From positions 1-64,000 of the forward strand of contig NZ_CALEMI010000126.1 of the NCBI RefSeq assembly GCF_937910895.1: DNA of 64,000 bases, read 5' to 3'. Origin of the DNA: an uncultured Dokdonia sp. GTDB lineage: Bacteria; Bacteroidota; Bacteroidia; Flavobacteriales; Flavobacteriaceae. Below, piece by piece: positions 1-64,000 of this stretch. Below the pieces are notes generated by a model, which was not told the DNA's origin, did not search any database, and saw only the letters and a list, made by a program, of their open reading frames with translations. A program made the translations under genes and the position numbers. Each line of letters opens with the position of its first letter. Position 1 is the first letter of the stretch.

Positions 1-1
1 T

Positions 2-3000
2 CTTAATGGCAATGTGATCACTGGAGAAGAGGCTTCGATGCTCACCATAACAGAGGCAGGAACGTATGAAGTTACCGTATCATCTGGAATTTGTTCTAAT
101 ACAGATACCATTACGGTTACACAAGCAAATCCTGACGGGTCTGCATGTACAGAACCTGAACCAACGGATTGTACAATAATAAGTGCTGGCCCAGATTTAG
201 AAGTAGATTGTGATAATCTTTGTGTAGACTTAAATGCTTCTATCTTAACATTACCGCTTACGTCTACATCTTCTTATAGAATAGAGCAAATAGAATGCCC
301 TAACCCTCCAACAGAAGGAGATCCTACTAATTTAGAGACAGATGATCTTTGGAGTGATGCTATAGACTTACCATTTACTTTTACATATTTTCAAAATGAT
401 TATACAAGTCTAGTTGTAGGCGCAAATGGTCAAATATCATTCAACACTGCACTTGCTGGTCAACCTAACGGATGGAACTCAGAACCAGGAGAACTTCTCC
501 CTTTTAATGATGAAGCAGCTGAGGGTGCAGGTGCCGAGTTTCCATTTAATACCATTTATGGAGCTTTTCATGATATTAACCCGGGAGTTGCACCTACTTC
601 ACCAGACAGAATTAACTTCTTTATTTCTGGCGACGCACCTTACAGAACGTTTGTTTTAAACTTTAATATGGTGCCACAATTCAGTTGTACTGACTTATTA
701 ACTACGCAACAAATCATTCTTTATGAATCTTTAAATGTGATAGATGTTAATATCATTAATAAACCTGTTTGTGACGCTTGGAATGATGGGCTTGCAACTT
801 TAGGAATTATGGGTAATGACCTTACTGAATTTGCTGTTCCTGATGGAAGAAATACAGGCGACTGGGAAGCTTTTGATGAAAGCTGGAGATTTGTTCCTGA
901 TGGAGCTGTAAGCGATGATGCCGAGTTTGCTTGGACGGATGAAGATGGAAATGTATTAAGTAATGACTTAATATTTAATGTGTGTCCAACAGAGACAACC
1001 ACCTATACGGCTACGTTAACATTTACAAATCCTGATGGGTCTATTTCTACTATTTCTGATGATGTTATTGTTACATCAGACACGAGTTCTTGTGAGTCAG
1101 ACTGTACGATTATTGATATTGATGCTGGACCAGATGTAGAGGTTGACTGTGAAGACCCTTGTGTAGACTTAAATGCATCTATTGTGTCATTACCATTCAC
1201 AGGTACATCTTCTTACAGAATAGAACAAATAGAATGTCCTAATCCAGCAACAGATGGAGATCCTACTAATTTAACAATGGACGATACCTGGAGTGGCATT
1301 ATAGATTTACCATTTACATTTACGTATTATCAAAATGATTACACAGACCTTGTTATAGGGGCAAATGGTCAAATTTCATTTGATGCTTCACTAGCAAATG
1401 GATTTAATGACTGGAATATTGATCCTGGACAAACAATTCCTAATAATGATCAGGCTACGTTTCCTTTCAATACAATTTACGGAGCTTTCCACGATATAGA
1501 CCCAGGTGTAAATTCTGAACCTGATGCGATTAATTTCTTTGTAAGCGGCGATGCACCTTTTAGAACGTTTGTTTTAAACTTTGATATGGTGCCGCAATTC
1601 AGTTGTAATGATTTATTGACATCACAACAAATTGTACTTTACGAAACTTTAAATGTGATAGAAGTTAATATCATTAACAAACCTGTATGTGCAACTTGGA
1701 ATGACGGTCTAGCAACCCTAGGAATTATGGGTAATGACATTACTGAATTTGCTGTTCCAGATGGAAGAAACACAGGTGACTGGGAGGCTTTTGATGAAAG
1801 CTGGAGATTCATTCCTAACGGAGAATTAAATGATGACGTATTATTTACGTGGACGGATGAAGATGGAACAGTATTGAGTAACGATCTTATGTTTAATGTT
1901 TGCCCAACTGAAACAACTACATATACGGCAACAATAACATTTACAAATCCTGACGGAACAGAATCTACAATCTCTGATGATGTCACGGTGACTGCAAATG
2001 TTATAGACTATACTGTTGATTTAGGCGACGATCTTGTTTTCTGTGATGTAACCTCTTATGAGATTATCCCTGAACTTGCTGGCGATGTAACGAACCCTAC
2101 ATTTTTATGGAGTACTGCAGAAACTACAGAGACCATTACTGTTACAACATCTGGAACCTATACTATTGAAGTTACCGTAGATGGATGTGTGATGATGGAT
2201 GAAGTAACCATCACCTTTGTAGAGAGTCCTTGTACTATAGATTCTGACTGTCTTGTTATAGATTTCTTAGAAGATTTTGGAACAGGTACAGAACGTGTCT
2301 CGACTCCTTTCACTCAGTATACATTTAATGCTGGACCTGGAGAAGTAAATGACGGTGAATATGCTATTATAAATACTTCGGCTGAATTAAATAACGGATG
2401 GCATGACAATCTTGAGGATAATACTCCTGGAGATGTAAATGGACGTGCATTATTTGTGAATGCTGACTTCAATACAGATGAATTTTATAGAAGAACAGTT
2501 GACAATCTTTTAGCAGACACCAACTACACATTCAATGCATTTATCACAACAGTATATGATACAGATACCAATATCTGTGCTAATAATGGTATTCCTGCAA
2601 ACGTAACATTTAGAGTTGAAGATGCTTCAGGAGCTACCCTTGCTGAAATTGATACAGGTGATATACCTAATGAAGCAGATCCAAACTGGCAACAATTTAC
2701 TATCGATTTTAATTCTGCTATGAATACTTCGGTTCAGATTGTATTAGTCAATAACTCAATAGGTGGTTGTGGAAATGATCTTGCTATTGACGATATTTCA
2801 CTTTCATTTAGTGGCACTCCTCCAGTTTTAGCAACTCCTACAGATTTAGAACTTTGTGATGATCTTGGAGATATGGTAGAAATTTTTAATCTTACTTCTC
2901 AAATACCTACTATTTTAGATGGTGAGAATCCCGCAGATTTTAATATCTCATTCCATACAACACAATTAGATGCAGAAGCAAACGCAAGTCCGATTGGAAC

Positions 3001-4135
3001 ACCTGGGGCATATCCAAACACTACAGATCCAGAAACCATCTATGTCCGTGTTGAGCGAGTTACAGATGCAAGCTGTTTCAGTATTGTTGAGTTTGATTTA
3101 ATACTGAATGAGGTTTTCTCTCTAGCAAATAATCTTCCTGCAACTATTGATATCTGTTCTATAGATGCAATACCTGTATTAGATGCGACACCTATAGATA
3201 CTACAATAGATCTAACTTCTGTAACGTATATTTGGACAGATGCATCTAACACAACAGTATCTACAGATGCTCAGTTTACTCCTACAGTAGCTGGTGTCTA
3301 TACCGTTGTTGTTGAGTTATTGCCTTGTAGTCAAGAAACATTCACAATAGACCTTACCATTATTGAAGCGCCTGTTGTAGACCTTGGTATAGATGTTTTA
3401 TTATGCGATGATGAATCTTTTGAGATTATTCCAAACCTAAGTGGAAATCTGACAGATGCAACATTATTATGGAGTACAGGAGAAACCACAGGTACTATTA
3501 TAGTAGATCAATCTGGAACTTATGACCTTACTGTCACTGTAGGACCTTGTTCTATTACAGATAGTATTACCATTACTATTGCTGATCCTGTCAATGTATC
3601 TCTTGGAGACGACTTTACCACGTGTAGAGAATTTCCTAATACGCTATCATCTGTAAGTGATGATGCTAATGTTACGTATCAATGGTTACTTAACGGAGAT
3701 ATCATTACCGGAGAGACATCTAGTACATTAGAATTCTCTGTGCCAGAAACTGCTGTAGGAACTCAGATATATACTGTTATTGTAACTACAGCTGCTGGAT
3801 GTACAGGTGAGGATTCTGTAGATGTATCATTATTTGATATAGGAAACTGCGTAATTTCTCAAGGAATTTCTCCAGATGATACTCCTGGATTTAACGACAC
3901 ATTAGACTTAGAGTTTTTAGCTTCTAGAACTGGAATTGATGTTCTTCAAATCTATAATAGACTCGGTACACTAGTGTATGAGCAAAGTGATTATGTAAAC
4001 CAATGGAGAGGTCAAGCAGACAATGGAAATGATCTACCAACAGGGACATACTTCTATGTGATCAACCTTGAAGAAGAAGATCCCGTATATGGAAGACAGG
4101 CTACTGGATGGGTTTATATTAACCGAGGAGAATAA
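2..4135 (+). CDS. T9SS-secreted gliding-motility-associated C-terminal domain protein (5' partial)
   Basis: The frame is open from the first bases of the window, so the real start lies upstream. The visible part is about 1,377 residues. The C-terminal ~85 residues (ILASRTG-like, IYNRLG, W-G, GTYFYVI) match the type B gliding-motility-associated sorting domain, which directs export through T9SS to the cell surface. The middle contains Cys-rich and Ig-like beta segments with repeated 'LWSTGETT' and 'SGTY' strands, and a choice-of-anchor-like segment near residues 750-930. Two ~313-residue modules near the N-terminal end are tandem duplicates. A role as a surface adhesin is inferred from family context. 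A PorP/SprF gene and an OmpA/PD40 gene follow on the same strand, the usual neighbourhood for this class. Confidence 0.93.
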   Translation, partial: LNGNVITGEEASMLTITEAGTYEVTVSSGICSNTDTITVTQANPDGSACTEPEPTDCTIISAGPDLEVDCDNLCVDLNASILTLPLTSTSSYRIEQIECPNPPTEGDPTNLETDDLWSDAIDLPFTFTYFQNDYTSLVVGANGQISFNTALAGQPNGWNSEPGELLPFNDEAAEGAGAEFPFNTIYGAFHDINPGVAPTSPDRINFFISGDAPYRTFVLNFNMVPQFSCTDLLTTQQIILYESLNVIDVNIINKPVCDAWNDGLATLGIMGNDLTEFAVPDGRNTGDWEAFDESWRFVPDGAVSDDAEFAWTDEDGNVLSNDLIFNVCPTETTTYTATLTFTNPDGSISTISDDVIVTSDTSSCESDCTIIDIDAGPDVEVDCEDPCVDLNASIVSLPFTGTSSYRIEQIECPNPATDGDPTNLTMDDTWSGIIDLPFTFTYYQNDYTDLVIGANGQISFDASLANGFNDWNIDPGQTIPNNDQATFPFNTIYGAFHDIDPGVNSEPDAINFFVSGDAPFRTFVLNFDMVPQFSCNDLLTSQQIVLYETLNVIEVNIINKPVCATWNDGLATLGIMGNDITEFAVPDGRNTGDWEAFDESWRFIPNGELNDDVLFTWTDEDGTVLSNDLMFNVCPTETTTYTATITFTNPDGTESTISDDVTVTANVIDYTVDLGDDLVFCDVTSYEIIPELAGDVTNPTFLWSTAETTETITVTTSGTYTIEVTVDGCVMMDEVTITFVESPCTIDSDCLVIDFLEDFGTGTERVSTPFTQYTFNAGPGEVNDGEYAIINTSAELNNGWHDNLEDNTPGDVNGRALFVNADFNTDEFYRRTVDNLLADTNYTFNAFITTVYDTDTNICANNGIPANVTFRVEDASGATLAEIDTGDIPNEADPNWQQFTIDFNSAMNTSVQIVLVNNSIGGCGNDLAIDDISLSFSGTPPVLATPTDLELCDDLGDMVEIFNLTSQIPTILDGENPADFNISFHTTQLDAEANASPIGTPGAYPNTTDPETIYVRVERVTDASCFSIVEFDLILNEVFSLANNLPATIDICSIDAIPVLDATPIDTTIDLTSVTYIWTDASNTTVSTDAQFTPTVAGVYTVVVELLPCSQETFTIDLTIIEAPVVDLGIDVLLCDDESFEIIPNLSGNLTDATLLWSTGETTGTIIVDQSGTYDLTVTVGPCSITDSITITIADPVNVSLGDDFTTCREFPNTLSSVSDDANVTYQWLLNGDIITGETSSTLEFSVPETAVGTQIYTVIVTTAAGCTGEDSVDVSLFDIGNCVISQGISPDDTPGFNDTLDLEFLASRTGIDVLQIYNRLGTLVYEQSDYVNQWRGQADNGNDLPTGTYFYVINLEEEDPVYGRQATGWVYINRGE
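167..1996 (+). repeat. Tandem internal duplication of a ~313-codon module
   Basis: Equivalent positions (for example GTGTAGACTT at 222 and 1161) are 939 nt apart, a multiple of three. Both copies share SSYRIEQIECPN, VGANGQISF, the NTIYGAFHDI segment and WEAFDESWRF. Divergence is spread throughout, so the duplication is not very recent. Confidence 0.88.
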
Positions 4136-4217
4136 ACAAAGGATAGCAAAGAGACTAATAGATCATATTTATTATCGCGCATAACGCATCATTTATGCAA
4201 TAAATAAATTTTTAAAA

Positions 4218-5132
4218 ATGAAAAAACTATTTTTATTAACCCTTATTACAAGCATTTTGTGTGTTGATTTTGCAACAGCACAGCAAGATCCTCAATATAC
4301 ACAGTATATGTATAATCAGAATGTAGTCAACCCTGCATATGCTGGTTTACAAGAGGGGCTTTCTCTAGGTTTATTGTATAGAAACCAATGGTCTGCTCTT
4401 GATGGAGCTCCTGAAACGTTTACTTTCAATGCACATGCACCCGTTGGGGAACGAACAGGATTAGGAATCTCAATTATTAAAGATGAGCTAGGTCCTGTAA
4501 AAGAGACTAATGCTTATATAGATTTCTCTTATACAATTCCTGTGAGCAACAATTATCAATTAGCATTTGGATTAAAAGCTGGAGCTACTTTTCATGATAT
4601 TGGACTCGCCAACCTAGAATTGCAAGATCCAGGAGATCCTTTCTTTTCTCAAAATATAAATCAAACAACTCCAAATATAGGAGCTGGAGTGTTTTTATAT
4701 AGTGATAACTTCTATGTCGGAGCTTCTGTACCTAATATCTTAAACTCTCTTCACTTAGATGAGAATGGGTTGCAATTTGGTTCAGAGACAAATCACTATT
4801 TTGTTACCTCTGGTTATGTTTTCCAAACAACAGAGAACATAAAATTAAAACCATCTGTGCTTGTAAAATCAGCTTTTGACGCTCCCACTTCTTTTGATGT
4901 CAATCTTAATGCATTATTCTTAGAAAAATTTGAACTAGGAGTTTCTTACAGACTCGACGATTCTTTTAGTGGGATTGTAGGTTTTCAAGCCACTCCTGAA
5001 TTAAGAATAGGATATGCGTATGATGCGGTGGTCTCTGAAATTAATAATGTTGCCCCATCGTCACACGAAATAATACTAACCTATAATATCATCTTTAATA
5101 AGCGTGCATTACGCTCACCAAGATACTTCTAA
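4218..5132 (+). CDS. PorP/SprF family outer-membrane protein of the type IX secretion system
   Basis: 304 residues with a Sec signal peptide ending near TATAQ. The start of the mature protein, QQDPQYTQYMYN followed by NPAYAG, is the hallmark of PorP/SprF proteins. The rest is an alternating beta-strand pattern expected of an outer-membrane beta-barrel and ends in an aromatic residue (RYF). It lies 82 bp after the gliding-motility adhesin and 18 bp before the OmpA/PD40 gene. In Bacteroidota such PorP-like proteins are commonly encoded next to type B CTD substrates and are thought to anchor or help export them. Assignment to the family is secure; the exact partner is inferred from position. Confidence 0.93.
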   Translation: MKKLFLLTLITSILCVDFATAQQDPQYTQYMYNQNVVNPAYAGLQEGLSLGLLYRNQWSALDGAPETFTFNAHAPVGERTGLGISIIKDELGPVKETNAYIDFSYTIPVSNNYQLAFGLKAGATFHDIGLANLELQDPGDPFFSQNINQTTPNIGAGVFLYSDNFYVGASVPNILNSLHLDENGLQFGSETNHYFVTSGYVFQTTENIKLKPSVLVKSAFDAPTSFDVNLNALFLEKFELGVSYRLDDSFSGIVGFQATPELRIGYAYDAVVSEINNVAPSSHEIILTYNIIFNKRALRSPRYF

Positions 5133-5150
5133 AATAAAATACTGTACAAG

Positions 5151-7031
5151 ATGAAGAAGTTTTACATATACATACTACTTGTTGCTACGAGTATTAATTT
5201 TGCAAATGCACAAAGCAAAGACACCAAAAAGGCAGATCAATTATTTAATAGGTTCGCATATACAGAAGCTATTGAAGAATATACCAGCCTTATTGAAAAA
5301 GGAAAAGCTGACGAGTATGTTTATACGCAATTAGCTCGCACATATACCATCCTTAATGACACCAAAAAAGCAGAATCTTTTTATAAGCGTGTGGTTAAAA
5401 ATAAAAAAGCAAATCCTGAAACATTATTTGCGTATGCAGAAATCTTAAAAGCAAACGGAAAGTCTAGTGAGTATAAAAAATGGATGAAGCGATTTGTAAG
5501 TGCAAATGAAAATGATCCAAGAGCAGCTATCTATCTTAAAAATCAAGATTACTTAGAAGAACTAGAAGATCGTGATCCTTTATATACGATTACTAATGCC
5601 GATAAAATCAACACCAAATATTCTGATTTCGGATCTTTTATAAAAGATAATAAAATCTATTTTTCTTCTTCTAGGAATACAGACCGTAAAAACCATAATC
5701 TTAATGGAGAGCCCTTCTTAGATATCTATACTGCTACTACAGATGGATCTACGATGAGTAATGTTGAGCTACTAGAAGGAGATGTAAATTCAAAATATCA
5801 TGAAGGTACAGTAGCCATCACTCCAGATGGAAAGCGTATGTTCTTTGATCGTAATAATTATTTTGAAGGAGATCTAGAAAAAGATGAAGAAGGTGTGAAT
5901 CAAATCAACCTTTATACCGCAGAAAAAGTAGCTGGCGAATGGACAAATATCGAACCTGTGTCTTTTAATGATGATAACTATTCAACAGGGCATCCTGCGA
6001 TTAGTCCAGACGGAAAAACTTTATACTTCTCTAGTGACAAACCTGGAGGTCAAGGAGGCTCTGATATTTATATGGTAGAACTTAAAGCAGATGGCACTTA
6101 TGGAGAACCAAAAAATTTAGGAAATCAAATCAATACAATAGCTACTGAGGCGTTCCCATTTATTGACACCAACGGATCTCTGTACTTTTCTAGTAACGGA
6201 CACTTAGGACTAGGAGGTCTTGATGTTTTCCTTGCAGAAAAAAAAGGGAGCACTTATGCTTTCCCTGAAAACCTAGGTCCTGGCGTAAATAGTGGTAATG
6301 ATGATTTTGGAGTAAACATTGATGCTCAAAAAGGAACAGGCTATATGTCTTCAAATAGAAAAGGCGGTAAAGGCGGTGATGATATTTACATATTAGGCAA
6401 ATTACCTCCTTGTGATGTAGATGTAACCATCACAGTAGAAGATGTAGATGGTAACGGAATCTCTAAAGCTTTTGTAGAGATTATGAACATCACAGAAAAT
6501 ACAACAGATTCTGATACCGCAACAACTACTGGTAAATACTTATTCAGTTCTACATGTAAAAGAGATTATAAAGTAATGGCTTCTGCAGATGGATATTTAC
6601 CTGGAGAAAGCACTGTATCTGTCGCAAAAAAATCTATAAATATTACAATTACACTTCAAAAAGAGCCTGTCATTACACCAGACGAAGTCGTATTAAACCC
6701 TATTTATTTTGATTTTGATAAGTGGAATATACGCCCAGATGCAGCAGCAGAATTAGATCGTCTTGTCGCTGTTATGAAAAAATATCCTGAGATGAAAATC
6801 TCTGCAGAAAGTCATACAGACATTCGTGGGCCAGAATCATACAACCAGATACTTTCTCAAAAAAGAGCCGAGTCTATGCGTACGTATGTAATCAGTAAAG
6901 GAATTGATGCAAATCGTATTACCGCTGATGGAAAAGGAGAAACAGAACCTGCAATTACTTGTGAAGAGTCTGCTTGCACAAAAGAAGAGCACCAATTAAA
7001 TAGACGCTGTGTCTTTAAGATCATAAAATAA
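5151..7031 (+). CDS. OmpA family protein with TPR and PD40 repeats (PorE-like)
   Basis: 626 residues. A signal peptide (ends NFANAQ) is followed by TPR-like helices (~25-130), then PD40/WD40-like beta-propeller repeats (~165-420, with recurring 'SPDGKTLYFSS' and 'SSNRKGGKGGDD' patterns), a carboxypeptidase-regulatory-like beta domain (~425-500), and a C-terminal OmpA peptidoglycan-binding domain (~515-626, including YFDFDKWNIRPDA and SHTDIRG). This order matches the T9SS-associated OmpA proteins, which link secretion or attachment machinery to peptidoglycan. It is the last gene of the plus-strand unit and is followed 28 bp later by a strong hairpin. Confidence 0.92.
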   Translation: MKKFYIYILLVATSINFANAQSKDTKKADQLFNRFAYTEAIEEYTSLIEKGKADEYVYTQLARTYTILNDTKKAESFYKRVVKNKKANPETLFAYAEILKANGKSSEYKKWMKRFVSANENDPRAAIYLKNQDYLEELEDRDPLYTITNADKINTKYSDFGSFIKDNKIYFSSSRNTDRKNHNLNGEPFLDIYTATTDGSTMSNVELLEGDVNSKYHEGTVAITPDGKRMFFDRNNYFEGDLEKDEEGVNQINLYTAEKVAGEWTNIEPVSFNDDNYSTGHPAISPDGKTLYFSSDKPGGQGGSDIYMVELKADGTYGEPKNLGNQINTIATEAFPFIDTNGSLYFSSNGHLGLGGLDVFLAEKKGSTYAFPENLGPGVNSGNDDFGVNIDAQKGTGYMSSNRKGGKGGDDIYILGKLPPCDVDVTITVEDVDGNGISKAFVEIMNITENTTDSDTATTTGKYLFSSTCKRDYKVMASADGYLPGESTVSVAKKSINITITLQKEPVITPDEVVLNPIYFDFDKWNIRPDAAAELDRLVAVMKKYPEMKISAESHTDIRGPESYNQILSQKRAESMRTYVISKGIDANRITADGKGETEPAITCEESACTKEEHQLNRRCVFKIIK

Positions 7032-7059
7032 CAAATCATAGATTAAACACTCACTCATT

Positions 7060-7092
7060 AAAAAGGCTTTCTACCTGTAGGAAGTCTTTTTA
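7060..7092 (+). terminator. Rho-independent terminator after the OmpA/PD40 gene
   Basis: A 14-15 bp stem (AAAAAGGCTTTCTAC paired with its complement through two G-U wobbles) has a tiny loop and runs into a T-rich tract. It ends the plus-strand T9SS cluster. Confidence 0.85.
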
Positions 7093-7302
7093 TTTTTGTC
7101 AATATAACTGTAATTTACCCATAGAATATCTAGTCATTAATCATGAGAATCGTATCCTCTATATCATAAGATGACTGCTTTTATAAAATGAATAATATAT
7201 TACACAAATCATATCTCAAATCAATGGCTTCCGTAAGCTATTTTATATGTGAGCATTTATAGTAACATCAGTACACAATTCCTGTTTTAAATATCTTTAT
7301 TC

Positions 7303-7318
7303 CGCTTTCGCGAAAGCG
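7303..7318. repeat. 16-bp dispersed palindrome, perfect copy
   Basis: CGCTTTCGCGAAAGCG in the spacer between two convergent transcription units, about 40 bp from the terminator of the minus-strand gene. Confidence 0.95.
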
Positions 7319-7357
7319 TAAAAAGCAACACTCCCTATATAAGATAAAGCATGAAAT

Positions 7358-7392
7358 AAAAAATCCCGATACTAAACAGCATCGGGATTTTT
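7358..7392 (-). terminator. Terminator of the TonB receptor-DUF5689 operon
   Basis: Perfect inverted repeat (AAAAAATCCCGAT and its complement) around a 10-nt loop, with T/A runs on both sides, so it could work in both directions. It lies 23 bp beyond the stop codon of the minus-strand DUF5689 gene. Confidence 0.88.
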
Positions 7393-7414
7393 AAAAGATA
7401 CTATCTCTATTTAC

Positions 7415-9391
7415 TTATTGTGCATTGATCTGAATTTCGTCAAGCTCGTAGGTTCCATCAGAATTTGCATCACCACTTCCTACATATTTAAAAGCGATAT
7501 AACCACTTCCGTCAATACAAGAAAGATCTACAATTCCAGAATCAAACCAAGCTGCAAAATCATCTGAATCACTTACAATAATTCCTGCAGGAATTGCCTC
7601 CCAAGTAGCTGTAGGAATATTTGCTGGCACCCCATCCCAATCACTTGAAAAAAGCAATTCTAACGTACTTCCATCAGCAAAGCTATTGGATGTCATAAAT
7701 TGAAGCGTTTCTCCATCCTGAGCGTCTAGATCAATCTCTGGGGTTACTAGCCATGAGATGGTAGATGCATCTCCAGACATAAAAGAACCTACTCTAGCAG
7801 AAATCCCTAACGAAGGATTTTGTCCTGTGCTTGAAAAAGCTGACCATTCTTGCGTTCCTGCTTCTTGGAAGTTGGTCCATCCATTTCCAGAAATAGGCTG
7901 GTTATTACTTTGTGTTTCAAAAAAGTCTTCAAATAACACAGTCGCTCCTGCACTACTTGCCGTACCGCAATCTACAGAACCTCCTCCATTATTTCCTCCA
8001 TCATCCGCACTATTAATAGCAAAATTGTCTAACTCAAATGTTCCGTCAAAATCTTCTTCTCCACTTCCTACATATTTGAATGCGATATGAGCTGTTCCTT
8101 CTATACAGGATAAATCAATGTTTCCAGAAGCTACCCAATCTTGGAAAAAAGTGTCATCAGAAACAATAGTTCCTTCTAATATAGGTCTCCAGTTAGCATC
8201 GTCAATATTGGCAGTATCTCCATCCCAATCATCTGCAAAAAGTAATGTTAATTCACTCCCATCAGAAAAACTATTGGATGTCTCAAAATTAAGCGTCTCC
8301 ATTTCTTGAGCATCAAAATCAATCTCTGGTGTGATTAACCAAGTAACTGTTCTAGCATCACCAGACATAAAAGATCCTATATTTGCAGCAGTACCAAAAC
8401 CACCACCTGCATTAAATGTTCCCCAAACCTCAGAACCTTCTTGTGCAAAATTAGTCCAAAGAGGACTTAATGATCCACTTGATAGATTATCTGCAAAAAC
8501 AACACCGCTTCCTCTCTCATCTGCAAGTCCACATAAGTCACAACGATTCCCCTCTGCAAATACAACATCTGTAGGACTATTAATAGCAATATTAAATACT
8601 TCTCCAAAGAAATCTTTTGTTAATATACCATTTATCGTTCCTCTTCCAGCTGGAAGTGATAATGCTTTAAAGTCTGAAAAGGTACTTGTACTCAATATCG
8701 TTCTTCCTCCTGTAGCACAATCTTCTAATACGCGCTCACCATCAAACTCATCTTGTGGTTCTGAAGCGTATGTTCTTTGATTGTTAATAACCTCATCTGC
8801 ACTAAATTGAACATCTTGAAGTGCAATAAATAAGTTTGTTTTATCATTTGTAAAATCAGAAAAAGCAAGTGGTAAAGGAATAATTTGTGCTACTTCATTA
8901 CTTCTTACAATGACATCGTTTTGTATAGGCGCTGGGATTTTACCTAAAGATCCTCCATCTGCAATTCCTATAGAAAGCACTCCATTAGAAATACCTGCCG
9001 TAAGACCATCTAATCTTACAAAGACTTTTCTTCCTACTTCATAGGTTGTAAATAAAGGATTTACATCTATTAAAATTCTGACACCAGCTACTGGGTTTTC
9101 TGGGCTATCTTGAATAATAAATTCTTCAAAAAAGTTACCGCCCTCATCACTAGAGATTACATATCCTTCTATAAAAGTATCAACGCCATCAAATGTAAAT
9201 ATCTCATCTCCATTGTCAGCAGCTTGTGCTACTTGTCCTGCAACACTGCTAATACTTACGCTTTGTCCTTCTATTTCTACAACTCCAGCATCTAATTCTG
9301 GCACAGAGAAATCATCATCTTGAACACAAGATACTAGGGCTACTAAAGCAACTAGCATTGTGAATAATTGTGTTAATTTTATTGTTTTCAT
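7415..9391 (-). CDS. DUF5689 lipoprotein with two choice-of-anchor-J-like domains
   Basis: 658 residues. The N-terminus has a lipoprotein signal (LVALVSC followed by acidic residues, Cys near 22), so it is likely lipidated and surface or outer-membrane associated. Residues ~30-285 resemble DUF5689, an OB-like domain common in Bacteroidota lipoproteins (IEGYVISSDEGGNF, EEFIIQDS). Two homologous C-terminal domains (~295-460 and ~490-658) share W-x-NF-x-EG, GSFMSGDA, TPEIDLDAQ and AFKYVGSG and look like choice-of-anchor-J carbohydrate- or cell-surface-binding folds. It lies 36 bp downstream of a TonB receptor in the same direction and is probably co-transcribed. Function beyond binding is unknown. 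Confidence 0.88.
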   Translation of the reverse strand: MKTIKLTQLFTMLVALVALVSCVQDDDFSVPELDAGVVEIEGQSVSISSVAGQVAQAADNGDEIFTFDGVDTFIEGYVISSDEGGNFFEEFIIQDSPENPVAGVRILIDVNPLFTTYEVGRKVFVRLDGLTAGISNGVLSIGIADGGSLGKIPAPIQNDVIVRSNEVAQIIPLPLAFSDFTNDKTNLFIALQDVQFSADEVINNQRTYASEPQDEFDGERVLEDCATGGRTILSTSTFSDFKALSLPAGRGTINGILTKDFFGEVFNIAINSPTDVVFAEGNRCDLCGLADERGSGVVFADNLSSGSLSPLWTNFAQEGSEVWGTFNAGGGFGTAANIGSFMSGDARTVTWLITPEIDFDAQEMETLNFETSNSFSDGSELTLLFADDWDGDTANIDDANWRPILEGTIVSDDTFFQDWVASGNIDLSCIEGTAHIAFKYVGSGEEDFDGTFELDNFAINSADDGGNNGGGSVDCGTASSAGATVLFEDFFETQSNNQPISGNGWTNFQEAGTQEWSAFSSTGQNPSLGISARVGSFMSGDASTISWLVTPEIDLDAQDGETLQFMTSNSFADGSTLELLFSSDWDGVPANIPTATWEAIPAGIIVSDSDDFAAWFDSGIVDLSCIDGSGYIAFKYVGSGDANSDGTYELDEIQINAQ

Positions 9392-9427
9392 AATCGTATA
9401 TAATTCTATAATTTCTTGATATTTTAA

Positions 9428-12289
9428 TTAAAAGCGAACGTAAAAGTTAATGTAGTATGTAGTTCCGTTTCCGAAGAAAAACCTTGGTCCAAATACAGGT
9501 CCGTTTTCTCTTGCTTGATCATCGCGTACATTTCTAAAAGTCGCATTACGAGATTGCTCAAAACCTCCTGTAACATATTGTTGATCTAATACATTGTTTA
9601 TGGTGGCAAAAAATCCTAGAAAGTAATCATCTACTCTCCATGATTTTCCTCCTGTAATATTGACTAAAAAATAATCATCAAACTGTTGTTGCTGTAATAA
9701 ACCTCTTGCAACACCCGCGTCAAAATCATTAATTGGCAATCCATCACCGTCAGTCACAAAATTTGCAGAACGTGCTAGATTACTTACATCAATATACGCA
9801 TTAGAAAAATAATTGGTCGTTAGCCCAATATTCCAAAAATCAGGATCTCTGTATTCAAATCCTAACTGAAAAGCTCTTTCGGGACCTCCAGCTACGTGCA
9901 GATCTTTTAGGTTGGTAGTTCCATCCCCAAAACGTAATGCGCCATCAAAATCATCGCTTCGTAAGTATAAGTTAGGATTGTTTGTAAACGTATACTGTCC
10001 AACACTAGCAGCTGCTTTTAATTTAAGTGTAGGTAACACCTGTGCTTCGATACCTAATTCTACACCCATATTACGTCTCCCTATATTCGTAACGACTTCC
10101 TGTACAAAAGCATCCCCATCGACTCCTAAACCTCCAAGGTCTTCTGTAAAATAAAATCCTATATCAGTCCCATTCTCAAATCCTGTATAGTATCCCGTTA
10201 ATCTTGCTTTTACAAGTGGCGATCTAAAAATATAGCTTACATCTACAGACTGTATTTGCTCACTCTCTAATCCTTCTACCACTTCATTATTTTGACGTGC
10301 ATTTACAAAAGAGTTACGTATCGTAGGCGCATTGGTATAATATCCTCCGTTAACATCTATAATATGACGCCCTGTAATTTTATAGGTAAATCCTCCTTTT
10401 ACACCTCCAGTAGAAAAATCTAACTTCTCGCTATTTCCAAAAGAACCAACAGACCCTTCTACATTTCGGAAGTTTCCGTTTTCATAAAGTCCATTACGTT
10501 GGTATGTCGTTTGAGTGACTGTACCACCTATATAAAAATCGACTTTGTTGTATTTGAATTGCGCTTGTGCGAAAGCGGATACAACATCAGCATCTACTTC
10601 ATAATTGTACTTATAACGATCTCCTACACCAACAATTCGATTTGGATTACGCACATCACTCTGTGCACTATCTGTTGAGATGATACCTGATGAATCTCCA
10701 GACTCAGCCTCGGTAAAGTTATCTACGTCCAAATATCCAGTAGCACCTAGTAAATCTGAAACTTCTGCATAATTTTCACTATCCAACGCGCGATAGCTCA
10801 CGTTTCCATTGATTGTAATATTATCTGTAATCGCACTATTCACAATAATATTAGCACTCAATTGATTGTCTTCTATCACATCATTTTGAACAACGTACAG
10901 TGCATTTTTACCCTGCTCTCTTAAAGTAGCATTTCCTTGGTATAAGAGATTCCAATCAAACTGTCCGTCATTGACAAACTTCTCTTGTGCTAAGAACGCA
11001 TTTTGAAAGTCATTTGCTGTTGGGTTTTCACCTTGTAAAAAGAAACTTGGTAATAATTGATAATAATCAGGAGATGGATTACGAGCTCCTCCTGCAAAAA
11101 ATTGCTGTCCGTTGGACTCCACAAGGGTGGTTCCGTTATTATCTATTCGGCTATTTTTTATGGTTCCTGTCTGGTATCCAATATTTGTATTGATGGTTGT
11201 TTTTTCAGAAAGATCCCAGGTATGATTTAGCATCAGAATAGGTTCTTCTATCTCTCTGATACGTGTGTTGCGTATTTCGCCATTCTGAAATCCCCAAAAA
11301 GGATTGTACTGTCTTCCTTTAAGATCAAAGATCTCTTGTGTAAGTCCTGTACTTCGACCTCTTCTATTAGGTGTATAGATAGAGGTAAAGTTAAGACTAT
11401 GTTGGTCATTAATTTTCTTCTCTACAGATGCAAAAAACGAATTTGCGTCATACAATGTCCCATCTATATATCCTTCGTTTCCAAAACGTCTTGAAGCTAA
11501 AATAGTATATGCCCATCCGTCTGCTTGCAGACCAGAACTATAACTTGCCATCATTCTTCCTTGGTATGAACGATTTGCCGATGCATACGAAACACGACCT
11601 CCTTTACGATATTGAGAAGCTCTCATATCTATATTGGTCGTTCCTGCGAGTCCTCCAAAAGTATACTCATTGGCAGCTAGTCCTTGTGTAAATTCACGAT
11701 TACGTTGTGCATCGTTCAAGCCTCCCCAATTTCCCCATTGTGGACGACCGTTAAATTGCTTATTCATTTCAATACCATTGATTAATAATTTACCATTGGC
11801 ATTGTCAAGACCTCTAGGTCTGAAAAAAGTAGCACTCCAGTCAAAAGCGGCGGCGCTTAAATACGTATCACGACCCGCAGAAAGTAATCCTGAAACATTC
11901 AATCCTCCTACATCATCGTCTTCTCCGTTAAGATCATTGTCAGATAGTGAGATAAGACCGTTTAACTCTTCTTGGTTTTTAACATCTACATCAAGAGTAA
12001 CTTCTCCTAAATCTAGTGTTTGTCCTTCATTAATAATGATAGGGAAGCGTCTGGTTGTGAATCCAATTTTTGAGATCGAAAGAATTTGATCTCCAAGAGG
12101 TACTCCTGTTAAAACAAATGCTCCATTGCCATCTGTTTCGATTGTCAGATTTGTACCTTCAAGAAGAACTGTCACACTGGGAAGTTTTTCTGTGGTAATT
12201 CTGTCAATTACTGTTCCTTTTACAGAAGTTTGAGCAATGACTGGTAGCATTGCAAAAACCAGTAAAAGTTTAAAAATAATGTACTTCAT
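9428..12289 (-). CDS. TonB-dependent outer-membrane receptor with carboxypeptidase-like N-terminal domain
   Basis: 953 residues with a signal peptide (ends PVIAQ), a carboxypeptidase-regulatory-like domain (~22-105, VKGTVIDRITTEKLPSVTV), a plug domain (~130-250, FRPRGLDNANGKLLING) and a 22-strand-type barrel ending in the typical aromatic strand (YYINFYVRF). It should import a large substrate across the outer membrane using TonB energy. The partner lipoprotein lies immediately downstream, and a secreted endonuclease/phosphatase is divergently transcribed 141 bp upstream. That suggests, but does not prove, uptake of products released from nucleic acids or phosphate esters. A degenerate copy of the dispersed palindrome is present near 10561-10577. 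Confidence 0.93.
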   Translation of the reverse strand: MKYIIFKLLLVFAMLPVIAQTSVKGTVIDRITTEKLPSVTVLLEGTNLTIETDGNGAFVLTGVPLGDQILSISKIGFTTRRFPIIINEGQTLDLGEVTLDVDVKNQEELNGLISLSDNDLNGEDDDVGGLNVSGLLSAGRDTYLSAAAFDWSATFFRPRGLDNANGKLLINGIEMNKQFNGRPQWGNWGGLNDAQRNREFTQGLAANEYTFGGLAGTTNIDMRASQYRKGGRVSYASANRSYQGRMMASYSSGLQADGWAYTILASRRFGNEGYIDGTLYDANSFFASVEKKINDQHSLNFTSIYTPNRRGRSTGLTQEIFDLKGRQYNPFWGFQNGEIRNTRIREIEEPILMLNHTWDLSEKTTINTNIGYQTGTIKNSRIDNNGTTLVESNGQQFFAGGARNPSPDYYQLLPSFFLQGENPTANDFQNAFLAQEKFVNDGQFDWNLLYQGNATLREQGKNALYVVQNDVIEDNQLSANIIVNSAITDNITINGNVSYRALDSENYAEVSDLLGATGYLDVDNFTEAESGDSSGIISTDSAQSDVRNPNRIVGVGDRYKYNYEVDADVVSAFAQAQFKYNKVDFYIGGTVTQTTYQRNGLYENGNFRNVEGSVGSFGNSEKLDFSTGGVKGGFTYKITGRHIIDVNGGYYTNAPTIRNSFVNARQNNEVVEGLESEQIQSVDVSYIFRSPLVKARLTGYYTGFENGTDIGFYFTEDLGGLGVDGDAFVQEVVTNIGRRNMGVELGIEAQVLPTLKLKAAASVGQYTFTNNPNLYLRSDDFDGALRFGDGTTNLKDLHVAGGPERAFQLGFEYRDPDFWNIGLTTNYFSNAYIDVSNLARSANFVTDGDGLPINDFDAGVARGLLQQQQFDDYFLVNITGGKSWRVDDYFLGFFATINNVLDQQYVTGGFEQSRNATFRNVRDDQARENGPVFGPRFFFGNGTTYYINFYVRF

Positions 12290-12346
12290 AAATTAGTTTA
12301 GTTAACATCAAGTTTCCTTATTAAGAAACTGTTACATTTTGCGGTG

Positions 12347-12354
12347 CAAAAATA
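12347..12354 (-). promoter_or_regulatory. Candidate -7 element for the TonB receptor operon
   Basis: Read on the minus strand this is TATTTTTG, matching the Bacteroidota TAnnTTTG -7 consensus, 58 bp upstream of the start codon. I do not see a clear -33 TTG at the usual distance. Confidence 0.42.
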
Positions 12355-12374
12355 CTGATTTTAGACATATTCAT

Positions 12375-12382
12375 TACCTTTG
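12375..12382 (+). promoter_or_regulatory. Candidate -7 element for the secreted endonuclease gene
   Basis: TACCTTTG matches TAnnTTTG on the plus strand, 48 bp upstream of the start codon. The -33 region is weak. It lies back-to-back with the minus-strand candidate in the divergent spacer. Confidence 0.42.
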
Positions 12383-12430
12383 GCACGAGATATGTAGACC
12401 TCTTTACACAAACTTAATATATTCGCCTAA

Positions 12431-13486
12431 ATGAATTTTAAAAATTACCTGCTAGCGGTTGTTTTACTTGTAACCGCTTTCGCGAAAGCGCAAGATCAAA
12501 AAACCTACAAACCACATACTATCGCTTTCTATAACGTAGAAAATCTTTTTGATACAGAAAACGATCCTATTACATTTGATGACGACCGTACTCCAAATGG
12601 AAAAGATCATTGGACGGAAGCTATTTATGCAGATAAAGTACAGAAAATGGCTCGTGTGATATCAGAAATAGGGCAAGATATCACTAATAATGCTCCCGCC
12701 ATTATCGGACTTGCTGAAATAGAAAATAGAAAAACGGTAGAGGCACTTGCCAATGATCCTCAATTACTAGACAAAGAGTATGGGATTGCACATTTTGACT
12801 CTCCAGACCGAAGAGGAATTGATGTCGCTCTTATGTATCAAAAAGCATTATTCACACCTATAAATATAAGTAAACATGAACTTATTATTTACGATAATGA
12901 AGACTCTCAAAAGCGTAGATATACTCGTGATCAACTCTTAGTTTCTGGACTATTAGATGGTGATATGATTCATGTAATTGTAAACCATTGGCCTTCGCGT
13001 TCTGGTGGAGAATCCCGAAGTCGTAAAAAACGTATGGCAGCCGCAGCACTTAATAAAAAGATTATAGACAGCCTGCAAAGTAATGACCCGTATGCAAAGA
13101 TTATTACTATGGGAGATCTTAATGACGACCCTACCAGCCCAAGTGTTAAAAAGGTATTAAAAGCAAAAGGAGATAAAGACAAGGTAAAAGATAAGATGAT
13201 CTATAATCCTATGGAGCCTATGTTTAAAAAAGGAATTGGCACACTCGCTTATAGAGATGGATGGAATCTTTTTGATCAAATCTTAATTACCGAGCCATTG
13301 CTTCGTGATGATTACAGCTCGTATCGATATTTCAAAGCAGGAATCTACAATAAGAATTATTTAAGTAATCCTAAAGGACGTTATAAAGGGTATCCGTATC
13401 GTAGTTTTGCCAATGGAGGATACACAGGAGGATACAGTGATCATTATCCCGTATATATTATCCTTATTAAAGAAGTTTCAGAATAG
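12431..13486 (+). CDS. Secreted endonuclease/exonuclease/phosphatase family protein
   Basis: 351 residues with a signal peptide ending TAFAKA-Q. The EEP fold is shown by FYNVENLFD (~32-40), GLAEIENR (metal-binding Glu, ~97), NHWPSRSGG (~190), MGDLNDDP (~227) and the terminal SDHYPVY (catalytic His). The family hydrolyses phosphodiesters in DNA, RNA or phospholipid head groups; the exact substrate is not visible. The signal peptide directs it to the periplasm or outside. It is divergent from the TonB receptor operon, consistent with scavenging of nucleic-acid fragments. The end of the signal peptide is encoded by a perfect copy of the dispersed 16-bp palindrome. Confidence 0.92.
   Translation: MNFKNYLLAVVLLVTAFAKAQDQKTYKPHTIAFYNVENLFDTENDPITFDDDRTPNGKDHWTEAIYADKVQKMARVISEIGQDITNNAPAIIGLAEIENRKTVEALANDPQLLDKEYGIAHFDSPDRRGIDVALMYQKALFTPINISKHELIIYDNEDSQKRRYTRDQLLVSGLLDGDMIHVIVNHWPSRSGGESRSRKKRMAAAALNKKIIDSLQSNDPYAKIITMGDLNDDPTSPSVKKVLKAKGDKDKVKDKMIYNPMEPMFKKGIGTLAYRDGWNLFDQILITEPLLRDDYSSYRYFKAGIYNKNYLSNPKGRYKGYPYRSFANGGYTGGYSDHYPVYIILIKEVSE
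12475..12490. repeat. 16-bp palindrome inside a signal peptide
   Basis: Perfect copy read as Ala-Phe-Ala-Lys-Ala, which supplies the AxA signal peptidase site of the secreted endonuclease. Confidence 0.95.
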
Positions 13487-13501
13487 TCAATCTTTTTTAT
13501 A

Positions 13502-13514
13502 CGCTTTCGCGAAA
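13502..13514. repeat. Partial dispersed palindrome
   Basis: CGCTTTCGCGAAA, truncated on one side, between the endonuclease stop codon and the shared terminator. Confidence 0.85.
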
Positions 13515-13555
13515 TGGTATATTGAGCCTGTTAAAGTAGCGTACTTACAAAAAAC

Positions 13556-13592
13556 AAAAGAGGGAAGATAGTACATATCTTCCCTCTTTTTA
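13556..13592. terminator. Bidirectional terminator between convergent genes
   Basis: Perfect 14-bp inverted repeat (AAAAGAGGGAAGAT and complement) with a 7-nt loop, an A-run before it and a T-run after it. It serves the endonuclease gene and the opposing membrane-protein gene. Confidence 0.9.
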
Positions 13593-13611
13593 TATGGTGT
13601 TTAGATAGCTA

Positions 13612-14046
13612 TTAAAACCATTGATTCCAAGGAATCATAGCTAATACGGCAATCAATGCCAATGTATAAAATATCGCTAGTTTCTTAAATTTAGGTGTAG
13701 ATAATCGTTGCTTTTTATGTTTAGAATATCCTATCGTGACGAGTATAACAGCGATAATCATTAATGTTGGATGCTCTACAGCAAGTCTACGTGCTGAGCT
13801 AGACAACCCTCCCATACCGTTTGAGGTAATAGCATTGAGTCCGTTAGGAGACACAAAAAACAATACCAATCCTATTAATAATTGAATATGCATGGTAATT
13901 AATGTAAAAAGCGCCAGACGCATATCTTTAGCTCCATACTCCTTTCCTCCAAAAAAATTCACTAGAGAATTAATAGTTGTAATCACTAATACGGCAAGCA
14001 CTAGGTATGCCCATATAGAGTGTACAAATTGAATCGTAGAATACAT
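13612..14046 (-). CDS. Small integral membrane protein, four predicted helices
   Basis: 144 residues with hydrophobic stretches near 8-28, 43-65, 90-108 and 120-140. His, Trp and Arg residues lie near the membrane edges (FVHSIWAY, MHIQLL, VEHPTLM). Homologues in Flavobacteriaceae are often labelled cytochrome B, and the His placement could support haem, but I see no diagnostic motif. It stands alone between a terminator and a divergent spacer. I treat it as a conserved membrane protein of unknown function. Confidence 0.8.
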   Translation of the reverse strand: MYSTIQFVHSIWAYLVLAVLVITTINSLVNFFGGKEYGAKDMRLALFTLITMHIQLLIGLVLFFVSPNGLNAITSNGMGGLSSSARRLAVEHPTLMIIAVILVTIGYSKHKKQRLSTPKFKKLAIFYTLALIAVLAMIPWNQWF

Positions 14047-14098
14047 AATGGTTGTGTTTAAATAAATAACTATTCAAAGATAGGGCATTTTAAAGCAA

Positions 14099-14128
14099 AA
14101 AACCGACACTAAAAATAGTGTCGGTTTT
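14099..14128 (-). terminator. Terminator of the astacin-like protease gene
   Basis: Inverted repeat AAACCGACACT/AGTGTCGGTTT with T/A flanks, about 70 bp past the protease stop codon. A near-identical hairpin occurs at 15635-15664. Confidence 0.83.
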
Positions 14129-14132
14129 AAAG

Positions 14133-14150
14133 TTTTCACGAAAGTGAAAA
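14133..14150. repeat. Covarying variant of the dispersed palindrome
   Basis: TTTTCACGAAAGTGAAAA. Compared with the copy at 15670-15687, CGC/GCG is changed to CAC/GTG, keeping a 7-bp stem closed by a GAAA tetraloop. Confidence 0.8.
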
Positions 14151-14196
14151 TATATTATGCTAATTCTATTAAGAATATTATAAGATAGAAAACCTC

Positions 14197-15441
14197 TTAA
14201 TTAACTTCATAACCATTACCTGGTAAAATAACAATATACCTTTCATACGCAGGACCATCTTGATCACCGTAATCATAATGTGCTTCTTGGGCAACTAAAG
14301 TCTCAAGAAAAGTGGACTGTTGACCTGTACTTATAGATGCTGTTTTAGTAGTTTCATTTACTGTAAAATTACCATCTTCATACGTTACTTCCTCTACTAC
14401 TTTATAGTTAATCGTTAAGTTTTGAGTAGCAGCTACTGCCACACCATTCTCAGAAAGATTCACAAAATAATCATAGGTAAATACTTGATCTTCTGGTGTA
14501 GCTTCTGCATCTACTAGCACACTAGATAGCGTAGCTAGAGGTCCTGTACAATTTGCCATCAAATCGTGTATAAATTGTATGGTTTCAATATCGCCAATTG
14601 AAAAATCGTTACTAAAGTTAAAAAAATCATTACCATTTAAGTCTGTCAAAGGGGAACAACCATCACTAAATGTTGTAGAACTATAAAGCATACGAGAATT
14701 GAAATCAAAGGGACCAACTGCAATTTGGTTGCTACTGATGTTAAAGTTATTTTCACGACCAGACTGAACACAGTTCTGATTGTAAATAACAAAATTATTT
14801 CTATCTGCTCTTGTATGCTCATGAAACAAACCTAAAGAATGGCCGATTTCATGGATGACTACACGTTCTGAAACTACAGTACCTATGCTTATGATATTCA
14901 CTGTAGAGTTTTTCCCCACTGGTGAACTACTAACGTTACCCGCAACTGATCGAAATCTCATATAACCTCCTAAAAGATTACAATTACTAGTAGCACAGTC
15001 TACTTCGATAAATGAAAAACAAGGTAATTGGGCTTGAGCTGTCACTATTGCATTTTCTATAATTCCACTATTAGGAACTCCTGGCTCAATGTAATAGAAT
15101 ATATCTAAGCTATCCCATCTACGACCTTCATCACTTGTAGCTACACCTCTCTCGTTTTCACGAGTATTTCTAAAAAAAGATTTAAACTGCTCAGCAGTAA
15201 GTATCATATCATCAATTTGATACTGTCTTTGAGTGGTAAGTCTATTAACCACAGGATATTTTTGGGAATACGTCCCTCTCGTAACAGTAATATCTCCGTT
15301 TGCATCAGTGGTAAGAACAAAATCTTCTGTAATATCCTGCTGTTCATCAATCTCAAATGATTCTTCGGTTGAGCAGGAAAAGAAGAATGCCATAAGGAAA
15401 ATTAATTGTAAAATTTTGAACGTTGTAATGTTTAATCTCAT
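14197..15441 (-). CDS. Astacin-like (M12A) zinc metalloprotease lipoprotein
   Basis: 414 residues. The N-terminus carries a lipoprotein signal (LMAFFFSCSTEE, Cys ~22). The zinc-binding site reads HEIGHSLGLFHEHTRADR (~197-214), the extended astacin HExxHxxGxxHExxR motif, followed about 45 residues later by a Met-turn-like SRMLYSSTTF. The ~130-residue C-terminal part is beta-rich and resembles no catalytic domain I recognise. It probably cleaves proteins at the cell surface or in the periplasm. Single gene with its own downstream hairpin. Confidence 0.9.
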   Translation of the reverse strand: MRLNITTFKILQLIFLMAFFFSCSTEESFEIDEQQDITEDFVLTTDANGDITVTRGTYSQKYPVVNRLTTQRQYQIDDMILTAEQFKSFFRNTRENERGVATSDEGRRWDSLDIFYYIEPGVPNSGIIENAIVTAQAQLPCFSFIEVDCATSNCNLLGGYMRFRSVAGNVSSSPVGKNSTVNIISIGTVVSERVVIHEIGHSLGLFHEHTRADRNNFVIYNQNCVQSGRENNFNISSNQIAVGPFDFNSRMLYSSTTFSDGCSPLTDLNGNDFFNFSNDFSIGDIETIQFIHDLMANCTGPLATLSSVLVDAEATPEDQVFTYDYFVNLSENGVAVAATQNLTINYKVVEEVTYEDGNFTVNETTKTASISTGQQSTFLETLVAQEAHYDYGDQDGPAYERYIVILPGNGYEVN

Positions 15442-15634
15442 AGTTGTTGTTTTTGTATTTTATTGTTATTCATGAAGATGTTCTATTATTAAAAGTTTCT
15501 TACCCACTTTTTATAACATTTTTTCATAAAATAAAAAGGCAATAAAATAGTTGATTATTATAACTTAATTTTTAAGTTTCCTTAAACTAACTGATTATTA
15601 ATTAATTATTGTTAATTTAAAGTTATTAAATCAA

Positions 15635-15664
15635 AAAACCGACACTAAAAGCAGTGTCGGTTTT
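15635..15664 (-). terminator. Terminator of the Oar-like TonB receptor gene
   Basis: AACCGACACT hairpin with T-run on the minus-strand side, 40 bp past the stop codon. It duplicates the hairpin at 14099-14128. Confidence 0.83.
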
Positions 15665-15669
15665 GAAAG

Positions 15670-15687
15670 TTTTCGCGAAAGCGAAAA
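15670..15687. repeat. Dispersed palindrome as GAAA-tetraloop hairpin
   Basis: TTTTCGCGAAAGCGAAAA lies between the stop codon and the terminator of the TonB receptor gene. Confidence 0.9.
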
Positions 15688-15703
15688 TATGATATACTAT
15701 GAA

Positions 15704-18700
15704 TTAGTTAAAGATATAGCGTAATCCTACTTGCATTTGCCATCTAGATGAATTAAAGCCAGCATCATCAATTTGATTAAGACCACCTTCTACTCTATTA
15801 TTAAAAGTATATTGTGGAGTTGTTCCATCCGCTGCAAAGCCTTCAAAATTCACAAGAGTTGCTGTATCAAATCCACTTGTAAAGAATCTTCTTCCCCAAT
15901 CTTTATTGATAAAATTCGTAAAGTTGAATATATCTGCAGATACTTGAAAAGCATGTCTTTGCTCACCAAACTTTAATGAAAAGTCTTGTGCAAATTTTAA
16001 ATCTACGACATGACTCCAATTTGCTCTACTTCTATTGCGTTCTGCAAACTGACCTCTACGAGTTCTCAAGTAGTCATCTCCTTCAATAAAAGCGTTAAGA
16101 GCAATCCATTGCTCTTCTGCACTTACATCACCATCATCAATTAACTGCGCCTCTTGGAAGTTAGATGGGATAAATGGTAAAGCAGTAAATCCTTCTCCAG
16201 AATCATTGATTAAACGATTACTTCTACCTCCACCTACAACGTAACTGAAAGGTGTTCCTTCTGCTCCTTCGTAAAATAATCCTATGGTAGTTTTTACATT
16301 GTCTGTCCATTTAACATCTATAACAACATTTGCTAATGTTCTATGTCCTTGACTAAAATCAGAGATAGATGTTCCAAGATTATTAGATCCATTTACACTT
16401 TCATTAAAAGCCCAGTTAGAAATGTTTTGAGAAGACGTTCCTTCAAAAACAGTCGTAGCTCTTCCGTAAGAATACGTAGCGCTTGATCTTATATCTACTT
16501 TAGATGAATAAAAGTTTTTTGTAATGGTACCAGATACATTGTAAGCTTCTCCATCATTTGTATTTGATATTAAGAAGATTCCTTCATACGTATCATCTAT
16601 CAACGTAGGTCTGCTAGAACCAATATTTCCGAAATTGGCTCTTGGTCCAGCTCCAGTAGTTGTGAAACGTTCTTGAATATTAAGATTTTCTAATTTAAGA
16701 CCCGTGATGACACTACTGTGAGAGATCTCTCCAGAAAAGATAAATCCTTTCCCAAGTTTTTGATCTATTGCAAAACTCTTTTTAAATACTTGTGGTAACA
16801 TTAAATCATCTGCAAGTAAATCAATATTTCCTTGAAATTCTCCTTCTTGTCTAAATTGAGAAGTTACATCAGGATTAAAACTTGGCACTAAGTTTTCTTG
16901 TCCAGAATCTGGATTTGGTCTAAAAACTCTTGTATTAGCCACAACCGTACCTGTATTGTTATAAGCACCTCCTGGCCATACTAAAGGTATTCTAGACGTA
17001 AAGAAGCCAACTCCTCCACGAATTTGAGTAGATTTATTTCCCTTTACATCCCAGTTAAAACCTATTCTAGGTGAGATATGAGCTTTAGTTCTTGGTCCTT
17101 GTCCAACTCTAGCTCCTTGAAGATCTTTTCCAGCATCTTCTAATAAAGCGATAGCTCTAGTATTAAAATCTTCGTTTCCTCTTCCATCATCCCATACTGG
17201 TAAATCAACTCTTAAACCTGCAGTAAGTCTGAAGTTATTAGAAATTTGCACTTCGTCTTGAGCATAAAATCCTAATTGGAATAAATCAAATTCTGCAGCA
17301 CCTATAGACTCATCACCTGTACCTCCTAATAGTGAATAACTACTACGAAATTCATTAGCTTGATCATTAAAGAAATCTTCTAATGTATTATACGTATACT
17401 CTCCAAAATTACGTCCAAAGAATACATTCTTTACAGAACTATACTCGTTGTGAGTACCAAGCGTTACTGTATGACGTCCAGAATAAATTTGGAAATTATT
17501 TGTAAGTGTAAAAATATCTTGCTCTAATAAATTGGCTGTAGAAAAAGGCTCAGAACCTGCAAATATTCTTGCATCACCATCATTTATTTCAATAAAAGGA
17601 AATGGATCTCCATTAATACCTCTGTCATCTCGTACTCTTGTGTAACCAAAAATAAATCTATTTGAATACTTGTTTCCAAATGTAGAATTAAGTTCAAGAG
17701 AAGCAGTGTTTGTATTAGACTCAAAGTTTTGAGCAGAACCTGTAAAGTTAATTGTTCTAGCACTTGAACGACCAATTCCGAAGAAATCTGCCTGTACTAA
17801 ATTGTTACGAAATGATAACTTATGGTTTTCATTAATGTTCCAATCTAATTTTAATAGGAATTTATTACTTTCTAAAGTTCTTGTGTTGTTATCAAAAGTA
17901 CCAGGATTATAACCATACTCATCTATTAAGAATTGTCTGAATTGATTAACACCTTCTATCCCTGATTCCCCAATATAGTCACTACCCATAAATGGTTGTG
18001 GAGTCTCATCATCCTGACCTTCATAATTTATAAAAAAGAATAATTTGTCCTTGATAAGTGGACCTCCAGCTGTTACTCCAAAAGTTTTTGCAGAAAACTC
18101 TGCTAATTTTTCTCTTTCGTCATCCTCTAAATCTCCAGGAGTTTTTCCTGCAAGGGATTCATTTCTCAAAAGATAATAAGCTGATCCTTGAAATTTATTA
18201 GTTCCTGATTTTGTTACAGCACTAATTGAACCTCCTGCAAAACCTCCAATAGTGACATCATAAGGAGCAACGTTTACTTGGAATGATTCGATTGCATCAA
18301 TTGAAATCGGATTTACTCCTGTTTGCCCTCCATTGGTTCCTGAACCAGAAAGACCAAAAGCATCATTATTTACAGCCCCATCAACATAAAGAGCATTGTA
18401 ACGATTGTTCTGTCCTCCTATAGATAATTGATTATCTCCTCGTAGTTGCGCCTCTGGCGTAAGACGTGCAAAATCTGCAATAGATCTTGAAATATTAGGT
18501 AACGCCTCAATTTTCTGTTGATTAATTGTTGTTTCTGATCCCGTCTTATTTGCATCAAAAACGCCGCCATTTGCTACAGCAGTAATCACAATCTCGTCAA
18601 GGGCGTTTGAAGATTCAGCCATTGATGTGCTGATGTTCTTTGTTTCCCCTAAAGAAAGCATAAAACCTTCTTCATTGAAATCTTCAAAACCTACATACGA

Positions 18701-18946
18701 TATTGTTAAATTATAAGGACCTCCTGACCTCATATTTGAAATACGGTAAAAACCGTCAAAATCTGTAACGGCTCCATAAACAGAACCTGTTGGAACGTGA
18801 GTAGCAATAATATTAGCCCCTGGTAATGGACCATCATTATTGTCTAATACTCGACCGTTAATCGAACTCGTAGTTACCCCTTGTGCAAATGACATAGCTG
18901 TCATAAAGAAAAGAGCAATTACGGATAAAAATGTAATTTTCTTCAT
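15704..18946 (-). CDS. Large Oar-like TonB-dependent receptor
   Basis: 1,080 residues. Signal peptide (ends AMSFAQ), carboxypeptidase-regulatory-like domain (~27-110, SINGRVLDNNDGPLPGANI), plug domain (~125-240, with NRYNALYVDGAVNND and a GGSISAVTKSGTNKFQG segment) and a long beta-barrel ending in QVGLRYIFN. The length and the VTKSGTN motif place it with Oar-like receptors, which import peptides or signals or act in adhesion. It is not paired with a SusD-like protein here, which argues against a polysaccharide-utilisation role. Monocistronic by position. Confidence 0.93.
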   Translation of the reverse strand: MKKITFLSVIALFFMTAMSFAQGVTTSSINGRVLDNNDGPLPGANIIATHVPTGSVYGAVTDFDGFYRISNMRSGGPYNLTISYVGFEDFNEEGFMLSLGETKNISTSMAESSNALDEIVITAVANGGVFDANKTGSETTINQQKIEALPNISRSIADFARLTPEAQLRGDNQLSIGGQNNRYNALYVDGAVNNDAFGLSGSGTNGGQTGVNPISIDAIESFQVNVAPYDVTIGGFAGGSISAVTKSGTNKFQGSAYYLLRNESLAGKTPGDLEDDEREKLAEFSAKTFGVTAGGPLIKDKLFFFINYEGQDDETPQPFMGSDYIGESGIEGVNQFRQFLIDEYGYNPGTFDNNTRTLESNKFLLKLDWNINENHKLSFRNNLVQADFFGIGRSSARTINFTGSAQNFESNTNTASLELNSTFGNKYSNRFIFGYTRVRDDRGINGDPFPFIEINDGDARIFAGSEPFSTANLLEQDIFTLTNNFQIYSGRHTVTLGTHNEYSSVKNVFFGRNFGEYTYNTLEDFFNDQANEFRSSYSLLGGTGDESIGAAEFDLFQLGFYAQDEVQISNNFRLTAGLRVDLPVWDDGRGNEDFNTRAIALLEDAGKDLQGARVGQGPRTKAHISPRIGFNWDVKGNKSTQIRGGVGFFTSRIPLVWPGGAYNNTGTVVANTRVFRPNPDSGQENLVPSFNPDVTSQFRQEGEFQGNIDLLADDLMLPQVFKKSFAIDQKLGKGFIFSGEISHSSVITGLKLENLNIQERFTTTGAGPRANFGNIGSSRPTLIDDTYEGIFLISNTNDGEAYNVSGTITKNFYSSKVDIRSSATYSYGRATTVFEGTSSQNISNWAFNESVNGSNNLGTSISDFSQGHRTLANVVIDVKWTDNVKTTIGLFYEGAEGTPFSYVVGGGRSNRLINDSGEGFTALPFIPSNFQEAQLIDDGDVSAEEQWIALNAFIEGDDYLRTRRGQFAERNRSRANWSHVVDLKFAQDFSLKFGEQRHAFQVSADIFNFTNFINKDWGRRFFTSGFDTATLVNFEGFAADGTTPQYTFNNRVEGGLNQIDDAGFNSSRWQMQVGLRYIFN

Positions 18947-18971
18947 AATGAATTGATTGAATTAAGCAAAG

Positions 18972-18979
18972 CAAAATTA
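18972..18979 (-). promoter_or_regulatory. Candidate -7 element for the Oar-like receptor
   Basis: TAATTTTG on the minus strand, about 25 bp upstream of the start codon. No convincing -33 element is visible at normal spacing. Confidence 0.33.
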
Positions 18980-19121
18980 ACCAATTCATGTATCTGTTAA
19001 GATTATCACAACGTTAATTAATTAACATTATAACTCTTTTTATAAACATATCACTTTAATTATTAATAAATTATAATTTTTATTGATAAAAACAATTATT
19101 CCTTAATAATCTGATATTTTT

Positions 19122-20735
19122 TTAGGCATTTTTGTAAGAAATCAATAATTGCTTTGTAGACGCATCGTGATTTGAAGATTCAACATCATTAAAGTCGCTA
19201 AGCACTTGTTTTGCAAGTTGTTTCCCAAGTTCTACACCCCATTGGTCATAACTATAAATATTCCAGATCACTCCTTGTACAAAAATCTTATGCTCATACA
19301 TAGCGATTAATGCCCCCAAAGTACTTGGAGAAAGTGTGTCTATGAGGTAGGTAGTCGTTGGTTTATTTCCTTCAAAAACTTTAAAAGGGGTGAGTTGTTC
19401 TATACGCTTTCGCGAAAGCGTACGCTCCTTAAATTCTTCTGTCACCTGATCTTTGGTCTTACCATTCATTAATGCTTCTGTTTGTGCAAAAAAATTAGCC
19501 ATTAATTTATCATGATGATCTGTATTACCGTAAAGGCTTTTCTTAAATCCAATAAAATCGGCAGGAATCAATTTTGTTCCCTGATGTATTAACTGAAAAA
19601 ACGCATGTTGTGAGTTGGTTCCAGGCTCTCCCCAGATAATATTTCCTGTTTCATAAGTGACAGGATTTCCATCACGGTCTACACTTTTCCCATTACTCTC
19701 CATAATAGCTTGTTGCAAATAGGCAGGTAGCCTATGCAAGTATTGTGTGTATGGAATGACTGCTTCACTTTCGGCGCCAAAAAAGTTATTGTACCAAACA
19801 CTTAATAAGGCTGTGATGACAGGTATATTTTCGCCGAAAGGCTGTTCTTTAAAATGAACGTCCATCTCGTGAGCTCCTTTTAATAAATCTTCAAAATGAT
19901 CATATCCTACTGCCAATGCAATAGAAAGCCCCACAGAACTCCAAAGTGAAAAACGACCTCCCACCCATTTCCACATAGGAAAAATATTGTGGGATGTAAT
20001 GCCAAAGTTTTGGACGGCTTCCAGATTGGTAGATACCGCCACAAAATGATTCCCTACAGCTTCTTCTCCTAACTGATCTACAAACCAAGCGCGTACCGTT
20101 GTCGCATTGCTTAATGTCTCTTGGGTTGTAAATGTTTTAGAAACAATCACAAAGAGTGTTGTCTCAGGATTAAGGTCTTTAATCGTTTCCATCACGTGAT
20201 CTCCATCTACATTTGAGATAAAATGTGTGGTCAGATGATTTTTATAATACTGCAAAGCCTCTACCACCATAACGGGACCTAAATCTGATCCGCCAATACC
20301 AATATTAACAACATCTGTAATGACTTTTCCAGTAACACCTTTATGTGCGCCTTCTATAATACTTTTTGTAAAGGTTTTTATAGCATCACGTACGCCTGCG
20401 ACTTCTTGTTTATGATAAGCTGTTGCTGAAAAATCTCTTAATGCCGTATGCATTACCGCACGATCTTCTGTTTTATTTATAACTTCTCCGCCGTAATAAC
20501 TAGCAATCGCTTCTGAAAGGCCTACTTCTTCTGCAAGGTCAACTAGTAATGATTTGGTTTCTTCTGTAATTCTATTTTTACTATAATCTACAAGGAAATC
20601 TTGCCATTGTATAGTCAGTGCTGCTACTCTACCTTGATCTTTGAACAATTCCTTAAGATGTACGTCTTTTATGGTTTCAAAGTGCAATTGTAATTTCTTC
20701 CAAGCATTTGTTTCTGTTGGGTTGATATTCTTCAT
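19122..20735 (-). CDS. pgi: Glucose-6-phosphate isomerase
   Basis: 537 residues, slightly short but complete. It interconverts glucose-6-phosphate and fructose-6-phosphate in the cytoplasm. Signatures seen: [14 protein letters not shown] (~146-159), SKTFTTQET (~200), the [19 protein letters not shown] block (~262-280), the [15 protein letters not shown] region (~335-350) and [11 protein letters not shown] (~446). The segment [12 protein letters not shown] is coded by a perfect dispersed palindrome in a variable linker. It lies 20 bp after the M23 peptidase gene and is probably the last gene of a four-gene operon. Only an AT-rich spacer lies downstream; no clear terminator is seen. Confidence 0.97.
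19405..19420. repeat. 16-bp palindrome inside pgi
   Basis: Perfect copy read as Thr-Leu-Ser-Arg-Lys-Arg in a linker preceding the conserved [10 protein letters not shown] segment. Confidence 0.95.
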
Positions 20736-20755
20736 TGAGTAGTCTTTACTGTAGA

Positions 20756-22054
20756 TTATAAATCTTGTTCTTGGAGTGTGCTAGAATCATCTATCTCTTT
20801 ATACTCTGTTGCAAAAGGAATAGCGTCTAACTGTCTTTGTAGAGGTTGCATAACACTATCATATATAGGCTTTAGATAGTCGGCGAGTGGCTCTGAAGCT
20901 GGGAGATCTTCTCTAAATGGATCTACTTGTCGTCCATTTTTCCAAAAGCGATAACATACGTGAGGTCCACCTGTATTGCCTGTCATTCCTATAGTTCCTA
21001 TTACCTCTCCTTGTCTTACATAATCACCTACTCTTGCAATACGCTTTTGCATGTGCAAGTACTGCGTCTCATAGGTCCCATTGTGGCGTATTTTAACATA
21101 GTTACCATTACCTCCTCTACGTTCTGATTTAATAACTGTTCCATCTGCCGTGGCAAGAATTGGGGTGCCTATGGCACCTGCAAAGTCGGTTCCTTTATGA
21201 GGACGGACTTTATAGCCGTAATATTTTATACGTCTTTTTAAATTATATCTAGAGGAAACTCTATTAAATTTTAGAGGTCCTTTTAAGAAAGCACGTCGTA
21301 AATTATCTCCATTTTCATCATAATAGTCAGAGCCTCCTGGAAGGGAATCATTCTGAAAATAATAGGCGTATACAGACTTTCCTTTATGCTCAAAAACACT
21401 TGCCTTGATTCTTCCTATTCCTGCAGGAACTGTATCGTTCACAAAGCGTTCTTCATAAATTACTTTAAATCGATCTCCTTCCTGAAGTTTAAAGAAATCT
21501 ATGGTCCAAGCATAAATATCTGCCATCCTGTAGGCAACTAGCACATTGGTATCTAATTCATCAAAGGTAGAAGACAAATTGCTACTAATTATTCCAGATA
21601 TTTCTTTTTCTACAATCGTTACTGGGTGTGATTTTTCTTCGGCTACGACACCATCTTGAAAATCTACCACTACGTAGTCTTCTTTATTTTTTTCATAAAT
21701 AAAAACTTGTGCGGTCTCTGTAGTGTCTTTAGATTTTAATAATACATAGGGTTTACCTACTTGTATTTTTCGGGTGTCAAAAACTTCTTGTATTGTATCT
21801 GAAATTTGTTGTATCGTTCCATAACCAACGTGAGATTCAAAAAGTATTTTTCCGAAGCTATCACCCGATTTTACGGTGTCACGCTCTACAACATAGTCGT
21901 CAAGCACATATCCATACGCTTGTGCAGGCGGTTCTACTGGGAGTTTTACTTCTTGAACGGGTGTTGGTTTTTCTTCTTTTTCGCCACAAGCAACAAGGCT
22001 AATAGCGAGTAGTAGTGCGGTAAATATGGTTGTTAATCTCACAGGTCTTATCAT
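20756..22054 (-). CDS. M23 family metallopeptidase lipoprotein
   Basis: 432 residues. Lipoprotein signal (AISLVAC, Cys 23), a beta-rich N-terminal region (~50-250) and a LytM-type M23 domain (~275-380). Metal ligands H286 and D290 are in [10 protein letters not shown], and a further GPHVCYRFW gives H365 and C367 where most LytM enzymes have HxH. The expected role is cleavage of peptidoglycan cross-bridges in the periplasm, anchored to a membrane. It begins 7 bp after the tryptophan dioxygenase gene and is followed 20 bp later by pgi. Confidence 0.92.
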
Positions 22055-22061
22055 CTATCCT

Positions 22062-23000
22062 TTATACATCTTGTCCCCAGTTTGCTAATTCTTCGGCAGT
22101 CCAAACATCTGGAAAAAATATTCTGCGCTGATATTTAGGGTGCATATATTTTGTCCACTCACTTCCTCCCGTTGCTTCTACCACGTGCTCTCCATTATTT
22201 AAATAATGGTTTGCTGTATGATAGTGTGACATCACCCATGTTATATTTACTGTATAGTCGTAATGTCTCATAGCTTGTCGCAACGCTGGATCGTTTTGAT
22301 CTGCCTCAGGTAGGGATTTGAACTTCGCGTACAAATTTATAGTATTATATTCTTTTGTAAATGCTATAAACTCATTTTTATATTTTTCCTCAAACGCATA
22401 GAGCAAATAGCTCTTTTTTCCAGTTTGATAATTTTTTCCAGCGGCTTGCCAATACAAATGTTCTAAGGCATGTTCATAGGGAGTGTTTCTATCTATAGTT
22501 TCGCGAAAGCGAGCATCTATCAAATTAATTAAATCTGTACTTGCAAATTCTATCTTTCTATATTGTGCACTTTGGAATCCACTAGCTGGAGTTAGCGTCT
22601 TTCTAAACTTCATATATTGTTCTAAATCCATCCCGTCTTTCATAATCGTAAAGGAGGACGTTAACATATCAAAGTAACGACTGATACGACCTAGACGTGA
22701 GGCAAAAAAAGTAACTGTAAGATTTTTATGGTGTGCGACTTGTTCTATTTCCCAGAGGACCATTTTGAACAGAAGTTCCGTCACTTGATGGTACATAATA
22801 AATACATTTTCATCTGGAAAATTTGTGCGTGGTGACTGAAGGCTTAATAAGGCATCTGTATGAATATAATCCCAATAGGTAATGGGCTTACTTTGTAATA
22901 ATCCTTCCAGATGATCGTCAAGATCTTGATCTATTTTTTCATATTTATCATCAAGAGCATCTATGATACGTTCAAGATCTGGTTCGATTTTTTTCTTCAT
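22062..23000 (-). CDS. Tryptophan 2,3-dioxygenase
   Basis: 312 residues. The protein carries the haem dioxygenase landmarks FIMYHQVTELLFK (distal-site region, ~87-99), FxSRLGRISRYFD, TPASGFQSAQYR (~145-156), HYHTANHYL with the probable proximal His (~258-266) and TGGSEWTKY (~278). It oxidises L-tryptophan to N-formylkynurenine, the first step of the kynurenine route, in the cytoplasm. No other kynurenine genes are in the window. A truncated dispersed palindrome codes for ARFRET. It is in an apparent operon with DUF3108 upstream (9 bp) and M23 downstream. Confidence 0.95.
   Translation of the reverse strand: MKKKIEPDLERIIDALDDKYEKIDQDLDDHLEGLLQSKPITYWDYIHTDALLSLQSPRTNFPDENVFIMYHQVTELLFKMVLWEIEQVAHHKNLTVTFFASRLGRISRYFDMLTSSFTIMKDGMDLEQYMKFRKTLTPASGFQSAQYRKIEFASTDLINLIDARFRETIDRNTPYEHALEHLYWQAAGKNYQTGKKSYLLYAFEEKYKNEFIAFTKEYNTINLYAKFKSLPEADQNDPALRQAMRHYDYTVNITWVMSHYHTANHYLNNGEHVVEATGGSEWTKYMHPKYQRRIFFPDVWTAEELANWGQDV
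22499..22511. repeat. Partial palindrome inside tryptophan dioxygenase
   Basis: TTTCGCGAAAGCG read on the minus strand as Arg-Phe-Arg-Glu. Confidence 0.85.
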
Positions 23001-23009
23001 AGTATCTGA

Positions 23010-23852
23010 TTAATTATCTACTACAATCTTAAATGAATGCTTAAGTCCTTTAAACGCTGCGAGATCTGCCTTGAGAGATCCTACAGCAAGACTGGCTTTA
23101 ATGCGAATAGGCACTTTATTTTCGTCATCACTCACCCAAACGGTAAGGCTTTCTTGTTCTTTAAAGACACGTCCCGATTGTACTAAAGGTCTAAATTTAA
23201 GACATCTTATTTTACCAAATTCAGTATTCATTACTTCGCGTCCTAAAAAACGAAGTTTAAAGGGATAGTTCTCACTATCAAAAAACATAGTTAAACTCGT
23301 TTCGTCTCCTTCTTTTAGATTTGTCGTGTCTAAGTGATTACGCAAATAGTAAAATGCCGATACCATGTCCTGTACATTTACTGCGGCATCTACTGTTTCA
23401 CGGGTATTATGCTTTCTATTAAAGATATGTGCTTTGTGATTTTTCTGATCAAAGTCTATGACTTTGTCTTTGGTGTGTCCCCCTTCATTAATTTTACGAA
23501 CAAATTGATAAGGTAAATCTGTTTTTTTATCTATGTAGCTTTCATAATGATCTTCTACTTTAAAAAAGAATTTTGAAAGCCCTACAGTTTCTCCATATCC
23601 TTTTACGTGATATACTGGAGTTCCTTTATACTTTGAATCTTCTACCGTAAGTGTGGCATATCCTGCAGTGATGAGCCCGTAATGAACTCTAAATTTAAAC
23701 CACTCTCCTTCTTGGTAGGCGGGTTTGATCTCTTGCGCCTTTCCTAAAGTCGTCACTAGTGTAAAAACTCCTATGAATAGTAATTGTGTAATATGATGTA
23801 CTGATGTTCTCATGTTTGGCACCAATTGGTTATTTACGAAGAGTATTTGCAA
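23010..23852 (-). CDS. DUF3108 domain-containing exported protein
   Basis: 280 residues. A hydrophobic N-terminal segment (LLFIGVFTLVTTLGKAQ) looks like a signal peptide. The start used could be replaced by the internal Met at residue 14 (MRTSVHHITQLLF), which gives a more normal signal peptide. The rest is a beta-rich DUF3108 domain (FKFRVHYGLITAGYATL, HVKGYGETVGLSKFFFKV, YYLRNHLDTTNL). Function is unknown; the family is periplasmic and often lies near cell-envelope genes, in keeping with the M23 gene two places downstream. First gene of its operon. Confidence 0.86.
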   Translation of the reverse strand: MQILFVNNQLVPNMRTSVHHITQLLFIGVFTLVTTLGKAQEIKPAYQEGEWFKFRVHYGLITAGYATLTVEDSKYKGTPVYHVKGYGETVGLSKFFFKVEDHYESYIDKKTDLPYQFVRKINEGGHTKDKVIDFDQKNHKAHIFNRKHNTRETVDAAVNVQDMVSAFYYLRNHLDTTNLKEGDETSLTMFFDSENYPFKLRFLGREVMNTEFGKIRCLKFRPLVQSGRVFKEQESLTVWVSDDENKVPIRIKASLAVGSLKADLAAFKGLKHSFKIVVDN

Positions 23853-23876
23853 TAGTTATTCCAAAAATACTACAAT

Positions 23877-23910
23877 AAAAAACTTCGCCCTATAAAGGAC
23901 GAAGTTTTTA
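23877..23910 (-). terminator. Terminator after hppD
   Basis: Inverted repeat AAAAACTTCG...CGAAGTTTTT with a loop of about 10 nt, 31 bp past the hppD stop codon. It separates the hmgA-hppD unit from the DUF3108 operon. Confidence 0.85.
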
Positions 23911-23940
23911 TATAAATATTGTGTTAAGTACGTTATAAAA

Positions 23941-25101
23941 TTACAAAGTACCTCTTTGTTCTTGTTCTCTCTCAATAGATTCAAAAAGTGCTTTAAAGTT
24001 TCCAGCTCCAAATCCTTTAGCTCCCATACGTTGTATGATTTCAAAAAATAAGGTAGGTCTATCTTCTAGAGGTTTTGTAAAAATTTGAAGTAAATATCCA
24101 TCTTCATCGGCATCTACTAGGATAGAGAGTTCTTGAAGCTTTTCAATATCTTCCTTCATCACTTTCATGTGCTCACCTAGTCGTTGTGGGATATCATCAT
24201 AATACGTCTGTGGTGGTGGTGGTAAAAATTCAATACCACGTGCTTTTAATTGGGCTACGGTTTTGATAATATCGTCTGTAGCCATCGCTAGGTGCTGTAC
24301 TCCTGAGCCTTCATAAAAATCAAGATATTCTTCTATCTGAGATTTCTTGGGTGCTTTTGCTGGCTCATTGATTGGGAATTTAATCCGTCCATTGCCATTA
24401 CTCATTACCTTACTCATTAATGCAGAGTACTCTGTATGAATTTGCTTATCATCAAATGATAGAAAATTAACAAAGCCCATCACGTCTTCATACCATTTTA
24501 CCCACGTATTCATTTGTCCCCAACCTACATTACCTACCATGTGGTCTATATATTTAAGACCCGTTGGTGTAGGGTTATAGTCTGACTTCCATTCCCTAAA
24601 ACCTGGTAAAAAAGCACCTTTATAGTTTTTACGCTCTACAAACATGTGTACCGTCTCTCCATAGGTATAGATTCCTGCGCGTACAGTTTCTCCATGCTCA
24701 TCGGTCTCGACTTTAGGTTCCATATAGGATTTTGCACCTCTTTTGGTGGTTTCTTCATAGGATTTACGTGCATCTTCTACCCAAAGCGCAACCACTTTTA
24801 CACCATCGCCATGCTTGACAATATGGTCATTGATTGGTGATTTACTGTTAAGTGGTGTTGTTAAAACAATTCTGATTTTGTCTTGTTTTAACACATAACT
24901 CACCTCATCTCTAGATCCTGTTTCTAATCCTTTGTAGGCATACGATTGAAATCCAAAAGCAGTTTTATAAAAATGGGCTGCTTGCTTTGCATTCCCCACA
25001 TAAAATTCAACGTAATCGGTTCCTAATAAGGGTAAGAAATCTTGTGCTCCTTCAAATATTTTTTCTAGTCCGTAGTTTACGGGTTGTATGTCCTTACTCA
25101 T
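23941..25101 (-). CDS. hppD: 4-hydroxyphenylpyruvate dioxygenase
   Basis: 386 residues with two VOC half-domains. The N-terminal half (~25-160) starts DYVEFYVGNAKQAAHFYK, and the catalytic C-terminal half (~185-350) holds the iron ligands: His in YIDHMVGNV, His in GVQHLAMATDD, and Glu in FFEIIQRMG. The C-terminal GFGAGNFKALFESIEREQ helix is typical. It converts 4-hydroxyphenylpyruvate to homogentisate, the substrate of the hmgA product encoded upstream in the same unit. Confidence 0.97.
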   Translation of the reverse strand: MSKDIQPVNYGLEKIFEGAQDFLPLLGTDYVEFYVGNAKQAAHFYKTAFGFQSYAYKGLETGSRDEVSYVLKQDKIRIVLTTPLNSKSPINDHIVKHGDGVKVVALWVEDARKSYEETTKRGAKSYMEPKVETDEHGETVRAGIYTYGETVHMFVERKNYKGAFLPGFREWKSDYNPTPTGLKYIDHMVGNVGWGQMNTWVKWYEDVMGFVNFLSFDDKQIHTEYSALMSKVMSNGNGRIKFPINEPAKAPKKSQIEEYLDFYEGSGVQHLAMATDDIIKTVAQLKARGIEFLPPPPQTYYDDIPQRLGEHMKVMKEDIEKLQELSILVDADEDGYLLQIFTKPLEDRPTLFFEIIQRMGAKGFGAGNFKALFESIEREQEQRGTL

Positions 25102-25106
25102 AACAT

Positions 25107-25598
25107 TTAGTTTTCTATCGTTTCTATTTCTTTTATCTCGTATATGATGGTGGAGTCTGTCACTATGGTATCTACTTCTATTCTGTCATATTCATAGTCT
25201 TCTTCATCATCATATAGGGTGTCCGTATCCCACTCATAAGGATCGGTGGTATCAAAATCTCCACTTCTATAAGAATCCATAATTTCGGAAGAGAGGAAAG
25301 TCCCATATACTATAAATAGTATTACAAATCCTAAAACAATGATTCCATTAAAGACAATCGCTATTATATTAATGACTCTTGCCATGGAGACATTACTTCT
25401 ACTCAACTCAGAAAATCCCTCTGGATTTTCTCGGTAGGCTTTTAAACTTTTATTGGCTACGACAAGTCCTATAATAGACATTACCAATGGTATTAATGCT
25501 GTAATACCATAACAACAACAGCCTGCGATTCCTAATACAAGGGCGATGATCCCCAAGACTAATGCTAATGGATCTGCAGGTAATTTATTTTCTGACAT
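25107..25598 (-). CDS. CCC-motif small membrane protein (DUF4190-like)
   Basis: 163 residues. Two hydrophobic segments (~11-47 and ~75-100) flank a short loop. GIAGCCCYGITALIP contains the CCC motif and KSLKAYRENP follows, a pattern common in Bacteroidota DUF4190-like proteins. The C-terminal third is strongly acidic (Asp/Glu/Tyr-rich). It sits 5 bp ahead of hppD and is co-transcribed, but nothing suggests a catalytic role in tyrosine breakdown. Function unknown. Confidence 0.82.
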   Translation of the reverse strand: MSENKLPADPLALVLGIIALVLGIAGCCCYGITALIPLVMSIIGLVVANKSLKAYRENPEGFSELSRSNVSMARVINIIAIVFNGIIVLGFVILFIVYGTFLSSEIMDSYRSGDFDTTDPYEWDTDTLYDDEEDYEYDRIEVDTIVTDSTIIYEIKEIETIEN

Positions 25599-25647
25599 CT
25601 ATCCTTTTTTATATGCTTTCTTACTTCGATTGGCTCCGTATGAACTT

Positions 25648-25663
25648 CGCTTTCGCGAAAGCG
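25648..25663. repeat. 16-bp palindrome between hmgA and the CCC gene
   Basis: Perfect copy in the 87-bp intra-operon spacer, so it would lie in the mRNA between two co-transcribed genes. Confidence 0.95.
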
Positions 25664-25685
25664 TACTATTAATGATTAAAATTAT

Positions 25686-26846
25686 TTAATGATCCAACCA
25701 AGATGTGTGATAACTCTCATCAGCTATTTCCATCGCAGCTTCACATACTTTTAAAGGTTTAAAAGTGTCTACCATAACCGCTAACTCTTCAGTGCCTTCT
25801 TTTCCTATACTTTTTTCTACCGTCCCTGGGTGCGGACCATGAGGAATTCCAGCTGGATGCAACGAAATATGTCCCGCATCTACATCTGCTCTACTCATAA
25901 AATCACCGTCTACATAATACAACACCTCATCACTATCTATATTACTATGATTATACGGTGCAGGAATACTTTGTGGGTGGTAATCATACTTACGAGGTAC
26001 AAAACTACAGACCACAAAAGCATCGGTTTCAAAGGTTTGATGCACAGGTGGCGGCTGATGTATCCGACCAGTAATAGGCTCAAAGTCATGTATGCTAAAG
26101 GCATACGGATAGTTATACCCATCATAGCCTACCACATCAAACGGATGTGAGGCATATACCATTTCAAAAATATCGTCTTGCTTTTTTACTTTGATCAAGA
26201 AATCTCCTTTCTCATCATTAGTTTCAAGCTCATACGGCTGGCGTAAATCACGCTCACAATACGGTGAATGTTCTAATAATTGTCCGAACCAGTTACGGTA
26301 TCGTTTAGGTGTGTAAATAGGACGGCGCGACTCTACAATAAAAAGACGATTGTCTTCGGTATCAAAATCTATTTTATAAATCACTCCTCGCGGAATTAAC
26401 AGATAATCGCCATACTTAAAATCCAAGTTTCCTAAATGCGTGCGTAGCTTTCCTGAACCTTTATGTACAAAGATCAGCTCATCTGCATCAGTGTTTTTAT
26501 AAAAATAGTCTTGCGTTCTTTGCTTAGGTGCTGCCAGAATGATCGTACAATCACTATTGGTCAAAATAGGTTTGCGACTCTCCAGATAATCTTGTTCTTG
26601 CTTGATCTGAAAACCTCTAAAACGATACGATTTTATACTGTTTTCCAAAGCAATTTTGGGTGCTACAGAATATTGTTTGCGAATCTCTTTGACCTGTGTA
26701 GGTCTGTATACGTGATAACTATTGGTACTCATCCCATCAAAACCAATGGTTCCAAATAACTGTTCTGAATAGAGCGATCCGTCAGGTTTACGGAATTGCG
26801 TATGACGTTTGTGAGGAATCTCTCCTAACTTATGATAAAAAGGCAT
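25686..26846 (-). CDS. hmgA: Homogentisate 1,2-dioxygenase
   Basis: 386 residues, cupin fold. Landmarks are MPFYHKLGEIPHKRHTQFR at the N-terminus, ADELIFVHKGSGKLRTHLG (~140-158), PFDVVGYDGYNYPYAFSIHDFEP (~243-265) and FVPRKYDYHPQSIPAPYNHSN (~294-315), followed by GIPHGPHPG (~346), which carry the His/Glu iron ligands. It opens the ring of homogentisate to maleylacetoacetate. With hppD in the same unit it makes the core of tyrosine/phenylalanine degradation; maleylacetoacetate isomerase and fumarylacetoacetase are not in the window. Confidence 0.95.
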   Translation of the reverse strand: MPFYHKLGEIPHKRHTQFRKPDGSLYSEQLFGTIGFDGMSTNSYHVYRPTQVKEIRKQYSVAPKIALENSIKSYRFRGFQIKQEQDYLESRKPILTNSDCTIILAAPKQRTQDYFYKNTDADELIFVHKGSGKLRTHLGNLDFKYGDYLLIPRGVIYKIDFDTEDNRLFIVESRRPIYTPKRYRNWFGQLLEHSPYCERDLRQPYELETNDEKGDFLIKVKKQDDIFEMVYASHPFDVVGYDGYNYPYAFSIHDFEPITGRIHQPPPVHQTFETDAFVVCSFVPRKYDYHPQSIPAPYNHSNIDSDEVLYYVDGDFMSRADVDAGHISLHPAGIPHGPHPGTVEKSIGKEGTEELAVMVDTFKPLKVCEAAMEIADESYHTSWLDH

Positions 26847-27017
26847 GATGTTGTAAAGATTTAGATTGCTTTAAAGTTACTTAAATTCAGGCAATCAACT
26901 ACTATTCTGGATTTCTCTTTATAAGAAATTTCAGTAATAAAGGAAGATATGTCCAACTTTTATTTGACATCGAGGTAAAGATACGGGTTTTTATACATCT
27001 TGAAAAGTGGTTGTATA

Positions 27018-27030
27018 CGCTTTCGCGAAA
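27018..27030. repeat. Partial palindrome next to another repeat
   Basis: CGCTTTCGCGAAA runs directly into the CCTCTCCC-type repeat in the hmgA-dinB spacer. Confidence 0.85.
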
Positions 27031-27075
27031 TCCCTCTCTGCCTTTCAGGCATCTCTCCCAGAGGGAGAGAAAACT
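27031..27075. repeat. CTCTCCCAGAGGGAGAG-type dispersed hairpin repeat
   Basis: TCTCTCCCAGAGGGAGAGA is a short-loop palindrome. Related copies lie at 40302-40336, 43031-43068, 43213-43258, 44938-44975, 45155-45192, 45253-45294 and 60757-60796. Similar motifs are widespread in bacterial spacers. Confidence 0.8.
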
Positions 27076-27138
27076 TTCTTTTAAAATAGCTACAACAAAA
27101 AATACCTCAAACTTCCCGCTCTTAACTCCCAGCATACC

Positions 27139-28248
27139 TTAAAACTCAAATCGCAATTGTACGTCAATTTCTTTTTCTTCAAGTGCTGTCTTAGCTTTCT
27201 TCTTGTCCTCCGTATTCAAATTAGACAATGAGATTCCCAATAACCGAACACTATCTTTCATCTTTTCTTGGTACAAAAGTTCTTTGGCTGTTTCTAGAAT
27301 AACATCTTTGGTACGTACATAATAATCCAAGGTTTTACTGCGTGTTTGAAGTGTAAAGTCAGAATATTTAATCTTAAGCGTTACCGTTTTTCCTGCTACT
27401 TTACTTTTTGAAAGTCGTTTCTCCACCTCTTCTGCAATATGATCCAAACGTTCCATCATAAATATTTCTGAGGTAATATTTTCAGAAAAGGTACGCTCCG
27501 CAGCAAGTGATTTACGAATCCGGTTCGGTTTTACTTGACTGTATTGAATCCCTCTCACAATATCATAATAGTAGGCGCCACTTTTACCAAAATGTTGCTC
27601 CAGATATTCTTTAGATTTCTTCTTCATGTCCAGCCCTGTAAAAATCCCCTTCTGATACATTTTTTCAGCCGTCACTTTCCCAATACCATAAAACTTACGA
27701 ATGTCTAATGTTTCTAAAAAAGCAACCACTTCTTCTGGCGGAATCGTTTTCTGTCCGTTGGGTTTATTGATATCGCTAGCGACTTTGGCAACAAACTTAT
27801 TAATGCTTATCCCCGCCGAAGCATTGAGCCCTGTCTTTTCTTTGATTTTTTGACGTATCCACGTAGCAATTACCGTAGCACTGGGCATGCCTACTTTATT
27901 TTCGGTTACATCCAGATAGGCTTCGTCGAGTGATAACGGTTCTACAAGATCTGTAAATTCATGAAAAACCTCCCGTATTTGTTTGGACACCTCGTGGTAT
28001 CTGGCAAAATCAGAGCGCACAAAAATAAGTTCTGGACATAATTTCCGAGCCAGCACCCCACTCATGGCGCTACGAACACCAAATTTACGTGCTTCATAAC
28101 TTGCGGCACTCACCACGCCTCGATCGCCTCCACCACCTACAGCAATGGCTTTCCCTTGCAAACTAGGATCATCCAATTGCGCTACAGAGGCATAAAATGC
28201 ATCCATATCTACATGAATAATCTTACGGATAGGGAGGGACGTTTCCAT
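27139..28248 (-). CDS. dinB: DNA polymerase IV (Y-family)
   Basis: About 369 residues from the chosen ATG. An in-frame ATG 36 bp further upstream exists, but the family normally begins close to the palm motif IIHVDMDAFYASV, so the later start is preferred. The second catalytic motif is PLSLDEAYLDVTEN (~100), followed by the helix-hairpin-helix region FYGIGKVTAEKMYQKGI and a little-finger domain. It carries out error-prone translesion synthesis and primer extension past lesions. It is divergent from the NAD(P)-binding protein gene. Confidence 0.95.
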   Translation of the reverse strand: METSLPIRKIIHVDMDAFYASVAQLDDPSLQGKAIAVGGGGDRGVVSAASYEARKFGVRSAMSGVLARKLCPELIFVRSDFARYHEVSKQIREVFHEFTDLVEPLSLDEAYLDVTENKVGMPSATVIATWIRQKIKEKTGLNASAGISINKFVAKVASDINKPNGQKTIPPEEVVAFLETLDIRKFYGIGKVTAEKMYQKGIFTGLDMKKKSKEYLEQHFGKSGAYYYDIVRGIQYSQVKPNRIRKSLAAERTFSENITSEIFMMERLDHIAEEVEKRLSKSKVAGKTVTLKIKYSDFTLQTRSKTLDYYVRTKDVILETAKELLYQEKMKDSVRLLGISLSNLNTEDKKKAKTALEEKEIDVQLRFEF

Positions 28249-28305
28249 TACGTGCAAGGTACGGATTCGCCTAGAAGTTTTCAATAGATATTGTACATTT
28301 GAGAT

Positions 28306-28974
28306 ATGTCAAAAACAGCCATCATATTAGGAGCAACAGGACTTACAGGAGGACTCTTAACCGAACTTCTTATCAAAGATCCTACGTATTCAAAAATTAA
28401 GATTTTTACTAGAAGACCTACAGAGTTTTCCAGTCCTAAGATTGAAGAAATACTATGTGACTTACTGCATCTGGAAGCCGTCAAAGAAGACTTTACAGCA
28501 GATATTATTTTTTGTTGTATCGGCACTACAAAAGCTAAAACTCCAGATCGAGATCTTTATCATAAGATTGATTATGGCATTCCGATAGCAGCCGCACAAC
28601 TCGCAAAAGAAAACAACATAGCTACTTTTATGGTCATATCTTCTATTGGCACTTCTGCTAAAAGTCCGTTTTTCTATGTCCGTACCAAAGGAGAAATGGA
28701 ACGTGATCTTTTAAAAATAGAAATTCCTCACACCTACATCATGAAACCTGCTTTTATAAATGGACGTCCAGATGAAGATAGAAAAGGGGAGAAAACACTT
28801 AAACTCCTTATGCGAGTTATGGACTTCTTTATGGTAGGTCCTCTTAAAAAATATCACTCTACACAAGCTATGCAAATAGCCAAAGCCATGGCGTATCTAG
28901 GAATACACGGGTATCAGGATTCTACTATTGGTAATGCTCAAATTAAAGAACTAAGTAATGCCTATAGCGTTTGA
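28306..28974 (+). CDS. NAD(P)H-binding Rossmann-fold oxidoreductase-like protein
   Basis: 222 residues. The N-terminal dinucleotide-binding motif is ILGATGLTGGLL (GxTGxxG, ~7-18), followed by TRRPTEF and later FMVISSIGTSAKSPFFYVRTKGEMER, which resembles the SxK active-site area of atypical short-chain dehydrogenases in the HTATIP2/oxidoreductase group. The substrate is unknown. It overlaps the downstream VOC gene by 17 bp, so translation is probably coupled. Confidence 0.88.
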   Translation: MSKTAIILGATGLTGGLLTELLIKDPTYSKIKIFTRRPTEFSSPKIEEILCDLLHLEAVKEDFTADIIFCCIGTTKAKTPDRDLYHKIDYGIPIAAAQLAKENNIATFMVISSIGTSAKSPFFYVRTKGEMERDLLKIEIPHTYIMKPAFINGRPDEDRKGEKTLKLLMRVMDFFMVGPLKKYHSTQAMQIAKAMAYLGIHGYQDSTIGNAQIKELSNAYSV

Positions 28975-29347
28975 TCATATCACAGCTCCTTCAAGAAATC
29001 TGGATGCCTCTATCGTATTCTACACAAACATAGGGATGACGCTTATTGAAGTAGAACCCAAGCACCATGCGCATTTTGAAAATAAAGCACACAACACCAT
29101 ATTTACAGTATATTATAATACAAAAATACCTGAGGATGACGTGGTTATTTATTTTGAAGTAACTGATTTTGAGTTGTTGGAAGCCCGCTTTCGCGAAAGC
29201 GTATATTTTATTAAAACAACAATTCCTTCTTCATGGGGAGGTCACGAGCTTCACCTGAAAGATCCTGACGGAAATTATGTAATTTTATATCAAAGGAATC
29301 AGGCAAAAAATATCCCGCCTTGGCAAATCGAAACCCATGAATCTTAA
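28958..29347 (+). CDS. VOC (glyoxalase/bleomycin-resistance) family protein
   Basis: 129 residues, a single VOC domain. It opens IAFDHITAPSRNLDASIVFYTNIG and closes GGHELHLKDPDGNYVILYQRNQ, where the conserved His/Glu-type metal positions and the KDPDGN turn are visible. The segment ARFRESV in the variable middle loop is coded by a perfect dispersed palindrome. It overlaps its upstream neighbour by 17 bp and the next gene by 11 bp. The next gene starts with a paralogous VOC domain, so this pair arose by tandem duplication. Substrate unknown. Confidence 0.88.
   Translation: MPIAFDHITAPSRNLDASIVFYTNIGMTLIEVEPKHHAHFENKAHNTIFTVYYNTKIPEDDVVIYFEVTDFELLEARFRESVYFIKTTIPSSWGGHELHLKDPDGNYVILYQRNQAKNIPPWQIETHES
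29186..29201. repeat. 16-bp palindrome inside the VOC gene
   Basis: Perfect copy read as Arg-Phe-Arg-Glu-Ser in the loop between the two beta-alpha-beta halves. Confidence 0.95.
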
Positions 29348-30281
29348 TCAAATTACCATTCCCTCTATAAACCTTACGCAATCCATCCGTTTTTACAAAC
29401 GGTTAGGATTACACCTCATCGTTCATACCCATGAAAAATATGCTCGTTTTGAATGTCCAGATGGCGACAGCACCTTTTCTATTCATCAAGTAGAAGAGTT
29501 GCCTTCTGGTGAGGGTGTCATCGTCTATTTTGAAGTAGAGAGTCTAGATGAGAAAGTAGTAGCATTACAAGAACTCAACCTTCATGGAGATACAACTATC
29601 TTTGACCTATTACCGACAGATCAATCTTGGTTATGGAGAGAAGCGCGACTCAAAGACCCCGATGGGAATCGGCTTATTTTATATTACGCAGGAGATAATA
29701 GAAAGAATCCGCCGTGGCGAATAGGAGTTGAAGAGCAGAAGACTTTTGCCTTCTCAGAAATAGCAGCTAAAACTACAGAAGATTCCCATCTTCACGGGAA
29801 TGACATTAATCCTCTAGAAATAGAACGTAAATTTTTAATTACTTCAGGTGCTTTTAAAAAAGAAGCTCAGACTTCCACACGAATCACGCAAGGATACCTC
29901 AGTACAGATCCCGAACGCACAGTACGTGTTCGCATAAAAGGAGACAAAGGTTTTCTCACGATAAAAGGAAAATCAAATGAGAGTGGTACAACACGTGTTG
30001 AAGTGGAAGAAGAGATCGCTTTCGCGAAAGCGCAAATCCTCCTTAAACTCTGCCTTCCTGGCATCATAGATAAAACCCGATATGAAGTCACTATTAAAAA
30101 ACACATCTGGGAAATTGATGAATTTTATGGAGCTAATGCTGGACTTTTACTTGCAGAAATAGAACTTAGTAACGAACATGAGTCTTTTTCTAAACCCTCT
30201 TGGATCGGAGACGAAGTTACAGGAGATAAAAAATATTATAATTCTTATATTAGTAACCATCCATATACTTCATGGAAATAA
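29337..30281 (+). CDS. VOC-CYTH fusion protein
   Basis: 314 residues. Residues 1-~128 form a VOC domain (ITIPSINLTQSIRFYKRLGL ... EARLKDPDGNRLILYY) homologous to the preceding gene. Residues ~159-310 form a CYTH domain starting with the ExExK signature PLEIERKFLI (E161, E163, K165), with the RITQGYLS, RVRIKGDKGFLTIKG, DKTRYEV and EIDEFYG strands that line the triphosphate tunnel. CYTH enzymes hydrolyse triphosphates or make cAMP; single-domain homologues of this kind are usually triphosphatases. The linker (~129-158) is unstructured-looking. Inside the CYTH domain, AFAKAQ is coded by a palindrome copy. The fusion itself is unusual. Confidence 0.9.
   Translation: MNLNQITIPSINLTQSIRFYKRLGLHLIVHTHEKYARFECPDGDSTFSIHQVEELPSGEGVIVYFEVESLDEKVVALQELNLHGDTTIFDLLPTDQSWLWREARLKDPDGNRLILYYAGDNRKNPPWRIGVEEQKTFAFSEIAAKTTEDSHLHGNDINPLEIERKFLITSGAFKKEAQTSTRITQGYLSTDPERTVRVRIKGDKGFLTIKGKSNESGTTRVEVEEEIAFAKAQILLKLCLPGIIDKTRYEVTIKKHIWEIDEFYGANAGLLLAEIELSNEHESFSKPSWIGDEVTGDKKYYNSYISNHPYTSWK
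30017..30032. repeat. 16-bp palindrome inside the CYTH domain
   Basis: Perfect copy read as Ala-Phe-Ala-Lys-Ala, at a site where CYTH proteins normally have a short helix start. Confidence 0.95.
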
Positions 30282-30293
30282 AATAATAAACAC

Positions 30294-30791
30294 ATGAAAG
30301 CAATCATCACATACGTCTCACTTATCCTGTTATGCATTTCCTGTGCACAAACTGAAAATCAAAAAGAAATACAAACTGAAAAATCTTCGGCAGACAAAAA
30401 AAATTCAGTGGCTTCTCAAATAGCAAAATTAAAAGCAGATGGTTATCAGATTTTTGATTACGTAGATGAAAAAACAGGAGATACGGTAATTATGCAACAA
30501 TACTTTATGGCTTTCTTAAAAAGTGGTCCTAATCGAAATCAATCAGAAGAAGAAGCTACAAAACTTCAAGAAGCACATCAAGCACATCTAGGTCGTATGT
30601 ATGAATTAGGATATGCAGATATCTCAGGCCCTTTTGGTGATGATGGAGAATTACGTGGTATTACGGTGTATAATGTCCCTACACTCAAAATGGCAGATAG
30701 TCTAGCCAATCTAGATCCTATGATGAAATCGGGAAGACTTATTGTGGAAATCAAACCTTGGTGGGCTGGGAAAGGATATCCCCTACGATAA
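30294..30791 (+). CDS. YciI-like domain lipoprotein
   Basis: 165 residues. The N-terminus reads as a lipoprotein signal (LILLCISCAQTE, Cys ~17), followed by a polar Lys/Glu-rich linker and a C-terminal ferredoxin-like domain (~60-165) with the YciI pattern: QQYFMAFLKSGPN, HQAHLGRMYELGYADISGPF and a DPMMKSGRLIVEIKPW tail. The family has a conserved His-Asp pair, visible as HLGRM and LDPMM. Catalytic activity is unproven. It lies 12 bp after the VOC-CYTH gene and converges with the RES toxin gene. Confidence 0.85.
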   Translation: MKAIITYVSLILLCISCAQTENQKEIQTEKSSADKKNSVASQIAKLKADGYQIFDYVDEKTGDTVIMQQYFMAFLKSGPNRNQSEEEATKLQEAHQAHLGRMYELGYADISGPFGDDGELRGITVYNVPTLKMADSLANLDPMMKSGRLIVEIKPWWAGKGYPLR

Positions 30792-30794
30792 ACC

Positions 30795-31259
30795 TTATAC
30801 TTCTTTGAGTAACCGTTTATCAAATTCAATAGGAAGCTCATCTATAATCTTAACCATATAAAAATCAGGATGTTTTGGGTTTACAAGAATATTCTCATCT
30901 ATAGGGTTAATAGCCGAGGGTACTTTTAGACATAAAAATTCAGACTGAGCGACAAACTGATCTCCTATATCCAATACTTTGGGATGTTCTGATCTATACA
31001 TCCAGTCTTCTGGCAAATCATCTAAAGCAACACTCCCTATAGTCATAGTATCAGGAAATTCCAATACTGTAATTTTTAAATCTTTAGGGAATATATAGGG
31101 TGGAATATGAACTAGTTTTTCGAGGATAGCCAGAGAGCTATTACCCGCTGTGTAAAGTACTGAAGTCCCTCTACGATTCCATCTCCCTCCATAAAGACGC
31201 GCTCCTTCTCCAGATAAATCTTGTGCGTATTTCCCTTTTGTAATTCTATAAACACGCAT
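30795..31259 (-). CDS. RES-domain toxin (NAD+ phosphorylase family)
   Basis: 154 residues, the full length of a compact RES toxin. The conserved core is RLYGGRWNRRGTSVLYTAGN (~22-41) with the invariant Arg and Tyr, then AILEKLVHIP with the conserved Glu (~47), and AQSEFLCLKVPSA with the Ser late in the chain. RES toxins deplete NAD+ in the cytoplasm. It is preceded by 2 bp by the cognate Xre/ParS-type antitoxin gene, the standard order for this toxin-antitoxin type. Confidence 0.92.
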   Translation of the reverse strand: MRVYRITKGKYAQDLSGEGARLYGGRWNRRGTSVLYTAGNSSLAILEKLVHIPPYIFPKDLKITVLEFPDTMTIGSVALDDLPEDWMYRSEHPKVLDIGDQFVAQSEFLCLKVPSAINPIDENILVNPKHPDFYMVKIIDELPIEFDKRLLKEV

Positions 31260-31261
31260 AC

Positions 31262-31762
31262 CTACACGACAATACCATGAGCCATCCTGTCTAATAACAT
31301 CTCTACAGACTCTATACCATATTTTGTATCTAGCATAGACAAAGGCGTTTGGTTTTCAAAAGCATAATTTGGGATACTCAACCATTTTCTAAAACTTTCT
31401 TTACTTTCAAAAAAATCCCACCCTTTTTCAAATAAGATAGACACCTCAAGAATGCGTTCTGTTTGAGGTGTAGATAATCGTTTTTTATCTTTATGAATAC
31501 GCTCTAGTGTGCGTTCGGAAATGTGAAGTAATTGCGCTAGTTCTTGTTTTGAAAAGTCAAAAGCTTCTACTGCAAGTAAAAATTTTGGATAGGATAATCC
31601 TTCTCTTGATACGTGAACTAATCGCAAGGTAGACCGATCATCCAATTGATCATCATGCCTTACTATTGCGGGTTCTGAAACCCCTGAAACATCAATATCA
31701 CTACCCGAAACTAAGTTTTGAACAAGGCTTCCAGGAGTATTGTATATCATATCATCGTTCAT
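31262..31762 (-). CDS. Xre/MbcA/ParS-type antitoxin of the RES toxin
   Basis: About 166 residues from the chosen ATG; a TTG further upstream lies inside the promoter and is unlikely to be used. The middle holds a helix-turn-helix (SKQELAQLLHISERTLERIHKDKKR), and the C-terminal half the DUF2384 toxin-binding domain (ILEVSILFEKGWDFFES, RKWLSIPNYAFENQTPLSMLDT). It should neutralise the RES toxin and repress the operon. An inverted repeat lies just upstream of the promoter. Confidence 0.92.
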   Translation of the reverse strand: MNDDMIYNTPGSLVQNLVSGSDIDVSGVSEPAIVRHDDQLDDRSTLRLVHVSREGLSYPKFLLAVEAFDFSKQELAQLLHISERTLERIHKDKKRLSTPQTERILEVSILFEKGWDFFESKESFRKWLSIPNYAFENQTPLSMLDTKYGIESVEMLLDRMAHGIVV

Positions 31763-31780
31763 GACATTTATAATTTTACA

Positions 31781-31788
31781 CAAATATA
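31781..31788 (-). promoter_or_regulatory. Candidate -7 element of the RES-Xre operon
   Basis: TATATTTG on the minus strand matches TAnnTTTG, 18 bp upstream of the antitoxin ATG. Confidence 0.5.
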
Positions 31789-31795
31789 CATATTT

Positions 31796-31814
31796 TGTCG
31801 TAAATATAACGACA
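31796..31814. promoter_or_regulatory. Inverted repeat, candidate antitoxin operator
   Basis: TGTCGT, 7 nt, ACGACA: a perfect 6-bp dyad placed about 8 bp upstream of the -7 element, where a bound repressor would block polymerase. Confidence 0.5.
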
Positions 31815-31825
31815 CTTTTACAAAT

Positions 31826-34192
31826 TTATGATTTTGAGATTTTAATTTGCTGTTTCAATTGGTTTCCTTCTGCGTCTACTACAGTAATTATATAGTCTCC
31901 TTCTTCTGGCAAAACAGCTAGTTCATGAAAGGTTTCCGTATCTCCTATAAAGGTATCATTCAGGTACCAAAATACCTTGGTGTCAGGATTACGATGTGCT
32001 AGTTTGAGAATAAGATCATTTCGTTTTCCATCAAAATCTTTAGGCAAAATAATATCCTCGTTCTTTTTTGGGTATATAAAAGACATCGGTTGCTCTCCTA
32101 AAATATCACAATCAGGATGCATTGGTGGTAATTCTCTATAATCAGGATGCTTGCTCGCATAGTAATATGCAATAGCAGGAGGTAGTACAAACCGCACTTC
32201 AGATTTCATTTGATCCAACTCATAACAGTCTGAATTTACACGATAGCTCCCAGAATTAGTTACATATATCTGTTTGTGATAGGAACAAGATGCATTGTGA
32301 ATCCCTGCATCTGGAGTTAATATTGTTTTCGTTTGAGGACAATACACACTTGCTAAGGCACCACTTTTTGAACACACAATAACTTCTATAAGAGCATCAT
32401 ACGGTTTGGAAAACCAAGTTCCTTCATTAGGGAGCGTGCGCAATACATCAAAAAACAAAGGAGCCGCTGCTTGTATTCCTGTCACACCTGGTCTCCCTTC
32501 TCCATCTGCATTCCCTACCCAAACCCCGATGGCATATTGCGGTGTAACTCCCACAGCCCAAGCATCTTTAAAACCATAACTTGTCCCAGTTTTCCATGCA
32601 ATGGGTTGTGCGTCTTCATAAAACTGCCAGTTCTCTTCTCCCGAAGGTCTATTTACTTCCCGCAAAGTTTCTAACGTATTGTAAATAGCACCTGCATCAA
32701 AAATAGGAGAATTAGCAAAAAGGTCTGGGTCAGCATTAGGGGTTTGAGGCGTATAGGAATATCCCTGAAAAGCGGTTTTGGTATATTCACTAGAAGTTGT
32801 TGTATAGGTATTTAAGGTATGTGCAAGTCCTGCATACGTTTTTGTCACCTCCCATAAACTACTCTCAGCCCCGCCTAAAATAAGAGAAAGCCCATAATAA
32901 CTCGCCGACTTATCAATATGTGCGACTTCCATCTCTTGTAAATTATTGTAAAATTTATCTAATCCGTACCTACGCAGCATACGCACAGCGGGTACATTAA
33001 GAGATCGTGCCAAAGCAGTACTTACTGGCACGACCCCTTGAAATTCTTTATTAAAATTTTGAGGTTGATAGCCATTTATATATGTAGGAATATCAATCAC
33101 CAAATTTTCTGGTAAAATATCTCCCGCATCCAGCATTCCTGCATATAGCAAGGGTTTCAAAATACTTCCCGTACTTCTAGGACGCATCACAATATCTACA
33201 TCTTTTTGATGCATAGCTATTGTTGGTGCATTTCCCACATATCCTATTACCGTTTTTGTAGTAACATCCATCACAACGATAGCAAGATTATAAATCTCAT
33301 TTTGTTGCAATTGTAAATGATGCTCTTGGGCTAATCTATTCAATTCTCTTTGTACATTACTTTGAATAGTGGTTTTTACTCGTTTTCCTTTATGTTCTTT
33401 TCGGATGCGTTCAGTGAGATGCGGTGCTGTTTGTGGTAATGGATACGGTTTTCCAGGGAGTTCTTCTAACAAAGCAAGCCGATAAGTACTTTCATCAATA
33501 ATTCCTTTTTTCCAAAGCTTTTCTAAAAGTTGATTCCGCTTTCGCGAAAGCGTACGCTCATTCTTCCCCGGTCGCACCATCGACGGATTATTAGGAAGTA
33601 CTGCAAGCGCCGCACTTTGACCCCAACTCAGCTGATGCGCAGGAAGCCTGAAATACCGCCAAGCGGCTGTTTCTAGACCTACAACATTTCCTCCAAAAGG
33701 GGCATAGGTAGCGTACATAGCAAGAATTTCATCTTTTGAATATTGCGTTTCCAGACGTGTTGCCTTTACAAGTTCTAAAAGTTTTTCAATGTAAGTTCGT
33801 TTACTATTTTTTCTTGAAAGTCTGATTACTTGCTGTGTTAGGGTACTTCCTCCTCGTCGTTTATCAGTAGTCATATTGCCGTAGATTGCTTTCCCCATCG
33901 CCACAGGATTAAATCCAGGATGTGTATAGAAATACTCATCTTCAAATAACAAAAGGCTCTGCTCAAACCGATACGGCACACTATCTAATGCTGGAAATCG
34001 CCATTGCCCATCATCAGCAATACGAGCACCTAACAACTCTCCAGTACTACTCTCTACCACCGTAGATGTGGGGTCTTTAAATAAAGTAGAAGGCAAACAA
34101 AATAACCAGTACAAAAACACCAACACAAAAACCGAAAGCTTGATTTTATGCTTTCTGAGCTTGGTCATTATATGTTGTATTTTAATATTCAC
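31826..34192 (-). CDS. pbpC: Penicillin-binding protein 1C
   Basis: 788 residues. One N-terminal membrane anchor (~15-32), a glycosyltransferase 51 domain (~50-225, with EDEYFYTHPGFNP, GGSTLTQQVIRL and the LELVKATRLE helix), and a transpeptidase domain (~295-560, with STGSILKPLLYAG for SxxK and the KTGTS box at AWKTGTSYGFKDAW). A C-terminal biPBP_C-type beta domain (~690-788) completes it. It polymerises and possibly cross-links peptidoglycan at the inner membrane. The alpha-2-macroglobulin gene upstream is its usual partner in Gram-negative bacteria, thought to protect the periplasm from foreign proteases. ERTLSRKR is coded by a palindrome copy. Confidence 0.95.
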   Translation of the reverse strand: MNIKIQHIMTKLRKHKIKLSVFVLVFLYWLFCLPSTLFKDPTSTVVESSTGELLGARIADDGQWRFPALDSVPYRFEQSLLLFEDEYFYTHPGFNPVAMGKAIYGNMTTDKRRGGSTLTQQVIRLSRKNSKRTYIEKLLELVKATRLETQYSKDEILAMYATYAPFGGNVVGLETAAWRYFRLPAHQLSWGQSAALAVLPNNPSMVRPGKNERTLSRKRNQLLEKLWKKGIIDESTYRLALLEELPGKPYPLPQTAPHLTERIRKEHKGKRVKTTIQSNVQRELNRLAQEHHLQLQQNEIYNLAIVVMDVTTKTVIGYVGNAPTIAMHQKDVDIVMRPRSTGSILKPLLYAGMLDAGDILPENLVIDIPTYINGYQPQNFNKEFQGVVPVSTALARSLNVPAVRMLRRYGLDKFYNNLQEMEVAHIDKSASYYGLSLILGGAESSLWEVTKTYAGLAHTLNTYTTTSSEYTKTAFQGYSYTPQTPNADPDLFANSPIFDAGAIYNTLETLREVNRPSGEENWQFYEDAQPIAWKTGTSYGFKDAWAVGVTPQYAIGVWVGNADGEGRPGVTGIQAAAPLFFDVLRTLPNEGTWFSKPYDALIEVIVCSKSGALASVYCPQTKTILTPDAGIHNASCSYHKQIYVTNSGSYRVNSDCYELDQMKSEVRFVLPPAIAYYYASKHPDYRELPPMHPDCDILGEQPMSFIYPKKNEDIILPKDFDGKRNDLILKLAHRNPDTKVFWYLNDTFIGDTETFHELAVLPEEGDYIITVVDAEGNQLKQQIKISKS
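33537..33552. repeat. 16-bp palindrome inside pbpC
   Basis: Perfect copy, read as Thr-Leu-Ser-Arg-Lys-Arg in the linker after the glycosyltransferase domain core. Confidence 0.95.
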
Positions 34193-34451
34193 TTTTACTA
34201 TAAGCTATGTTTTCTGTTATATTTTAATCTCTTTCGTATGCAACTCTTCCGTCTATTCTTTCACTTTGTTTCAGAATAGCCACCTTCCCCTCGCAGAGGA
34301 AGGAGCGCCTAGGTTTATTATTTTATTCTAAACTCAGAAGCTATTTACTTCTAACTATCCTTCTATTTTTGAAGCTCTCCTCCTTGAAAGGGAGGAGTGG
34401 CATTCGCCCAAGCGAATGACGAGGTGGGCCAACCAGTAACTCAACTAACAC
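34193..34451. repeat. Spacer with two repeat fragments between A2M and pbpC
   Basis: A CCTTCCCCTCGCAGAGGAAGG hairpin lies near 34281, and a CTCCTCCTTGAAAGGGAGGAG hairpin at about 34377-34397 is followed by ATTCGCCCAAGCGAAT and ACGAGGTGGGCC. Both resemble widespread bacterial spacer repeats. I see no gene here. Confidence 0.65.
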
Positions 34452-37400
34452 CTACTTCTCAATCTCAACCCAAGCACCTTTAGTACGCGCATAATACGTA
34501 TTATCATACATCGCTTCCACTTGTGTACCTGGTAAATAATACCTTCCTAGATATGATGCATTCAGACGTGCCGTAAAGGTTTTTGTAGATCCCTTACTCA
34601 TATCAAAGTAAAAATTGACACGATCATCGCGTATATCTGTATATCTGGCGGCTCCTTCTGTACCACCAGCATCTTCTGTAAAACGGGTATTTACAATTTC
34701 CCATCCGCTTGGGAATATTTGCGTAAGTGCCACATTGTCTACAAAATCACGACTGTCATTACTAACACTAATTTTAGCCAAAAATTCTTCGCCTTGTCTC
34801 AGATTGGCAATGTCAATTTGATTCCCGTCTGTACCCACAAACCTAGTGGTCACCTTGAGCTTACTATTCCCTGACAACTCTTCGCCTAATGGTAATTTTC
34901 CACTTTGTACGACACGAACAAACACAACATTATCCTTCTTATTTTGAAGCATGATGGTATTAGCTCCTTCTTTGGTCTCCAAATCTCTCAATGCAATCGC
35001 TTGTTGGGTATCAATAGTCATTGCTTTTCCATCTTTGGTATAGTCCAATTGAATCGATTTACCTCCATTTTTAATGACCATTTTAGCCATTGCTAATAAT
35101 GCATAACTCGTTTCCTGTGTACTCAACCATCGCTCTGATGATAGGGTTTTAGCGATAGAAATGGCTAGGTCTTTTTGTTTAGCATCTCCCATAGCAACCA
35201 TCGTTTCTAACGCCATCGCACGATTACGGAATACAGATCCATACGTATGATAATTGCTTTTGTCTGGTTGAAAATCAATGTTTGCGGTAGCTATTAATTC
35301 TTGGGCGGCTTTAGTTTGCCCTGCCAGTGCATAGGCAGCAGCCAATCGCCATTTACTGTCGTTGCTTAAGTTTCTGCTTTCGCGCAAGCGGTTCATAGCG
35401 GCAAGATCAGGTTGTCCTGCTAGTGCCAAGGTGTATAAACGATAAGCTTGTGTCAGTGTGGTATTGTACGCACGTTGTCCTGATCGCCACTCACGTGCCG
35501 CTTTCTTTTGAAAACGTAACCAATTACTCATAAACGTAAGCGGTAATGCATACCCTTTTTTCTGAGCTTCGATCATAAAATGTCCTGCGTAGTTAGTGCC
35601 CCAAGCATCGGCAACAGTTTCTCCTTGCCAATAGCCTAGTCCGCCATCTGCATTTTGAAAATCTCCTAAACGTTCTATGCCTCGTTTGATGTTTTCTTGT
35701 GCTTTTCGTTTTTGCTCAAACGTCAAATCAAACACATCATCCATAAATAATTGTGGGAAAGCACCCGATGTGGTTTGCTCTACACAGCCATGCGGATAGC
35801 GTATCAAATACTGCATTCGCTTTGTGAAATCCATCGGAGGAAGGGTAGAAAACTCTATAGCTGATCCGTTTGAACTTGCCACCCCAAACGTTGAATAATC
35901 GATAGTTAAACTGCCCGATGCTGGCAACTCATAATCGGTTACTTTTTGTGTGATAGGGTTTGGATTTTCAACATCTATTTCTACTTGGTAGGTCGCACGT
36001 TCTCCGTTTCCTTCGGCGATGATTTCTATGGTTTGAATATCATTAACAGCGGTCACATCAAATTCAAAAGGAACAATTTGTTCGCCGACAGAGGCAAAGT
36101 TAATCGTCTTCGTAGTGCCTTGCGTTGCTTTAAATGCCTTCGATGTTTTAACGGTAATTTTTGCTTGTTTGATCTTAGACTCCATCGCAAAGACGGTGAC
36201 GGGTAAGGTCACGTGTTCCCCCGGTGATAGCTTTCGCGGAAGCGAACCCAGCACCATTAAAGGTTTACGTACAGGCACCGTTTTTTCGGCAGCACCATAA
36301 GCAGATGCCGTGTGATCACCTGCCACTACCATCGCTCGTACAGAACCGACATAATTAGGCATCTGTAAGGTGTGGGTTTTAGTTTCATTTTCGCTTAAAG
36401 CGAAAGGACCTATATACGTCACTACAGGCTTAAAACGCTCTGCTTTTCTGTTTTTTGCAGCCGCCGCAGCATCACCCCCACCTATCGCGTAGATATTTCC
36501 TACACTTCCTGAATAGGCGCCAATCACATCATCAAACATATCAAAAGTCATCACTCCAAGCGCTTCTCTACTGTAAAAATGATCGTGAATCGCAGGGGTT
36601 TTATAGCGTGTCAAGTCTAGCAAACCATCGTCAACCACCGCAATGGTATACGTCATAGCTTTTTTATTAGCTTCGCTTACTTTGATGGTATAAGACTCCT
36701 CTGGTTTGAGTACGTCAGGCATGGTGATTTTAGGCGTGAGTATGGTATTTTGATCTTCTACCAATAATGGAATCACCCCATACAACCGAATAGGTAGATC
36801 GTTTTTAACTTGCTCATGAGCTTGTAATAAGGAGATATTAACATAGACATTGGGTGCCATTTCTGAGGTCACCGGAATTTTAAATTGTGTCTCTCCATTT
36901 TGTGCATCAACCCACCAACTATCCAAAACTTGAGTGCCATTTTCTAGGCTGACCAACGCACGCGAACTATCGCCAGACGGAAAGGTAATCGTAGCAACTT
37001 CTCCTACTTGATATTTTTCTTTATCAGAAGAGAACACCAACATTTTAGCGCTTTCTGAATCGCTTTGAAGTCCGCTCCAATTACGATAAAAATACGCAAT
37101 ACGTCCTGTGGCATGTCCGCTTTCTGGGTCTATCACCCTGATCAAATAACGCCCACTTTCATCTTCTGGAATATTGACCGTAAAACTGGTTCTTCCATTA
37201 CTGCCTGTGGTGAGTTTAAAATCTTTTACGGGTGTATGTACCGTTCCTACTTCATAATTAGAGTAATTATCGCGACCGCGACTCCACCACCAGCGCCAGC
37301 TCATTTTAAATACTTTGACTTCCAAGGTTCTATTGCCTGTCGCTTTCCCTTTGGCATCAGTGGTCACGAGGTCAAACTCCGTATTGTCATCGGTAAAGTA

Positions 37401-40049
37401 ACTACCATAAGCACGTCCTTTGGGAGATTGTAATCCTACAAAATGATCAAAAGGGGCAATGTCTTTGGTTACGACATCTAGCGAGAAATCGCCACCGCCT
37501 TCATAGGCTTTGGTCACAAAGGTTCCTTTAAGCATGCCTGGTGCCCGCTCACTGAGCGCTAATTTTTGATTGATTTTTGTACTGCCTTCTTCATTTAATT
37601 GTCCGTCAAGTACGGTCAATTCTACATCATCAAAACTGCGAATAGGATCAAAGAAGTTATAGTTTGGAAAGGTTTTAAAACCACTAGTAGAGCTTCGGAT
37701 CGTAACATCCGATTTAATCTTGAGATTACGTGCGGGTGCTCCGTGTAACCAAGTCACTTTTGCGGTGCCTTCCAACGTACCACTCGCCTCTATGATATCA
37801 TCTTCAAAGTCTAGGTTGACTTTTAAACGATTGGGTTTTATGGTTTCTACTTTGAGTGTTTTAGAAAAACTAGCTCCCCCCACACTAATGGTAGCATTCC
37901 AATTTCCAGTAGGATCTGTGGATGCCGTGGTAATGGGGAAATAATATACGTTATTAAGTGCTTTTTCTGTTTTTGATACGGTGTTTGCCGTGAGCACCTT
38001 ACGATAGGTAAGTTTTCCTCTGGCGTCACTTACTTCTAACTTTACAGGATGGTCTTTGGGCAACGGATTGTTGGCATCATTCAGAACAAAGGAAAGATGA
38101 ATACTATCGCCGGGACGGTGAACGCCTCGCTCTGTGTAGAGATATCCTTTTAATCCTTTTTGTAACTGTTTCCCAGAGATATCAAACTTGCTCATAGAAA
38201 GTGCATTCCCATCTTCTATTTTTAGATAGGCGTAGTTGGGGCCTTTTTGAGCAACTGCGAACACTGCATATCCTTTAGGAGATATGGTAGCAAGTCCTGT
38301 GGCATCTGTAGTCACCGTACCAATGGATTGTTTTTGATAATTGTACAGCGTAATTTTTGTATTGGCTTCTGGAGTGGTGGTCACGATATCGGTGGCGGCA
38401 AAATGATAGCCATTATCTTTTCCTCTTTTGACAATCAGGGCAAGATCCGAGCCTAGAATATTGCTCTGGATAAACCGATCTTCTTGGTAATAGGCGGGAT
38501 GACAAGGGTTGTCTTCTTGTCGCCAATTATACACTTGATTTCGCCAGCGGTATATTCTGTTGTCCCAATATTGTTCTTCACGTTCGTCTTCATTGGTACT
38601 TTCTACCTCAGTAAAATCTTCATCGTAATAATCTTCTTCATAGTAGTCATCATAGGTATCTTCTTCTACTTCAGTACCATCGTCTACACATTCATAAGCA
38701 ACATAGCTTTGTTTGTAACTAATTTCTACGCGATATAAAGCTCCTGGGTCTGCTTGAAATATGTTTGAAAGATCAATCCCATGTACACGCCACTGACTAT
38801 CGGCCACATCTCCTGATGAGAAATTACCATCTTGTAGATTGATCGTTTTCTTTGTGATGCGTCTTCCTACTTGTTTTAATCCGTAGCTATTGTTACTATT
38901 TAGATTGTTTTCTTGTAAGTATTCTAAAACATTATTTTCATATATTTTGATAATTCGTACATCGACATGACTTAAATTAACGGCTTCAAAATAGAACGGT
39001 TGTGTTCCAGAATTGGGGAGAATAACACCATTGGTAATTGCACGAATGCCTGGTTTTAACTGCTCAAAAGAAACGGTCTCAGCAAATGGCATTTTTAGTT
39101 TATAGCCATCGGTACTTTTAATTCCTTGAAAAACTTCCACCAATGATTTCCCCACAATCTTATTTTCTGGATACACGTTCAGGACATTTCCATCGACTTC
39201 AAAACGCAAACTCCCTGCTCGCTGAATGGTAACTAACCCCTTAAAATTTTGTTTTTCTTCTAAGGGATCTGAGAAGTTGATCGCTAGCGAAGCATTTGCA
39301 CCTAATGTCTGATTGATTTTTACAATTTTAAAATTATTTCGTCCAGGAATAAGCACCTCATTTTCGCCTTTCGTTTCCTCGGCACCAATGGCGTCTCCAT
39401 CCCAGCTAACTTGAATCTTCGCATCCTCTATGTCTCTACGAATACTATCTATTTTAAACACGTGATAGCGAGCCGTTGTCTCTTCACTAAGCCATGTAAT
39501 GGAAAGTGGTTTTCCATTTTGAGTTGCGTGCAAGAGTTGTTTTGCTTTCGCGAAAGCGATCACATCGGCACCCTCAATTTGACCTTCTAGGTATTGATAC
39601 TCCCTGTCATACGATTGTAATGCGCGGAGGTCCACTTTAAAATCTGGGGTAATGGTTTTGAAACTAAAGGCAAAAGTGCGCATCTCTTTAGGCAAGTCAT
39701 CGTAAAGTTTATCTAAGCTCACCTTCACCGAATATTCGGTGTCTGCCTCAAGAAGCGCATCAGGTACAAATTTTAAGGTACGTTGTCCAGAGACCGTCAA
39801 CGTTCCTGAAGTTTTTGGAGTAATTTTTAAGATATCAGAAGGGATTTCTTGATCTACTTCAAACTGCGTTAACGCCTTTGCCACCTGCACGGTAATAGGA
39901 TTTGCAATAGACTGCCTGCCACTTGTCGCATAAGAGATATACTCCTTGTATTTAAACAAATTATCAGTCGGTTGTTCATTGCCTTTTTTATCACAAGTGA
40001 TGAAGAAAAGAGGTAAGACGACGGCGAGAAGAAGATGGATTTTACGCAT
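34452..40049 (-). CDS. Alpha-2-macroglobulin family lipoprotein
   Basis: About 1,865 residues from the preferred start MRKIHLLLAVV, which gives a lipoprotein signal (FFITC, Cys ~19); a further upstream in-frame ATG would bury that signal. Macroglobulin-like MG domains occupy the first two thirds (for example GVHRPGDSIHLSFVLND in MG2). The thioester motif is GCVEQTT (Cys ~1422), followed by the helical complement-like domain (ADGGLGYWQ, WGTNYAGHF) and the C-terminal receptor-like domain. The family traps attacking proteases in the periplasm and partners PBP1C, encoded next. A very acidic Asp/Glu/Tyr insert occurs at about residues 452-495. Several palindrome copies, one near-perfect, lie in the gene. 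Confidence 0.95.
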   Translation of the reverse strand: MRKIHLLLAVVLPLFFITCDKKGNEQPTDNLFKYKEYISYATSGRQSIANPITVQVAKALTQFEVDQEIPSDILKITPKTSGTLTVSGQRTLKFVPDALLEADTEYSVKVSLDKLYDDLPKEMRTFAFSFKTITPDFKVDLRALQSYDREYQYLEGQIEGADVIAFAKAKQLLHATQNGKPLSITWLSEETTARYHVFKIDSIRRDIEDAKIQVSWDGDAIGAEETKGENEVLIPGRNNFKIVKINQTLGANASLAINFSDPLEEKQNFKGLVTIQRAGSLRFEVDGNVLNVYPENKIVGKSLVEVFQGIKSTDGYKLKMPFAETVSFEQLKPGIRAITNGVILPNSGTQPFYFEAVNLSHVDVRIIKIYENNVLEYLQENNLNSNNSYGLKQVGRRITKKTINLQDGNFSSGDVADSQWRVHGIDLSNIFQADPGALYRVEISYKQSYVAYECVDDGTEVEEDTYDDYYEEDYYDEDFTEVESTNEDEREEQYWDNRIYRWRNQVYNWRQEDNPCHPAYYQEDRFIQSNILGSDLALIVKRGKDNGYHFAATDIVTTTPEANTKITLYNYQKQSIGTVTTDATGLATISPKGYAVFAVAQKGPNYAYLKIEDGNALSMSKFDISGKQLQKGLKGYLYTERGVHRPGDSIHLSFVLNDANNPLPKDHPVKLEVSDARGKLTYRKVLTANTVSKTEKALNNVYYFPITTASTDPTGNWNATISVGGASFSKTLKVETIKPNRLKVNLDFEDDIIEASGTLEGTAKVTWLHGAPARNLKIKSDVTIRSSTSGFKTFPNYNFFDPIRSFDDVELTVLDGQLNEEGSTKINQKLALSERAPGMLKGTFVTKAYEGGGDFSLDVVTKDIAPFDHFVGLQSPKGRAYGSYFTDDNTEFDLVTTDAKGKATGNRTLEVKVFKMSWRWWWSRGRDNYSNYEVGTVHTPVKDFKLTTGSNGRTSFTVNIPEDESGRYLIRVIDPESGHATGRIAYFYRNWSGLQSDSESAKMLVFSSDKEKYQVGEVATITFPSGDSSRALVSLENGTQVLDSWWVDAQNGETQFKIPVTSEMAPNVYVNISLLQAHEQVKNDLPIRLYGVIPLLVEDQNTILTPKITMPDVLKPEESYTIKVSEANKKAMTYTIAVVDDGLLDLTRYKTPAIHDHFYSREALGVMTFDMFDDVIGAYSGSVGNIYAIGGGDAAAAAKNRKAERFKPVVTYIGPFALSENETKTHTLQMPNYVGSVRAMVVAGDHTASAYGAAEKTVPVRKPLMVLGSLPRKLSPGEHVTLPVTVFAMESKIKQAKITVKTSKAFKATQGTTKTINFASVGEQIVPFEFDVTAVNDIQTIEIIAEGNGERATYQVEIDVENPNPITQKVTDYELPASGSLTIDYSTFGVASSNGSAIEFSTLPPMDFTKRMQYLIRYPHGCVEQTTSGAFPQLFMDDVFDLTFEQKRKAQENIKRGIERLGDFQNADGGLGYWQGETVADAWGTNYAGHFMIEAQKKGYALPLTFMSNWLRFQKKAAREWRSGQRAYNTTLTQAYRLYTLALAGQPDLAAMNRLRESRNLSNDSKWRLAAAYALAGQTKAAQELIATANIDFQPDKSNYHTYGSVFRNRAMALETMVAMGDAKQKDLAISIAKTLSSERWLSTQETSYALLAMAKMVIKNGGKSIQLDYTKDGKAMTIDTQQAIALRDLETKEGANTIMLQNKKDNVVFVRVVQSGKLPLGEELSGNSKLKVTTRFVGTDGNQIDIANLRQGEEFLAKISVSNDSRDFVDNVALTQIFPSGWEIVNTRFTEDAGGTEGAARYTDIRDDRVNFYFDMSKGSTKTFTARLNASYLGRYYLPGTQVEAMYDNTYYARTKGAWVEIEK
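39544..39558. repeat. 15-bp palindrome copy inside the A2M gene
   Basis: GCTTTCGCGAAAGCG read on the minus strand as Ala-Phe-Ala-Lys-Ala. Two degenerate copies in the same gene lie near 35374-35390 and 36229-36245. Confidence 0.9.
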
Positions 40050-40350
40050 AATGATGGTGTTAGGTAGCCTCTCTATCTCTTGCCCTAAAAGAGCCGAAAC
40101 AGATAAAAAGGAATTCAAAATATGCTACTAAAGATAACAGATTTTAAATAGATGAATATGAAATTAATTTGATGCTTTTACAAGTTAAGATGGGTCAAAT
40201 CAACCTATAAAAAAGTATAGAAAATCGAGTGGTTATAATGGTAACGCATTTGTTAAAATAGGTAGTATATCCATTTTAACATTTGGGATGGATTTAACAT
40301 TTTCCCGCCTCTCCCTAACCTCTCCCAGAGGGAGATGGATTTTATTCTTT
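40050..40350. other. 301-bp spacer upstream of the A2M gene
   Basis: The spacer holds the probable promoter region of the A2M-pbpC unit and, at 40302-40336, a CTCTCCCAGAGGGAGA hairpin repeat. No coding region or -7/-33 pair could be called with confidence. Confidence 0.55.
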
Positions 40351-40695
40351 CTAGTGAAGTTTAGAAAAATAATACTCGCGTTCTACTTTACAGATGCGTA
40401 CACTGTAGGATTCATACCAAGTAGTTTTTCCTGTGGTTTGAGCAGCTTGATGATCGGTTTCTGCTTTCCAACGGGCAATATCTTCTAGTGTTTTCCAGTA
40501 AGAAATAGTAATACCGATGTCGCTCCGAGCATGATCTATGCCTAAAAAACCTGGCATTTCTGTCGCTAGTTCTTCTAGGTGTTGTGCTGCCATGGCATAG
40601 CCACGGGTGACACTGGTTTGAGTACTTGTGAAAATAACAGCATAATACGGGATTTCCTGATCAAGAATTGTGAGCGGAGTATTTTGTGATGCCAT
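40351..40695 (-). CDS. Antibiotic biosynthesis monooxygenase (ABM) family protein
   Basis: 114 residues. A dimeric ferredoxin-like ABM domain: YYAVIFTSTQTS at the first strand, then MAAQHLEELATEMPGFLGIDHARS and the central ITISYWKTLEDIARWKAETDHQAAQ. Small ABM proteins act as cofactor-independent oxygenases or have unknown roles; no substrate can be inferred here. It is a single gene on the minus strand. Confidence 0.88.
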   Translation of the reverse strand: MASQNTPLTILDQEIPYYAVIFTSTQTSVTRGYAMAAQHLEELATEMPGFLGIDHARSDIGITISYWKTLEDIARWKAETDHQAAQTTGKTTWYESYSVRICKVEREYYFSKLH

Positions 40696-40760
40696 ACCTG
40701 ATAATTATGATCTAAAAATACTCTTTTTTAAAAATGGAAGTTCAGGAAACTAACAAAAAT

Positions 40761-41504
40761 CTACTTTTTAATAAATCGTTTTGTAGACACGATTCTATCC
40801 TGACTCTTTAATTGCACAAAATAGATTCCGGATGCCCAATGTTGGATCTGTAAAGGATTTGCTTCCAACGTCTTTTTTGAGGTTTGTACTTTTTGTTTGC
40901 CATTCACATCAAATACAGTAATCGTGTATGCTTCTGAGATTTGATGGGTTTCTATAAAAAGTTGGTCCTGAGCAGGATTTGGATAGACAGAAAAAGAAGG
41001 TTTTACAAAATCACTCGTAGATAATACCGTATTACCATAATCAGCAATATCCCCATTTGAAGCAATTACATGTAATGTTGCATTATTACCAAGAAATACG
41101 ATACTATACTCAAATGGATCTGAAATTGAAGTCTCATAAAACGAAAAATATCTATTTTGAAAATTTTGATTCTCTGATGTGTCACAGTTTGCAAGGGTGG
41201 TCACATAATCATCTCCAAGCATAAATGTACTAAAATCTGATTCTTCAAAAATTACACTCGAAAAAAAAGAGTCACACACAGTTCCTAAAATTGAATAAGG
41301 TGTATCTGGATTATCATTGGTAGATTCTTCAAAAAGAAGCTTAATAAATTCTACTTCATTATTTGATTCAGGTACAAATTGTTCTCCATTTATTTCTAAA
41401 GAATATAATACCCATTCTCCCTCAAAAAGAAGAGGGTCTTGTGCAAGGATGCTTTGAGAGATCAAAAACGGCAGTATACCCAAAAACCATCTAAAATTTT
41501 TCAT
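40761..41504 (-). CDS. Secreted protein with T9SS type A sorting domain
   Basis: 247 residues. Signal peptide (SQSILAQ), a ~140-residue N-terminal domain with a lipocalin-like beginning (LFEGEWVLYSLEINGEQFVP), and a C-terminal T9SS type A sorting tail of ~75 residues (FSVYPNPAQDQLFIET, YTITVFDVNGK, ASGIYFVQL, RFIKK). It should be exported through T9SS. The N-terminal domain function is unknown. Confidence 0.9.
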   Translation of the reverse strand: MKNFRWFLGILPFLISQSILAQDPLLFEGEWVLYSLEINGEQFVPESNNEVEFIKLLFEESTNDNPDTPYSILGTVCDSFFSSVIFEESDFSTFMLGDDYVTTLANCDTSENQNFQNRYFSFYETSISDPFEYSIVFLGNNATLHVIASNGDIADYGNTVLSTSDFVKPSFSVYPNPAQDQLFIETHQISEAYTITVFDVNGKQKVQTSKKTLEANPLQIQHWASGIYFVQLKSQDRIVSTKRFIKK

Positions 41505-41680
41505 AATCCATTGTTTATAGCTCTAAAGTACTGCATTTTACATAAAACATCACGTTATCGTACTCTAAATTTTTCTTATTATAGCGATATTAATTTCTTA
41601 CTTTTAACCTAGCTACCTTTAATACCCACATAACATGGGTATCCTTTCTTTTTAGGAACTTTGCACAAAATAGTATTCTT

Positions 41681-43030
41681 ATGAACCGTACGATCCTCTC
41701 CTTTTTAGTTAGTGTTATTATTTCTGTATCCGTTTTCCTGTCTCCCGAGCAGGCAGGCGCGCAAGCAAATTTATTGCAATCAGGACCTATGGTGGGATAT
41801 TCTGATTTTAGAGAAGTACTGATCTGGGTACAAACCAACGCTCCTGCCGATGTAAAAATTGGGTACTTCGCTCAAGGCGAAAAAGAACGATTTACACCTA
41901 CCGTTTCCACCACAACCGCAAGAGATCATATCGCAAAATTATTTCCTAGTGAGGTCGATTACGGAACCATCTATACCTATAAATTGTATATCAATAATCA
42001 ATACGTAGCACGTCCGTATCCCTTAGAATTTCAGACGCAAACCTTATGGCAGTATCGTACCGATCCGCCACCATTTAGTTTTGCTATTGGGTCTTGTTTT
42101 TACCGTAATGATCCTAGAGATGACCGTCCCGGAACACCCTACGGAGGAGAATATGATATTTTTAAAAGTATTGCTCAAAAAGACCCTGACTTCATGGTCT
42201 GGCTAGGAGATAATATTTATTTGCGTACCCCCGATTTCCAAACCGAACGTGGAGTTCGTTATCGTCATCGGGAATCACGAGCCACTACAGAACTACAGCC
42301 CTTATTAGGAAGTGTGCATCACTATGCGATTTGGGATGATCATGACTTTGGGCCAAATGACTCAGATCGGAGTTATGTGCACAAGAAAGTAACTGAAAAA
42401 GCTTTTAACGAGTATTGGGGGAATCCGAGTACGAATGCGACTGGAGAAGGCGGGATTACAGGGCAGTTTGTATGGAATGATGTCGAGTTTTTCCTGATGG
42501 ATGATCGCTATCATCGTGCTCCTAATCGTAGTCTTGACATGAACAAAGACTACCTTGGAGAAGCACAACTCAACTGGCTTGTAGATGCTTTAACGGCAAG
42601 TCAAGCGTCTTTTAAAATAGTGTGTATTGGAGGGCAAACCATCAGTAATGCAGCCGTATATGAAAATATGGCAACCTATCCAGAAGCACGTAAACGTTTA
42701 CTAGATCGTATCGCTGCCGAAAAAATAGAAGGCGTTGTTTTTATGAGTGGTGATCGTCATCATACAGAAATCTCCCGTTTAGAACGCCCCAATGCGTATC
42801 CGCTGATTGATATTACATGTTCACCTCTCACAGCGGGAATTCACAAAGCACGTGATGAAGGAAACACTTTGCAAGTAAAAGACAAAATCTACTACGAGCG
42901 TAACTTTGGAGTCGTCGCTGTTTCTGGTAAATATGGAGCACGTAACTTGCTTCTTACTATTTATGACCAACAAGGCAAAAAAGTATGGGATTATGGAATC
43001 TCACAAGAGGAATTGAAGTATAAAAGATAA
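41681..43030 (+). CDS. PhoD-like alkaline phosphatase D family protein
   Basis: 449 residues with a signal peptide (ends QAGAQ). An N-terminal fibronectin-like domain (~30-120) precedes the metallophosphatase domain: MVWLGDNIYLRTP (~168), the YAIWDDHDFGPND metal site (~213), MDDRYHR (~267), GGQTISN (~310) and MSGDRHHTE (~348). The pattern fits the PhoD family of Ca/Fe-dependent phosphodiesterases/phosphomonoesterases, acting outside the cytoplasm. It probably helps obtain phosphate from organic esters. It starts ~180 bp from the divergent T9SS protein gene. Confidence 0.93.
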   Translation: MNRTILSFLVSVIISVSVFLSPEQAGAQANLLQSGPMVGYSDFREVLIWVQTNAPADVKIGYFAQGEKERFTPTVSTTTARDHIAKLFPSEVDYGTIYTYKLYINNQYVARPYPLEFQTQTLWQYRTDPPPFSFAIGSCFYRNDPRDDRPGTPYGGEYDIFKSIAQKDPDFMVWLGDNIYLRTPDFQTERGVRYRHRESRATTELQPLLGSVHHYAIWDDHDFGPNDSDRSYVHKKVTEKAFNEYWGNPSTNATGEGGITGQFVWNDVEFFLMDDRYHRAPNRSLDMNKDYLGEAQLNWLVDALTASQASFKIVCIGGQTISNAAVYENMATYPEARKRLLDRIAAEKIEGVVFMSGDRHHTEISRLERPNAYPLIDITCSPLTAGIHKARDEGNTLQVKDKIYYERNFGVVAVSGKYGARNLLLTIYDQQGKKVWDYGISQEELKYKR

Positions 43031-43261
43031 ATCCCTCACCTTTATACTCTCCTAGAGGGAGAGGAAATATGATTTACAGACTTTTAAGAAAACGGTAACT
43101 TCGATACAATTCCCATCATACCTTACAGCAACTATAAAAATCACTCAGCCACCTTCATTGCTTATATTCTACTATATTTTTCTGGGTACGCTTTCGCGAA
43201 AGCGAAAAAAAACTAAACCCCTTCTCCTTCTGGAAGAAGGCTAGGATGAGGGATCAGGAAA
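43031..43261. repeat. Repeat-filled spacer: two CTCC hairpins, one composite repeat, one palindrome
   Basis: Order: CTCTCCTAGAGGGAGAG (~43045-43066), a composite repeat half with CTTCGATACAAT (43099-43110) and ATCACTCAGCCACC (43140-43153), a perfect CGCTTTCGCGAAAGCG at 43189-43204, then CCTTCTCCTTCTGGAAGAAGG (~43216). Three families are packed into 230 bp with no gene. Confidence 0.85.
43189..43204. repeat. 16-bp dispersed palindrome, perfect copy
   Basis: Spacer copy followed by an A-run, between a composite repeat and a CCTTCTCC hairpin. Confidence 0.95.
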
Positions 43262-44755
43262 TTACTCCACTACCTCAAACGCTTGAATCGCAGCATTAGG
43301 CTCCATAATAGTATAACCTGACCAGAAAGCAGGGTCATATTTGGATAAATACGTTGCTTTCACATTTTTGTTTTCTGGCGCAGCTTCATAGGCAGTACTT
43401 GAAATATCTTCTGAGTTAAAGACCACCATCTCGTATTTAGAAAGTGATGTTCCTTGCACGTCTAATGCAAGCGAAAGCTCATTTTGCTTACGACGCCCTT
43501 TGACATGCTTATTTTTTTCGATCACTTTTAACGGGCGATCTACACCAAAATAGTTTCCGTTTTCTAACTCCAAATACCGCGGACTATAACTTCCGCTGGT
43601 ATTTTTTGTAAATAACATCTTTCCTCTGTAGACATCTTCCCCATACTTGATACCTAATAATCCAAACTTAAATAACGGTCGTACATTTGCAAATTCTAAT
43701 CGTACAATGGCAAAATCACTGATGTTGACAAAAGCGGTTCCTTTAAAGTCTTTTTTGCCTTTCGGCGAAAAGTCAATAATATATACTGGCTCTTCATCGA
43801 TAAACGTATAGTCTCTGATTTCAAACTCATACCGATTGGACTTTGTGAGAATATCAATCTTAGAATCTTCATTAAAAAAGAGTTGTGTGTACAGTTCTGA
43901 AATTCGATTTTTAATCTGTTCTTGGAAGTTTTGATCATCTGTATTTTCTACCTCCACCTTTACTTTATTAGCATCTTCATTGGCAGCGGTAATAGAATCT
44001 AATTGTACTTTGGTCCCAAAAAGCCCGGACTTGATTTTAAGATACGAATCTGGTTTTACATTTTCTTTAAAAATCGTTTCCAGACGTTCGCTGAGTCCGT
44101 CGACAGACACATCCTTGGATTTGTCATATAGCTCGGCGGCTTTATCTACATGAAATTTATGCTTGTTGTAATTCCCATAAAAATCACCTACCACTTCGCG
44201 ATAATAGGAAGACTCTCGAGGAACGAGGGTTGCAATACTATCAATGAGTTCTTTATTGAGCTCTTCTATCGTGGATTTTTTAAATCCGAAATCTACTTTT
44301 TTCATGGTATTAAAATCCGATTGTCTGAAGAAAATTTTCTTTTTAGATAACTCCTGAACGTAGTAATTTTTATCCATATTTTCTTTCACCTTCTCAATTA
44401 CTTCCTCGGCCGAAAGCGGATTACTAGAAAGGAAAACACCTTTTAATTCGAATGATTTTGGCGAAAGCCTTACCACGCTATCTGTAAGGGATGACATCCA
44501 GATCCCCTTACGTTCATAGCCCATTGATGAAATATAGACAGAATCTTTAATTTTTTTAAGTTGGTCTAAGTTAATGGTGAAAATTCCGTCTTCATTAGAA
44601 ATGACACCTTGATTTTCTGAAAGTTCAATCGTCGCAAACGGAATAGGTTCTTGTGTTTTGCTATCAATAAGTCTCGCCGATACGGTTTGAGCGGTCAATC
44701 CTGATACAAGTAATCCTGTAAGGACGGTAATGATGTATTTTATAAGTGTGGTCAT
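43262..44755 (-). CDS. Carboxypeptidase-like regulatory domain outer-envelope protein
   Basis: 497 residues. Signal peptide (GLTAQ), then a CarboxypepD-regulatory-like beta domain (~22-105; VSARLIDSKTQEPIPFATIEL, SSMGYERKGI). The remaining ~390 residues are a mixed region with a beta-rich C-terminal half (YIIDFSPKGKKDFKGTAFVN) that resembles the outer-membrane DUF5686 class but is shorter and lacks a clear barrel end. Function unknown; envelope location inferred from signal peptide and family. Single gene. Confidence 0.8.
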   Translation of the reverse strand: MTTLIKYIITVLTGLLVSGLTAQTVSARLIDSKTQEPIPFATIELSENQGVISNEDGIFTINLDQLKKIKDSVYISSMGYERKGIWMSSLTDSVVRLSPKSFELKGVFLSSNPLSAEEVIEKVKENMDKNYYVQELSKKKIFFRQSDFNTMKKVDFGFKKSTIEELNKELIDSIATLVPRESSYYREVVGDFYGNYNKHKFHVDKAAELYDKSKDVSVDGLSERLETIFKENVKPDSYLKIKSGLFGTKVQLDSITAANEDANKVKVEVENTDDQNFQEQIKNRISELYTQLFFNEDSKIDILTKSNRYEFEIRDYTFIDEEPVYIIDFSPKGKKDFKGTAFVNISDFAIVRLEFANVRPLFKFGLLGIKYGEDVYRGKMLFTKNTSGSYSPRYLELENGNYFGVDRPLKVIEKNKHVKGRRKQNELSLALDVQGTSLSKYEMVVFNSEDISSTAYEAAPENKNVKATYLSKYDPAFWSGYTIMEPNAAIQAFEVVE

Positions 44756-44860
44756 GTGTGGTTGTTTATTAGACTAGACGTTTGATTTTTACAAATAGTT
44801 GCCTTGCATCTTTTTTAATGACGATTTTATATAAGGAATGTTACTTGAGAATTTTGAAAT

Positions 44861-44973
44861 TCGGGGCTTCGGTACAATTTCCGCTTACGTGAAAATCACT
44901 CAGCCACCTGTGGCTGTTACAAGAAAGGAATTTGGATTCCTTCTCCTAGAGGGAGAAGGCTAGGATGAGGGAT
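44861..44973. repeat. Composite repeat half plus CCTTCTCC hairpin
   Basis: CGGGGCTTCGGTACAAT (44862-44878), a weak hairpin, then AATCACTCAGCCACC (44894-44908); next TTCTCCTAGAGGGAGAA and AGGATGAGGGATTTAC up to the stop codon of the small lysine-rich gene. Confidence 0.8.
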
Positions 44974-45132
44974 TTACTCCTGCTCTTTTTGCGCTTTGAT
45001 TTTTTCCTTGAGGATTTTTATACGAGCTTCGTGAGCGTCTTTTTTCTCGCGCTCCTTCTTTTTCTTTTGAGCCATCAGCTTAGAATGCTTGGCTTTATTT
45101 TTTGTGTTTTTAGGACTTCCTGCTTTTGCCAT
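44974..45132 (-). CDS. 52-residue lysine-rich small protein
   Basis: ATG to TAA gives 52 residues with a very basic, helical composition: MAKAGSPKNTKNKAKHSK at the start, a KKKKEREKK middle and a KIKAQKEQE end. It has no signal peptide and contains almost only helix-favouring residues after residue 18, so a single basic helix or coiled coil that binds RNA or DNA is plausible. I know no named family. The stop codon is adjacent to a dispersed repeat (GATGAGGGATT), and the downstream spacer is all repeats. The clean reading frame and sensible amino-acid pattern support a real gene. Confidence 0.7.
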   Translation of the reverse strand: MAKAGSPKNTKNKAKHSKLMAQKKKKEREKKDAHEARIKILKEKIKAQKEQE

Positions 45133-45154
45133 GAAGCAAAGATAGTAAAGATTA

Positions 45155-45294
45155 GTTCCCTCACCTTAATCCTCTCCCAAAGGGAGAGAAAACAAATTAT
45201 TCTTATGACTTCAATTTCGTGAAAGCATTAAATGAAGTACATAAACTATTAAAATTCCTTCTCCCCTAGTGAGAAGGTTAGGATGAGGAATTCG
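45155..45294. repeat. Two CTCTCCC-type repeats in the thiE-like/small-protein spacer
   Basis: CCTCTCCCAAAGGGAGAG at ~45172-45189 and CCTTCTCCCCTAGTGAGAAGG at ~45253-45273, each associated with CCCTCACCTTAAT- or GGATGAGG-type tails. The two tails are near-complementary, so the copies lie in opposite orientation. Confidence 0.75.
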
Positions 45295-45304
45295 CTTTAC
45301 CGTT

Positions 45305-45931
45305 TCACTCTCCCTCTGGTCGTGAATCTCGCAAACTCGATTTCGCGAAAGCGGTTTGCATTTCAGTAAATGCCTTTACTGGATCGGGAGCACTCCAAAC
45401 ACCGCCTAGAGCACCAACTCCTTGAAAGCCTAATTTGATCGCTTCTGGAGTCGTCTGTGCATTGATACCGCCCATTCCTGCAATGAATTTTGGAATGTGA
45501 CGCACATCAAAACCTCTGCCTTTCATATCACTTTTAGAAATGGCCGCAAACACCGGACTTAATAGATGATAAGCAAAATCTACAGATTGTGCGGCGAGAT
45601 CTTCGGGTTCGTGATAGGAACTGCTGACAGCAAATTCTTTATCTGTAAAGAATTGAACATAAGTTGCCAGCGCATCTCCTTGTGCTCTCCATTTTCGTTC
45701 TTCCAAATGAATTCCTTTGATGGGAAACTCGGAGGTGAGTTCGTGATGAAAATTATGCGTCATGATGTATTGATAATACTGCGGATCTACTTGATCTAAA
45801 TACGCACAATGCGCCTCTAGCGTTGCCTCTGGTTTTCTAAAATGAAAATGCTCCAAGCCTGCTTCAAAGAGTTTATGCAAGGTTTGAATTTCGGTAGTGC
45901 TAGTTTGTTCTGGTGATATGAGGAGGATCAT
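45305..45931 (-). CDS. Thiamine phosphate synthase/TenI-like protein
   Basis: About 208 residues from MILLISPEQT; an ATG five codons upstream is also in frame. TIM-barrel pattern: FEAGLEHFHFRKP, IKGIHLEER, FAVSSSYHEPEDL, AYHLLSPVFAAISKSDMKGRGFD and the phosphate-binding IAGMGGINAQT with GFQGVGALGGVW. Thiamine phosphate synthases couple the pyrimidine and thiazole moieties; TenI-type paralogues may lack that activity. No other thiamine genes are nearby, so the exact role is open. The last residues (AFAKSSLRDSRPEGE) are encoded by a palindrome copy followed by a CTCTCCCTCTGG-type repeat. Confidence 0.85.
   Translation of the reverse strand: MILLISPEQTSTTEIQTLHKLFEAGLEHFHFRKPEATLEAHCAYLDQVDPQYYQYIMTHNFHHELTSEFPIKGIHLEERKWRAQGDALATYVQFFTDKEFAVSSSYHEPEDLAAQSVDFAYHLLSPVFAAISKSDMKGRGFDVRHIPKFIAGMGGINAQTTPEAIKLGFQGVGALGGVWSAPDPVKAFTEMQTAFAKSSLRDSRPEGE
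45341..45353. repeat. Partial palindrome in the 3' end of the thiE-like gene
   Basis: TTTCGCGAAAGCG read on the minus strand as Ala-Phe-Ala-Lys near the C-terminus. Confidence 0.85.
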
Positions 45932-45946
45932 AGTGTTTCTTTTCAT

Positions 45947-46224
45947 TCCCTTGAAGAAGGGAATCTCATCGTAACGTAAAAATACACTTTAATCTACGTA
46001 TGAGAAATTGGATTGGTTTTATATCCTTACTAAGATTCTCTCTTTTCTTTTTTTCATTGCCAAAAAAAGAAACAAAAAAGGCTAGGCTTGCGAAACCTTG
46101 TCTAAATGTATTGCTCCATTCCTGAATTTCCTAAACTCGCTACGCTCAGACAGTATGAAATTCTACGGAATGTCACTTCACATTCTACGACAACTTTTCG
46201 AGGCCGGCAACTTCTGTTTTGGTG
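45947..46224. other. 278-bp spacer with a likely dispersed element
   Basis: Contains AAAAAAGAAACAAAAAAGGC, CTAGGCTTGCGAAACC and AAACTCGCTACGCTCAGAC, a word set I associate with spacer repeats of Flavobacteriaceae. No second copy is in this window, so this is tentative. No gene is seen. Confidence 0.4.
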
Positions 46225-46524
46225 TTAAGTATTCGTTGTTATAATCTGTTTCAACTGTTCTTTTTGCACCACCCCTGACTGTCGCCAGACTTGCTTGCCT
46301 TCTTTATATAAGATCATGGTAGGAACCCCTTTTACTTGGTATTTGGCAGCTAATGGTTGGTTTTTATCTACGTCTATCTTGACGATTTTGATAGCATCGC
46401 CTAGTTCTTCTTTTACTTGGTCTAAGATAGGTCCTAAGGTTTTACACGGCCCACACCAAGTAGCAAAAAAGTCGACTAAAACGGGAGTTTCTGAGTTGAT
46501 GATTTGTGAGAAGGAGGATTTCAT
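46225..46524 (-). CDS. trxA: Thioredoxin
   Basis: 99 residues, a single thioredoxin fold. The redox centre is ATWCGPCKTLGP (~20-31), with the conserved cis-Pro in KGVPTMILYKEGK (~66). It has no signal peptide, so it is a cytoplasmic disulfide reductase. Single gene in a repeat-rich neighbourhood. The assignment as the main trxA rather than a paralogue cannot be settled from the window. Confidence 0.92.
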   Translation of the reverse strand: MKSSFSQIINSETPVLVDFFATWCGPCKTLGPILDQVKEELGDAIKIVKIDVDKNQPLAAKYQVKGVPTMILYKEGKQVWRQSGVVQKEQLKQIITTNT

Positions 46525-46977
46525 TTTTTTTGTTTACTATAAATTTACGAAAAACGAGGTTATTGACTGAATAAAAAGTGGCTTCGGTACAATTTCCGCT
46601 TTCGCGAAAATTACTCAGCCACCTGTGATTCGTTTTTAAATGCGGGGCTTCGATACAATCTCGATTTCATCGAGATCACTCAGCCGCCTTACATTGTGAC
46701 ACAGAAAGGTCATTGAGTGATCGCGCCATAGGCAGGATTGTATCGAAATGACCGAACTCGACACAATTTCTCATGCTTCGATACGGTAACTTCGATACAA
46801 TTTCTCGTAGCTCAAAATCACTCAGTCACCTTGCGTTTTCTTTCAAAATCGGGGCTTCGGTACAATCTCGATTTCATCGAGATCACTCAGCCGCCTTACA
46901 TTGTTACAAGGATAGGACATTGAGTGATTTTAAAATCCTGAAAAAGGATTTTAAAATAGTATCGAAATGCCGGATTA
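46525..46977. repeat. 453-bp array of composite hairpin repeats
   Basis: No gene. Units in order: 46580-46624 (CTTCGGTACAAT ... TTACTCAGCC with the palindrome core in the hairpin slot), 46643-46759 (full composite), 46785-46830 (half unit), 46850-46980 (full composite). Full composites read CTTCGRTACAAT, hairpin, ATCACTCAGCCGCC, a ~20-bp link TTACATTGTTACAAGGATAG, then CATTGAGTGAT, second hairpin and ATCGAAATGCCGG. The last unit ends on the stop codon of the GIY-YIG gene. Confidence 0.9.
46597..46609. repeat. Palindrome core in a composite-repeat hairpin slot
   Basis: CGCTTTCGCGAAA lies exactly between CTTCGGTACAATTT and TTACTCAGCC. Confidence 0.85.
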
Positions 46978-47268
46978 CTATTTCTTAAATACTTTTTTAG
47001 CAAGATGTGATAAAAGTGCTACTTCTCCATTCATCAATGCCTCTTTTTTCTTTCGACTCCATCCTTGTACTTGTTTTTCTCGATAAAAAGCATGGTCAAT
47101 ACGGTCATATTCCTCATAATATAATAGTGATACGGGAAGTCGCTTTTTGGTATGTATTGCTCCATTTCCTTGTTGATGTTCTTCAAATCTGCGCTCTATA
47201 TATTTTGTGCTACCTGTATAATACGTATTGTCATTACATTTAAGAATATACATATAGCCTTTTATCAT
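46978..47268 (-). CDS. Single-domain GIY-YIG nuclease (UPF0213/YhbQ-like)
   Basis: 96 residues, essentially one GIY-YIG domain. It begins MIKGYMYILKCNDNTYYTGST, in which the GIY and YIG triplets appear as YMY and YTG, followed by the catalytic Arg (ERRFEEH, ~28), KRLPVSLLYYEEY and the metal-binding Glu region (HAFYREKQVQGWSRKKKEAL). Such proteins are candidate endonucleases with no fixed biological role. The gene is enclosed by composite repeats: its stop codon is the last codon of one unit, and another unit starts about 20 bp upstream of its ATG. A role in moving or processing those repeats is an inference. Confidence 0.88.
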   Translation of the reverse strand: MIKGYMYILKCNDNTYYTGSTKYIERRFEEHQQGNGAIHTKKRLPVSLLYYEEYDRIDHAFYREKQVQGWSRKKKEALMNGEVALLSHLAKKVFKK

Positions 47269-47289
47269 GATTTAAATATAACGATTATT

Positions 47290-47490
47290 GAGTCGGGGCT
47301 TCGATACAATTTTATAATTGCCTTTTCGGCAATTATAAAATCACTCAGCCGCCTTTGACTCGTTTATTTATGAGCTTCAGCGAAAGCAAAAACCACTCAG
47401 CCGCCTTACTATATTCTAAACATAGGACATTGAGTGATTTTAAAATCCTGAAAAAGGATTTTAAAATAGTACCGAAATGCCGGATTACTA
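47290..47490. repeat. Composite repeats upstream of the GIY-YIG gene
   Basis: A unit at 47290-47355 has CTTCGATACAAT and ATCACTCAGCCGCC around a strong hairpin (ATAATTGCC/GGCAATTAT). A second unit at 47372-47490 has a degraded first half and a complete second half (CATTGAGTGATTT ... ACCGAAATGCCGG), whose hairpin is identical to the unit at 46850-46980. Confidence 0.9.
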
Positions 47491-47542
47491 AAAAATAAAA
47501 TTCTAATATATTAGTATATTGACCATCTATAACTAACACACC

Positions 47543-47830
47543 ATGCCTAAAGATAAATCCTGGAAACAACTCATTTTAGATCTCGCAAAGGCGATCTTTG
47601 AAAGTGCTCGTGGTAAAACATCAAGATCAAGAACTTGGCATCAACATGTCGTGCCTTATGAAGAGGGTTGGGCGGTACGTCGTGAAGGGAATAAACGAAT
47701 CACGTCTAAACATCGCAAACAAAGTACGGCCATTACCAAAGCCAAAAGCATCGCCAAAAAACGGAATGCTGATGTGATTATCCATCGTGCGAGTGGCGGT
47801 ATTCGAGAGCGTATTAATTATAGGGATTAG
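47543..47830 (+). CDS. DUF2188 domain-containing protein
   Basis: 95 residues. The C-terminal ~55 residues match DUF2188 (EGWAVRREGNKRITSKHRKQ, AITKAKSIAKKRNADVIIHR, GGIRERINY). The N-terminal 40 residues are basic (SARGKTSRSRTWHQHV). Function unknown, although members are small basic proteins. It is the only plus-strand gene between the repeat array and the defence island, whose last gene converges 59 bp away. Confidence 0.85.
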   Translation: MPKDKSWKQLILDLAKAIFESARGKTSRSRTWHQHVVPYEEGWAVRREGNKRITSKHRKQSTAITKAKSIAKKRNADVIIHRASGGIRERINYRD

Positions 47831-47889
47831 AGTAGAACTTGGATAATAGTTTAGTTTGGAAGAAGAATCATAAAGTGTCGACAATCATT

Positions 47890-48513
47890 TTATAAATCAA
47901 AACCCACTTGCCAAAAATACATATCTATTAATTTCATAATTGGATATTGAGGATATAGTGTTTGTATCTCTTTAAGTTCCTCATTATGAATACCTACATA
48001 ATCAAATAGTGAATTTATACTTTTTTCTTTTAAGTTTTTAAATTCTTGATCACTTTTTTTTACACCTTTTATAAAAAGCCTGTCAAAGGCTGGGAGACAC
48101 CCTAACGTTCCTAAAAGTATTTTGCTTATTAGTGTATCTGTAGATGTAATATTTCTTGATTTATTTTTTGAAGTTATGTATTGAAATGACTCATAATATT
48201 CCTTAAGGTGTTTAATAATTTCCACTATTTCTGTAATACAAGAAACATCTACTTCATTGTTTTTCGAACACCTTAACTCAGGATATTTGCCTATAATTTC
48301 AACAGTCTCAATATGGATTTTGTAATCTTTCTGAAGTAATCCACTAGAGCCACGATACATACCCCAACTAGCAAGATAAAACCCAAGGTGTAATGCCAAA
48401 ATGTCCTTACTTAACTTAGTATTTCCAAAAGCTACATAACAATGATTCCAAGAGTTATAACGCTGAAATTCTTGATTATTATTGTCTATATATTTTTGAA
48501 TTATTTCTTTCAA
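47890..48513 (-). CDS. Third gene of a Septu-like module, unknown family
   Basis: 207 residues with no signal peptide or membrane segment. The composition is mixed alpha-helical, with a notable conserved-looking patch LALHLGFYLASWGMYRGSSG (~39-58) followed by LLQKDYKIHIETVEII. A later helix LGCLPAFDRLFIKG stands out. I do not recognise a named domain. Its start codon overlaps the end of the HNH gene by 4 bp, so expression is coupled to the ATPase-HNH pair. It could be an accessory, sensor or toxin subunit; this is inference from position only. Confidence 0.85.
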   Translation of the reverse strand: MKEIIQKYIDNNNQEFQRYNSWNHCYVAFGNTKLSKDILALHLGFYLASWGMYRGSSGLLQKDYKIHIETVEIIGKYPELRCSKNNEVDVSCITEIVEIIKHLKEYYESFQYITSKNKSRNITSTDTLISKILLGTLGCLPAFDRLFIKGVKKSDQEFKNLKEKSINSLFDYVGIHNEELKEIQTLYPQYPIMKLIDMYFWQVGFDL

Positions 48514-49478
48514 ATTAAATCCAAATCTTTAGCGACATCCATCATTAATTTACTCATAGGTCTTTTATGTAAATCTTTTTCTTCGATATAATTTCCTATT
48601 AAAGCTCTCTTAAATAATTCAGGATTTAATGATAGTTCTTGAAAATTAGATTTCAATATTTTTAAATAAGATCTATTATACATTTGAGCCTTAACAAATA
48701 ACTCTTCAATTACATCTTTTTGAGTTTCATACAATCCTTCAATGTGAAAAACATCTTTAAATGTTTTTGCATCTTTATTCTTATATTCTGGTTCTATAAA
48801 AGCTATCTTGATATCTCTCTCTTTTTTTGTGAGTAAGTAATTTGCCTTTGAATATGGTGTTAGTTTAAACTCATAATCAGATTTAAGAGTTTCAGAGACT
48901 ACATCCGTATATAGATTAAATTCGATAACCTCATTACTCTTTGCCCTGTTACAAGAAGTACAAGAAGGATACAGATTAAACAAACAAATACTTAAAAAAG
49001 GATATTCATCTTTAGAGTGATAGTGATCTACATCAAACTTAGCTGAATATTCTCCTTTAGACTTTATAGCTGTTATTGTAAGTTGAGAGTTACAATACAC
49101 ACAGGCTTTTATACCAATATCTTTAAAATATTCAGGATAAAAAGAATCTCTTAAAGCTTTATAACCTAATTTATCTAAAACTGCATTTTTTATTGAGCTT
49201 TTAACTTTTTTTGGCCTGCCTTTATATAGTTTTTCAATGAGTGGAACTTCTCCTATCTTATCTTTCTCATTATTCAATTTAGTAGAGTCCCAAAGTAATA
49301 TATCTGTATTATCGTTAAATAAAGATATAATACTCTCTAAATATACTTTATCATCTCCATCATCTATCTCATTATTTAAAGTCTTCAATTTCTTAATAGC
49401 TTTCTCCCTTTGCTTTTTTATATCATCTGAGAAAATGACTTGAATAGCTTTTACTTTATTTTGATCAATAGCTATCAT
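48510..49478 (-). CDS. HNH endonuclease (PtuB-like) of a Septu-like defence module
   Basis: 322 residues. A zinc-bound HNH core: CVYC (126-129), FDVDHYHSK (D151-H152), LYPSCTSCNRAKSN (C173, C176, N177), so two CxxC zinc pairs and the DH catalytic pair are present. The N-terminal ~115 residues are helical and Lys-rich; the C-terminal ~130 are helical. PtuB HNH proteins act with an ATPase partner, here the upstream gene, overlapping by 4 bp. The role would be cleavage of phage or host nucleic acid on sensing infection. Family assignment is by architecture, not by an alignment. Confidence 0.88.
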   Translation of the reverse strand: MIAIDQNKVKAIQVIFSDDIKKQREKAIKKLKTLNNEIDDGDDKVYLESIISLFNDNTDILLWDSTKLNNEKDKIGEVPLIEKLYKGRPKKVKSSIKNAVLDKLGYKALRDSFYPEYFKDIGIKACVYCNSQLTITAIKSKGEYSAKFDVDHYHSKDEYPFLSICLFNLYPSCTSCNRAKSNEVIEFNLYTDVVSETLKSDYEFKLTPYSKANYLLTKKERDIKIAFIEPEYKNKDAKTFKDVFHIEGLYETQKDVIEELFVKAQMYNRSYLKILKSNFQELSLNPELFKRALIGNYIEEKDLHKRPMSKLMMDVAKDLDLI

Positions 49479-51703
49479 TTCTCTATTAAGTTTTTAAGTC
49501 TTCCTATTTGCTCTTTTATAAATTCTTCTTTTTTTGACTTATATGCCTCAACATACAATTCCATTAAACTCATTGATAATAAAGGTTCTCCAATAGTTTC
49601 AATAATACTTTTACAATAATCTTGGTCATAATTCTTTTCGTAAAGAGGATGTAAATCTCTTAATTTTGAAGTAATATCATTCAGCTGGTCTTTTAACTTT
49701 ATTTTATCTGAATCTTTAGTGGAGCTCTTTAAAAGTTTTTCTTTTTCAAGTTTTTCATTAGTTAAGATTGCATATTGTAATGAATCAACTACTCTCTTTA
49801 TCTCAATTTTAGCAAACTCACCCATAAATCCATTTTCTAAAAAGAAATCATTTGCCAATAAGTCATGTATGTTAGCTCCAAATGTTTGTTGTGTAATTGT
49901 TTGAACTGCTCCATTATTTAGTCTTAAAATATTTGAAGAAGGGATATCTGATAGAATAAAAGGAGAATGGGTCGCTATTAACACATTAATGGACTTAATA
50001 TTTCCTTTAAAATATTTCCTTAATTGATCAATACCTTTAAGTAATCTATTAACAAAATGCCGTTGCATTTCTGGATGAAAGTATAACTCAATCTCATCTA
50101 ACATAATATTAATATTATTATACTTACCTAAGATTGTAGACTTTTTAATTGAGGAAACATTACGAAGATGATACATTATAGTATGTATAGAATATATCTG
50201 CTGTTTTTCTCCCGAACTTAAATTCTCAAATGTATCGTTTGGTTTCTCAGAAAAATGAAAATCATAATCAAAAACTGGAGGAGGTAAAAAATTAATTTGC
50301 TCAAGTGGCTCTTCTACTTGATTAGAATATACACCATCTCTCAAGCTATCTTTCTCATTTATTATATTTATCACAATGTCAGGGTCTTCTCTAAATGAAT
50401 ATCCATCCATTCCCTCTCCATATGCATCTTTAATTAGCTCTGGCTTATGTTCTTCACATTTAGTTTTTATGAAATTATCATGATTAATAAAATGAATAAC
50501 TTGTTTCAATTTATAAGTAACATGACTATCATAGCTTTCTATTTTTTTTAGATTTAATTCATAATCATCTTCATTAAAAATTTTAGGATAATTTTTAACT
50601 ATACGACTAGTCTTATATAATAGATAACCATATACTTCCTTCTCTATCCAAGAGCACAATTCATATTCTTTTAATTTAAATATTTCTTGATGCTGAGTGA
50701 TTTCATACTTAAGCCTTTCATTAACATTATCGTACGCAGCATCTATTAAAGTAATATCTAAAAGCAAATCCTGTAACCCTTTAAATCTGGTCTTATAATT
50801 ATCATATTTATACTTAAAAACAATTTTTTTTATTTTTTTATAATTAAATAAAGGATCGTTTTCATCAGTACTGTTACTCATAATATCCATAGTATTTACT
50901 AACAGCCTTGCCTTTTGCAGCCCTCTTTCATTATCAATATCAATAGATCCTTCTTCTCTTTTCGGATTGATTACTAATGGAGTTTGATACCCATCATTTT
51001 TATGAAAAATACTTTCAAGCCATACTCCCATATCTACAGTATTTAATGAGTGTATGGAGTAATTTAAAGCAATAGTATAAAAAGGAGTACGTCCTAGATA
51101 TTCATAAGGTTCGAACTTACCATCATTTAACCTTTCTATCCGATACCAGTTTATAGCATCCTTGAGATTTGTATCTATAAAAAATTTATAAATGTTTTTA
51201 TCTATTTTATAGAATATCTCTAAATGTACTCTTTCCTTATTAAATAGTTTTACACCTCTAAAAAATCGTTGTATACGACCATCAGCGTGCACTTTATTTC
51301 TCTCTAAGATTGTATTAAAAGTGTAACTAGGCTCTATATCAATACCAGGTTCTTCTACATTTTTTTTATGTTGAATAATATTCTTATAATCCCATAAATA
51401 AATAGCTAGAAAAAATAATTCTATCAGTGTACTTTTTCCGCTTCCGTTCTTTCCTACAATAGCCGAGATATGAATTTTCAGGTCGTCATTACTAGAAAAA
51501 ATATCAATTTCATTTTCAGGTTTTTTTATCTTAAAAATGCGATCATTAATATTTTGATTTGAATGTGATATCTCATTGTCTTCCTCATCTAAAAAAATAT
51601 AATCTCCATAAAATTTATAGACCTCCCCCTCCTGTAAATTCTTCCTAAACCTATCCGCACATCCCTTTAAAGGACGTATCCCCAACAACTTAAACCTACC
51701 CAT
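49475..51703 (-). CDS. AAA15/SMC-like ATPase (PtuA-like) of a Septu-like module
   Basis: 742 residues. ABC-type ATPase: Walker A GKNGSGKS (84-91), a long helical middle (~110-470), signature LSSGEKQ (495-501), Walker B NIMLDEIELYFHPEMQR (D536, E537) and H-loop IATHSPFILSDIP (H579). A further ~130-residue charged helical C-terminus follows the ATPase core, making it longer than typical PtuA proteins as I know them. The middle insertion probably forms a coiled-coil-like arm. It overlaps the HNH gene by 4 bp and starts 50 bp after the T5orf172 gene, so the whole island may be one transcript. Confidence 0.9.
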   Translation of the reverse strand: MGRFKLLGIRPLKGCADRFRKNLQEGEVYKFYGDYIFLDEEDNEISHSNQNINDRIFKIKKPENEIDIFSSNDDLKIHISAIVGKNGSGKSTLIELFFLAIYLWDYKNIIQHKKNVEEPGIDIEPSYTFNTILERNKVHADGRIQRFFRGVKLFNKERVHLEIFYKIDKNIYKFFIDTNLKDAINWYRIERLNDGKFEPYEYLGRTPFYTIALNYSIHSLNTVDMGVWLESIFHKNDGYQTPLVINPKREEGSIDIDNERGLQKARLLVNTMDIMSNSTDENDPLFNYKKIKKIVFKYKYDNYKTRFKGLQDLLLDITLIDAAYDNVNERLKYEITQHQEIFKLKEYELCSWIEKEVYGYLLYKTSRIVKNYPKIFNEDDYELNLKKIESYDSHVTYKLKQVIHFINHDNFIKTKCEEHKPELIKDAYGEGMDGYSFREDPDIVINIINEKDSLRDGVYSNQVEEPLEQINFLPPPVFDYDFHFSEKPNDTFENLSSGEKQQIYSIHTIMYHLRNVSSIKKSTILGKYNNINIMLDEIELYFHPEMQRHFVNRLLKGIDQLRKYFKGNIKSINVLIATHSPFILSDIPSSNILRLNNGAVQTITQQTFGANIHDLLANDFFLENGFMGEFAKIEIKRVVDSLQYAILTNEKLEKEKLLKSSTKDSDKIKLKDQLNDITSKLRDLHPLYEKNYDQDYCKSIIETIGEPLLSMSLMELYVEAYKSKKEEFIKEQIGRLKNLIEK

Positions 51704-51753
51704 ATTAAAAACTTACATTAGCAAAATTCATCCCTATCTCCTTAAAAATCATT

Positions 51754-52965
51754 TTATTTCTTAATCAAACACACATTACCACTATCATAGCTATACTCTA
51801 CAATCTCACCCGACTGAATTAAAGAAATGACGCTCTCAATGATAGGCAAAGGCACCACAAACCATTCTCTGGGCGTTATTCTTCTACCCTTCTCATCATT
51901 TATATCAATATTTAAGCAGACTTCTGCAAAAAAGCGATGTATTAGGTGTTCAAATTTTTGGGTATTCATATTGTAGCATTTATACCCATTTACAATTTTA
52001 ACATCTGCCATTAAATAGGTAGATTCCTTAGAAGCATTTTTTATCCGTTCTTGAACAGGAACCGTTGAAAAGCCAATTTTATACAAGTTTTCTATAGACG
52101 AGATTTTAGGGTTTAGAGATTTTGATTTTAGTATATAAATCCAACCTGTTTCTTGATCTTCTTCATTAAGAGAATATACGTTATCAAATAATTCCTGTTC
52201 AATTTCTGCTGCGGTATGTGACACAATTTTACCATCATTCTCTTTATTTAGAAGCGCTTTGTCTAATGAACGATACAACATATTACTCATCGTTCCATTT
52301 TCAAAAATAATACGTGTACGCCCATCTTTACGGAGTCTTTTGCCAGAAGAAAGTGTCACATTATCAGTTTCAAGATTAGCTTCTTCTAAAAACAACAAAA
52401 CCCCATTTAAAATATAATACGACCCTGATTTTAAATTCTTATCTGCATTCTCATAGGTGAACAAATTCCTTTTCCCTTCTCTCAATTCTTTATGAACTTT
52501 CTTAAACATCTTTTCATAAGGTAAAAACTCCGTATCCTTGATCGCTTTACGTTGCGCCACAAAATCAGTATCAGCCCTTTCTGATGAACTTGGCACGTTC
52601 TTTAATTTAAAAATAGATAAGGTTTCTTCAGTATCTAAGATGTTTAAATCATCGTCATTTAAGATATCAGCGACAGAGGTTATTTCTTCTTTTGTATGTA
52701 AAAGATTATGAGTGTCGTGGGGCTTTAGTATCTCCATCTTTTTAGCATCTTTTCTGAGTGCTTTTAGTCTTGACAGGAGTTTAAACTCAGTAACAGAAGT
52801 TGCTTCTGGTTCTCTATTATTTTTCTCAAAAAAGGCATTAATCTCTTGGAACGATTCAATTAAGCGTTCATCTTCTGTTTTTATAGTAGAGCTCTTGGGT
52901 TTAGCATCTAAAATACCAAACTCATCATCATTAAATATATCTTCTAATGTTTTCTTTTTACTCAT
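51754..52965 (-). CDS. T5orf172/MUG113-type GIY-YIG protein with disordered N-terminus
   Basis: 403 residues. The C-terminal ~110 residues hold a GIY-YIG superfamily domain: GWIYILK (~274-280), LYKIGFS (~294-300), VQERIKN with the catalytic Arg (R307), KFEHLIHRFF with the metal-binding Glu (E339) and REWF (366-369). Residues ~185-245 form a small beta domain. Residues 1-~130 are acidic and disorder-prone and contain a duplicated linear motif: DIFNDDEFGILD (9-20) and DILNDDDLNILD (100-111). It overlaps the helicase gene by 8 bp. It is the likely nuclease of a helicase-methyltransferase system. Confidence 0.88.
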   Translation of the reverse strand: MSKKKTLEDIFNDDEFGILDAKPKSSTIKTEDERLIESFQEINAFFEKNNREPEATSVTEFKLLSRLKALRKDAKKMEILKPHDTHNLLHTKEEITSVADILNDDDLNILDTEETLSIFKLKNVPSSSERADTDFVAQRKAIKDTEFLPYEKMFKKVHKELREGKRNLFTYENADKNLKSGSYYILNGVLLFLEEANLETDNVTLSSGKRLRKDGRTRIIFENGTMSNMLYRSLDKALLNKENDGKIVSHTAAEIEQELFDNVYSLNEEDQETGWIYILKSKSLNPKISSIENLYKIGFSTVPVQERIKNASKESTYLMADVKIVNGYKCYNMNTQKFEHLIHRFFAEVCLNIDINDEKGRRITPREWFVVPLPIIESVISLIQSGEIVEYSYDSGNVCLIKK

Positions 52966-54901
52966 TAGTTGCTGCTTTGCGCTTTTGTTCTTTTAAAAAT
53001 ATGATCGCTTCTGCTAAACGTCTTTCTTGCGGATCAAAAGCTTGAATACTTGGCTGCTCTCCTGTTTTTGTGATCCAGTTTTTTATTTTAGGCCACAATA
53101 TAATTGCTTCTTCTTCTGTCATGGTGATTCTTGTAGCATCAATGGTTTCCTGAATGGCTTTAAATACTGATGCTGTTACTGATTTAGATAAGATCTCAAA
53201 TGCTTTTTGAAATGGATTGATCGTGTCTATTAAATCGATGTTCAATTCGTCAATATTAACAAAACCAGCAGCATACCGTATAAAACGTTTATCTCCAACC
53301 TCTTCAATAGTACCATTTTTCACGACTGAATCTACCACAATATGCTGTCGTACCGCTTCTACTTCTTCATCGGTTAAGTCTGGATAGGTTTCTTTTATGA
53401 TTTTAGGAATCAATACTTTATTAATGACTTCTGGGTCTACATTCCCTGGCATGGCCTTCAACATCGTGTCATCTTGCATAATTTTTGCCTTCAAATCATT
53501 GATGTCACTTTCTATAATATCTTTTGCTCTTTGAGAGCTTGGCAATTTAAAACCTCTTACAGTTATATAATCCGCTCCATCTTCTTCAACACCATCTACC
53601 TCATCTTCTTCTGGGTATTTAGGCTTAAACTTAAAGTTAGGTGCCAACACTTGCTCCATTAATAAGGAGGCAGTAATAGCCTTGAGCATATTGTTTACAG
53701 ATAGTTTTACTAAATCATCTTCGGCATCGGGTTGTGCAATTAAATTGGTAAACTGTGAATGCGATTTATTATCACTATCTCTTGTGGCTCTACCTATAAT
53801 TTGAATAATTTCTGTTAAAGATCCTCTATAACCAACCGTTAAAGCGTGCTCACAATAAGGCCAATCAAATCCTTCTTTTGCCATACCTAAAGCGATGATA
53901 ATATCTATATCATCTACACTGGTAATGTTCCGCAAATAATTCTGAATCTTATCACGTGATTTAGGATCATCATACACGAGGTCTGCTATTTTTATTTGCT
54001 TTCGCGAAAGCGTACTCGTTACATATATCACCCCAGTATCAGGATCTTGATAACTTTCCTTCCCTATACCATCTATAATTCTACCTACTTCTTCATATTT
54101 ATCTTTTTCAGATTCGCCTGAATTTACGCTGGGGATATGAATGATCGTTTTTTTATTCTCATCCAATACCTCGTGAATAGCCGCTGTATATTTACCTTGA
54201 TAAAAATGATAGCCTATCCCTAAAGATTTTAAATAATCATACCCATTTAATTGTTGGTAATAATCATACTTCACTTTGATGAACTTAGCCTCGTCTTCTG
54301 GCAATAAAATAGGCACAGAATCTCCTCTAAAAAAAGAACCTGTCATCGCCACTACGTGCGCCGTAGATTTTTCCATGACGCTACTTAAAACCATTCCTAA
54401 CTTATTATCACCATCTACAGATACGTGATGAAACTCATCTATGGCTAACAGACACTCATTGAGTTGTTTTTCATCTATAGCATCAAAAGCAAAACGTAAG
54501 GTAGCGTGTGTACAGATGAGTATTTTTTCATCACTTTCTAAAAAGTTTAAAAATGCAGTTACTTTGCTTTTTTCAACACCTGGGGTACACAAATTATATC
54601 TTGGATTGGGTTCCCAATCTGCAAAAAAACCAAACTTCTTGAGCTCTGTTTTAGAAAACGAACTCCCAATAGAGCGTTCTGGAACAGCCACAATTACTTT
54701 TTTTATGTCTTGGTTTATTAACTTATCTAAACCAATAAACATTAAGGCGCGTGATTTACCAGACGCTGGTGGTGCTTTAATTAACAGATATTGAGCCGTA
54801 CGCGCCTCAAATGCTTTTTGTTGCATTTCGCGCATACCATACGCATTGGTACTTTTGCTTTTTCCTGTTTGTTGGTAGGTGACGTGTACGATATCTGGCA
54901 T
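52958..54901 (-). CDS. SF2 DExH helicase of a restriction-like system
   Basis: 647 residues. Motif I PPASGKSRAL (~45-54), motif II LLAIDEFHHVS (DEFH box), motif III MTGSFFRG, motif V/VI ALGMAKEGFDWP and QIIGRATRD. After the two RecA-like domains comes a ~200-residue C-terminal helical region. The organisation resembles translocase subunits of type I/III restriction enzymes but without a fused nuclease, so cleavage would need a partner. The T5orf172 gene overlaps its end. A palindrome copy encodes TLSRKQ between motifs III and V. Confidence 0.92.
   Translation of the reverse strand: MPDIVHVTYQQTGKSKSTNAYGMREMQQKAFEARTAQYLLIKAPPASGKSRALMFIGLDKLINQDIKKVIVAVPERSIGSSFSKTELKKFGFFADWEPNPRYNLCTPGVEKSKVTAFLNFLESDEKILICTHATLRFAFDAIDEKQLNECLLAIDEFHHVSVDGDNKLGMVLSSVMEKSTAHVVAMTGSFFRGDSVPILLPEDEAKFIKVKYDYYQQLNGYDYLKSLGIGYHFYQGKYTAAIHEVLDENKKTIIHIPSVNSGESEKDKYEEVGRIIDGIGKESYQDPDTGVIYVTSTLSRKQIKIADLVYDDPKSRDKIQNYLRNITSVDDIDIIIALGMAKEGFDWPYCEHALTVGYRGSLTEIIQIIGRATRDSDNKSHSQFTNLIAQPDAEDDLVKLSVNNMLKAITASLLMEQVLAPNFKFKPKYPEEDEVDGVEEDGADYITVRGFKLPSSQRAKDIIESDINDLKAKIMQDDTMLKAMPGNVDPEVINKVLIPKIIKETYPDLTDEEVEAVRQHIVVDSVVKNGTIEEVGDKRFIRYAAGFVNIDELNIDLIDTINPFQKAFEILSKSVTASVFKAIQETIDATRITMTEEEAIILWPKIKNWITKTGEQPSIQAFDPQERRLAEAIIFLKEQKRKAATNE
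53998..54012. repeat. 15-bp palindrome inside the helicase gene
   Basis: GCTTTCGCGAAAGCG, read as Leu-Ser-Arg-Lys-Gln in a linker. It is the first copy after a gap of about 7.4 kb covering the Septu-like genes. Confidence 0.9.
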
Positions 54902-54906
54902 TCTAT

Positions 54907-55345
54907 TTAATTGTTAATGTAACTTGTTACGTTTTCATGTCGGGATTTCCGACCTACTGAATCTTCCTCTAATTCTTTACGCTCAAAAGGTTTTTTAAAT
55001 GCGCTGTAATCGTAGAGCATCTTTTTGGAACAACTCGAATCTTTTTTGAGTACCCCAAAAGGTCTTGTCTTTAAAATATACATCAATGTGCATCAATGTG
55101 CATAATGCCATCTCCTGCATTAAAGGTAACAACGTTGTTTTCTTCGTTTTGTATTTAGATTTAACCCATTTAAATATTTTTATGTTGTCATCTCTTATAC
55201 CAATATAGCCATAAAATGACGCATTCAAACTCGTTCTATTTTCTTGTTCATAATTTCCGTAGCGGAGCTATGCAAATGAATCACAGCGGCATAAAACAAA
55301 AAAGCAACTTCGTTTTCTGTGGGATATTTTATAACTAAATTGGTA
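54907..55345 (-). pseudogene. Frameshifted gene remnant upstream of the helicase
   Basis: Three overlapping reading frames cover this stretch without one intact gene. A 5' frame reads VIKYPTENEVAFLFYAAV before a stop; the next reads NASFYGYIGIRDDNIKIF and MQEMALCTLM; the last reads SAFKKPFERKELEEDS and ends in a TAA 5 bp before the helicase ATG. A direct 10-bp duplication (CATCAATGTG twice, 55081-55100) lies where the second frame should pass into the third. Removing one copy fuses MALCTLM to YILKTRPFGVL in one frame. The family is unknown. Its position just ahead of the helicase argues it was once an operon gene. Confidence 0.6.
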
Positions 55346-55648
55346 TTATTCAAATTCCCTGACGCATTTTTCAAACAAATCATTCCATTGTGGATTTATA
55401 CTTTCTATTAGTGCTATTTTTTGAGCTCTGCTACCCCCTTTTAATTGCTTTTCTCTGGCAATGGCATCACCAATCATTTGGTAGGCTTCATAATATACTA
55501 GTTTGTTTAAATTGTAACGCGCTGTAAATGATCTTTTGTTTACTTTTTCTTTATGCTGAATAATACGCTCTTTTAAATATGCCGTTACACCAATGTATAA
55601 TGTGGTATTGTTTTTATTGGTGAGTATGTATATAAAACCTGGTTTCAT
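55346..55648 (-). CDS. Second single-domain GIY-YIG nuclease
   Basis: 100 residues. GFIYILTNKNNTTLYIGVT carries the GIY and YIG triplets as FIY and YIG; the catalytic Arg lies in LKERIIQHK (~27), and the metal-binding Glu region is GDAIAREKQLKGGSR. It has the same architecture as the gene at 46978-47268 but is clearly a different subfamily. It interrupts the methyltransferase-helicase operon and lies 8 bp from an inverted repeat of the GTCATTGCGAGG family. It looks like an insertion accompanied by its repeat rather than a functional part of the restriction system. Confidence 0.9.
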   Translation of the reverse strand: MKPGFIYILTNKNNTTLYIGVTAYLKERIIQHKEKVNKRSFTARYNLNKLVYYEAYQMIGDAIAREKQLKGGSRAQKIALIESINPQWNDLFEKCVREFE

Positions 55649-55656
55649 AGTTGTGT

Positions 55657-55759
55657 GTCATTGCGAGGCGTCATCCTTTTACTGTCATTGCGAGGTACGA
55701 AGCAATCTGTTTATGGTTTGTTACTCTTTTCATGAGACTGCTTCGTGCCTCGCAGTGAC
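55657..55759. repeat. GTCATTGCGAGG-type palindromic repeat
   Basis: A partial unit (55657-55676) is followed by a full inverted repeat: left arm 55684-55708 (GTCATTGCGAGG then ACGAAGCAATCT), right arm 55735-55759 (TGCTTCGTGCC then CGCAGTGAC), with ~26 bp between. About 19 of 21 terminal positions pair. It fills the gap between the methyltransferase stop codon and the GIY-YIG start codon. Confidence 0.88.
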
Positions 55760-55760
55760 G

Positions 55761-58478
55761 TTATCCTTTTTTGGTTTTACGTGTCTTCTTTGGCTTTTCT
55801 AGCAAGGTGTTTTTTGTAATCATCTTTTCATATTCCTTAAATAAATATTCTAAACGCTCTGTATCACTCTCAAAAGGTTTTAACCTGTAACAACGCTCTA
55901 TTGCCAGGTCTAATTGATGATGCGCTTCTTTCAATCCTTTAGGCATTTTATCTGGATCATATAATTGTGCCAACGTTTTTCCAGAATGCTTTTCTCTTTC
56001 TTCTAATATTTCAAAAACGTGTAAGTTGATTTGTTCTTTTTGCTTTCGCGAAATTTCAGGGAATGGGAAGGTGTTGTAGCACAATTGAGAAGAATATCTA
56101 TAATCTGATTTTAATCTTCCACCAACCGCCCGAACCCAAACCATATGAATTCTTGAAGAAACTAAACCAAAAATCCAAGGTTGTCCATTATATATAGCTT
56201 GTGCAGAATCGGAAATAACCGAACTATCGTCCAAAAATCCAATTGGAATATATTCCCTTCTCTCTGAGGAAACTCTTGGTAATATGATAGAATTACCTGC
56301 TCTATGCCTAATTTCAGCAAATTTGAATGGTTTATCAGCAAGAGATCGAGTAGCCATTTTTGAACTAGCTATTCGCATTTGTTTTACTTTTTCAACCCTT
56401 AATGAGATATATTTAGACTCTAAGGCTAAAGACAAATTTTCCTCACTTATCCATAAACAGAACCTCTCTTCATCTCTAATGTATTCTTTTGCTCCGTAAT
56501 ATTTTTTTAATAACAATTCTGCTTTAGGGAATTGTCCTAGCAAATCTTCTTTTTCCCTTTTATTTAATAATAGATTTCCTCCATCAGTAGGCCCACTTCC
56601 TTTTGTCATCTCTGGTAATACAGACAAAGGAGTTTGTCGCTTATAGACAATTACATTATTGCCATGTGCTAAATAAGGTGTGATATTACTAACCTCAACT
56701 TTATGATTTTCCTCAAATAAATACTTTCCTTTTTTTAATCCAGCACGTTTAAGACCTACAATTACTATTATTACACCAGCGTTCCCTTTTGCATTGTTGT
56801 TCCACTTAAATGAATTATATGCAAAGTTAATGTCAACTCCACAATTGAATAAATGTGGCCATAAAAGGGAAACATGTTCTCCTTGACAAATCGAGTTGGT
56901 TGAAACGAACGCCATCTGACTTTTCGTATTAGAGATATATTTGGCGCCTTTATAAAACCAACATGAAATGTAATCAAGGCTTTTGAAGTTTTTTATTCCA
57001 CAGAAAACTAAAGCGATATCTTCTTTTTGTAATTTTTCTTGTAAAGAATATCCCAAATAAGGCGGATTTCCTAAAATATAAATTTCATCATCTTCATTTT
57101 TAGGACAAGTATCTTCCCAATTTAGGCGTGTCGCATTGCCTTGTGTAATATTACCTGCTTCTTTTAAAGGTAAAATGTCTTCTGCTTTACCATAATCTTG
57201 TAACTCGCTCACAAACTCTTTGTTCATTTGGTGTTCTGCCAGCCATAAAGATAATATGGCCATTTCATGTGCAAAATCATCTAGCTCAATCCCATAAAAT
57301 TGAGAGAGTTTAATTTTAGTATATACATCTGGAAATCCTAAATTTAATTGATGAGTAATTTCATAGATTCTTGACAGAATCTTAATCTCCAAACGTCGCA
57401 ATTGTTTGTAGGCAATAATTAAAAAATTACCACTCCCACAAGCTGGGTCAAACACTTTAATTTTTGCAATTCTATTGATGAGTTTGGTTAGTTTTTTTAC
57501 ATCATTAAAATGCTTTTCAAATTCTTCGTGTAGTTCATTTAAAAACAAAGGCTCAATGACCTTCATAATATTAGGCACAGAGGTATAATGCATCCCCAAA
57601 CCACTACGATACTTAGGGTTTACAACCGCCTGTATCATAGAACCAAAAATATCTGGATTGATCTCGCTCCAATCTAAATCGCCACAGGCAATAATTATTT
57701 TACGTGCTGCTGCGGTAAACTTGGGGGATACAATGGGATCTCTAAATAAACCGCCATTTACATACGGAAATTCCTTAAAATGGGAGGCTTCTTTACTAGT
57801 GTCTTCTATATTTAGAACTTCAAAAAGTTGATCTAAAAAGACATGAACGTCAGAACCATCTTCTTCGGTATATTGCGCTAAGGTATCTGTAAACATTCCT
57901 TCAATGGGAAAGATGTCGGTGTCTTCTGCAAAAAAGCAAAAGAGTAACCGAGAGAGAAAGATGTTTAAATTATGACCACCATCCTCATAGATATTTGGGT
58001 TTTCAGTAACCAAAATATCGTAAAGCTTCGCCATTTCGTAGGATGCTTTTCTATCGGCATAATTCTCGTTTTTTTGAGCATATTTTTCTTGCCCTGCCCA
58101 AGGTAAAAAGAAACCAAAGTGTTTATGAATCTCGAGAATAGGCGTATCTAATGTTAAACCTGTTCTTATATCTTTTGCTAATAAAGTTTTATAATCTGTG
58201 ACAATGACAAATCGTGGATTGTGTTTTATAGCATCTGGCTCTTTTGTTAACTCATCAATCGTATTTAGTAAGGTGCCAGATGCTACTTCTTTAAAAAGCA
58301 TTTTACTTTTATAAAGTACTTCCCCATCCACTTTAGATAGGTTAAAATCCCCTTTCTTTAAACGTGTTATAGATGTTTTAGAGATACCGTAGGCTTTCAA
58401 TAAGTCGAATACAAATTCCTCTTTATTGAAATTTTTAACTAAAGCGGTTACGTTTTTTTCTATTTGGGATGTGTTCAT
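55761..58478 (-). CDS. MmeI-like N6-adenine DNA methyltransferase without obvious nuclease motif
   Basis: 905 residues. Order resembles type IIG MmeI proteins: N-terminal domain (~1-105), helical spacer (~115-250, with EDGGHNLNIFLSRLLFCFF), methyltransferase (~280-560; motif I VFDPACGSGNFL 342-353, motif IV ILGNPPYLGYS with NPPY 471-474), target recognition region (~600-790) and C-terminal helical domain (HSGKTLAQLYDPDKMP). It methylates adenine at N6. At the place of the MmeI D-x9-ExK nuclease signature the text is GEVLYKSKMLFKEVASG, where neither spacing nor residues fit, so I judge nuclease activity absent. That leaves cleavage to partner genes. The tail is lysine-rich. A palindrome fragment codes for ISRKQK. 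Confidence 0.9.
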   Translation of the reverse strand: MNTSQIEKNVTALVKNFNKEEFVFDLLKAYGISKTSITRLKKGDFNLSKVDGEVLYKSKMLFKEVASGTLLNTIDELTKEPDAIKHNPRFVIVTDYKTLLAKDIRTGLTLDTPILEIHKHFGFFLPWAGQEKYAQKNENYADRKASYEMAKLYDILVTENPNIYEDGGHNLNIFLSRLLFCFFAEDTDIFPIEGMFTDTLAQYTEEDGSDVHVFLDQLFEVLNIEDTSKEASHFKEFPYVNGGLFRDPIVSPKFTAAARKIIIACGDLDWSEINPDIFGSMIQAVVNPKYRSGLGMHYTSVPNIMKVIEPLFLNELHEEFEKHFNDVKKLTKLINRIAKIKVFDPACGSGNFLIIAYKQLRRLEIKILSRIYEITHQLNLGFPDVYTKIKLSQFYGIELDDFAHEMAILSLWLAEHQMNKEFVSELQDYGKAEDILPLKEAGNITQGNATRLNWEDTCPKNEDDEIYILGNPPYLGYSLQEKLQKEDIALVFCGIKNFKSLDYISCWFYKGAKYISNTKSQMAFVSTNSICQGEHVSLLWPHLFNCGVDINFAYNSFKWNNNAKGNAGVIIVIVGLKRAGLKKGKYLFEENHKVEVSNITPYLAHGNNVIVYKRQTPLSVLPEMTKGSGPTDGGNLLLNKREKEDLLGQFPKAELLLKKYYGAKEYIRDEERFCLWISEENLSLALESKYISLRVEKVKQMRIASSKMATRSLADKPFKFAEIRHRAGNSIILPRVSSERREYIPIGFLDDSSVISDSAQAIYNGQPWIFGLVSSRIHMVWVRAVGGRLKSDYRYSSQLCYNTFPFPEISRKQKEQINLHVFEILEEREKHSGKTLAQLYDPDKMPKGLKEAHHQLDLAIERCYRLKPFESDTERLEYLFKEYEKMITKNTLLEKPKKTRKTKKG
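56042..56053. repeat. Partial palindrome inside the methyltransferase gene
   Basis: GCTTTCGCGAAA read as Ile-Ser-Arg-Lys-Gln after the FPFPE segment. Confidence 0.8.
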
Positions 58479-58772
58479 CTAGGTAAATTCGTCTAATTAT
58501 TTAGTGCTTCGTCTTATCAGGCTTCACATTCGTAAATATAAAAATACCACAACACAGCTATGTATTGCAGTACAATCTCATTTTTATTTAGGGGTGAAAA
58601 CTTGAAGCGTGAAGATACATCTTTCTTTAAAGAAAGGTGTTACGGGTTTCCGTAAGGAGGTTTGGAAAATTGACAAGAGATTTATTGTGAAATACTTATT
58701 GAGTAAAATACCTAGTAGAGGGTATGGAATCAGTATCCGTTTGAAATTACTTTTATCAAAAACCAATGTATC
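58479..58772. other. 294-bp divergent spacer
   Basis: Upstream region of both the methyltransferase operon and the secreted protein gene. Small hairpins are visible (CTTTCTTTAAAGAAAG near 58620 and TTACGGGTTTCCGTAA near 58638), which might act in a leader. No confident promoter call and no gene. Confidence 0.45.
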
Positions 58773-60266
58773 ATGAAAAAACTAGTACTCACTTTACTAA
58801 TTACTTGTATATGCTCAATTAGCCTATCATATAGTCAAGAGAACACCTCTGTTCAAGCGACTATACAAGCTTATAAAGCAGAGCTTAACTTACAGTTAGA
58901 ACTTTATAAAATTACTGTAGATAAGAAAGATACTCAAGTCGTCCAAGATAGTCTATTAACAAAAGACTTAAACGAGGTTTTCAATTCTTTAATTTTTACA
59001 AATACCGATCTTATCTCAAATGCATCTGCTTTTGGATTTACGCGTAATGGCGATAATACGACTATTTCTTTGAGTAATAATTTTAAAATTAAAGATAGTA
59101 GAAGTGTAAAACAATCTTACTTAAGTGTAGGAGTTAATGCTAATGGTATGGGAAGTGTTTTTGGTTTGTACTCTGAAGATGCCTGGAATAGTGCTGTTGG
59201 TTTAAATGTTGGGTATAAAATAAAAATTTTTAGAGCTACAAAATATATAGACACTAGTAAAAGCAAGTTAAATCGTCATAAAAAACTAAGTAGAATAAAT
59301 GCCTTTAATATTTTATTACATCCTGAAAAATTTAACGATACATTTATAAAACGCCTTAAAGGCTTAAAAGCTTCTATTGAAAACAATACAGAGATTTCTC
59401 AAATTAAAAAGACTGAAAATTACATGACTGTAATTGCTGTTTTTCCAGAGATAAAAAAACTGATAGAAAGCAAGGATTATGTTACGGCTTATACTGTTTT
59501 AGAAAAAGAGAAAAAAACAATTGATGCATTTAGAAACCTAAAATCTGATCCAAAAAAGATAACCGCTTATGTTAAAAAACAATTATATGCTTTTGATGAA
59601 GCAAATAATGAAACCTATGGGCATAATTATATGATCTGGCTAGGTATAGATACAAATCTAAGAAACAACACCTACACTTTTACTGATGAAAATGTAACGG
59701 CTATCAATACAGTAGGATTACCTGATAACAGAAGTCAAAACAAACTCAACTCTGTACTTGCTCTAAACTTTAATGCAAGTACAGAAAGAAAGAAATACTT
59801 AGGATATTTTCAGATAGGATTTCGTTTTAAAACAGGATCTTTTCTAGACAACAGCTTAATTAATGGAACACCAAAAATTACCGAGTCTGTAGATGGTATC
59901 TTTAATATACGTGATGAAAACAATGTCCTCCTAGGAAACTTCAGTTCTGTTAAAGATGATTTTCAAACAGGTGATTTTCACTTGTACACGGCACACTTAT
60001 TTGGCAAAAACAAGAATATAGGTTTTAATATTTCTTTAGAACATGAGTTTTTATCTAAACGTCCTGAAAATACTGCGTATAGTTCTAATTTTACAGCTTT
60101 AATAGGCCCTCTTATTAAAACATCAGCAGGCACCACTTTTGGCATCGATGCTGGCTGGGATAATGCTATTTATAATACAAAAATCAATGATAATTTTATA
60201 GCGCGAATTAGAGTAGGAATTCCTTTTAATCTTTTGAGTAAAAAAGAAATCAACAATATAGAGTAA
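58773..60266 (+). CDS. Secreted protein of unknown function, predicted beta-rich C-terminus
   Basis: 497 residues with a signal peptide (ends LSYSQ). Residues ~20-75 are helical. A middle Lys-rich helical segment (~165-280) follows, and the C-terminal ~210 residues have repeated short beta stretches (YLGYFQIGFRFKTG, NKNIGFNISLEHEFLS, NDNFIARIRVGIPF), suggesting an outer-membrane barrel. I recognise no domain. It is divergent from the defence island and followed at once by a hairpin. Confidence 0.8.
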   Translation: MKKLVLTLLITCICSISLSYSQENTSVQATIQAYKAELNLQLELYKITVDKKDTQVVQDSLLTKDLNEVFNSLIFTNTDLISNASAFGFTRNGDNTTISLSNNFKIKDSRSVKQSYLSVGVNANGMGSVFGLYSEDAWNSAVGLNVGYKIKIFRATKYIDTSKSKLNRHKKLSRINAFNILLHPEKFNDTFIKRLKGLKASIENNTEISQIKKTENYMTVIAVFPEIKKLIESKDYVTAYTVLEKEKKTIDAFRNLKSDPKKITAYVKKQLYAFDEANNETYGHNYMIWLGIDTNLRNNTYTFTDENVTAINTVGLPDNRSQNKLNSVLALNFNASTERKKYLGYFQIGFRFKTGSFLDNSLINGTPKITESVDGIFNIRDENNVLLGNFSSVKDDFQTGDFHLYTAHLFGKNKNIGFNISLEHEFLSKRPENTAYSSNFTALIGPLIKTSAGTTFGIDAGWDNAIYNTKINDNFIARIRVGIPFNLLSKKEINNIE

Positions 60267-60297
60267 TACTCTAAATTAGAGTAGTATTCTATTTTTG
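60267..60297 (+). terminator. Terminator-like hairpin after the secreted protein gene
   Basis: TACTCTAAATTAGAGTA, a perfect 8-bp stem, begins 1 bp after the stop codon and is followed by ATTCTATTTTT. The first of two copies of a 66-bp direct repeat contains it. Confidence 0.65.
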
Positions 60298-60413
60298 ATG
60301 AAACTAACTAGCCGGCATTTCGGTACAATTTATAGAATGCTTCTAGCATTCTATAAATCACTCAATGTCCTATGATCATCTTTTAATTAAACCTACATGC
60401 AAGACGGCTGAGT

Positions 60414-60429
60414 GGTTTTCGCGAAAGCC
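60414..60429. repeat. Palindrome variant in a composite-repeat hairpin slot
   Basis: GGTTTTCGCGAAAGCC lies between GGCTGAGT and AAAATTGTACCGAGGCC, the position taken by other stems in sister units. Confidence 0.85.
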
Positions 60430-60723
60430 AAAATTGTACCGAGGCCACTATTAAAACGAAACAAAGGGCATTGAGTGATTTCCTATTTGCGATTAAGCAA
60501 ATGGGAAATAGTACCGAAATGACCGATTCGTAGAAAAGAGCTCCAATTAAAGAAAACAAAAAATAGAGTAACACTCTATTTTAGAGTACTACTCTATTTT
60601 GATGGAACTAACGAGTCGGTCATTTCGGTAAGCCCATAGAGAACACACCCCTTAATCCCCTACTTCGACAAGCTCAGTGTGACAATAGTACTTAGAGATA
60701 AACATCAGATAACTTCATTCCCA

Positions 60724-60740
60724 TTTTCGCGAAAGCGAAA
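60724..60740. repeat. Dispersed palindrome downstream of acs
   Basis: TTTTCGCGAAAGCGAAA, the GAAA-tetraloop hairpin form also seen at 15670-15687. Confidence 0.88.
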
Positions 60741-60759
60741 TCACCCAAAACAAAAAGCC

Positions 60760-60780
60760 CCTTCTCCCTCTGGGAGAAGG
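60760..60780 (-). terminator. Repeat-derived hairpin that may terminate acs
   Basis: CCTTCTCCC/GGGAGAAGG, a perfect 9-bp stem with a 3-nt loop, 15 bp past the acs stop codon. On the minus strand it is followed by GGGCTTTTTGTTTTGGG, a T-rich tail. Confidence 0.6.
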
Positions 60781-60794
60781 CTGGGATGAGGGAT

Positions 60795-62726
60795 TTACAA
60801 CACGTTTTTAATCACTTCCTCCACCACTTCTGGATTCAAAAGCGTACTGATATCTCCCAGTTGATCGCTCTCGCCACACGCGATTTTACGAAGAATCCGA
60901 CGCATGATTTTACCTGATCGGGTTTTTGGAAGTCCGGATGTGAATTGGATTTTATCTAGTTTGGCGATCGGGCCTATTTTTTCGGTGATGACTTGGTTGA
61001 TTTCTTTACGGAGGTTATCGTGGTTTCGGGTTTCACCCGTTTCTTTTAAAATCACATAACCGTAGAGTGCATTTCCTTTAATGTCGTGTGGGAAGCCTAC
61101 AATCGCACTTTCGGCGACAGCAGGATGTTCGTTAATGGCATCTTCGATGGGGGCGGTTCCTAGATTGTGTCCAGAGACAATAATTACATCGTCTACGCGG
61201 CCTGTGATTCGGTAGTAGCCTGTGGCATCTCGATAAGCGCCATCGCCAGTGAAGTACTTTTTAGTATTTCGACCAAGCTTAGCATCAACTCCACCAGAAA
61301 AATAGGTGTTCATATATCGCTCATGATTTCCCCAAATAGTGCGCGCCATAGATGGCCATGGAAATTTGATAAAGAGACGACCGTCGACCTGATTGCCTTC
61401 TATCTCCTTTCCATACTCATCCATCAATGTGGGTTGAATGCCGGGTAAAGGCAAGGTTGCAAATGTAGGAATGGTAGGTGTTGCAAATGGGATTGGGCTG
61501 ATCATAATCCCTCCTGTTTCTGTCTGCCACCACGTATCTACAATCGGACTACGCTTCTTTCCAATATTGTCATTGTACCAATGCCACGCTTCTTCGTTAA
61601 TGGGTTCACCCACGGTTCCCAATACTTTTAAAGAAGTGAGGTCATACTGCTCTACAAAGTCTAATTTTTCTTTGGCAAGTGCGCGGATAGCAGTAGGTGC
61701 GGTATAAAATTGTGTGATTTTATGTTTCTCTACAATTTGCCAGAAACGTCCCCAATCAGGATAGTTAGGTACGCCTTCATACATCACTGTCGTAGCACCA
61801 TTTGCCAGCGGTCCGTACACAATATAACTGTGTCCTGTAATCCACCCAATATCGGCAGTACACCAATACACATCGTCTTCTTGATACTGAAATACATTCT
61901 TAAACGTGTACGCACTGTACACCATATACCCCGCGGTGGTATGAACCATGCCTTTCGGTTTTCCTGTTGATCCTGAGGTGTATAGAATAAATAACGGATC
62001 CTCGGCGTCCATGACCTCAACGGGGCACTCTGTAGATGCCTCATCAAGTAACGGTTGCAACCAATGATCACGTCCTACTTTCATTTGGATGTCAGAATTA
62101 ATCCTTTTGACGACCAATACGTTTTCTATTGTAGGGGTAAGTTCCAGGGCTTCATCTACAATACCTTTGAGGTCTATGGTTTTGCTTCCGCGAAAAGAGC
62201 CATCACTTGTAATCACCATCTTGCAGGCGGCATCATTGATACGCGTCGAGAGTGCCGTCGCCGAAAACCCTGCAAATACCACCGAATGAATCGCACCAAT
62301 ACGCGCACAGGCAAGCACAGAAATAGCCAACTCTGGAATCATTGGTAAATAAATACACACGCGGTCTCCTTTTTTTACACCTTTCGCTTTAAGCACATTT
62401 GCACATTGACATACACGTTTGTGAAGTTCTTTATACGTAATATATTCTGTGGGATCGCTAGGATCATTGGGTTCAAAAAGAATCGCCGTTTTATGTCCTC
62501 TCGTTTCCAAATGCCTATCGATACAATTTTCTGTAATGTTTAATTTTGCACCTTCATACCAACTGACTTCTGCTGTATCTGGATTCCACTGTAAAATGCT
62601 ATTCCAGGGTTTTTGCCAGATAAAATTCTCTCTAGCTATCTGCTCCCAAAACTGTTCAGGATGGTCTACAGAATGACGATACACTTGAAAATACTGCTCG
62701 AGATTTTGAATGTGATATAAGTTCAT
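60795..62726 (-). CDS. acs: Acetyl-CoA synthetase
   Basis: 643 residues. AMP-forming acyl-CoA synthetase: GVKKGDRVCIYLPMIPE, the P-loop-like YTSGSTGKPKGMVHTTAGY (~250-268), DIGWITGHSYIVYGPL, the TWWQTETGG adenylation motif (~398), YRITGRVDDVIIVSGHN hinge and GLPKTRSGKIMRRILR with the catalytic, acetylation-regulated Lys near the end (~609). It activates acetate to acetyl-CoA in the cytoplasm. The Acs-type N-terminal domain (FWEQIAREN, WEDGA-like WYEGAKLN) fits. Single gene; downstream lies the repeat block. Confidence 0.97.
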   Translation of the reverse strand: MNLYHIQNLEQYFQVYRHSVDHPEQFWEQIARENFIWQKPWNSILQWNPDTAEVSWYEGAKLNITENCIDRHLETRGHKTAILFEPNDPSDPTEYITYKELHKRVCQCANVLKAKGVKKGDRVCIYLPMIPELAISVLACARIGAIHSVVFAGFSATALSTRINDAACKMVITSDGSFRGSKTIDLKGIVDEALELTPTIENVLVVKRINSDIQMKVGRDHWLQPLLDEASTECPVEVMDAEDPLFILYTSGSTGKPKGMVHTTAGYMVYSAYTFKNVFQYQEDDVYWCTADIGWITGHSYIVYGPLANGATTVMYEGVPNYPDWGRFWQIVEKHKITQFYTAPTAIRALAKEKLDFVEQYDLTSLKVLGTVGEPINEEAWHWYNDNIGKKRSPIVDTWWQTETGGIMISPIPFATPTIPTFATLPLPGIQPTLMDEYGKEIEGNQVDGRLFIKFPWPSMARTIWGNHERYMNTYFSGGVDAKLGRNTKKYFTGDGAYRDATGYYRITGRVDDVIIVSGHNLGTAPIEDAINEHPAVAESAIVGFPHDIKGNALYGYVILKETGETRNHDNLRKEINQVITEKIGPIAKLDKIQFTSGLPKTRSGKIMRRILRKIACGESDQLGDISTLLNPEVVEEVIKNVL

Positions 62727-63004
62727 AGATCAATAGTGAGTGTGTAATTTATAAAATTATCACTTTATACGTATCAAAACAATCTTCTTTTCTTGTAGAA
62801 ATACTGTTAGGTTTGGTATAAAATAGTTGCTTTATAATAACATAAAAAACAGCTTTTATAGTGTGAAATACGATATGTTTTTCTTAAAAAATAGTCTTTT
62901 TCCTGTTAAATTTACGGTATCCCCACATATTATATATAATAATACAAAACCAGTGTATCTAATTAGGGATAAAATAGTTATATTTCTACTCCCAAATTAG
63001 CCTG
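62727..63004. other. 278-bp divergent spacer between acs and the TPR gene
   Basis: AT-rich, with the promoters of both genes presumably inside. I find no TAnnTTTG/TTG pair I would trust and no repeat of the families described elsewhere. Confidence 0.4.
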
Positions 63005-64000
63005 ATGCCTAAGACCGTCAATATCTTGCTTATTTTCTTCTGTATATTCTACTATCCTTTAGTAGCACAAGACTTGGAACAGACTGAAAATCTAGATGAT
63101 ATTCCGTACATATACACAAGCGTACAAATAGACTCTATGTTTGGTGTTTTAAAGGATTATTTTTACAAAGCCGACTACGATAAAGTGATAGAGATAGCAC
63201 CTAGTATTGTTAATAATGCACAGGACATCAATTACAAGAAAGGTGAAAGGCGTATTATGTCTGTTTTAGGAAATGCTTTTATACAAGTAGATGATACTGA
63301 TGGGGCAAGTGAATATTTTAATAAAGCACTCGTAAGAGCAAAAAAAGCTAAAGACACACTTTCATTAGTATCTCTATATATCAATCTAGGGAATACATTT
63401 ATAATAGAAGATCCTAAACAAGCGATTACCTATTTTGAAAAAACACTTGAAATAGGAAATCAACTAAAAAATGATGTATTCGTTTTTATTGCCCTTAATA
63501 ACCTCTCAGAACTGTATGTAGGTATTAAAGACCCAAAAAAGGCACAGTATTATGTAGATAAGGCGCTCCCTTTGGCATTGTACAGTGATGCAATAGATGA
63601 AACCCTAAGAGACGAATATGTTGCTACCGTATACCATGTGCAAGGAGGGATTTATTTATTGGAAAAAAAGTTTGATCAAGCTATAACGTATCTCTTAAAG
63701 TCAATGGAGCTTGGAAAAGACAAATACCAAGAAGAAACCTTACTTGGTAACTTTAAGTATTTATTAGACGCTTACGATCAGACAGCACAATATGAAAAAT
63801 TAAATGTCATCAGAAAGCGATATGACTCTCTAAGAGACATCCGTTATGAATCTGATAAGATTTCAAAACAACAACTTGCACGTTCTAAATTTAACCTTGA
63901 TCAATACGAACAAGAATTAAAAGCTTCTGAGCTTGAAAAACTTCTGGCACAACAAAAAGCATCTGAGAGTAAATTACTCTCTATTTTCTCCTTAACATTA
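63005..64000 (+). CDS. TPR-repeat signalling protein, 3' partial
   Basis: The reading frame is open from ATG at 63005 to the window end (332 codons). A signal peptide (LIFFCIFYYPLVAQ) precedes repeated TPR units (~50-290, e.g. GNAFIQVDDTDGASEYFNKAL, LGNTFIIEDPKQAITYFEKTL), and a coiled-coil rich in Gln/Lys (~295-330: SKQQLARSKFNLDQYEQELK). The end, LLSIFSLTL, is the start of a transmembrane helix. This order (signal peptide, TPRs, coiled coil, TM) is typical of Bacteroidota sensors that continue into a histidine kinase or a LuxR-type DNA-binding domain. Which one cannot be seen. Confidence 0.88.
   Translation, partial: MPKTVNILLIFFCIFYYPLVAQDLEQTENLDDIPYIYTSVQIDSMFGVLKDYFYKADYDKVIEIAPSIVNNAQDINYKKGERRIMSVLGNAFIQVDDTDGASEYFNKALVRAKKAKDTLSLVSLYINLGNTFIIEDPKQAITYFEKTLEIGNQLKNDVFVFIALNNLSELYVGIKDPKKAQYYVDKALPLALYSDAIDETLRDEYVATVYHVQGGIYLLEKKFDQAITYLLKSMELGKDKYQEETLLGNFKYLLDAYDQTAQYEKLNVIRKRYDSLRDIRYESDKISKQQLARSKFNLDQYEQELKASELEKLLAQQKASESKLLSIFSLTL

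Follow-up and report, generated by a model that had tools for sequence, protein, structure and literature searches.

Described relatives and the layout of the locus

The dnmA-yeeB-yeeC cluster has been described in Bacillus subtilis, where it was noted as "Type I-like" (PMC7261158, PMC9973331). According to the available portions of these reports, deletion of yeeB or yeeC left phage infection unchanged, deletion of dnmA left DNA uptake unchanged, phage genomes do not avoid the B. subtilis DnmA site, and the authors called the set a relic (PMC9973331, PMC7261158). The accessible text of one of them also relates, second-hand, that deletion of a dnmA or yeeB homologue in Vibrio crassostreae made the host more sensitive to some phages (PMC9973331). 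The DnmA-YeeB-YeeC family is very widespread, yet the best-studied member in the literature consulted has been judged a relic. Accessory genes of the RhuM, Fic and PrrC type are described, in the excerpts available, as embedded in restriction operons (PMC3710099, PMC3874165).

The window analyzed here, the whole 64,000-nucleotide stretch of flavobacterial DNA, carries on its minus strand a methyltransferase gene followed by an SF2 helicase gene and a T5orf172/GIY-YIG gene, with all three reading frames open. The first gene (55761..58478) encodes a 905-residue MmeI-family, DnmA-like N6-adenine DNA methyltransferase with a target-recognition domain. An 859-base spacer (54902..55760, minus strand), which corresponds to the family's cargo slot, occupies the junction with the gene for a YeeB-like SF2 helicase/translocase (52958..54901), and this in turn overlaps by 8 bases the gene for a YeeC-like protein with a C-terminal T5orf172/GIY-YIG domain (51754..52965). 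The sequence-only reading that preceded this work had reported the three genes, the overlap and a restriction-like division of labor among them; the genes and the overlap were confirmed, and gene content, order and motifs lend support to the proposed division. The same reading did not recall the layout as a named type, a statement that no longer holds, as the gene order is that of the B. subtilis cluster as far as it is described in the available parts of PMC7261158 and PMC9973331. Judged from its genes, the operon is probably a flavobacterial copy of the known, little-studied dnmA-yeeB-yeeC kind, which marks DNA and probably cuts it.

In both the window and the partly available B. subtilis description, a nuclease-motif-free MmeI-like methyltransferase precedes an SF2 helicase and a T5orf172/GIY-YIG gene; the window differs in that its first two genes are separated by an insert. 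This likeness rests on the description of the B. subtilis cluster, the nearest Bacillus proteins compared being those of B. mediterraneensis (L076; helicase 63%, methyltransferase 50% and GIY-YIG protein 38% identity to the window), and an MmeI_Mtase family match was present in the B. subtilis control genome. MmeI (Type IIL) shares homologous methyltransferase, recognition and C-terminal domains and apparently the same base-contact code, whereas in the window the nuclease domain appears inactive and the helicase and nuclease are separate genes. As in Type I (HsdRMS) systems and EcoprrI, methylation, recognition, an ATP motor and a nuclease occur within one system, but unlike in HsdRMS systems, the methyltransferase itself carries the recognition domain, the motor and the nuclease are two proteins, and the nuclease is of the GIY-YIG rather than the PD-(D/E)XK kind. 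Neither a separate HsdS nor a nuclease-fused HsdR was found, since recognition lies within the methyltransferase and the helicase has no nuclease by Pfam. Type ISP enzymes, as outlined in the available text of PMC3874165, likewise combine an asymmetric site with a translocase, a methyltransferase and a nuclease, which are joined there in one polypeptide and distributed here over three genes.

Domains and motifs of the three proteins

All five Pfam MmeI domains were matched by the methyltransferase in the MmeI order (N-terminal, helical spacer, methyltransferase, recognition, C-terminal), in agreement with the MmeI-like architecture recognized earlier, and the protein scored 1026 bits against the PADLOC model REase_MTase_IIG and 608.8 bits against the MmeI structure 5hr4. 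Residues 2-136 gave weak matches to the nuclease-like folds of BpuSI and EcoR124I HsdR (Z 4.3-5.2); MmeI aside, all matches of this domain had Z < 7, with several unrelated enzymes interspersed, and Foldseek returned nothing at E < 0.001 besides MmeI. We read the domain as a nuclease fold because of its homology to MmeI (Pfam MmeI_N), the order of its secondary structure and the several restriction enzymes near the top of the matches. At positions 60, 61 and 62, the candidates to match MmeI Glu80, an acidic residue was found in 0 of 66 family members (window included), and therefore the E of E-x-K has been lost. Position 51 is D or E in 35 of the 66, and a loose [DE]-x-K just beyond that N-terminal strand occurs in five, the window not among them. 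No active D...ExK nuclease, as is characteristic of MmeI and Type IIL enzymes, was thus found in the methyltransferase polypeptide. The N-terminus probably retains a nuclease-like fold from which the catalytic Glu is gone, leaving it catalytically dead. The earlier claim of a methyltransferase lacking an intact nuclease site therefore stood, and of the nuclease fold with intact catalytic residues that had been named as evidence to the contrary, the fold is probably present and the catalytic acid is absent.

The helicase carries its motifs at residues 44 (PPASGKS), 155 (DEFH), 186 (MTGS) and 367 (QIIGRATR) and matched Pfam DEAD and ResIII above the cut-offs and Helicase_C slightly below. No nuclease domain was detected in it by Pfam at E 0.1, so that motifs and Pfam agree with the initial description of an SF2 helicase without a fused nuclease. 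A profile search of solved structures yielded two weak matches only (E 0.004).

The YeeC-like protein matched Pfam T5orf172 (50.2 bits) and MUG113 (56.2 bits), and residues Y277, K296, G298, R307, E339 and H343 were invariant in all 85 GIY-YIG protein sequences, which extends to the whole set the retention of the GIY-YIG Arg (R307) and Glu (E339) first seen in the window. No GIY-YIG structure was among the matches listed in fold searches, all of which were weak, and a profile search of solved structures gave no match up to E 0.1; therefore, the nuclease assignment rests on Pfam together with the invariant residues. The same invariance bears on exclusion without cutting of the BREX or DISARM kind, in which a DnmA-directed helicase would block replication of unmodified DNA and the GIY-YIG protein would have a structural or processing role. 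Partial matches of the methyltransferase to the PADLOC models DrmMI (110.6 bits) and PglX (30.7 bits at best) are in keeping with such a mechanism; the invariant GIY-YIG residues argue against it, as does the lack of any other BREX or DISARM core protein (DrmA, DrmB, DrmC, BrxB, BrxC, PglZ) among the matches listed for the seven locus proteins scanned, and we assign it the lowest probability of the alternatives considered.

Gene linkage, recognition-domain exchange and a proposed mechanism

Eighty genome loci were picked by helicase similarity as the best of at least 523 confirmed, and therefore represent near relatives, which biases the counts. Among these best 80, the methyltransferase lay upstream of the helicase in 70, with nine of the ten remaining loci stopping at a contig edge, and the GIY-YIG gene lay downstream in 79. 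The coupling of the latter two genes is tight: 99 of the 102 loci that had a GIY-YIG match showed a junction no longer than 140 bases. The recurrence of the three genes in other genomes, on which the sequence-only reading had made its proposal depend, is thereby established for these near relatives.

That reading had inferred modification-dependent restriction, in which the GIY-YIG protein and helicase would attack foreign-modified DNA and the methyltransferase would only mark. The long N-terminal part of the GIY-YIG protein could hold a reader domain, and weak matches of its middle (residues 168-249) to EF-P domain I (best Z 5.1) might be taken in this sense, but no modified-base reader domain was found in the protein by Pfam, its fold matches were weak, and the methyltransferase is kept with the pair in the 70 loci counted above. 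Type IV systems are not generally expected to retain a methyltransferase. Considering that a conserved methyltransferase with an exchanged recognition domain accompanies the helicase/GIY-YIG pair, we regard modification-dependent restriction as improbable. Because the methyltransferase is conserved across the family and its recognition domain rapidly exchanged, self-protection with attack on unmodified DNA, guided by the methyltransferase, appears the likelier mode.

This exchange was apparent when the window was set against its three nearest relatives (L016-L018, which include the undamaged Galbibacter orientalis copy L016 and L018 with no cargo), in which the recognition domain (600-810) shared 43-47% identity with that of the window, as compared with 82-90% for methyltransferase residues 1-300, 89-95% for its C-terminus and 87-88% for the helicase. 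The four loci had four different contact signatures, and 60 distinct signatures were counted among 73 methyltransferases. When read with the MmeI base-contact code, taken from the available part of PMC4833311, 57 of the 73 carried K-D or E-R at MmeI 806/808 and 19 carried R-D at MmeI 751/773, and the code seems to carry over to the DnmA-like family. It predicts for the window the site 5'-N(G/R)G(R)AG-3', with the adenine at base 5 methylated; confidence is greater for bases 3, 5 and 6 than for 2 and 4, and any base is allowed for at base 1. The B. subtilis DnmA site, given as GACGAG in the available description, differs from this prediction at base 3 and perhaps at others. No published report of recognition-domain exchange or of a cargo slot in the family was found in the open-licence papers searched, which is not proof of absence.

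All three genes were under purifying selection in comparisons of the window with the three nearest relatives (helicase dN 0.076-0.086, dS at least 1.1 or saturated, against L016-L018), keeping in mind that selection between genera is not evidence that the window copy is active. An orphan gene-regulating methyltransferase next to a pair of relic genes, the conclusion drawn for B. subtilis, would account for the phenotype data in the available text of PMC9973331 and PMC7261158 and for the decayed slot of the window. Three open genes under such selection, a recognition domain exchanged among close relatives, unlike a fixed regulatory target, and the retention of the GIY-YIG gene next to the helicase in nearly all of the best 80 loci picked by helicase similarity make this explanation unlikely. 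The repeated exchange of both the target-recognition domain and the cargo slot among relatives would be expected of a working defence system and, together with the restriction-operon accessory genes in the slot, speaks for many family members being functional in defence.

Cumulatively, we consider it fairly probable that DnmA-YeeB-YeeC acts in the manner of Type I restriction, with different components taking the roles. DnmA would read a short asymmetric site and methylate one adenine on host DNA; at unmethylated sites it would remain in place and, through its putatively dead nuclease-like N-terminal domain, hand over to the YeeB helicase. In the resulting complex, YeeB would move along the DNA using ATP and YeeC would cut with its GIY-YIG domain, resulting in restriction of unmodified DNA.

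The cargo slot and the distribution of the family

Of 85 loci, counting the window but not its two further copies L001 and L096, 38 had a gap of more than 300 bases between methyltransferase and helicase. The contents of this slot included RhuM, AlbA_2/HATPase, Fic and others, as labelled by Pfam scans of 20 representatives (four without a family) and BLAST clustering of the remaining loci; the slot gene of L025, with a Pfam AAA_13 match, was labelled 'PrrC-like' by us. A FastTree tree with cargo labels had 94 rows, with 11 unlabelled rows left out of the counts, warnings on the long branches L013 and L014, and the window labelled RhuM from its remnant. The family points to RhuM and AlbA_2 as candidates for an accessory role beside restriction enzymes. 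A more specific reading, which we hold tentatively and think doubtful as a whole, is that the family constitutes a restriction type of its own, active and ATP-dependent with three subunits, whose dead nuclease domain docks the helicase and the GIY-YIG cutter and whose slot holds exchangeable second-line effectors; RhuM, AlbA_2/HATPase, Fic and PrrC-like proteins might then act once restriction is overcome, by analogy with PrrC/EcoprrI.

The slot of the window is damaged. It contains a broken RhuM remnant (54981..55139, minus strand), of which only the N-terminal part is left in a disrupted frame; its best match (E 3.6e-6) covers 25 residues of the RhuM of L020, and a longer, frame-broken match had E 1.5e-4 to 0.002. 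The spacer also holds a small GIY-YIG gene of 100 residues (55346..55648, minus strand) beside a palindrome pair, formed by CATTGCGAGGTACGAAGCAATC (55686..55707, plus strand) and a second repeat in inverted orientation with a CGTC tag (55736..55757, minus strand). Neither the spacer nor any of these three features had been mentioned in the first description of the locus. The small gene was rejected as a core part, as no homologue was found (E 0.001) in the methyltransferase-helicase gaps, longer than 60 bases, of the 84 other loci. Its homologues elsewhere often adjoin palindromes (short loci left out of these counts were 1 of 30 for Bacteroidota and 7 of 30 for the other class), and it is probably an inserted element outside the core system. 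The Bacteroidota-type promoter pattern had no match in the spacer, with 6 matches in the whole window against 4.19 expected; the damage to the slot could lower the expression of the two genes downstream of it, those of the helicase and the GIY-YIG protein.

An ATPase and HNH pair downstream of the operon (49475-51703 and 48510-49478) was also rejected as part of the system, its best PADLOC match being PDC-M62A/B; among loci L002-L104, the window's own copies aside, an ATPase homologue was present in one (L026) and an HNH homologue in none.

Record titles among the matches listed named Bacteroidota, Pseudomonadota, Actinomycetota, Bacillota, Cyanobacteria, Planctomycetes and one archaeal assembly, some of which labels may be wrong because many of the records are metagenome assemblies. 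The GIY-YIG protein was matched in 230 plasmid records, 185 of them over at least 80% of its length, and regions were opened in 14 hand-picked records of the 230; phage records gave three partial helicase matches. At the search sensitivity used, a helicase match was present in 9 of 5426 E. coli genomes, and both of the two E. coli regions opened had the methyltransferase-helicase-GIY-YIG order.

The operon and its published counterpart

The three genes lie on the minus strand in the order described by the sequence-only reading: a 905-aa methyltransferase (55761–58478) is first in transcription order, followed, after a spacer (54902–55760), by a 647-aa SF2 helicase (52958–54901) and last by a 403-aa protein with a C-terminal T5orf172/GIY-YIG domain (51754–52965). 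That reading assigned the layout to no named type, yet the same order is published for B. subtilis, as dnmA (yeeA)-yeeB-yeeC, in PMC9973331 and PMC7261158. As told there, Morgan and colleagues found that MmeI homologues without the nuclease motif adjoin these two genes, a Type I-like nature was proposed for the three together, and a survey placed YeeB- and YeeC-like proteins at positions 1 and 2 downstream of DnmA. The layout of the window operon is thus a known one, and the operon belongs to a known, under-studied kind.

Using a profile built from 14 helicases, we kept the best 80 of at least 523 confirmed relatives in named genomes. Among these 80, the GIY-YIG gene follows the helicase in 79, the contig ending at that point in the remaining locus, and the methyltransferase precedes it in 70. 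Nine of the ten loci with no upstream methyltransferase run into a contig end no more than 2.5 kb before the helicase; in the tenth, L056, the methyltransferase is downstream of the GIY-YIG gene. (The L056 contig begins 1.2 kb upstream of the helicase, where a second methyltransferase copy is possible.) Further, 230 plasmid records match the GIY-YIG protein, and in 185 of them the match covers 80% or more of it. Cumulatively, these counts establish that the three-gene linkage is real and general. The sequence-only observation is confirmed and its interpretation partly supported. The helicase/GIY-YIG junction spans at most 140 bases in 99 of the 102 loci with a GIY-YIG match, the exceptions being 322 (at most, as the match there is partial), 427 and 464 bases. 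Six positions of the YeeC-like GIY-YIG domain are invariant in 85/85 sequences, and its assignment is based on Pfam and these residues, not on a fold search. The YeeC-like protein is split into two ORFs near the same place in Morganella (L002), Acinetobacter wuhouensis (L015) and Acinetobacter modestus (L086), at profile positions 91–92/96, and in L072, at 110/119.

The helicase was present in 9 of 395 Bacteroidota genomes at E 1e-40, counting the source genome, a 4.8-Mb draft, and the GIY-YIG protein had no match at E 0.001 in any of 98 other relatives. The distribution is therefore patchy, which is what an acquired gene set would show. GC content is 34–35% across helicase and methyltransferase, 27–29% directly downstream of the operon (48–52 kb) and 32–43% in the first 48 kb, which indicates that the low GC belongs mainly to the adjacent genes rather than to the operon. 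This neighbour (47890–51703), in the lowest-GC part of the window, is a defence-like set of an AAA ATPase, an HNH protein and a 207-aa ORF; the first two match PDC-M62A/B best in PADLOC and also the Septu PtuA/PtuB models, while the ORF has no Pfam or PADLOC match. A second, distant MmeI_Mtase match in the source genome (61.4 bits; C153:11953–12543) falls within a 949-aa open frame.

The methyltransferase: N-terminus, specificity and proposed role

All five MmeI domains were detected by Pfam in the methyltransferase, which scores 1026 bits against the PADLOC Type IIG family and, among solved structures, has MmeI as its sole sequence relative at E 0.001. Its N-terminal 157 residues match MmeI_N, and at three positions possibly equivalent to MmeI Glu80 an acidic residue is absent in 66/66 family members, in agreement with the sequence-only reading that this region has no ExK; position 63 is often basic (K in 49, R in 9 of the 66). 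The predicted structure of residues 1–320 (mean pLDDT 84.7, pTM 0.52) places a strand pair at the Glu80-equivalent region. Fold matches beyond MmeI include DrdV, BpuSI, EcoR124I HsdR and several restriction-like proteins, all weak (Z 4–7) and similar in Z to unrelated folds. The N-terminus reads as a nuclease fold retained without its chemistry. Since residues 1–160 are 77–95% identical among close relatives, in 40-residue steps, this nuclease-like region probably has a binding role.

The three nearest relatives among the matches listed, from Galbibacter orientalis (L016), a Leeuwenhoekiella assembly (L017) and a Bacteroidetes assembly (L018), share 87–88% helicase and 72–80% GIY-YIG protein identity with the window, and their methyltransferase is a mosaic: 82–90% in residues 1–300, 61–69% in 301–590, 43–47% in the recognition domain (600–810) and 89–95% in the last part. 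MmeI-type contact residues differ in all four, and 60 distinct nine-residue contact signatures occur among 73 methyltransferases. Restriction systems typically show such fast turnover of specificity while the motor stays the same, a pattern that a fixed regulatory role would hardly explain. Values of dN between the window and these relatives were 0.076–0.086 for the helicase, 0.144–0.202 for the GIY-YIG gene and 0.212–0.241 for the methyltransferase, with dS at least 1.1 or saturated; selection therefore acts on all three genes, a between-genera signal that is no proof of the window copy's own activity.

In MmeI, contact residues determine the sequence read (PMC4833311). The MmeI base code seems to carry over to the family, as K-D or E-R pairs occupy MmeI positions 806/808 in 57/73 methyltransferases. 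With K642, G645, E738, R751, D773, S774, K806, D808 and R810 (MmeI numbering) in the window, published correlations give a predicted site with G at base 6 (K-D) and base 3 (R-D), methylated A at base 5 and N at base 1. Base 2 would be G or a purine, judging from K642, although the correlations do not extend to Gly at 645. Base 4 is probably a purine, from R810 and the small residue at 774, where Ser is our own extension of the published Ala case.

In the most likely working model, modification by the methyltransferase shields host sites; at an unmethylated site the same protein would load the helicase, which would travel along DNA, with cutting by the GIY-YIG protein. Given an asymmetric predicted site and methylation that would affect just one strand, the system probably needs two opposed sites to spare newly replicated host DNA, by analogy with MmeI, for which this has been argued, and with Type ISP enzymes, of which it is described (PMC3874165). 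The B. subtilis deletions, which left phage infection and DNA uptake unaffected in the tests described in PMC9973331 and PMC7261158, count against a restriction reading; the same sources describe Vibrio crassostreae as more sensitive to some phages upon loss of the dnmA or yeeB homologue. Two features of the operon are worth following, the specificity exchange and the cargo slot.

A cargo slot between methyltransferase and helicase

The methyltransferase-helicase junction was surveyed across 85 loci that have a methyltransferase upstream of the helicase: 70/80 genome loci, 11/14 plasmid regions, the window, and 3/8 other loci from the 395-genome Bacteroidota helicase search, which carry 1.5 kb of flank only. 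In 47 of these, no more than 104 bases separate the two genes; in the other 38 the gap is 526–4370 bases. RhuM or a fragment of it occupies 12 of the 38 large gaps, AlbA_2/HATPase genes 10 (one locus has both) and Fic genes five; the other 12 hold toxin-antitoxin genes of HigBA or RelE type, an IS element, ORFs that are unassigned or doubtful, or are ORF-poor (no ORF of 60 aa, or a short one only). A PrrC-like ATPase (Pfam AAA_13) adjoins RhuM in L025, and the L061 slot has an AAA_15 ATPase. All RhuM and AlbA_2 homologues that our queries found in the loci searched lie within the slot or, where a locus stops short of a methyltransferase, on the upstream side of the helicase; Fic homologues also occur outside the slot, at four places. 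Accessory PrrC-, RhuM- and Fic-type genes are also carried by restriction operons, according to PMC3710099 and PMC3874165; their common, fixed place in the dnmA-yeeB-yeeC family strengthens its comparison with Type I.

On the helicase tree, 27 changes are needed to explain the five slot labels, against a mean of 34.9 after shuffling (a count as low in 0/200). For RhuM alone the number is 10, of which well-supported branches require eight (53/500 shuffles reach as low a count), and for AlbA_2 alone it is nine (45/500). Thus, the presence of cargo is partly inherited and its kind often exchanged. Each of the four nearest copies differs in its slot: the window has a RhuM remnant with a small GIY-YIG gene, and of the three others one has a 171-aa ORF, one an AlbA_2 gene and one nothing. 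The damage to the window's own slot may leave the helicase and GIY-YIG genes less expressed, which counts against the restriction reading.

Small GIY-YIG genes and palindromes

The slot's small GIY-YIG gene (55346–55648, 100 aa), distinct from that of the operon, adjoins an inverted palindrome pair (together 55346–55757), one palindrome with a clear CGTC tag. A second such gene (96 aa, 46978–47268) has no palindrome nearby. In the 150-base flanks of its Bacteroidota homologues (29 loci, 8.7 kb in all), the 8-mer TTGCGAGG or its complement was found 32 times, in 18 loci and in nine of them on both sides, vs. five times in 52.2 kb farther off; the shuffle mean was 0.14, and the reversed 8-mer gave two near and none far. 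The full CGTC tag weakens this contrast (13 near, in nine loci; 15 far). In 23 loci of the class of a Pelagibacteraceae genome, TTGCGAGG was found five times near (four loci) vs. once in 41.4 kb, and ATTGCGAG eight times near (four loci) vs. once far. The palindrome CATTGCGAGGNACGAAGCAATC, with at most one mismatch, is present in 34 of 395 Bacteroidota genomes, with up to 230 copies in one, and its reversed control was absent among the rows listed. Of 30 sampled copies, 28 have no small GIY-YIG gene within 1.5 kb, and two do, the window being one of them.
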